From an uncultured Saprospiraceae bacterium (GTDB lineage: Bacteria; Bacteroidota; Bacteroidia; Chitinophagales; Saprospiraceae): a stretch of 33,245 bases of DNA. Below, one piece after another: positions 1 through 33,245 of this stretch. The notes beneath the pieces were generated by a model, which saw only the letters and a list, made by a program, of their open reading frames with translations, did no database searches and was not told where the DNA came from. A program made the position numbers and the translations under genes. Location of the stretch: positions 1 to 33,245 of the forward strand of contig CALJVI010000183.1 in the NCBI GenBank assembly GCA_937974575.1, written 5' to 3'. The number at the start of each line of letters is the position of its first letter. Position 1 is the first letter of the stretch.

Positions 1-3000
1 GGTAAGTAATCAAAGAAAAAATTGGTACTGGCATCTTTTGTAGATTCGTAATAGCCAAGACCACCTTGCCACTTGTACTGACTGAAGACATTCATAGGTT
101 CAAACCCAGAAGCACGCATGTCCTTCATGTGGATAAACTCCATATCTCTATCTACACGGAGTTCAATTCTTACTTTAAGCTTGTCTCCTACTGATAGTTT
201 TGCACCATCGGCGATGGGTTCTATAGTTGCACCACGATCCCCTTGCTTTTCAATAAAGACCTGCTTATTTAATTTTAGCGGAGTTTCTTCAAAGTCAGTG
301 ATCTTATCCAAGTCTTCAAAGTATTGCCAGTAAGCAGCACCCCAGGCAGGGACGGTATTAGGATTGCTTACTTTTAAGGAAGATAAATTGGGATTGACCT
401 CTGTCCAAGAATGCTTGAAATAGCCCGTACCTGCTTGTGCATTAGCTTGACCTTTGGCCAGATCTGCATTAAGTTGTTTATTAGGATAAACGATCTCTAC
501 TTGTTTGGTTTCTTGTAACCAGCTGTCCCCGCTCATAAGCAGTGCATAGACGGCTGCTGAAGTTGCTTTGGTCGTTTCCCAAGCATTGGTCTGTTTGTTC
601 TTCAACAACCATAGACGAAGCTCGTCAACCATCTCCTTATCTTTTGCTACTTGCTCAAATACTTCTATCATGACCGAATGAGTTTCAATAGGCATTTGGT
701 GCCAATAATACCCTTTGTCATACTTCCAGTACTTACCAAGGTCTTCATGACTTAATGCACGTTCTTTGAGGGAAGCTACAATGCCTTGAGCGGTATCGTT
801 CATACCAAAACGATCAAGACCCAGTGCTAACAAACCTTGGTAGTAAAGACCTTGGTCGACCCACTGTTCTTTTGCTCTACCTTGATAGTACTTGGCTACT
901 TTTTGAGTCTTTGCATTCATATCAAAGTCTATGAAAAACGAACGCGCATAAAGATAGTGAATCACCATACCTGTAAGACCTGGATTCTTATTGTATCGCA
1001 AAGCTTCATTGTGATGCTCCACTAATCTAGCATCGATATACTGGACAGCCTTGCGCAAAATATTATTCAAATCCGTATCCTCAAGATCTACTCCTAGTGT
1101 TTGTAGATGACCAAACCCTTCCACAAGATACTGGGTGATATACCAAGAATCTCTCCCACCTGGAAACCAAGAAAATCCTCCATTACTCAATTGTCTTTCT
1201 GAAAGTACTTTTATATGCTTGGCTTTTTCTTGGGACATTTTATTGAGGTCAAAAAGCAGCGCTATATTTCTTCTTTGTTGTTCCTCACTTTGGGCATCCA
1301 ACACCCAGGGCGTCTCTTCTAATAAGGCAGACTTCAGTTCTTGATTTTTACTTAGGTTTGATTTCATAGCATCAGTCCCTTTCCAAGATTCAAATATTTG
1401 TTTGATCTTAGGTGTGCTATTGGCAACGTGGCTAGCCAGTGCATTCGCATATAACTTATTGAATATTTGCTCTGTACACTCATAGGGATACTCCATTAAA
1501 TACGGCAGCGATTGCACTGCGTACCAAGCGGGGTTAGAGGTAAACTCTAAGGTGTATTTATGATTCGTCAAAGTGCTTGATTTATTGTCTCGCATAGTTT
1601 TGAATACGAACTCTTTACTTTCTCCTGCTCTCAATGGCAAAGGCATAGTTTCAGTTACTAATTTTCTATTGGTAAGCACTGGCAATGCACTCTCCTCTCC
1701 ATCGCTATATGCTCCGGCTTCTGCGACTACTCGATGCAGCACTGTACCCAGCATATCCATTGGAATATCTAGATCCCAAAATAAAGCTACGGACTCTCCA
1801 GGTTTTGCTGTAAATGATTTGTCTGATGCTATATTAGCGTAAGCAGCATCTATTGACTCCATGCTGAGCGCATTAAACAGTTCAAGTTTAGCATTTCCTG
1901 TCAATATCTTTTCCGATAAATTAGAAACCTTTGCACTAAATCGAATCTTGTCTCCCTCTCTAAAGAAACGAGGTGCATTTGGCTGCACCATAAGCTTCTT
2001 TTGTGTTACTATTTCTTTAGTTGAAATCGCCGTTGCTAATTCTTTAGTATGCGCAAAGGTCATGAACTTCCACTTTGTCAGTGCTTCATTCATTTTGAAT
2101 TTGATAAGTACATTTCCATCTTTGTCGGTGCGTAAATCTGGAAAGAAGAAAACAGTTTCGTTGAGATTCTTTCTTATGGAAGGACCATTTTTAGCTTCCG
2201 AGTTTGTCTCCTTTTCTTCTTTTTCAGACGCCGTAAAATCAACTTTTTCAGATTCTTCTACCACATTATCGTCAGTATTCATCATCATAGCATCGGCGGT
2301 AACACGTACCCCATCCATTTGAGGCGCAGGTGCAGAGGACTTCATTTTAGCTCGTCTCCCACCAGCTCTTGTACTTTTTACAGATATCTCACTAAGTTCT
2401 TCTTCAGCGTAATTCCATCCATAATTATTTCCATAAAAATCAAATCCATGCCAATCAAACTGTCGATACACTTTCTGAGACTGCTCTAGATATTTCGGCC
2501 TTTGATAATTTAAGCGATACCCACCTTGTTGGGTAAAGTTGGAACCTGGCTGAAGTTGATAGTTGGCATACAAAATAGGGAAATAATTGGCGGACCATTG
2601 ATTTGGTCTGAACTCATCCAATGATGCATCGTACATACCAGCCAGCATTTCGGCTGCTACTTTTTCTTTTTTTGAACCTTCTATTTTGATGATCCACTCT
2701 TCTTCTTGTCCTGGCAATAATTTATCCCTAAATGAAGCATACGAAATCTTTAATTCCTTATTAGACCATGGTACTGGTATGAGACTTGATTGATTGTAAA
2801 TTCGATTGTTGAATACGGTGAATGCAGTCATAGAGATATTCCCTAAGTCTGATTGATTTACAGCTACACTCGTTTCTCGCTTGGTCTTTAGCTTAAGCCA
2901 ATTTTCATCTATAGACTTATCTCTTCTACTAAGCGCTACAAAAACATGGGCATCTTTATATGAAGAAAGAAAATTGACCAAGGCCGTCTGACCTGGTTCA

Positions 3001-5963
3001 TAACTTAGCTTATCTTTTTGCACCGCTAACCCTACTGGACTGGTGACATCTTTGGCCTTGGTACCTATGACCTCAAACGCCAATTCCTTTTTGATTTTAT
3101 TTCCATTCTTGTCGATGGACTCTGCTGTTATCTTGTATTGTCCAGGTACTAATGACAATTTGCTAAGATCCAATTTGCCATCCTCCGTACTGGTAATTTT
3201 TTCACGATACACCTCTTGGTTCTCTTCTAGTGCTATAGCTTGTTTTTTAGCAGCAAATCTATAAGAAGGAAATAGATCACTGAATTCTCTTTCTGTAAAA
3301 TTAACCGTGTCTGGGAAGCTCCAAAAACGATCTCGGTACAGTTTGCTTTCAGACTGTAAAGATGCAATCCGGAGCCTTACCTCCGTAGGCTGAAACTTAC
3401 CATTCAAATTTGATGTCGATATGGTGATGTGCTTAAAACTATCGGCTTCGATTGGCGAAATTGCAGAAACATTCAAGGATAGGGCTAGCTCGCTAGCTCT
3501 GATTACAGTTTGAATAGATCTTGTTTCTCCACTAATATCTGTGATATCTGCAAATACTTTATAAACAAAAACAGCTTGTTGCTTTTTCTTTATACTTGGA
3601 TCAGGCAGCAACTCAAAATCAATATCAAATGTACCATCTGCTTTACTTACTGCTTCTCCGGTCTTTATTCGCATAGGAGCTTGTCGGTTGTATCTGCCAT
3701 ACCTCCACCTCCAATATGGATACTCTACGCCTCGCTCTACTCGATAAGCGACTTTAGCATCTCCGATAGCATTCCCAGCAAAGCCAGTTGCTTTGCCAAC
3801 TACTTTTACCGATTCGCTTAGCGCGTATTCCGCTTCTATGGGCAAAAATTCTGTTTCAAATTTTGGACGCTTATATTCTTCTACACTAAAATTGGTTCCT
3901 CCATATCCATTGATTTGGATGGTCATATTGCCTAGTAGGCCAGAACTTGGTGTAGTAAAACTCCCATTGATACTCCCATATTCATTAGTGGTCAAGTTGA
4001 GTTTTTCAACATCTTGACGATTGGCATCTTTGAGTACTACTTCTAGAGCTTGATTGGTCAGTAGTGTCGGCAATTGTGATTCGCCATCCACATGATGCGC
4101 AATAGCTTTGAAATAAACCGTCTGCCCAGGGCGATAGATGGCTCTATCCAAAAAAATATTTACTGCATTTCTACCTCTTGGGGTATGTTTTCTATTTTTA
4201 TATATCCAATCTTGCATTTGGAGCACATCCTTTCCATACTCCACTTTGGGCATATAACTGTTGTTTTGATCCAAGTCTATGTTCACCATTCCATTAGCAT
4301 CGCTAGTCCCGTTGGTCTTGAGTCGGAGTACACTTTTTCTTGCTGTGGAATTATATTCCTGAAGGTAAAAAGACACCTTAGCCCCTTTTATAGGCTGACC
4401 AGTGATGCGATCTACCACTATCATTTGATGCTCTGGATTATTGGGTGTGATCACATAACTCAGATTGGATACTATAAAAAAGTTGGCTGATATCTCGGCC
4501 TTATCTTTTCCAAAGTTTTTATCATTGGAAGTCAATAGCACATAGTGCCCAAAATCCAAAGGTGCAACTTTGATTTCTGTTTGATGGTTTTGAAAGTCAT
4601 CAAATACGGGAAGCGACTGTGTCCACTCTGAAATTTTCTCTTTATTCTTAATGATAGAAAGCAACTTCCGATTATTGTTGCGAAGATCATGCTCCTCCCC
4701 TGCCTCTATTTGATATAATCTATGATGTACTTTCTTGATATTTTTGTAGCTGATTAGTGTCAACATATTCTCTCCTTTCGGGTAGACTTTTTCCATATCT
4801 ACTTTGAGGAATTCACCTTCTATGCTACTTATTTTATTTTTTGCTTCGTTACGGTTATTGGCTTTTGGATAATCAGAAAGGATCTTTGAATATAACTCAT
4901 GCGCTTTTTTGAGATCATCCTTTTTATCGGCAAGATGCGCTCTACTGCTCATATGAAGGTTGGCTTGCGCCATCAGTAGGGTTGGCATCAATTTTTCTTT
5001 GCCTTTATTTTTGCTGGCTAGATCATTGAGCGCAGCCATATATTTTTTGCCTTTCAGGCTCATTGACCCATTGCTGAAGACCAGGTTTAATCGTTTCAGA
5101 TCTGCATCAAGCAAAGCCACTTCATTGTTTTGAAGCAGGTGATAAGCTAGTACGTCTTGAAATAGTGTGATGGCTTTGTATAGGTGCGCGGTACTGTCTT
5201 GTGTCGTAAAGCTGTGTTTCACAAATTCCGAAACAGGAGCAAAAGCGATATCATCATCTAAATAAAACTTGTACACAGGCTCCGTGAGGTAGCTATTAGG
5301 ATTGACATAGTAGTCCAGTATTTGATGTGACACAAAATCGTATAAGGTAGGTCTAAGATCATCTGTATTTATCGCATCCGTCAGCAATACTTCATACGCT
5401 TTTATGGGTAAGGCTTGCAAAGATTTATCTTTCAAAGCTTCTGCAAAATGCATATTGATCTCATCCACGAAGTTTTGGATAGACCAGGTCTCTAGTGATT
5501 CCGGCTTGAAAGTGGGTGCTGTCGTACGGTTAGAAAACTGCCAATAGTTGCCTTCCAAATAGCTTGCTAGTGATCGCCCGATCATGAAATGAAGTAGTGA
5601 CTTGGCTGGGCCATTCAGTTGATTTACTTCCTCCTTAAAAGTTCGTATGCTGTTTTCAAATCCATATTCTTCTAGTTGGGATCCATATTTTTCTCTATAT
5701 AGAATGGTCTTTACTATTTGCGGAGAATTATTTTCTTTTTTGGCACGGGTGTATAGTGCTGTCACTTTTTCGAGTGCAGATTTTACCAATCCTTTTTGCT
5801 CAAGCGCTAATATGGCTTTCCATTCTTCTGTATAATCATTCATTTCTTGCTGTTTAGTGAGCGGTACGGAATTGGATTGGTGATTAATCTTTGGGCTACA
5901 TGTCATCGCACCAAATAGGATCATCAGAATGGTCAAGGAGACAAACAGGATAGAATTCTTCAT
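1..5963 (-). CDS. Alpha-2-macroglobulin family protein (bacterial A2M, possible lipoprotein), C-terminus beyond the left edge
   Basis: Read on the minus strand from ATG at 5963: MKNSILFVSLTILMILFGAMTCSPKIN..., open to base 1. Contains MG-domain sequence (IFLDRAIYRPGQTVYFKAIAHH), EYPYECTEQIFNKLYANAL (C-x-E-Q thioester motif) and GGFSWFPGGRDSWYITQYLVEGFGHL. Absent from the ORF track, probably because it runs off the window. Confidence 0.93.
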   Translation of the reverse strand, partial: MKNSILFVSLTILMILFGAMTCSPKINHQSNSVPLTKQQEMNDYTEEWKAILALEQKGLVKSALEKVTALYTRAKKENNSPQIVKTILYREKYGSQLEEYGFENSIRTFKEEVNQLNGPAKSLLHFMIGRSLASYLEGNYWQFSNRTTAPTFKPESLETWSIQNFVDEINMHFAEALKDKSLQALPIKAYEVLLTDAINTDDLRPTLYDFVSHQILDYYVNPNSYLTEPVYKFYLDDDIAFAPVSEFVKHSFTTQDSTAHLYKAITLFQDVLAYHLLQNNEVALLDADLKRLNLVFSNGSMSLKGKKYMAALNDLASKNKGKEKLMPTLLMAQANLHMSSRAHLADKKDDLKKAHELYSKILSDYPKANNRNEAKNKISSIEGEFLKVDMEKVYPKGENMLTLISYKNIKKVHHRLYQIEAGEEHDLRNNNRKLLSIIKNKEKISEWTQSLPVFDDFQNHQTEIKVAPLDFGHYVLLTSNDKNFGKDKAEISANFFIVSNLSYVITPNNPEHQMIVVDRITGQPIKGAKVSFYLQEYNSTARKSVLRLKTNGTSDANGMVNIDLDQNNSYMPKVEYGKDVLQMQDWIYKNRKHTPRGRNAVNIFLDRAIYRPGQTVYFKAIAHHVDGESQLPTLLTNQALEVVLKDANRQDVEKLNLTTNEYGSINGSFTTPSSGLLGNMTIQINGYGGTNFSVEEYKRPKFETEFLPIEAEYALSESVKVVGKATGFAGNAIGDAKVAYRVERGVEYPYWRWRYGRYNRQAPMRIKTGEAVSKADGTFDIDFELLPDPSIKKKQQAVFVYKVFADITDISGETRSIQTVIRASELALSLNVSAISPIEADSFKHITISTSNLNGKFQPTEVRLRIASLQSESKLYRDRFWSFPDTVNFTEREFSDLFPSYRFAAKKQAIALEENQEVYREKITSTEDGKLDLSKLSLVPGQYKITAESIDKNGNKIKKELAFEVIGTKAKDVTSPVGLAVQKDKLSYEPGQTALVNFLSSYKDAHVFVALSRRDKSIDENWLKLKTKRETSVAVNQSDLGNISMTAFTVFNNRIYNQSSLIPVPWSNKELKISYASFRDKLLPGQEEEWIIKIEGSKKEKVAAEMLAGMYDASLDEFRPNQWSANYFPILYANYQLQPGSNFTQQGGYRLNYQRPKYLEQSQKVYRQFDWHGFDFYGNNYGWNYAEEELSEISVKSTRAGGRRAKMKSSAPAPQMDGVRVTADAMMMNTDDNVVEESEKVDFTASEKEEKETNSEAKNGPSIRKNLNETVFFFPDLRTDKDGNVLIKFKMNEALTKWKFMTFAHTKELATAISTKEIVTQKKLMVQPNAPRFFREGDKIRFSAKVSNLSEKILTGNAKLELFNALSMESIDAAYANIASDKSFTAKPGESVALFWDLDIPMDMLGTVLHRVVAEAGAYSDGEESALPVLTNRKLVTETMPLPLRAGESKEFVFKTMRDNKSSTLTNHKYTLEFTSNPAWYAVQSLPYLMEYPYECTEQIFNKLYANALASHVANSTPKIKQIFESWKGTDAMKSNLSKNQELKSALLEETPWVLDAQSEEQQRRNIALLFDLNKMSQEKAKHIKVLSERQLSNGGFSWFPGGRDSWYITQYLVEGFGHLQTLGVDLEDTDLNNILRKAVQYIDARLVEHHNEALRYNKNPGLTGMVIHYLYARSFFIDFDMNAKTQKVAKYYQGRAKEQWVDQGLYYQGLLALGLDRFGMNDTAQGIVASLKERALSHEDLGKYWKYDKGYYWHQMPIETHSVMIEVFEQVAKDKEMVDELRLWLLKNKQTNAWETTKATSAAVYALLMSGDSWLQETKQVEIVYPNKQLNADLAKGQANAQAGTGYFKHSWTEVNPNLSSLKVSNPNTVPAWGAAYWQYFEDLDKITDFEETPLKLNKQVFIEKQGDRGATIEPIADGAKLSVGDKLKVRIELRVDRDMEFIHMKDMRASGFEPMNVFSQYKWQGGLGYYESTKDASTNFFFDYL

Positions 5964-6079
5964 AATCAAAACATTAAATTACAGCGGTATACTATATACA
6001 ACTGATTATAGGATGCGAATAGACCTAAGAATACACAAGATAATGATGAGTTCTTTCCATTTTTAATTATTCCTTAACA

Positions 6080-6131
6080 AATACATCTATCGTAAAGAAA
6101 AGGCATGCCTTTTCTTTACGATAGATGTATT
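6080..6131. repeat. 52-bp perfect inverted repeat with no spacer
   Basis: AATACATCTATCGTAAAGAAAAGGCATGCCTTTTCTTTACGATAGATGTATT equals its own reverse complement. Confidence 0.97.
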
Positions 6132-6159
6132 GATGATCATAGAGGTAGTAGCCAAGGTG

Positions 6160-6370
6160 GGTAGCATGATTCTTAGCTGAGGGGTGGAAGTGATATGAGG
6201 TGGACAGGACGACTCATGGACTAGTGCTCCGCGCAGGCTCCGCTCTCAAAGCGGAGACAAGTGGAGTACATAGTCCATAGGAGACCTGGGTGCCGAATAC
6301 AAACGGACGACCCGACCCTGACATGAAGATAAAGCCAATGCAATGGCTGCATCTACATGTCAGGGGCAGC
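6160..6370. repeat. Structured intergenic element with two nested hairpins (candidate dispersed repeat, copy 1)
   Basis: 6216-6278: ATGGACTA/TAGTCCAT, then GTGCTCC/GGAGTAC (one G.U pair), then CTCCGCT-ctcaa-AGCGGAG. 6316-6365: CCCTGACATG/CATGTCAGGG enclosing AGAT/ATCT and AGCCA/TGGCT. Confidence 0.7.
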
Positions 6371-6458
6371 ACCAAAATCAAGAAAATCACATAAAATATA
6401 CTTATTCAAGTAGCTTGAGTAAGGTGGTCGAATCCTTCCTTTAATGCTCAAAAAATAG

Positions 6459-6466
6459 TACATTTG
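6459..6466 (+). promoter_or_regulatory. Candidate Bacteroidetes -7 promoter element (TACATTTG) for sucC
   Basis: Matches TAnnTTTG and lies 17 bp upstream of the sucC ATG; no convincing -33 element seen. Confidence 0.45.
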
Positions 6467-6483
6467 GCAAAAATTTATAATAG

Positions 6484-7689
6484 ATGAATCTGCACGAATA
6501 TCAAGGAAAAAACTTATTGAAGGAATATGGTGTAGCGATCCAAGATGGCATCGTTGCGAATACTCCAGAAGAGGCCGTTGAGGCTTATCATAAATTGAAA
6601 GAACGTACCAAATCAGATGTAGCGCTTGTGAAAGCTCAAATACATGCTGGTGGACGTGGTAAAGGTGGCGGAATCAAGCTGGTCAAGAACTTGGACGAGC
6701 TGAAGGCTGAAAGTAGCAATATCATTGGGATGATGCTAAAGACTCCTCAAACTCCAGGAGGAATCGATGGTCCTGGTAAATTGGTGAGCAAAGTATTGAT
6801 CGCTGAAGATGCATATGCGCCTGACTTTGACGCTTGTGAAGAATTTTACGTTTCTATCCTGATGGATCGTGAACGTAAATGCAATGTTATAATCTACTCT
6901 ACAGAGGGTGGTATGGACATAGAGCAGGTAGCTGAAGAAACACCACACTTGCTGCACAAAGAATATGTTGATCCTACCTTGGGTCTTCAAGGTTTTCAGA
7001 TGCGTAAAATCGCTTTCAATCTAGGATTGAGTGGTGATGCATTTAAGGAAATGACTAAGTTTATCAAAAACTTATATAAGGCATTTATTGGTGCTGATGC
7101 ATCTTTGTTTGAAATCAATCCAACTTTGAAGACGGCTGACGGTCGTATTATTGCTGTGGATTGTAAGATGGCAATTGATGATAACGCTCTATTTAGACAT
7201 AAAGATCTAGAGGAATTGCGTGATACTTCTGAAGAAGATGCTACTGAGGTAGAAGCTAGAAGCTATGGCCTAAACTATGTAAACCTTGACGGTAACGTGG
7301 GTTGTATGGTAAATGGTGCTGGATTGGCGATGGCAACTATGGATATCATAAAGTTATCTGGTGGTGAGCCTGCTAACTTCCTTGATGTAGGAGGTACTGC
7401 TGATGCAGCTCGTGTAGAGCAAGCATTCCGTATCATACTAAAGGATCCTGCTGTAAAGGCGATTTTGATCAATATATTTGGTGGAATCGTACGTTGTGAT
7501 CGTGTAGCACAAGGTGTAGTAGATGCCTACAAGAATATGGGTGACGCAATCCAAGTGCCTATCATCGTAAGACTGCAAGGTACTAATGCAGATATCGCAA
7601 AAGATATCATCGATAACTCTGGACTAGAAGTACACTCTGCTATACAACTGCAAGATGCAGCTGACTTGGTTACAAAAGTACTTGCATAA
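6484..7689 (+). CDS. sucC: Succinyl-CoA synthetase (ADP-forming) beta subunit
   Basis: MNLHEYQGKNLLKEYGV, KAQIHAGGRGKGGGIKLV, ALINIFGGIVRCD-type motif (AILINIFGGIVRCDRVAQGVV), LQGTN; full-length ORF. Confidence 0.97.
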   Translation: MNLHEYQGKNLLKEYGVAIQDGIVANTPEEAVEAYHKLKERTKSDVALVKAQIHAGGRGKGGGIKLVKNLDELKAESSNIIGMMLKTPQTPGGIDGPGKLVSKVLIAEDAYAPDFDACEEFYVSILMDRERKCNVIIYSTEGGMDIEQVAEETPHLLHKEYVDPTLGLQGFQMRKIAFNLGLSGDAFKEMTKFIKNLYKAFIGADASLFEINPTLKTADGRIIAVDCKMAIDDNALFRHKDLEELRDTSEEDATEVEARSYGLNYVNLDGNVGCMVNGAGLAMATMDIIKLSGGEPANFLDVGGTADAARVEQAFRIILKDPAVKAILINIFGGIVRCDRVAQGVVDAYKNMGDAIQVPIIVRLQGTNADIAKDIIDNSGLEVHSAIQLQDAADLVTKVLA

Positions 7690-7713
7690 GAAGTATATAT
7701 TGTTTTAGCATAT

Positions 7714-7735
7714 ACAGCTTTTCTTGTAAAGCTGT
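7714..7735 (+). other. Stem-loop downstream of sucC
   Basis: ACAGCTTT-tcttgt-AAAGCTGT, perfect 8-bp stem with a 6-nt loop. Confidence 0.6.
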
Positions 7736-7738
7736 CGG

Positions 7739-7779
7739 AGGATGTGATCTACTTTTGTGATTACATCCTTCTTTTTTTT
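7739..7779 (+). terminator. Intrinsic terminator after sucC
   Basis: AGGATGTGATC...GATTACATCCT stem (one G.U pair) followed by TCTTTTTTTT; ends 5 bp before the xseA ATG. Confidence 0.8.
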
Positions 7780-7784
7780 ATACT

Positions 7785-9011
7785 ATGAAGGAGGAACTGT
7801 CACTATTTGAACTCAATGAATTTATACGTCGCTTTGTGGCTCTCAATGTCCCAGACTCGATATGGATCACGGCGGAAATATCTCAAGCCAATCTCAACAA
7901 GGGTCACTACTATATAGATCTCATACAGAAGGCTAGGGACTCTGAGCAAATAGTAGCTCAGTCCTACGCTGTACTATGGGCTAAGACATTGGGCCGGATA
8001 GCGGCTAGCAAAACCAGTAATATCACTCAGATCCTCAAACAAGGCCTCAAAGTGAAGCTGCGTGTGCAGGTAGATTTTCATGAAAAATGGGGGCTGAAAC
8101 TCGTGATCGAAGATATCGATGAGAACTTCACTTATGGAAATTTGGCCCTTGAGCGGGCAAAGATCATCAAACGCCTGCAAGCTGAAAAGCTGATGGAACG
8201 CAACAGGCAAGTACCTCTTCCTCGCATGATCAAAAGGGTTGCTGTACTTAGCTCAAGGACGGCAGCCGGCTATAAAGACTTTGTAAAGCACCTAACGAGC
8301 AATGAATATGGGTATACCTTCGCGATACAATTATTCCCCATACGGGTGCAAGGTATGCATGTCGAAGAAGACTTTTTGGATCAGATAAAGAAAATAGATT
8401 GGACAAAATTTGATCTGATCGCTGTGATCAGAGGCGGAGGATCTAAAATAGATCTTGCCGCATTTGACAGTTATGAGATATGCAAAACGATAGCCACATG
8501 CCCTACCCCGATCATAACAGGGATCGGCCATGAGATAGATGAGACTATAGCAGATATGGTATCGCATACTTCAGTAAAAACTCCGACAGCTGTAGCAAGC
8601 TATATTATAAATAAGAATCTTGAATTTGAAAGCCATGTCACTCAGCTAAACCAAGCTATAGGCCAATTGGTAGCTCGCTCCATACAAGGCGCTCTAGTAG
8701 ATCTGCAAAGAAACAGGTCTGAACTGAGTTTTTTGGCAGATAGAAGCTTGCAAACTGCCCATAAAAAACTTGAAACTCTGTCCCAGCAAATAGATTTAAT
8801 AGCACAAAACAAGCTAAAAGGGGCAAAAATACAACTGGAGCATTGGCAACAAACCGTAACCTTCTTGAGCGTCGAAAACACACTAAAACGCGGATTTACA
8901 GTAACCTACAATCAAGAAGGTAAAGCAGTGGATAATGCTAAAGAACTCAAAAAGGGAGATATTATAACTACCCACTTTAAAAAGGGAAAACACAACAGTA
9001 AAATTCAATAA
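7785..9011 (+). CDS. xseA: Exodeoxyribonuclease VII large subunit
   Basis: OB-fold N-terminus (WITAEISQANLNKGHYYIDL...), VAVLSSRTAAGYKDF, IAVIRGGGSKIDLAAFD, PIITGIGHEIDETIADMVSHTSVKTPTAVA. Confidence 0.96.
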   Translation: MKEELSLFELNEFIRRFVALNVPDSIWITAEISQANLNKGHYYIDLIQKARDSEQIVAQSYAVLWAKTLGRIAASKTSNITQILKQGLKVKLRVQVDFHEKWGLKLVIEDIDENFTYGNLALERAKIIKRLQAEKLMERNRQVPLPRMIKRVAVLSSRTAAGYKDFVKHLTSNEYGYTFAIQLFPIRVQGMHVEEDFLDQIKKIDWTKFDLIAVIRGGGSKIDLAAFDSYEICKTIATCPTPIITGIGHEIDETIADMVSHTSVKTPTAVASYIINKNLEFESHVTQLNQAIGQLVARSIQGALVDLQRNRSELSFLADRSLQTAHKKLETLSQQIDLIAQNKLKGAKIQLEHWQQTVTFLSVENTLKRGFTVTYNQEGKAVDNAKELKKGDIITTHFKKGKHNSKIQ

Positions 9012-9012
9012 A

Positions 9013-9189
9013 ATGGCGAAGATTAAAAACTATACGGAAGCAGCAACCGAATTGGAGGGCATACTAGATGCTCTAAAATCAGATAAAATAGCCATTGATC
9101 AACTGGCCGAAAAAGTAAAACGTGCAAATGAATTGTTGACATTCTGTCAAGAAGTACTGCGTAAAACGGAAGAAGCAATATTGGAGTAA
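9013..9189 (+). CDS. xseB: Exodeoxyribonuclease VII small subunit
   Basis: 58-aa ORF MAKIKNYTEAATELEGILDALKSDKIAIDQLAEKVKRANELLTFCQEVLRKTEEAILE, starting 1 bp after the xseA stop. Below the ORF-track length cutoff. Confidence 0.9.
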   Translation: MAKIKNYTEAATELEGILDALKSDKIAIDQLAEKVKRANELLTFCQEVLRKTEEAILE

Positions 9190-9192
9190 AAG

Positions 9193-9297
9193 AGGTGCTA
9201 GGTGCTAGGTGCTAGGTGCTAAGTGCTAAGTGCTAAGTGCTAAGTGCTAAGTGCTAAGTGCTAAGTGCTAAGTGCTAGGTGCTAGGTGCTAGGTGCT
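9193..9297. repeat. Heptanucleotide tandem array, 15 perfect-length copies of AGGTGCT/AAGTGCT
   Basis: 4x AGGTGCT, 8x AAGTGCT, 3x AGGTGCT; 105 bp with no indels. Confidence 0.97.
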
Positions 9298-9310
9298 GAT
9301 AATGGGAGAC

Positions 9311-9362
9311 AAAAAAAACGCTCCTCTAGCTTTGAAACCGAGAGGTTTCCTGCTAGGGAGCG
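9311..9362 (-). terminator. Intrinsic terminator of rplS
   Basis: Hairpin CGCTCC.CTAGC...GAAACC-GAGA-GGTTTC..GCTAG.GGAGCG at 9319-9362. The A8 tract at 9311-9318 is a U8 tract on the minus strand, downstream of the stem. Confidence 0.85.
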
Positions 9363-9448
9363 CCAACAAAAACTAGAGTCTAACCCAAGAAAGTTCTTTA
9401 TATATAATTTATATCTTAATCGTATTGATATGCAAATATAAACAAAAT

Positions 9449-9805
9449 TTACTTTTTAGTATATTTTCGTTCTTTTATTTTTGCTTTTTTACCAGTAAGC
9501 TCACGTAAGTAATACAACTTCGCTCTTCTTACTTTACCTCTTTTTAACACCTTAAGTTCGCTAATGTTCGGAGAATGTAAAGGAAAAATTCTTTCCACTC
9601 CAACACCATTAGACATTTTTCTGACAGTGAAGGTCTTAGTAGCACCGTCTCCGTTAATTTGGATCACATTACCTCTAAAATCCTGAATTCTTTCTTTAGC
9701 TCCTTCAATAATCTTGTAGCTAACTACTATATTATCTCCAGGCTTAAATTCTGGAAGTTCTCTTCTTGTCTTCAGTTGTTCGTGAACAAATTTAATTGCA
9801 TCCAT
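9449..9805 (-). CDS. rplS: 50S ribosomal protein L19
   Basis: [49 protein letters not shown]...[21 protein letters not shown]. Confidence 0.97.
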
Positions 9806-9819
9806 TTTTTCAGTATTTC

Positions 9820-9860
9820 AAAAGGATTTTAGACCTTTTATTTAATGAAGCGCAAATATA
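9820..9860 (-). promoter_or_regulatory. Candidate rplS -7 element (TATATTTG) and short leader hairpin
   Basis: Plus strand CAAATATA at 9853-9860; AAAAGG-attttaga-CCTTTT hairpin at 9820-9839, between the candidate promoter and the ATG. Confidence 0.4.
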
Positions 9861-9902
9861 CTATAAAATATACAATATAGCCATCTACTCAAAGGAATTT
9901 AT

Positions 9903-12170
9903 TTATCTTATTAAAGTGGCATATGCTTTTAGCTGAATAGTGCCTTCACGCGGACTGTCGTAGGAAACTAACACAACATATACCCCACTTGGCAAAGTAG
10001 GACCACTGTTGAATTTCTGTCCATTCCAGCCATCATATTGACTTTCTGTCTCATATACCAATTCTCCCCACCTATCCCAGATTTTCATATTGAAATCACT
10101 TATGTTTTCAAGCGTTCCTACGCCCAGGTAAGTGTCATTTCTATCATCATTGTTAGGGGTAAAGGCATTGGGCAAGAAATAACTATTTACTGGCACTATA
10201 TCTAAAACTGCATAGGCAGTATCTACACATCCGTTCTCTGCTGTAACCAGCAAGACGATCTCTTGCAATCCCGTATCCCGAAAGGTGAAACTAGGGTTCT
10301 GATCTCGTGAAGCACCTTGATTGGCAAAGTCCCACTGCCAATTATCTACATCCATGGATGATTGGTCAGTAAAGAAAACGAGTGGATTATAATTGGTAAC
10401 TGTAGTTGGCGAAAAGGTAAAATCCGCCTCTGGACCTTGATTGATCGTAATCCAATTGTTAAAAGTCTTACTTATAGTACAATCAAAAGGAGAAGTAATA
10501 GTCACGGATACCGTAAAGGTCCCCACATCAGTATACTCATGTGTTGGGCTTATCTCATCACTGGTATTCCCTTCTCCAAAATCCCAAAGGATGGTGTAAT
10601 TGGTATCAATTGGAAAGGTCAGATTATTGAAAAAGACAGTTCCTCCTGGTGTACATGCTATAAATGAACTGGGCTGCACAATAACCTGTGCAGGCGCTGG
10701 AGACCAGTTGAACTCAAATAAAAACTCGTCTTGACAGTCATTATTGTCGACCACTGTCAAGGTGACAAACTGCTCACCAGGTGATTCAAACTGATAGCTT
10801 GGACTTTGTTCAGATGAAGTCTGTCCATCTCCAAAATCCCAATTCCACTGAACAATACTGTCTGCTCCTGTAAAACTAAGATCGGTAAAGGTCACGGGCC
10901 CAAAAATACATGTATCATAGTCGACTTGAAAGCCAGATATTATTTCAGGAAACACGTTTACAAATATATTGGCGGTATCTCCACAGGGTTGCCCAGGATT
11001 GAGTACTAAGACTCCCATATACTGGCCTGTATCAGGAAACATTACTGTAGGCTCCCACTCTTCATATACTTCAATACCCTCTCCACCGAAGTCAAACTCC
11101 CAAAAGAATTCATCAATATTGTTTCTGTCTACACTTTGATTCCCAAATTCAAATTCAAGCTGACCACAAACATTGAGTAAGAAAGATTGCTCCCCTAGAA
11201 ATACATCTTCTACTATATCTGCACGGACCAATGGATCACAATCCTCTACATTAAATTGAAAATCACGCCGCACTGTACTAAGTAGCACCCCATTTCTGTA
11301 CTCTTCGACACATACCCCAACGACAAATTGACCTTTGATAAGTGGTGTTCCTGTTATCAATCCAGTTATAGGATCTATAGTGACTCTAGGTTCGCCTCCT
11401 AATGGAAACTGTGAAGTAAACTCTGGTGCTTTAAAATTAACATCCATATATGGTGGAGCAGCATCTGGATTAGGAGCTACACCATTTAGCGCAAAAGGAG
11501 ATCCTCCATTATTACCTGATCCAGCTAAGCCTCCTCCAGTAAAAGGAGAACAAAAACTATACACCAATAAGTCACCCTCAGCATCGGTTGCACCATGATC
11601 AAATATCAATGGCTCATTGTTGCATATAATGATTTCTGGAAAAGCATCATACACTGGAGAGTTGTTACAAGTAGAGTGCGCAAAAGGCGTAATTTCTATA
11701 GAGTACGTAGCACCCGTATCACCTGGATCAAAAATATTATTGATAGATCCATTCCGACAACATCTTGAATAAGTAACGGTGTATGAACTTGGCGATGCAG
11801 GTAAGGTCTCTGTAAACACATAGGTTCCTTGCTGAACACAAACATTATCAGGAATCTCTAAACAAGGATTTTCTAAGGTAGGTGGAATATCCCGAACGTT
11901 TGGAGTACCTAGATCAACATTTCTAAGCAAGCTTGTGCCATCGAAAATAGACACCGAACCCGTTAATGCATTATTGCCAAAGCTGTCAAACTGAGCTCCT
12001 CCGCTCGCACAATCTCTATATACCTGTAATGTAAATCGATATAAATTATTACCCAGACACTCATAAGTCAGCTCACCCCCTACTATATGAGCAGCCTTTC
12101 CTACTTGTAATAGACTCAGCATGAAAACAAAAAGAAAACAATATTTTTTAAATAATAATCCAGTTGGCAT
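9903..12170 (-). CDS. Secreted PKD-domain protein with T9SS type B (gliding motility-associated) C-terminal sorting domain
   Basis: Signal peptide; repeated PKD motifs (WNWDFGDGQTSSEQSPSYQFESPGEQFVTLTV; ILWDFGEGNTSDEISPTHEYTDVGTFTVSVTI); C-terminus YFLPNAFTPNNDDRNDTYLGVG...MKIWDRWGELVYET...GWNGQ...LPSGVYVVLV. Confidence 0.93.
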   Translation of the reverse strand: MPTGLLFKKYCFLFVFMLSLLQVGKAAHIVGGELTYECLGNNLYRFTLQVYRDCASGGAQFDSFGNNALTGSVSIFDGTSLLRNVDLGTPNVRDIPPTLENPCLEIPDNVCVQQGTYVFTETLPASPSSYTVTYSRCCRNGSINNIFDPGDTGATYSIEITPFAHSTCNNSPVYDAFPEIIICNNEPLIFDHGATDAEGDLLVYSFCSPFTGGGLAGSGNNGGSPFALNGVAPNPDAAPPYMDVNFKAPEFTSQFPLGGEPRVTIDPITGLITGTPLIKGQFVVGVCVEEYRNGVLLSTVRRDFQFNVEDCDPLVRADIVEDVFLGEQSFLLNVCGQLEFEFGNQSVDRNNIDEFFWEFDFGGEGIEVYEEWEPTVMFPDTGQYMGVLVLNPGQPCGDTANIFVNVFPEIISGFQVDYDTCIFGPVTFTDLSFTGADSIVQWNWDFGDGQTSSEQSPSYQFESPGEQFVTLTVVDNNDCQDEFLFEFNWSPAPAQVIVQPSSFIACTPGGTVFFNNLTFPIDTNYTILWDFGEGNTSDEISPTHEYTDVGTFTVSVTITSPFDCTISKTFNNWITINQGPEADFTFSPTTVTNYNPLVFFTDQSSMDVDNWQWDFANQGASRDQNPSFTFRDTGLQEIVLLVTAENGCVDTAYAVLDIVPVNSYFLPNAFTPNNDDRNDTYLGVGTLENISDFNMKIWDRWGELVYETESQYDGWNGQKFNSGPTLPSGVYVVLVSYDSPREGTIQLKAYATLIR

Positions 12171-12332
12171 TTATGCTACTTTAGAAAAATAACTAATACA
12201 AATTATTTTAGTTGAGACTTGATGTAATTAATAATTAAAGATACTCGTTTAATATAACATATACATAGACCATAATCATATAAAGTACTCAAATTTTAAC
12301 GAATTATTGCAATATCTACTACATTTAACCAA

Positions 12333-12902
12333 ATGATTGACATCGACTATTTTAATAAGTGCCTTGAAGTTTTGAAACAAGGTGGTACCATTTTATTTCC
12401 TACAGACACTATCTGGGGTATAGGTTGTGACGCTACAAATGAACAAGCAGTAGAGAAAGTATATCATCTAAAACAAAGAGACCGGTCCAAACCGCTCATA
12501 GCGCTTGCCTCTGACATTCAGATGATTAAGCAGTATGTCACTCAAATACACCCTAAGGTAGAAACTTTGCTAGAGTTCCATACCAGGCCAATAACTGTCA
12601 TATACGACCACAGGCAAGGATTTCCTAGCAACGTAATCAACAAGGATAATACGATTGGAATGCGCATCCCACAAGATAAGTTTTGCAAAACCCTCATTGC
12701 TTCCTTCGGAAGACCTATAGTGGCGAGTTCGGCAAATATCAGCAACGAAGCATTTCCTAAAAACTTCAGTGAAATCAGTTCCAGCTTGATTCAAAAAGTC
12801 GACTTCACTATTCCTTACAGACAAAACGACAATCAATTCTTACCCCCTTCCTCTATAGTTCGCCTTACCTCAAATGAAGAACTTGAATTCATAAGAGATT
12901 AA
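12333..12902 (+). CDS. tsaC: L-threonylcarbamoyladenylate synthase (Sua5/YciO/YrdC family)
   Basis: GGTILFPTDTIWGIGCDATN, VYHLKQRDRSKPLI, RPITVIY, TIGMRIPQD, RPIVASSANIS. Confidence 0.93.
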   Translation: MIDIDYFNKCLEVLKQGGTILFPTDTIWGIGCDATNEQAVEKVYHLKQRDRSKPLIALASDIQMIKQYVTQIHPKVETLLEFHTRPITVIYDHRQGFPSNVINKDNTIGMRIPQDKFCKTLIASFGRPIVASSANISNEAFPKNFSEISSSLIQKVDFTIPYRQNDNQFLPPSSIVRLTSNEELEFIRD

Positions 12903-12960
12903 ATGGTATAAATTAAAGACGCTTACTTCGTTATGCTAACAAATCCTATATTTGTTGAGC

Positions 12961-14676
12961 ATGAAATGTACTGTCTATTACAACGACTCTTCTGAGCAGC
13001 TTATCGCCAATAAAATGACCTTCTTCGAAGAAGTTTATTTTGACTACAAAATATTGGAAGAGCAAGACCACAAGAGACTCAGCTTATTTATCCACCCAAA
13101 GCAAAGTATACAGGTTGACAAGGTCATAGTAGAGATTCCGTACCATTTTCAACCTTCAGATAAGATCCTTTGCAACGGATTTCAGTCATGGTCTGAGACC
13201 AAGACTTACAGCCCATCAGAAAAAATACCCCAGCTCAGAAAGTTGGCAGAACCCTTCTTTCAGTATTATACAGATAGCCACCTATTTCGCGAGAAAAGGC
13301 CAGACTTGTACTCGTGGACTTACGGATATGTGCAACAAAGCTCCAAGACACTTCTGATCGGCAGTGTTTCCGAAAGTACCGCATATACCCTAATCGAATA
13401 CGACACCAAGGCCAATATAATTCGCATCACAAAGTTATGTGATCACATCACACTCGCACATAGCTTTCCTGTTTTTGACCTTATACTTAGTGAGGGAAAA
13501 GAGCAGAAAGTATTTGATGATTATTTCAAAGCGATTGGCCCTTCACCAAAGAAAATGGAGTCGACTTTCGGATGGACCAGTTGGTATAGGCATTACAATA
13601 AAATTTCGGAAAGCAAAATTCTTAATGATCTCGAAAGCTTCAGTAAGCATTCCAACGAAGCACCTTTTTCAGATACGGAGCGCATTTTTCAGATTGACGA
13701 TGGATACCAAACTGCTATAGGGGACTGGCTTTCGATCACTTCTGAATTTCCAAATGGACTGTCTAGCATCGCCCACAAGATCCGGTCAGAAGGAATGACG
13801 CCTGGTATATGGATTGCGCCTTTTGTTTGCAGCAAAACCTCAAAGATATTTGCCCATCAAAAAGACTGGCTACTCAAAGATGACAAAAAAAATCCCATCA
13901 AGGCGGGTTACAATCCACTATGGGGAGGCTGGTATTACGCACTAGATATCTATAACCCAAAGGTCAAAGACTACCTCACGGAGGTATTCTATACCTTCTT
14001 CAACAAGTGGGGATTCCAACTCGTCAAAGCTGACTTTTTATTTGCTGCATGCATTGCTCCACCCAAAGGCAAAACCAAGGCGCAGGTTATGTTTGATGCC
14101 ATGACATTCATAGCGCAACTGGTAGGCCAGAACAAACTATTAGCCTGTGGCATTCCATTGGGTAGTGTTTTTAATCAGACCGCTACTTGTCGCATTGGCC
14201 CAGATACACATCTTGCTTGGACCAATCCGATGATGCGGTTTCTACGCAAACGAGAGCGAGTTTCGACTCTTTCTGCCTTGCGCACCATCATCCATCGACG
14301 TCATCTCAATAAACGGGTATTTATCAACGACCCTGATGTATTTATCATGCGTGCCGATGGCCATAAACTGTCAAGGGATCAGCAATATACGCTACTCCTT
14401 GTTCAAGTACTTTTTGGCTCTCAAATTTTCAATTCCGACGACTGGAACAGCTATGACAATCCTACTCTCCAAGAAATCAAAGGTCTCTTAGCATTCAGAG
14501 AACCAACCATACTCCAAGTCCATGAACCTATTTCAGATTATTATCAAATCCATTTCCAAAAGGACTATACCTACATTGCACATATCAATCTTAATAAACA
14601 TAAGGTGAATATTCCCAACCTAGAGGCAGGGTTTGACCTCGACCCTTTTGAAAGTATCGTTTTACGCAAAAAGTAG
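12961..14676 (+). CDS. Alpha-galactosidase, GH36/melibiase-like, no signal peptide seen
   Basis: GWTSWYRHYNKISE, FQIDDGYQTAIGDWL, GIWIAPFVCSKTSKIF, FQLVKADFLFAACI, FINDPDVFIMR. The ORF track starts at a TTG (12952); the ATG at 12961 is preferred. Confidence 0.85.
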   Translation: MKCTVYYNDSSEQLIANKMTFFEEVYFDYKILEEQDHKRLSLFIHPKQSIQVDKVIVEIPYHFQPSDKILCNGFQSWSETKTYSPSEKIPQLRKLAEPFFQYYTDSHLFREKRPDLYSWTYGYVQQSSKTLLIGSVSESTAYTLIEYDTKANIIRITKLCDHITLAHSFPVFDLILSEGKEQKVFDDYFKAIGPSPKKMESTFGWTSWYRHYNKISESKILNDLESFSKHSNEAPFSDTERIFQIDDGYQTAIGDWLSITSEFPNGLSSIAHKIRSEGMTPGIWIAPFVCSKTSKIFAHQKDWLLKDDKKNPIKAGYNPLWGGWYYALDIYNPKVKDYLTEVFYTFFNKWGFQLVKADFLFAACIAPPKGKTKAQVMFDAMTFIAQLVGQNKLLACGIPLGSVFNQTATCRIGPDTHLAWTNPMMRFLRKRERVSTLSALRTIIHRRHLNKRVFINDPDVFIMRADGHKLSRDQQYTLLLVQVLFGSQIFNSDDWNSYDNPTLQEIKGLLAFREPTILQVHEPISDYYQIHFQKDYTYIAHINLNKHKVNIPNLEAGFDLDPFESIVLRKK

Positions 14677-14699
14677 AGAATGTTGAAAAATATAAATGA

Positions 14700-14870
14700 T
14701 GAGGGGCCTACCCTTGCCACCAAGCTCCGCACCTATCACAAGGGTCGCTATGTTGCGTGACTCGTTATTCACTCGGTCTTTAATACCAGAAAAATGGTAT
14801 TGCAGACTTCCTCCGCTAGGCACCAGGCTATGCAATGTCGTCACCACTTCACAGCGCTAGTCCAAAAAAA
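14700..14870. repeat. Structured intergenic element between convergent genes (candidate dispersed repeat, copy 2)
   Basis: Hairpin GTCT-tt-AATACCA-gaaaaa-TGGTATT-gc-AGAC at 14776-14807; shares CTCGTTATTCACT with the element at 25958-26085. Confidence 0.5.
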
Positions 14871-14872
14871 AA

Positions 14873-16528
14873 TTATTGGGATTGAGTAAGTTGATTGTAG
14901 GATTTTTGCGCATTCATAGCTTCGACTAAGACAGGATCATCGCTATTCAAAATCTTATAAAAAGCCAAATCACCATAGAGCTGTTTGCCGATTTTTGCTT
15001 TGATAGCATTGCGTAGTTCATCTTGAATGGTTTCATTTATTATAGCATCAGGCTTCACTGACAAGTTGCTTGCATGATGAAAATCAACAAGATTTTCAAT
15101 AATATTCTCGTCTAGTTTATACTCTTCAATGAAGTTAGATTCTACCATATCAAAATCATTGCCTTCTACAAATTGAAAGGCAAACTTTGTGATACTTCCA
15201 TTCAATTCTAGAAAATACTGATTCAGCAAAGTGGAATCGTATGGCACATATACGTCTGGTGTGATTCCACCACCAGCATATACTTCCCTGCCATTGGCAG
15301 TATAAAATTTACTCGTATCCGAAATCTCAACTTGATTTAAGTTGGTGAATTCCCCAGAGTCGATTCTCTTTTCAAGATAATTGTCATAGTCTTCTTTCTC
15401 CTCATAGTCTCTCTGTATCAATCTACCAGCAGGCGTATAATACCTCGCCACAGTAAGCCTCAATGCAGATCCATCTTTAAGATCATATTGTTCCTGCACC
15501 AAACCTTTGCCATAAGATCTGCGGCCTATGATCAAACCTCTATCCCAATCTTGTATAGCACCAGCAACGATCTCACTTGCAGAAGCAGAACTTTCATCAA
15601 TCAATACACAGACTTTTCCAATGTCAAAAACATTTCTACCTGTAGTAAAAAACTCTTCTTTCTTTACATTCTTCCCTATAGTGTAAACTAATTTTTGATC
15701 CTTTTCAGAGAATATTTGGTTCAATATTTTTATGGCTTCGTGCAAGTATCCCCCTCCATTACCCCGTAAATCAAACATGAGGTTTTTCATATTATGGTTT
15801 TCGACTAGGTCGTTTAAGGCAGTCATAAATTCTGAAATCGTATTGGCGCTAAATTTATTCAATTTGATATAGCCCGTATCATCATTGAGCATATAATGAA
15901 CATCTACACTACTGACTACTATTTTACTTCTTGTGAGTTCCATTTTTAGCAATTCTTCTTCACCAGGTCTTTTGACGGATAATTCTACTTTTGAGCGGTT
16001 TACTCCTCTCAATCTTTTGATCAACTCTTTATCTCCAGATTCAGAAATATCATTTTCAGAATCTAAATTTATAGCATCAAGAATTCTATCTCCCTTTTTT
16101 AAGCCAGCCTTTTCTGCTGGGCCTCCATCGATTAAATTTAGTACAGCTATGGTATCCCCCAGTAAGATATACTCAATACCAATACCTACAAAGCTACCGT
16201 CCAGCTGCTCGTTTGCTTTCTTTACCTGTTCCGCAGACATATATACGGAGTGAGGATCTAGATCTTTGAATAGGGAGGTAATTGCTGTTTCTACAAGTTG
16301 ATTTGTATTTACAGTATCTACATATTTGGCTTGGATATACCTGATCAGTTCTTCTACCCTACCTTGGCCAACAGTATTTGTTGCACCGTTCGAATTTTCG
16401 AAGACGATCTTAGTTTGTTGAGATGAGGGCTGTAGTTTTGACCCTACTACCATTCCCCCCAACATCATGATGGAGAAAAGGAACGGTAACCAAACGTTTA
16501 GTTTATTTTTAGGAGATTCTTTATCCAT
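14873..16528 (-). CDS. S41 family C-terminal processing peptidase (CtpA/Tsp-like) with PDZ domain
   Basis: N-terminal membrane segment; PDZ (GIGIEYILLGDTIAVLNLIDGGPAEKAGLKKGDRILDAI); catalytic region MFDLRGNGGGYLHEAIKI, VLIDESSASASEIVAGAIQDWDRGLIIGRRSYGKGLVQ. Confidence 0.95.
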   Translation of the reverse strand: MDKESPKNKLNVWLPFLFSIMMLGGMVVGSKLQPSSQQTKIVFENSNGATNTVGQGRVEELIRYIQAKYVDTVNTNQLVETAITSLFKDLDPHSVYMSAEQVKKANEQLDGSFVGIGIEYILLGDTIAVLNLIDGGPAEKAGLKKGDRILDAINLDSENDISESGDKELIKRLRGVNRSKVELSVKRPGEEELLKMELTRSKIVVSSVDVHYMLNDDTGYIKLNKFSANTISEFMTALNDLVENHNMKNLMFDLRGNGGGYLHEAIKILNQIFSEKDQKLVYTIGKNVKKEEFFTTGRNVFDIGKVCVLIDESSASASEIVAGAIQDWDRGLIIGRRSYGKGLVQEQYDLKDGSALRLTVARYYTPAGRLIQRDYEEKEDYDNYLEKRIDSGEFTNLNQVEISDTSKFYTANGREVYAGGGITPDVYVPYDSTLLNQYFLELNGSITKFAFQFVEGNDFDMVESNFIEEYKLDENIIENLVDFHHASNLSVKPDAIINETIQDELRNAIKAKIGKQLYGDLAFYKILNSDDPVLVEAMNAQKSYNQLTQSQ

Positions 16529-16638
16529 TTGTTAGTAACAAAAATACATCAATTTTAAGGGTAATTTGCAGCAAATAGGTAGTTAATTAAGGATTCTTAC
16601 GCAGATTTTTGAATCTTGTCCTAGATTATGCATTAATT

Positions 16639-16653
16639 TTAATCTCAGATTAA
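16639..16653. promoter_or_regulatory. Palindrome TTAATCT-c-AGATTAA, candidate Lrp/AsnC-family binding site
   Basis: Perfect 7-bp inverted repeat with 1-nt centre, 38 bp upstream of the regulator start codon. Confidence 0.4.
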
Positions 16654-16691
16654 TTGAACAAATCAAAATCGATCTAAATTTTACAAATACT

Positions 16692-17159
16692 ATGATTGAC
16701 AAGCTTGACCGAGATATCATCAATACCCTACTTGAAAATGCAGACATGCCATATACAGAAGTAGCTAAAAAACTCTATGTATCTGGTGGTACCATTCATG
16801 TTCGTATGAAAAAGTTAAAAGAGCAGCTAAATGTCATCAGAGGAGCATATTTAGACATAGATCATACTAAGCTAGGCTACGATATCACTGCTTTTATAGG
16901 CGTTTTTCTTGAAAAAAGCTCTCTATACGAGACTGTTACGGAAAAACTCAAAGATATCCCAGAAATAGTCAGTGCCCACTATACCACTGGCAATTACAGT
17001 ATTTTTGTGCGTATTATCTGTAAAGATACTGACCATCTCAGAGAGGTACTCTCAGAAAAGGTCCAGAGCATAAAAGGCATCCAACGAACAGAAACTTTTA
17101 TTTCCTTAGACGAGAGTATTGACAGACCGCTTCGTATATCAAATGATGAAGATAAATAG
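16692..17159 (+). CDS. Lrp/AsnC family transcriptional regulator
   Basis: MIDKLDRDIINTLLENADMPYTEVAKKLYVSGGTIHVRMKKLKE (HTH) followed by a RAM-like domain (GYDITAFIGVFLEKSSLYETVTEKLKDIPEIVSAHYTTGNYSIFVRIICKD). Confidence 0.93.
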   Translation: MIDKLDRDIINTLLENADMPYTEVAKKLYVSGGTIHVRMKKLKEQLNVIRGAYLDIDHTKLGYDITAFIGVFLEKSSLYETVTEKLKDIPEIVSAHYTTGNYSIFVRIICKDTDHLREVLSEKVQSIKGIQRTETFISLDESIDRPLRISNDEDK

Positions 17160-17240
17160 TGGAATAATTATTGACTTTATAATACGTTCTATTATTGGTA
17201 AAACAACCTTAAAGTGTTGATTTACAACAAATACTAACTC

Positions 17241-18734
17241 ATGTTTAGAAGATTACTTGTTTTGTTTTGTGCTTTATCGCTAAGTAGTGTTCTACTGAGT
17301 CAGGGGAGCCCAAGCAAGAATGCACCTATAAAGTATAGACTATTAATGACATCTGTCACTGTAGAAGATGTGAATAAAGATGAAATAGCAATTACTTTAA
17401 ATGCCTTTAACACAGGTCGGCAACCTATAGACTTCTCTTCATTCAACTCTGTCCCTAAAGAAATGGAAATCAAATTTGAAGAGTCCTTTTACAGAAGTAA
17501 TCTCAGTGACCTCGAAGAAGATATCGTTACTAGTATGATGAATAAAAATATCACTATTAATAATGGGAAAATTCTCAAAAACCTAAGATTTAACCTTCCA
17601 TGTACCGAAGGCATGTACAAAGAGCTCACAAAAAAAGAAAAGCGTTTCACTAAAAATTATACTCCGCGATCAAAGTCAAACGCACCAACTTTGAAATATA
17701 AGACAGCTAAAAAGAAAGCGTCTGGATTGGCTAATGTTGTGGCAAAAAAGAAAAAGAAAAAAAGCAAAAAAGTAGACATTACTGATGCAAGAAAGGAAAT
17801 GGTTAAAGCAGATACTAAGGTAAATGCCCCAAAAATAAATAGCCCTAAAGTAAAGGAGCCTGTCATCAAAAAAACTAAAGTGAATACCCCTGATGTAGCG
17901 ATCACAGAAAAGAAGGTAGATACTCCAAAAGTCAAAAAACCAAAGGTAGATGTTAATCCATCGACTGAAATCAAAACGACAAAAGCTAAAGTCAAGGAAC
18001 CAACAGTTGCTGTTGACACTCCAAAAAGAAAAGATACCTCTATTCCAAGAGAGACCCCTAAAAATACAAGAAAGCAAAATGTAGATGTTGTAAGTACAGA
18101 AAAAAAGAGATCCACTGTTTTTGAAAAGCAAAAACAAAAGAAAAAAGAAATAGAAAATAGCAAAAAAGATTCTTTCAAAATTGAGCAAGCTTCCCAAAAA
18201 GAAGATGAAAAAGCAATCTTGGAGTCACTCGGAGTAGGTTCAGAAAAGAAAAAAACGAAGAAAAATAATTCTACGGCAGGCAAAGTAGCATTTGACACCA
18301 AAGCTGGAGTAGAGGCATCAAAAAATTCATATGCTGAACGATCAGTTTGCCCAGACATGGTCCTTGAAAAAATTACTATTATAAAGAAAAATAGTAAATG
18401 GGTTACACTCGAATATACGCTAACCAATGTGGGTAAAGGCCCTGCATACCTAGGTAAAGATAGCAATAATCAAAATCTTGCCTTACGTGCTTTCTTATCC
18501 TCATCAGAGAATCTTAGTAGAGGTTCACTTCCTCTTGGAGGCGGCTTTGTCAACTACGACAATAAGGAAAATCAAGAACTCTATCCAGAGGATAGTTTTA
18601 CCGGTACGCTAAAGTTGGACATTCGTAAAATGACCAAATTTACACCTTTTGTAATCCTAAACTTTGATCCATTCAACGTACTTGATGAATGCACTAAAAC
18701 TAATAACTACGGGCAAATAAAAGTTGGAGGGTAA
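17241..18734 (+). CDS. Secreted protein with long Lys/Pro-rich low-complexity central region and a C-terminal domain of unknown function
   Basis: Signal peptide MFRRLLVLFCALSLSSVLLSQG; centre NSPKVKEPVIKKTKVNTPDVAITEKKVDTPKVKKPKVD; structured C-terminus VTLEYTLTNVGKGPAYLGKDSN.... Confidence 0.8.
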   Translation: MFRRLLVLFCALSLSSVLLSQGSPSKNAPIKYRLLMTSVTVEDVNKDEIAITLNAFNTGRQPIDFSSFNSVPKEMEIKFEESFYRSNLSDLEEDIVTSMMNKNITINNGKILKNLRFNLPCTEGMYKELTKKEKRFTKNYTPRSKSNAPTLKYKTAKKKASGLANVVAKKKKKKSKKVDITDARKEMVKADTKVNAPKINSPKVKEPVIKKTKVNTPDVAITEKKVDTPKVKKPKVDVNPSTEIKTTKAKVKEPTVAVDTPKRKDTSIPRETPKNTRKQNVDVVSTEKKRSTVFEKQKQKKKEIENSKKDSFKIEQASQKEDEKAILESLGVGSEKKKTKKNNSTAGKVAFDTKAGVEASKNSYAERSVCPDMVLEKITIIKKNSKWVTLEYTLTNVGKGPAYLGKDSNNQNLALRAFLSSSENLSRGSLPLGGGFVNYDNKENQELYPEDSFTGTLKLDIRKMTKFTPFVILNFDPFNVLDECTKTNNYGQIKVGG

Positions 18735-18741
18735 TGAATAC

Positions 18742-19614
18742 TTAATTGCTTCTTCTAGAACCTAAAGAGGGTACCTTCTTTTGAAAATCCAACTCAGATC
18801 CATCTAAAGAACACTCAACGAGTTGATTCTTAAGGTCTTTTAATTTAAGAAGAACTTCTTCAATACATATCAATCTTGCCGTCTCAGATACTGTTAGATC
18901 TTCTTGCAAGGCGAACAATGCCTCTTGCTCAATAAGCAAAGAAGAAATCAAGTTGTCAAAATTAGTTTGACTGTGCTGAGATACTTTTGCATTCACACTG
19001 CCTACCACAGTGCTGGCTGGAAAATAATTGTATTCATTTTCATCAATCTGCAAAAAGGCACTTTCTATGTCAGAGATTTTTGCTCTCCACTGTGCCGCAA
19101 TTTTCATGATCATTTGACCTATCGAATCTGGGACCTTATACATTTGGTACTCTGGTCTTGACACCTGATGAATCGAACTGTCCAACCCTAATAACACAGC
19201 TAACTCATGACCGATTGCTGAAGCGATATGAATCGGAGTATACCAATTGTTCTGAATGCAGTTCATAGAAATCCAGATGATCGGATTGTTGACCGACTTA
19301 TAACTTTGTATCTCTCTGCGTGAATTGAAAGGCATTATGACCAATTGCTCATTATAGCCAAGCTCATTAAAATAGCCTTGATGGTCCTTGATTCGGTCCA
19401 GTACTTGTCTATTAGACAAACCGCTTGCATGGTAAAATCGATGAAATCTGCGCTGCTGTTGATTGGACCACTCAAATTGTAGTATTTGCTCTACAAATTG
19501 TTTACTGCCCAATACTTCCTTTAAGATATCTATACCCGCTTCTAACTTACTTTTTTGAGTCTTCGTAAAAAAGCAAGAAACCGTTCGACCGATTTTAATA
19601 GATTGTTGAATCAT
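18742..19614 (-). CDS. Uncharacterised protein, possible degenerate zinc metallopeptidase fold
   Basis: 290-aa ORF; IHIASAIGHELAVLLGLDSS sits where an HExxH helix might be expected, but the second His is absent. Confidence 0.6.
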   Translation of the reverse strand: MIQQSIKIGRTVSCFFTKTQKSKLEAGIDILKEVLGSKQFVEQILQFEWSNQQQRRFHRFYHASGLSNRQVLDRIKDHQGYFNELGYNEQLVIMPFNSRREIQSYKSVNNPIIWISMNCIQNNWYTPIHIASAIGHELAVLLGLDSSIHQVSRPEYQMYKVPDSIGQMIMKIAAQWRAKISDIESAFLQIDENEYNYFPASTVVGSVNAKVSQHSQTNFDNLISSLLIEQEALFALQEDLTVSETARLICIEEVLLKLKDLKNQLVECSLDGSELDFQKKVPSLGSRRSN

Positions 19615-19676
19615 AGGAGGTATAGATATATAGATTTATTATATATCAAAAGGCTTCACATTGTTACAATCCAAGA

Positions 19677-20966
19677 CTAAATTCTCTCTACTTTAGGTAT
19701 TTCTTTCACTACCAGTTGGATCATTTTTCCTAAACTGGCCTCTAACATGGTTATTTTTCCCTTTTTCATGGCCTCTACTACATCATTTTGATAGTGCCTA
19801 ATAGAAATCAATTCTAAATTTTTCTCGACAATAGTCTTAAAGTCCTGCTGGATTTGTTGGGTAAAAGCCTCTATCCTATTGTCTATATCATTCACACAAA
19901 CTGAAAAACTAATTGCTGAATTTTGCATCATATTGATCTGTATTCGGTGCTTGGCTATCTCTTGAAAAAGATAACTCAAATGGTGCTCTGCTACAAAAGA
20001 GAAATCCCGAGTACTGATACTGATCAAAGCTTGATCCGACTCTAAGGTTATTATTGGTGGATATCCCTCTATGACTTCATCCGATATGAACGTTCCATCC
20101 CCCATCGGGTCTATAAAAGACTTTACATACAAAGGAATACTCTTGTTTTGTAGAGGCTTAATAGTCTTAGGGTGAATGACCTTAGCACCATAATAGGTCA
20201 TTTCGATCGCCTCTTTATAGCTTAGACTATCAAGCTTTGTTACATTCTTAAACTTTCGTGGGTCCGCCGTTAATACACCAGGCACATCCTTCCATATGGT
20301 CATATCTTGCACATCTAAGCCATGTGAGAATATAGCCGCTGAATAATCCGACCCTTCCCTTCCTAGTGTAGAAGTATTATTTTCAGTAGTACTGCCTATA
20401 AATCCTTGACTCACTAATATATCCACATTTTCAAAAGCAGGTTTGACCTTACTGTGCATATTCTCCGATGTCCGCTTCCAATCGACCCAAGCTTCTCGAT
20501 AAATATCATCCGTAATGATCACGCCTCTAGCATCTAGCCACTTTGTGCTAAATCCAGATTGTGCTAATTTAGCGTTTACTATTTTGGAAGACATCAATTC
20601 GCCAATACTCACTATTTGATCATAGATATAATCATACTCTGGCTGATATTCATCTAAGGCCCAATCAACTTCTACTAGCAAATCATTTAAGTCACTCATC
20701 AATCCTTCATGCTCACTAAGACCAAGGTCTGTTACTATCTGCAAGTGATTTTGCTTTACAATCTCCAACTTCTCAAGAGCTAGAGTCTTATTGGAAATAT
20801 GCTTTACCACTTCCTCCATTTGATTGGTGGTTTTACCAATTGCGGACACGATGACCATAAGCTTCTGTTGCTTGTGCTTTTCTAAAATAGAAACTACATT
20901 TTCAATAGCAGCTGCATCCTTTATAGAGGCACCACCAAACTTAAATACTCGTATAATCGCCATCAA
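19677..20966 (-). CDS. Aspartate kinase
   Basis: IRVFKFGGASIKDAAAIENV, LMVIVSAIGKTTNQMEEVV, TLGREGSDYSAAIFSHGL, WKDVPGVLTADPR, MTYYGAKVIHPKTIKPL, ACT-like C-terminus. Confidence 0.94.
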   Translation of the reverse strand: MMAIIRVFKFGGASIKDAAAIENVVSILEKHKQQKLMVIVSAIGKTTNQMEEVVKHISNKTLALEKLEIVKQNHLQIVTDLGLSEHEGLMSDLNDLLVEVDWALDEYQPEYDYIYDQIVSIGELMSSKIVNAKLAQSGFSTKWLDARGVIITDDIYREAWVDWKRTSENMHSKVKPAFENVDILVSQGFIGSTTENNTSTLGREGSDYSAAIFSHGLDVQDMTIWKDVPGVLTADPRKFKNVTKLDSLSYKEAIEMTYYGAKVIHPKTIKPLQNKSIPLYVKSFIDPMGDGTFISDEVIEGYPPIITLESDQALISISTRDFSFVAEHHLSYLFQEIAKHRIQINMMQNSAISFSVCVNDIDNRIEAFTQQIQQDFKTIVEKNLELISIRHYQNDVVEAMKKGKITMLEASLGKMIQLVVKEIPKVERI

Positions 20967-21194
20967 CTAATAATTTGTCCAAATTTACTACAAATGGGAC
21001 TTAAATAAGAAACTAAAATAAGCACTTTGTAAATCCACGCCCAAGCTTTGACTATCAACACTTAAGTCAACAAACGACATGAAATTCTTCTCAAATCACT
21101 ATATGCAAGATCCCGTTTTGATTTAAGTAATTTATGCGAAATAGTGTAAGTGTTTAAATAACATTTACTATTTTTATATTCCTTAATTAACTAA

Positions 21195-21494
21195 ATGAAT
21201 ACAAACATACAAACTGCTCTTCTTGTCTTCCTAGTTGGAATGACTGTCGTCTTTATAGTACTCTGTATAGTAGTACTTACTGGAAAAACGCTCATTTACC
21301 TTGTCAATAAATTTGGACCTGTCTCAAGCAAGAATTCTATTAAAAAAGGAGATTTTATTCCACTGCTCAATGACAATATCAGTTCTAAGTCTGGCTTAAA
21401 CAAAAAGAAACTGGCTGCTATTATAAGCACAGTTGAGATCGTCACCCAAGGAAGAGGAAAAGTATTAAACATTGAAAAAGTAGCTCCCAAATAA
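21195..21494 (+). CDS. OadG-like gamma subunit of Na+-translocating decarboxylase
   Basis: One N-terminal transmembrane segment (LLVFLVGMTVVFIVLCIVVLTGKTLIYLVNKF); directly upstream of the alpha and beta subunits. Confidence 0.82.
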   Translation: MNTNIQTALLVFLVGMTVVFIVLCIVVLTGKTLIYLVNKFGPVSSKNSIKKGDFIPLLNDNISSKSGLNKKKLAAIISTVEIVTQGRGKVLNIEKVAPK

Positions 21495-21517
21495 GTAGGA
21501 GCATAAGATATATTATT

Positions 21518-23431
21518 ATGCCAAAAGAAATTAAATTATGCCTCGTCTATAGAGATATGTGGCAATCCGCTGGAAAGTATGTTCCTAGAGTTGATCAACT
21601 CAACAAAGTAGCTCAGCCTATAGTTGATATGAACTGCTTCACCAGAGTAGAAACCAATGGAGGAGGCTTTGAGCAAGTCAATTTGCTTTTTGGTGAAAAT
21701 CCAAATAAAGCAGTTAGACAATGGACGCAACCATTTAATGACGCAGGTATCCAAACCCAAATGCTTGAAAGAGGCTTGAATGGTATTAGGATGAGTCCAG
21801 TTCCAGCTGATGTTCGTAGACTGATGTTCAAAGTGAAAAAGAAGCAAGGCACCGATATTTCTCGGTCTTTTGATGGACTTAATAATCCACAAAACTTAGC
21901 CAACTCTTTTCAGTTTGCAAAGGAAGGCGGAATGGTAGCACAGGCAGCTTTAAGCCTTACTTTTTCTCCACTCCATACGGTAGATTATTATGTAGACTTG
22001 GCGGACAAGTACTTAGATCTAGGTGCAGAGGAGATTTGTATAAAAGATATGGCTGGTATCGGACGACCTGTTTCCGTAGGTAATATAGTTGCTGGTATCA
22101 AAAAGCGACATCCAAACATTTTAATACAATACCATGGCCACTCTACACCAGGCTTATCCGTTGCTTCATCATTAGAAGCAGCAAGAGCGGGAGCAGAAAT
22201 TATAGATGTAGGCATGGAGCCACTCTCTTGGGGTACCGGACATGCAGATCTGCTCACCATTCATGCTATGCTGAAGGATGCAGGCTTCTCTATGCCCGAT
22301 GTAGATACAGAAGCTTATATGCATGTAAGAAGCTTGACTCAAGAATTTATGGATGACTTTTTAGGATATTATATCAATCCTAAAAACAGATTTATGAACT
22401 CCCTCTTGATTGGCCCTGGCCTCCCAGGTGGGATGATGGGCTCACTCATGGCAGACCTTGAGAAGAACCTTGCCAGCACCAATAAATGGTTAAGCAAAAA
22501 CGGCAAACCAAATATCACCCAAGACGAATTACTCATCAAGCTTTTTAAAGAAGTAGAATATGCATGGCCGAAATTAGGCTACCCTCCATTGGTAACTCCC
22601 TTTAGCCAATACGTGAAAAATGTATCTCTTATGAATGCCATGGGCACGATCAAAGGTAAACCCAGATGGAGCATGATTGATGAAAACACATGGGGTATGC
22701 TCCTTGGAAAATCAGGTAAACTTTTGGGACCACTAGGTGATGAGATCATGAAAATGGCCAAAGATCAAAATAGAGAATTTTTCACTGGTACTCCACAAGA
22801 TCTATACCCTGATGAGCTAGAACTCTTTGCCGCAAAGATGGATAAAAAGGGCTGGGACTATGGTCAAGATGACGAGGAATTGATGGAATATGCTATGCAT
22901 CCTCAGCAATATGAAGATTATAAAAATGGTAGCGCGAAAGAGAAATTCCTGAAAGATTTAGAAGCGCGTAAAGCAAAAGCCAATGGACAAACATCCGCAG
23001 CTACTGCCCAAATCGCTCCTCTAGTAGGTCAAGTAAACCCTATCAACTATCAACCTAAATCATTAACTCTAAATATAAATGGAGAAGAATTTAAAGTAAA
23101 TATTGGTTATGAGGGCAATGATGGACAACAAGCGGCTACTCCGATAAATAAGGCAATCACCGAAAGCCCTACTCCCACAATCAGTCCACAAAGTGAGGGC
23201 AACATTTCTATTTTAGCTCCTTTAGAAGGAAAATTTTATCTTACTAAAGATACTGGCGAACAGCCTATAAAAATTGGAGACACCGTAAAAGAAGGCCAAA
23301 CTGTGGCCTATATTGAATCAATGAAAGTGATCAACTCTGTCACCTCAGACCAGGCAGGCGTAGTTGCAGCTATAGTAGCTCGACATGGCGAAGAAGTGGA
23401 AGAAGATGATGTGATCATAAAACTCAAATAG
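21518..23431 (+). CDS. Carboxyltransferase plus biotin-carrier alpha subunit (OadA/PycB-like)
   Basis: Carboxyltransferase motifs YRDMWQSAGKY, EICIKDMAG, IQYHGHSTPG; biotinyl domain with VAYIESMKVINSV at the C-terminus. Confidence 0.9.
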   Translation: MPKEIKLCLVYRDMWQSAGKYVPRVDQLNKVAQPIVDMNCFTRVETNGGGFEQVNLLFGENPNKAVRQWTQPFNDAGIQTQMLERGLNGIRMSPVPADVRRLMFKVKKKQGTDISRSFDGLNNPQNLANSFQFAKEGGMVAQAALSLTFSPLHTVDYYVDLADKYLDLGAEEICIKDMAGIGRPVSVGNIVAGIKKRHPNILIQYHGHSTPGLSVASSLEAARAGAEIIDVGMEPLSWGTGHADLLTIHAMLKDAGFSMPDVDTEAYMHVRSLTQEFMDDFLGYYINPKNRFMNSLLIGPGLPGGMMGSLMADLEKNLASTNKWLSKNGKPNITQDELLIKLFKEVEYAWPKLGYPPLVTPFSQYVKNVSLMNAMGTIKGKPRWSMIDENTWGMLLGKSGKLLGPLGDEIMKMAKDQNREFFTGTPQDLYPDELELFAAKMDKKGWDYGQDDEELMEYAMHPQQYEDYKNGSAKEKFLKDLEARKAKANGQTSAATAQIAPLVGQVNPINYQPKSLTLNINGEEFKVNIGYEGNDGQQAATPINKAITESPTPTISPQSEGNISILAPLEGKFYLTKDTGEQPIKIGDTVKEGQTVAYIESMKVINSVTSDQAGVVAAIVARHGEEVEEDDVIIKLK

Positions 23432-24636
23432 TGGATACTCTACATAAATTATACGAGATGACAGCCTTTGGAGAACTTGCTAGTTCTCCTGGCACGATCC
23501 TTATGCTGGCCATCTCATTTTTCTTACTATACTTAGGCATTCATAAGCGATATGAACCCTTGTTATTAGTCCCTATTGCATTTGGATTATTGTTGGCCAA
23601 TTTGCCTGGAGGCAATATGAGTGTCACCCAAGACAATGTAGCCAATGGCATAGCACACATGACTTTGCTGGAAATTGCAAAAGATCACGGGATCATGAAT
23701 TTACTCTACTATGCTTTGATCAAAACAGGCCTCTTACCTCCTCTGATATTCATGGGAGTAGGCGCTATGACTGACTTTGGCCCTATGCTCCGCAATCTGA
23801 AGCTAGCCTTTTTTGGTGCCGCAGCGCAGATCGGCATTTTCACCATCCTGATATCGGCAGTCGCCTTCGGTTTCAGCCTTAAGCAGGCAGGAGCTCTAGG
23901 CATTATTGGCGGGGCAGATGGACCTACTGCCATTTATACTGCTATTATATTAGCTCCAGAACTGCTTGGCCCTATTGCCATTGCTGCATATTCTTATATG
24001 GCACTGGTACCCGTTATCATCCCTTTTTTAGTCAAACTGACCATGTCTAGCAAAGAACTAAAAATTAATATGAAACAACAGGATAAACTGTACCCTAACA
24101 AAACCGTGATCAAGAATCTAAAAATGGTAAAGATCATTTTCCCTATAGTATTACTCACACTTGTAGCACTACTGGTTCCCTCCTCGGTACCGCTAGTAGG
24201 TATGTTATTATTTGGCAATCTTATCAAAGAAATTGGTACTGACACCAATAGACTTTTTGTCGCAGCATCAGAGACCATTATGAATACTGCAACTATATTT
24301 TTGGGCCTAACAGTAGGTGCCACTATGACGGCCTCCACTTTTCTAAATAGCGAAACACTATTTATCGTCGTGGGAGGTTTCTTCGCATTCGCCATCTCCA
24401 TCGTTGGAGGCATCATGGCAGCCAAAGTATACAATCTGTTTGCCACCAAAAAGATAAACCCCCTGATAGGTGCGACAGGTTTGAGTGCTGTCCCCATGGC
24501 TTCTAGAGTAGCCAATGAAATAGCCCTAAAATATGATAGTCGGAATCACATTTTACAATACGCTATGTCTTCCAATATTTCTGGAGTGATAGGATCTGCT
24601 GTAGCAGCAGGTGTTCTAATATCCTTTCTAAGCTAA
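23431..24636 (+). CDS. Na+-translocating decarboxylase beta subunit (OadB-like)
   Basis: GTG start overlapping the preceding TAG by one base; multiple transmembrane segments; FMGVGAMTDFGPML, GIIGGADGPTAIYTA, GATGLSAVPMASRVAN. Confidence 0.93.
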   Translation: MDTLHKLYEMTAFGELASSPGTILMLAISFFLLYLGIHKRYEPLLLVPIAFGLLLANLPGGNMSVTQDNVANGIAHMTLLEIAKDHGIMNLLYYALIKTGLLPPLIFMGVGAMTDFGPMLRNLKLAFFGAAAQIGIFTILISAVAFGFSLKQAGALGIIGGADGPTAIYTAIILAPELLGPIAIAAYSYMALVPVIIPFLVKLTMSSKELKINMKQQDKLYPNKTVIKNLKMVKIIFPIVLLTLVALLVPSSVPLVGMLLFGNLIKEIGTDTNRLFVAASETIMNTATIFLGLTVGATMTASTFLNSETLFIVVGGFFAFAISIVGGIMAAKVYNLFATKKINPLIGATGLSAVPMASRVANEIALKYDSRNHILQYAMSSNISGVIGSAVAAGVLISFLS

Positions 24637-24679
24637 AATAGCTCAACTCGGATATCGTGATTTAGATTAAGTGGAGTAC

Positions 24680-24898
24680 CTATGGCATTAAGGTATGAAA
24701 GGAGTGTATACGGATAGGGGTGCCCCACATACGCATCGTCATCCCGTCGAAGATAGAAGCATTGACTTGTACTTTTGCACCTTCGCTCTTCAACTGTTCA
24801 GGCATGCCCATTGGTGCATACTCCGTCCCGTCATCGCCAATAATGCTCCAAAATCCACCTTCTAAGTCTTGATGTTTTACTGTGCCGTTGATTCTCAT
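24680..24898 (-). CDS. Small protein of unknown function, possibly OB-like, probably co-transcribed with the S24 repressor
   Basis: 72 aa, MRINGTVKHQDLEGGFWSIIGDDGTEYAPMGMPEQLKSEGAKVQVNASIFDGMTMRMWGTPIRIHSFHTLMP; 18 bp from the repressor gene, same strand. Confidence 0.75.
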   Translation of the reverse strand: MRINGTVKHQDLEGGFWSIIGDDGTEYAPMGMPEQLKSEGAKVQVNASIFDGMTMRMWGTPIRIHSFHTLMP

Positions 24899-24916
24899 AT
24901 TCTTGATTTACAGGTC

Positions 24917-25783
24917 TTATGCTTTTTCTTTCATAAAGTTATCCAAAGTCGAACTTAGATTCTTGATGATCTGACTTTGCTGCAAAATGGTAGAGCGTAA
25001 CTCTTTCATTTCGCCATGTAGGATATTGTTCAGATTATTGGGCGAAGGCAAAAACGGGCTCAACTTGGCGCGCACATACCATACCTCTTGTATGTCTTTA
25101 ATGTCTACCTTGAAGGGTTGATAATAGTCATTATCAGAGATCAGTACCAGAGATTTACTCTCTAGTATTTTATTGTATACCCGCTTGACCAAAACGTCAC
25201 TTTGCGTTATGATAACGTATACATAATTATCCTTGATAGACGACTCCCAAAAGTTGGATTCTTGATAACTACAAATGACTTTATCGCCTTCAAAAAGCGT
25301 AGGCTCCATACTGTCGCCAGCTACATCAAATGAGCGATGAGTCCCTACCTTGTATTTATAATCTGGCAGAGTATACGTCGGTAGATCCGACATAAAAGTT
25401 GGATTGCCAATTTCCGAAGGATAGCCTGCCTGAGCAGGAACCGGTACATGCATGATGCGCTCATCCCCTCCATCGTCAGATACTACAGTCAATACTCGAA
25501 CTGACTCGTCTACATCATTACCTTTGAGAAACATAGGTGTCTTTCCATGATGCAAAAAGAAAGGATTGATATTGTATACTTCTACACTTTTGCGAAGAAG
25601 CTCTAGCGTAACATCCCGCCTACCTTTTAGTATTTCACTAAGACTTTGAGGTAAATAATCTAGTGATTTGGCAAACTGCCTACTTGATTTCACTTCCTTC
25701 TTTTCACGAAGTCTGTCATGGCATTTTATAAATCGCTCTGTTATTATGTTGCTCATATTTATATAGTAGTTCTCTTCATCCAA
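24917..25783 (-). CDS. XRE-type HTH transcriptional regulator with S24 (LexA/CI-like) peptidase domain
   Basis: HTH RQFAKSLDYLPQSLSEILKGRRDVTLELL; candidate Ala-Gly cleavage site in PAQAGYPSE; Ser in FDVAGDSMEPTLFEGDKVI; Lys in DVLVKRVYN. Confidence 0.9.
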   Translation of the reverse strand: MDEENYYINMSNIITERFIKCHDRLREKKEVKSSRQFAKSLDYLPQSLSEILKGRRDVTLELLRKSVEVYNINPFFLHHGKTPMFLKGNDVDESVRVLTVVSDDGGDERIMHVPVPAQAGYPSEIGNPTFMSDLPTYTLPDYKYKVGTHRSFDVAGDSMEPTLFEGDKVICSYQESNFWESSIKDNYVYVIITQSDVLVKRVYNKILESKSLVLISDNDYYQPFKVDIKDIQEVWYVRAKLSPFLPSPNNLNNILHGEMKELRSTILQQSQIIKNLSSTLDNFMKEKA

Positions 25784-25795
25784 AAGTAAAAATAT

Positions 25796-25814
25796 TATTC
25801 ACATATTGTGAATA
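25796..25814. promoter_or_regulatory. Operator-like palindrome TATTCACA-TAT-TGTGAATA
   Basis: Perfect 8-bp inverted repeat with a 3-bp centre, starting 13 bp upstream of the S24 repressor start codon. Confidence 0.65.
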
Positions 25815-25957
25815 TATTATAATTTTAGTTTCAAAAAACATTTATCAACTTTAATTCCATACCACTATAATAAGCTTACATGGACACTTATTAACATTTT
25901 GCATTTAAAGTGTGGAAAACTAAGATAAAATTTGGTGACACTACAGGAGTCTTAATT

Positions 25958-26085
25958 AGGGCGATCCCCTATGGGTCGGGCCCCTCCAGGCTCGTTATTC
26001 ACTGGGTATCGCTTACGTGCCTCCAGCGACACGGCTTCCTTTCAGTCGCCCCTTCCATACCCCTATCGCAAAAAAGGCAACATGA
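25958..26085. repeat. Structured intergenic element (candidate dispersed repeat, copy 3, same orientation as copy 2)
   Basis: GGGCGA...TCGCCC ends at 25959-26051; contains GGGTCGGGC, CTCGTTATTCACTGGG and CCTATCGCAAAAAAGG. Confidence 0.55.
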
Positions 26086-26176
26086 AATATTTCTGGATGA
26101 GAACAATTCTAGTCTTATAAGGTCTAGTTTTCATATTGGGAATCCCACCAATGCCTCAGACAAGGCATATAGCTAG

Positions 26177-26494
26177 ATACCAAAGAAATCTAACATAGGA
26201 CTAAGTGATAAGCCTGCACAAAATGCTTCTTATACCACATTGGATTTTACTATGAATTTAGTCACCAATAGTCGGATACAAACTAGAGAAAGTGGAGCTA
26301 ACACAGGATATAAATCAGCATATACAACAGGAGATGTGCTAAGTATAGATGTCGACTGCCAAGGCTTTGTAAACTACTTAAGAAATGGAATTGCGTTCTA
26401 TACCTCCACTTTAAAAGCAGTGAATCCGCTATTCTTTGACACTTCATTATTCCATCCTGATGCTAAAGTCTCCAATGTCGTAATGTTGTATTAG
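26177..26494 (+). pseudogene. Remnant of the C-terminal part of a surface protein
   Basis: IPKKSNIGLSDKPAQNASYTTLDFTMNLVTNSRIQTRESGANTGYKSAYTTGDVLSIDVDCQGFVNYLRNGIAFYTSTLKAVNPLFFDTSLFHPDAKVSNVVMLY, preceded in frame by a TAG and lacking any start or signal peptide. Resembles a recurrent bacterial surface domain (GDVLRI...VKYYRNGTLLYTS...PLLVDTSLY..GA...NVVI). Confidence 0.6.
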
Positions 26495-26547
26495 AAATTC
26501 CAATTTGAGCCTGATCCATGACGAAGAATTAGAAACGATGCATTGGG

Positions 26548-26720
26548 TACCTACTTTTTTGTACGAAGGATAGTAGTGATACGACTGTAAGGAGTAGTAA
26601 GGCAAGATGGGCAAGGCTAGGTGGTATAGCATGCTTGACTACCGCAGCGAAGGCGGAGTCACGAATAGCCTGGTCAGGTGTACAAGCAAGGTGGGCAGGC
26701 CTACACCTGACGTACCCTAA
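26548..26720. repeat. Structured intergenic element (candidate dispersed repeat, copy 4, same orientation as copy 1)
   Basis: CTTTTTTGTACGAAGGATAGTAGTGAT...GGAGTCACGAATAGCCTGG; perfect 10-bp hairpin GTCAGGTGTA/TACACCTGAC at 26673-26711. Confidence 0.55.
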
Positions 26721-26731
26721 TAAAAATAAGT

Positions 26732-27274
26732 TTACTGCTTTTGGAGTGAATCTGGATGTACTTCCAATATCCTTTTTTCTTCAGAGATAAGCTCTCCCTT
26801 AAGTTTACGTTCAGTTTTTATCTTTTCTCTCTTGGTAATAAGCTCCTCGAGAAGAGGCTTTACATTCAGCTTTTCCTTGTTGAGATTTCGGTGGTAGGTG
26901 ATAATCACAAAAGTGATCATATCATCGGGATCGTATAGACCCAATTGGTTGAGGTAAACAGAGAATCGTGATCCATCAAATAAACTATAGTTATGACTAA
27001 TCCATTTACCAAATCCGAAGTGAAGTTTTCTATCTGCCTGATCCTCTGGTAAGGTTTTGAACTTTTCTATGGTAGGCTTTTCTATGAGCTTGTTGAATTG
27101 AACGAAAGCATCTGAGAGATCCTTCGGGATATAAACACCATATAGAAACTCCTGTGCAATACGCTTTTGGTAGGCTTTCTCTGGGTCCGCCTTTTTCTTC
27201 GATGTTGACTGAGCGAACATCGCCACTGGTAATGCGAACAGAAAAATTAAAAATAAATGCTTCACTTTCAACAT
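26732..27274 (-). CDS. Small secreted protein, DUF6794-like
   Basis: Signal peptide MLKVKHLFLIFLFALPVAMFAQS; YIPKDLSDAFVQFNKLI...HFGFGKWISHNYSLFDGSRFSVYLNQLGLYDPDDMITFVIITYHRNLN. Family assignment is from memory. Confidence 0.65.
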   Translation of the reverse strand: MLKVKHLFLIFLFALPVAMFAQSTSKKKADPEKAYQKRIAQEFLYGVYIPKDLSDAFVQFNKLIEKPTIEKFKTLPEDQADRKLHFGFGKWISHNYSLFDGSRFSVYLNQLGLYDPDDMITFVIITYHRNLNKEKLNVKPLLEELITKREKIKTERKLKGELISEEKRILEVHPDSLQKQ

Positions 27275-27388
27275 ATAATCTTTTTATGGAACAGCTTAAT
27301 AACTGCAAATAAACGACCAATATTTCATATCAAACATTAAATAGTGTTAAATCTATCCTATAGTTATAGACCACGAAGCGCTTATATA

Positions 27389-30367
27389 TTACATCTTCAC
27401 TACCTTATGGGTATCTACTCCATTTTCTGTGTGTATCAAGACATAATACAATCCAGTAGATAGCTGATCCAACTGTATAGTATGAAAAGCAATCTTACTG
27501 TGAATCGGGAAACTACTTGCCAAAATCCCAGTGCCAGTATATACTTCTACCCTGCTCACGTGGATTGGAGCCTCTGCATAAAAGTTCAATATATCGGAAA
27601 CGGGGTTTGGTGCTAAGGTGAAATTATTATCGTTTGAATATGGATTATCAGTAGATGTAGCTGTTGATGAAAACACCTCTATTCGTCTAACCAGTGCATC
27701 TGTACAACCCTCCATATTGGTCACAAGTAGACTAGGATAGTAGACACCCATCTCTGTATAAGTATGTGTCGGATTTTGCTCCTGACTGGTATTGCCATCA
27801 TCAAAATCCCACGCAAAGCTTAAGGCATTTGTCGAGGTATTCATGAAATTGACGGCTTGATTTTGGTCGATATCCACTAAGCTTAAGTCTTCATTAAATA
27901 AAGCTACAGGTAAACTGTCCGTTTGCACAGAACTGATATCTACAGATACTCTTCCGCAAAGATCCAAGTATTCCACCTCGAGATTAAAGAAATAGTTATA
28001 CCGATTAGCGTTGCCATCAACGTCACCCACGACGGTCATGATATTATTTATCTGGTAAGGAAAGTCAAGACCAGTCGTAGTGTAGCCCATCTCGGCAACT
28101 CCATCTTTGTACCTGAGGCGATAGTTGAAACCTTCGGGAATACGGATACTCACCTCAGCAGTCTGCCACCCAGAGCCATCCGTGGGTACGATTTCGCTCT
28201 CAATCAGATCTCGTCTTCCATTTTCCACACCGATAAAAATATTTCCTGATTGCTCAGAATAAAAATCAAAGGAAGTGATTCGGAGTGGAAAGAGTGCATT
28301 AAAAAGTATGCCTTCATCTTTTTGATTACTGGTGAAAATAACATCGGATTCAGTTGCTCTTTTACCTACTTTTCTACTTCTCAGAATATCTCCGTAGATG
28401 GTATTATTGGTGTTGGATTCAATAGTGAACTGTGTACCCTCTCCTATCAGATTACCCCCAACAACTTGATCAAACCATTGAATTTTTCCATCTCCCTGAT
28501 AGTCTGCTTTCACCAAAGAACTTGCACCTTCACAGGTGGTTTGATTTTCTATAACTAAAGTCTCTAGTCGTTCATTTGCAGATATTAGCACCTGTTTTGA
28601 CAAGGTATTGTTGAGCATTCTTTCATCGACCTTGCCGTTTGGACTAGATATGGATATTTCTATTTGGTGATTGCCGACGGGAACCTCTATTTCCTCCAGT
28701 GAAATCGTATCCATTTGGTATGGAGCCACTACACCGTTCCACTCGGCAGATAAAGCTTCATTGAGCTCATTATCAATCGAGAAATCGATTTGCATAGTAT
28801 ACAAAGTATCAGGAGAGTTATTAAAGAAAACAAAATCACTAGAGAGTGCTTGATTACACTCAAATCTATCTGTGATAATCTGATATGCCATCAAATCATT
28901 ATCCGCAGATGCTGGTGGAGTTGGCGTATTGCCCGCATCTATTAGATATTGGTATGCAGCAAAAACATCAATGATTCCTTGTCCGTATGTATTGTCTTCA
29001 CCAGGTTCACCAAGATCCACACAGGTATAGTAAAGAGCTAGTTTAATATCTCTTGACCCCATTTCAGGAAACGCTTGCCTGAGTAACAATACTGCACCAG
29101 CGACATGAGGCGCTGCCATAGATGTTCCAGATTTGAAGCCATACTCATTTTCTAATACCGCCGATCGTACACCTTGACCAGGAGCAGCAATCTCAGGCTT
29201 GATGAGTAATGAGCCTTCGCCTCCGCAGGTGGAAGGACCGCGGCTTGAAAAATCAGCAATAGGTAAATTATCATTATTTCCATTGAGAGCTGCTACGGTA
29301 AAAGTGTTGACTATATCAACATTAATATTGTGCGGAGAAGTCATTGACTCTGGATCTGGTCCAGCATTACCTGCGCTAAAAACGACCACTACTCCCATCG
29401 CTTCAAGAGCGTTCAAAACGTCCACGTAAACACTGTTGCAATCTGCACCAAAAACAGAAGGATCCCACCAACTGTTATTGATGACGTCGGCCATGTCTTC
29501 ACTAGTATTTATATCGCCATCAGGGTTAACAGACCATTCGAATGTACCAATATTACTTTGTGTTCCACCTCCACATAAATTGGCAGAACCCATCCACTGT
29601 GCATCAAATGCAACTCCAATAGTATCTTTTGTTGCTCGATCAAGACCCAAGACAGTACCTAATACATGTGTTCCATGATCTCCACATTGAAAAGGACTTT
29701 CCTGCTGTTGATTCCATCTATACCATGACTCAGCATCACCATTGGTATTGCCTCTATATCTATGGGCAAAAGAATTGTGAGTTGGATCTATACCTGTATC
29801 GGCAACTAATGCCAATCGGCCATATCCTGTATATCCTAAATCCCACATCGGCCTTGCGTTTATCCGATCTAAACCAACCTCTACACCATCAGGTATCACT
29901 AAAGCTGCTGGACCTTCATCTATACTTTCTACTAACTGAAGTTGGCCGTCAATGCCGATAAACTCTATTCTCTCATCATGGCTCAACTCCGCAATCACTT
30001 TTTTATTAGCTTTAAAAAATATGAGATTTGCTAACCAATATGGATGTACCGTTTCTTGAACAACACCTTGATCAGCTCTGAGTCGAGACAATAATTTGGC
30101 CTGACTACTTTCTGCTTTCTCTTGCAAAGTCGACATGATTATTTTTGACTTATCTGCCTGACTAGTTCTTTGCGCCGTAAGCTCACGATCCAATTTGAGA
30201 ACATCGACCTTATCCTCTAGGATAATATAAATATCAAAATCAGAACTTGTACTATTCTCTAGTTCCTCAATCAAGTTATTGTCGAGTGTGCTATAATTAT
30301 AATCTTGAGCTTGAGAAATGTGGAACAAAGAGATAAAAAGAAGGGCAAGGTAGAAGCGAATGGACAT
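27389..30367 (-). CDS. Secreted subtilisin-like (S8) serine protease with I9-like propeptide, PKD domain and T9SS type A sorting domain
   Basis: Catalytic motifs VADTGIDPTHNSF, GDHGTHVLGTVLG, GTSMAAPHVAGAVLL; PKD FAWDFDDGNTSQEQNPTHTYTEMGVY; C-terminus FTLAPNPVSDILNF...STGLYYVLIHTENGVDTHKVVKM. Confidence 0.94.
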   Translation of the reverse strand: MSIRFYLALLFISLFHISQAQDYNYSTLDNNLIEELENSTSSDFDIYIILEDKVDVLKLDRELTAQRTSQADKSKIIMSTLQEKAESSQAKLLSRLRADQGVVQETVHPYWLANLIFFKANKKVIAELSHDERIEFIGIDGQLQLVESIDEGPAALVIPDGVEVGLDRINARPMWDLGYTGYGRLALVADTGIDPTHNSFAHRYRGNTNGDAESWYRWNQQQESPFQCGDHGTHVLGTVLGLDRATKDTIGVAFDAQWMGSANLCGGGTQSNIGTFEWSVNPDGDINTSEDMADVINNSWWDPSVFGADCNSVYVDVLNALEAMGVVVVFSAGNAGPDPESMTSPHNINVDIVNTFTVAALNGNNDNLPIADFSSRGPSTCGGEGSLLIKPEIAAPGQGVRSAVLENEYGFKSGTSMAAPHVAGAVLLLRQAFPEMGSRDIKLALYYTCVDLGEPGEDNTYGQGIIDVFAAYQYLIDAGNTPTPPASADNDLMAYQIITDRFECNQALSSDFVFFNNSPDTLYTMQIDFSIDNELNEALSAEWNGVVAPYQMDTISLEEIEVPVGNHQIEISISSPNGKVDERMLNNTLSKQVLISANERLETLVIENQTTCEGASSLVKADYQGDGKIQWFDQVVGGNLIGEGTQFTIESNTNNTIYGDILRSRKVGKRATESDVIFTSNQKDEGILFNALFPLRITSFDFYSEQSGNIFIGVENGRRDLIESEIVPTDGSGWQTAEVSIRIPEGFNYRLRYKDGVAEMGYTTTGLDFPYQINNIMTVVGDVDGNANRYNYFFNLEVEYLDLCGRVSVDISSVQTDSLPVALFNEDLSLVDIDQNQAVNFMNTSTNALSFAWDFDDGNTSQEQNPTHTYTEMGVYYPSLLVTNMEGCTDALVRRIEVFSSTATSTDNPYSNDNNFTLAPNPVSDILNFYAEAPIHVSRVEVYTGTGILASSFPIHSKIAFHTIQLDQLSTGLYYVLIHTENGVDTHKVVKM

Positions 30368-30955
30368 ATTGTAACTTGTTTAGTTTGACGTACACAATGT
30401 ACATTATTAAAGCGTGAAAATGGGAAAATTGTATTGTAATACGTCTTGTGAACATCAAAAAAAATCTAAAACTATTTAGAAAATGCAATGACCTCAGATA
30501 AAAACTTTATTAAATATATAGTTAGTTGATGCGCATTAGTTTAAAGCTATCTTTAAAATCATATATCTTAAAATACCTCTATGACTCTAAAATATAAACA
30601 TATAAATAGAACTTATAAATAGCATACTAATGATCAGCGATTTATAAATAGCATGACATAAAATATTAAATATCTATATAGAAATATGCTCAAGACACGG
30701 AAAAAACTTTCTGCCTTGCTTGGAAAATCGTATTTTTACATTAACTACTACCATAAAGTGTTGGAGATATCTCTCTAACCCACCGTATTACACTAATATA
30801 ATTATCCAGTTGGATCAATTTCACTTATAGATCCTACTGTTTATATACAGTTGTATTTATTCTCAGACCTACCAAATTAAACATCTACACTATTAAATCT
30901 CGCAATGCCGTGATTTGATGCTGGTATCATTATTCTTTTTTAAAAACAAACACTG

Positions 30956-33245
30956 ATGAATTTATTCTTACAATTTAAATCAAACGCACCATCAAGACGA
31001 GGTAGCCAATGGCTGGACTCAAATTGGTTGTTGCTTTTAACACTTTCGCTAAGTCTTTCCCTCTTCACAGGAGCAAGTACACTCTTTGCAAAAAATGGAA
31101 ATGCACTTTATGATGTTTGTGATGATGTAACCGATGGAGGTACAATATCTGGTGACGAAACTGGATGTGCTGATCCAATATTTGACCCAGCACTGATCAC
31201 TAGTACTAGTCCGGCTACTGGAGGCTCAAATGTCTTGGAGTATCTATGGATGAGTACGACAGATAGTCCTGATGGTGTATCTGCTATATGGAATATTATT
31301 CCAGGTTCAAGCGGAGAGACATTCGACCCAGGTCCTATAACAGAGACTACCTACTATCGTAGATGCTCTAGAAGAGTAGGATGTAGTATCTGGATTCAAG
31401 AATCCAATACCGTAACAAAGGAAGTTGAATGCGCACCGGGATGTGATCTAGATATCTCAAATATGGTTGGCGTTAATCCAATGTGCAATCCTGGCAATAC
31501 TGGTATTGTAGCGGTTTCCATCACAGGAGGCACTGCCCCATACACTTACTCATGGAATAATGGATCAAGTACTGAGGATATTGACAATCTACCTGCTGGG
31601 ACATATTGCTTGACGGTAAGTGATGCAAATGGCTGCACTGATTCGGGATGTGTTACCTTAACTGCTCCTGCTCCAATAGAAGCAAATGGTCAATTCACAA
31701 GCGCTACTTGTGGACAAAACAATGGAGAAATTGATTTAAATGTAGTTGGTGGCACTGGTCCTTATACCTATGCATGGAATAATGGAGCTACCACAGAAGA
31801 TATATACAACTTAGCAGCAGGAACATACTGCGTAGTGATTACAGACAGTAAAGGATGTAAATTGAACCAATGCTACGTGGTGTCTGATTCTGGAACTCAT
31901 AATGTTTCTATTACTCCGAGCCACTCAAATGTTTGCCCTGGTCAATCGGTTTACTTAACGGCAAGTGCTGGATCTAGTTCTTATACTTGGTCTACAAACG
32001 GCGGTTCTTTGAGTAGCACTACTGGGCAATCCGTAAACTACACTATAAATACTCCTGGTACTTATACGATTACAGTGACCGGCACAAATGGAGAAGGATG
32101 TTCTGCAACTAGCACTGCTACGGTAACAGTAAATGAAAATCCGAATATTTCAGGAAATACAAGCAATGCTGCTTGCGGTGTTAATAATGGAGCTATTTAT
32201 ACAACTATTACAGGTGGTTCTGCACCTTACACCTACACATGGGATAATGGTGCTACGGCCTCTAACCTTAGTAACCTAATGGCAGGTCAATATTGTGTGA
32301 CTGTGTATGATGCAAATGGATGTGCTGACAATACATGCTTCAATGTGCAAGGAACAACCAACTTAAATGTATCACTTAATACAACTAACATAGGCTGCAA
32401 TAACCTTGGAAGTGTTTCTGCTTCTGTAAATGGAGGCGCTGCACCTTATACTTATGCATGGAGCAATGGAGCAACTTCTGCTTCAATTAATGGACTAAGT
32501 GCAGGAAATTACTGCGTAGTAGTCACAGACGCAAATGGATGTGTGAACAATCAATGTACTACCCTTTCCAATGTAGAAGAAGTACAGTTCACTGCCAACA
32601 CTCAAGACCCAACTTGTAACTCTGCAAACGGAGCTATCTACATCGCTGTTACTAATGGTGTAGCTGCTACTTACAACTGGTCGAATGGAGCTACTTCTGC
32701 TAACATCCAAAACTTAGCGGCTGGTACCTTCACGGTAACGGTTACTGCTGCACAAAGCGGTTGTACTAGTACTGCTACTTATAACTTGTCTAATCAAGGA
32801 GATCTTAGTGTAAGCTTAGCTTCTGCTAATCCGTCTTGTAATGGAAATAATAATGGATCTGTTTCTGCTATTGCATCTTATGCAGGTAGTGGAAGCTTAT
32901 CTTATAGCTGGTCTAATAGTGCAACATCTAGTAGTATAGGTGGACTAGGTGCTGGAACTTACTGTGTAACGGTTACTTCAAGTGATGGCTGTGTTGCTAC
33001 TTCATGTGCCACTTTGGTCGAGCCAGTGGATGTTCAATTTACTGCTAACACTCAAGACCCAACTTGTAACTCTGCAAACGGAGCTATCAACATCACTGTT
33101 ACTAATGGTGTAGCTGCTACTTACAACTGGTCGAATGGAGCTAGTTCTGCTAATGTCCAAAACTTAGCGGCTGGTACCTACACGGTAACGGTTACTGCTA
33201 CACAAAGCGGTTGTACTAGTACTGCTACTTATAACTTGTCTAATC
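30956..33245 (+). CDS. Large secreted SprB-like repeat protein, C-terminus beyond the right edge
   Basis: MNLFLQFKSNAPSRRGSQWLDSNWLLLLTLSLSLSLFTGASTLFAKNG...; repeated SprB-type modules (GGTAPYTYSWNNGSSTEDIDNLPAGTYCLTVSDANGCTDSGC; GGTGPYTYAWNNGATTEDIYNLAAGTYCVVITDSKGC). Open to the window end and absent from the ORF track. Confidence 0.9.
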   Translation, partial: MNLFLQFKSNAPSRRGSQWLDSNWLLLLTLSLSLSLFTGASTLFAKNGNALYDVCDDVTDGGTISGDETGCADPIFDPALITSTSPATGGSNVLEYLWMSTTDSPDGVSAIWNIIPGSSGETFDPGPITETTYYRRCSRRVGCSIWIQESNTVTKEVECAPGCDLDISNMVGVNPMCNPGNTGIVAVSITGGTAPYTYSWNNGSSTEDIDNLPAGTYCLTVSDANGCTDSGCVTLTAPAPIEANGQFTSATCGQNNGEIDLNVVGGTGPYTYAWNNGATTEDIYNLAAGTYCVVITDSKGCKLNQCYVVSDSGTHNVSITPSHSNVCPGQSVYLTASAGSSSYTWSTNGGSLSSTTGQSVNYTINTPGTYTITVTGTNGEGCSATSTATVTVNENPNISGNTSNAACGVNNGAIYTTITGGSAPYTYTWDNGATASNLSNLMAGQYCVTVYDANGCADNTCFNVQGTTNLNVSLNTTNIGCNNLGSVSASVNGGAAPYTYAWSNGATSASINGLSAGNYCVVVTDANGCVNNQCTTLSNVEEVQFTANTQDPTCNSANGAIYIAVTNGVAATYNWSNGATSANIQNLAAGTFTVTVTAAQSGCTSTATYNLSNQGDLSVSLASANPSCNGNNNGSVSAIASYAGSGSLSYSWSNSATSSSIGGLGAGTYCVTVTSSDGCVATSCATLVEPVDVQFTANTQDPTCNSANGAINITVTNGVAATYNWSNGASSANVQNLAAGTYTVTVTATQSGCTSTATYNLSN
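32591..32795 (+). repeat. 205-bp near-identical repeat within the SprB-like gene, copy 1
   Basis: Matches 33041-33245 with 8 mismatches counted by eye; period 450 bp. Confidence 0.93.
33041..33245 (+). repeat. 205-bp near-identical repeat within the SprB-like gene, copy 2, cut by the window end
   Basis: See copy 1; identity runs to the last base of the window. Confidence 0.93.

Follow-up and report, generated by a model that had tools for sequence, protein, structure and literature searches.

A 52-bp perfect palindrome between divergent genes of a Saprospiraceae genome is an arm-extended variant of a RAYT-associated palindromic repeat

A loopless palindrome and its neighbours

The window analysed here is the whole stretch of 33,245 nt, from the draft genome of an uncultured Saprospiraceae bacterium (G000). 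A minus-strand gene for an alpha-2-macroglobulin (A2M) family protein (3 to 5963) starts at 5963 and runs off the window on the left, and the plus-strand gene sucC, for succinate--CoA ligase (ADP-forming) subunit beta (succinyl-CoA synthetase beta), occupies 6484 to 7689. The region between their starts holds a perfect, loopless palindrome of 52 bp (6080 to 6131, without strand assignment) and a plus-strand structured element resembling Flavo-1 RNA (6179 to 6373). As the palindrome sits between two divergent genes it cannot terminate either A2M or sucC, in agreement with the original prediction made from this sequence. Further along the window, a 7-bp unit (GTGCTAA/GTGCTAG) forms a tandem array at 9195 to 9299, between the gene for the exonuclease VII large subunit and rplS.

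The palindrome itself proved to be as it had been described: its arms (6080 to 6105 and 6106 to 6131) are 26 nt each and 100% complementary, with 0 nt between them. As single-stranded DNA it folds into a 24-bp stem with the loop CATG at -23.2 kcal/mol. Loopless palindromes with arms of at least 26 nt are expected about 2.4e-11 times in a window of the same composition, so this one cannot be a product of chance. In a 279-kb sample of contigs from the same genome, window included, we counted just six loopless palindromes with arms of at least 10; the window's was the longest, and four of the six belonged to the same repeat family, described below. A different 36-bp perfect palindrome in this genome (L032:1707-1742, contig C150), AAAAATGCTGCATATCCTAGGATATGCAGCATTTTT, resembles a two-way terminator. 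Comparing the window palindrome with Rfam returned almost only look-alikes among eukaryotic microRNA hairpins, far below cut-off, as any perfect hairpin gives, and these were set aside.

The Flavo-1-like element begins 47 bp 3' of the palindrome, which in the window is not inside its P1. It comprises a closing stem, a long P1 and a P2 hairpin, and related copies occur in G000 and across the genus; a rough motif scan gave about five in 168 kb of sampled G000 contigs, with none in the control. Folded as 6139 to 6372, the element has a z score of -8.2 against shuffles. Among seven copies, 29 of 42 base pairs were changed on both sides, a figure equalled by 0 of 500 shuffles and far above slid controls; its base pairs have been kept through two-sided changes. 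The Flavo-1 model (RF01705) did not match the window element, the gathering score not being reached, and palindrome-bearing elements elsewhere in the genome matched it below cut-off. Upstream of sucC in the related genomes G004 and G005 stands a version of the element with a GTAGAGACA-type palindrome inside P1, as is also the case for several G000 copies. In several genomes of this genus the repeat itself was seen at the tip of the P1 stem of Flavo-1-like elements, at G000:C13:4031-4150, G002:C376:955-1082, L043, L046, L015 and L049. Hits to Flavo-1 in either orientation to transcripts have been reported in F. psychrophilum (PMC9723704).

A dispersed 28-bp repeat and its RAYT partner

Searching the DNA of the same genome, we found the centre of the palindrome again at other sites. 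The central 16 bp, AAAAGGCATGCCTTTT, occurred exactly five times (control, 0), with unrelated flanks, and alignment of the copies delimited a repeat of exactly 28 bp, GTARAGANAAGGCATGCCTTNTCTYTAC, beyond which the sequence differs from copy to copy. The window palindrome is therefore a composite, with a 28-bp core drawn from a dispersed repeat at 6092 to 6119 (GTAAAGAAAAGGCATGCCTTTTCTTTAC) and 12 unique base pairs on each side: a left arm at 6080 to 6091 (AATACATCTATC) and, complementary to it, a right arm at 6120 to 6131 (GATAGATGTATT), none of the three having a strand. At up to two mismatches G000 holds six copies of the 28-bp repeat (control, 0), whose consensus is GTAGAGACAAGGCATGCCTTGTCTCTAC.

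The repeat reaches well beyond this genome. It was present in 10 of 149 related genomes, with a maximum of 34 copies (G030), and the reversed pattern, used as a control, was found in none of the 149. A scan of species genomes listed at least 112 records that carry it, and their titles assign them to at least 12 phyla; many of these records are metagenome assemblies, in which binning errors are possible. Titles among the matches listed include Bacteroidota, Gamma-, Beta- and Zetaproteobacteria, Desulfobacterota, Campylobacterota, Chloroflexi, Aquificaceae, Spirochaetes, Gemmatimonadetes, Phycisphaerae, Neomarinimicrobiota, WOR-3, Roizmanbacteria and one cyanobacterium. Isolates carry it as well, among them Desulfamplus magnetovallimortis, two Spirosoma species, Rufibacter glacialis, Massilibacteroides vaginae and Neisseriaceae TC5R-5. 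The palindrome also stands on sixteen viral contig stretches (L274-L289), a possible vehicle between phyla. A literature search with the letters of the core returned no relevant paper among the matches listed.

This distribution bears on two other readings of the palindrome. The first, an assembly fold-back artefact, is hardly credible: long perfect palindromes are suspicious in principle and the draft is fragmented (314 contigs), but the two sides of the palindrome, which is internal to a 33-kb contig, differ in sequence, and its core turns up again at unrelated sites, in isolates as well as in drafts of independent projects. Several of those copies have extended arms, and the same design in independently assembled genomes makes fold-back during assembly unlikely. 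The second holds that the palindrome is mainly a terminator or RNA hairpin under selection, ending a minus-strand antisense transcript or insulating the Flavo-1-like RNA at its 5' side. The hairpin is strong, it gives a terminator-like hit on the minus strand, a covarying structured element comes next, and copies in G039 are bordered by A and T tracts on their two sides, like two-way terminators. However, no T run follows the hairpin on the plus strand, on the minus strand there is only a weak TATTTGTT tail, both annotated genes start away from the palindrome, and a local terminator would leave unexplained why the same core is repeated in coding sequence and in many phyla. We consider this second reading quite improbable.

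Since the consensus begins with GTAG, a mark of REP sequences, we looked for RAYT transposases. Loci collected with Pfam Y1_Tnp as a first test were mostly other RAYT or IS200 types lacking the palindrome. A protein query was needed, as Pfam missed the RAYT of the window's own genome. In genome G060 a RAYT (protein P0001) is preceded by three GTAGAGACGTTGCATT half sites at 57-bp spacing just upstream of the gene, the last within a full palindrome of this type (half palindromes at L238:1006-1149, contig C70). By tblastn, P0001 identified palindrome-linked RAYT genes in at least 12 loci that had been collected for the palindrome only, with the palindrome in or beside the gene. In eight RAYT genes it falls within the linker between the HUH motif (NHIH or NHVH) and the Y motif, and in six of these its in-frame translation was recognised as ETRHA or GRDKA, in the order HUH, ETRHA/GRDKA, Y (L066, L076, L077, L096, L101 and L051). 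Conversely, 15 of 30 RAYT loci collected by protein alone had a perfect palindrome with arms of at least 10 bp within about 500 bp, against 1 in 220 kb for the control; these palindromes are often GTAG...CTAC with other centres. Across genomes, a RAYT accompanied the repeat in 9 of 10 cases, compared with 33 of 139 genomes lacking it (Fisher p 4.5e-5). The 28-bp core thus belongs to a dispersed family found beside or inside one type of RAYT gene.

The same genome carries such a RAYT gene with the repeat adjoining it. Located on contig C82 (L248), it encodes 192 aa with the motifs NHVH, WQ and YIERNP, and GTTCAGAAAAGGCGTGCCTTTTCTCTAC stands 52 bp before its start codon. That copy has the AGAAAAGG form, as do the window and most other G000 copies; the ACAAGG form is common elsewhere. 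The only family matched by the C82 protein was NCBIfam REP_Tyr_transpos (NF047646), at 58.8 bits (E 5e-16), below the curated cut-off of 80 bits, and no match reached Pfam Y1_Tnp; it also matches PDB 4er8, a solved TnpA_REP structure. At C82 and at the loci above, copies lie next to a tnpA_REP gene or in frame within it; the motifs expected of such a gene are NH[IFV]H, WQ and YIxNNP, from the last of which YIERNP in the C82 protein departs.

The sister species G003 has a distinct 28-bp palindrome of its own, GTAGGTGCAGGGCATGCCCTGCACCTAC, which occurs nine times, including a pair of copies that brackets its RAYT, and which is absent from the five remaining genomes of the genus. This is the pattern of one transposase with one repeat known for RAYTs. 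In G004 (L240:1076-2254, contig C51), three long near-perfect palindromes (arms of about 20 bp, loops of 1-4 nt) surround a RAYT of another type. We also tried the Flavo-1-like elements as repeats of a second Bacteroidetes RAYT type (subclass 2.6-like) and rejected the idea: their motifs were not enriched over reversed-motif controls, and there was no Flavo-1 match near subclass 2.6-like RAYT genes.

The ends of the core decide its class. Published 'double foot' REPs have the feet GT[AG]G (5') and C[TC]AC (3'), flank their transposase gene and are inserted in it in frame; their transposase, TnpA_REP subclass 2.4, occurs in Cyanobacteria, Bacteroidetes and various phyla (Quentin et al. 2018, PMC6006769). 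The repeat has the long hairpin of about 20-40 nt with complementary feet, in the window as a perfect 28-bp core, and it is dispersed in several genome copies. The canonical feet are absent from the window copy, which has GTAA and TTAC; among 144 copies examined, 134 have GTAG...CTAC and four GTAA...TTAC. We therefore call it foot-variant and not canonical. It is identical to the copy on contig C13 at 26 of 28 positions, the two differences being a matched pair. Of the three copies carrying A at position 4, two carry T at position 25, compared with about 0.16 expected by a hand calculation, and the scan of these two positions was one that could not favour paired changes. By sequence descent, the window copy would be a foot variant of the double-foot type cognate to TnpA_REP subclass 2.4.

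Recurrent arm extension around the repeat

The 12-bp arms are specific to the window locus, and extension around the repeat is recurrent. Of 197 distinct copies, 24 are flanked within 30 nt by a perfect inverted repeat of at least 9 bp, compared with 1.5 expected from shuffled flanks or 0.8 from random sites; long arms are missing from the majority of copies (about 85-90%). In 14 of the 24, including the window's, both arms directly adjoin the core. Almost all copies in G003 are extended, with a sequence that differs from copy to copy, so that pairing is kept while the letters change. These near-universal arms, together with the excess over the one or so expected among the 197 copies, establish that arm extension recurs far above chance. 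The nearest analogue of the window palindrome in design is a 56-bp perfect palindrome in G003 (L251:1000-1055, contig C187), with a GTAGGTGCAGGGCATGCCCTGCACCTAC core and 14-bp arms, about 450 bp from a RAYT gene.

These data divide an earlier suggestion that so clean a palindrome reflects recent origin or selection: the core is a very widespread repeat, and only the arms are peculiar to the locus. Of the readings that accompanied it, namely a cruciform, an unseen terminator, a dimeric protein site and a fused MITE end, the last came nearest in pointing to a mobile element, since the core belongs to a dispersed palindromic family with a RAYT link; its form is that of a REP-type hairpin and not of two fused MITE ends.

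We looked for an empty site in the region upstream of sucC in G004 and G005. None was found, the region being too diverged to date either arm, and the arm-bearing flanks had no significant similarity to these genomes save one A/T-rich match outside the homologous place. With no empty site readable, how the arms arose is a matter that we infer from their form. Our favoured, though unproven, cause is fold-back template switching, to which the lack of any loop bases between arms and core points; paired changes of arms and feet are what quasipalindrome template switching makes (PMC7202029), with hairpin-loop insertion and selection on the hairpin as alternatives.

Under loop insertion, the repeat would have entered the loop of a pre-existing hairpin, the 12-bp arms would be the old stem, and the transposase would target single-stranded loops. 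Such targeting is suggested by the apical position of the repeat in the P1 stems of Flavo-1-like elements. Many copies in the genus cap a stem, those P1 stems included, a similar element without the palindrome exists (L030), and at L095 the loop bases left between the core and a surrounding 10-bp inverted repeat are unequal in number (2 and 7). Against this, insertion into a normal loop would leave some loop bases, and 14 copies, the window's among them, have zero; nearly every G003 copy, moreover, has arms of different sequence. We regard loop insertion as possible, though somewhat unlikely. Double feet could arise through central deletion of an inverted REP pair (Quentin et al., PMC6006769), a process that would not give locus-specific arms.

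Interpretation and comparison with known systems

The palindrome is real and not an artefact, and it is explained in the main as an arm-extended variant of a RAYT-associated palindromic repeat. Very probably it is one copy of a REP-type hairpin, a small, mobile and non-coding repeat cognate to a RAYT (TnpA_REP) of the subclass-2.4 type. By analogy with published RAYT biochemistry, the core would become single-stranded during replication and fold into a hairpin; an HUH transposase would then recognise the hairpin by its foot, cut and rejoin it, and so spread copies in trans. The arms would have formed after or during insertion, through fold-back copying of one flank by quasipalindrome template switching. 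Having lost the canonical GTAG foot, the window copy may now be immobile, and any present role is probably incidental, that of a hairpin 5' of a Flavo-1-like element between divergent genes.

An isolated oddity can thereby be placed in a named class of mobile repeat. The parts most worth follow-up are the spread of one 28-bp REP sequence, found letter for letter in records that span at least 12 phyla even though REPs have been described as species-specific in sequence (Quentin et al. 2018, PMC6006769), and the recurrent arm extension, in which the repeats cap locus-specific inverted repeats about 20 times as often as chance predicts. Should the repeat make its arms, bacteria would have a route for gaining long hairpins. 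A bolder proposal, which we put forward as speculation and consider unlikely, is that a single mobile element, the 28-bp palindrome, crosses phyla and that insertion by a subclass-2.4 RAYT, or replication across the repeat, regularly copies the target flank in inverted orientation. Were it true, RAYT repeats would be a continuing source of new hairpins, long and perfect, among them the stems of structured RNAs such as Flavo-1.

Four known systems can be set beside these features. Quasipalindrome template-switch products (Ripley, Lovett; PMC7202029) differ in that at the window site the process is a proposed one; they are alike in being inverted repeats perfected by nascent-strand copying, which fits the paired changes of arms and feet. 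The neighbouring element resembles Flavo-1 RNA (RF01705; Weinberg et al. 2010, PMC2864571) in its 5' and 3' motifs and closing stem, but its P1 is much longer and the model leaves it unmatched. GTAG-tagged REPs and REPtrons (Di Nocera et al. 2013, PMC3733652) are similar as palindromic repeats of 20-40 bp that end in GTAG and whose movement is attributed to RAYTs; their GTAG, however, is an unpaired tag at one end, whereas here the two ends pair together. That survey reported no GTAG repeats from Bacteroidetes, and the GTAA foot is absent from its main text. The repeat matches the double-foot REPs (PMC6006769), hairpins with complementary feet at both ends that are dispersed between genes, lie beside tnpA_REP genes or in frame inside them between the HUH and Y motifs, and occur in Bacteroidetes, Cyanobacteria and scattered phyla. 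Unlike them, the window copy has GTAA/TTAC feet and 12 bp of extra arm on each side, and its family places one 28-bp sequence in many phyla where species-specific REPs have been described.
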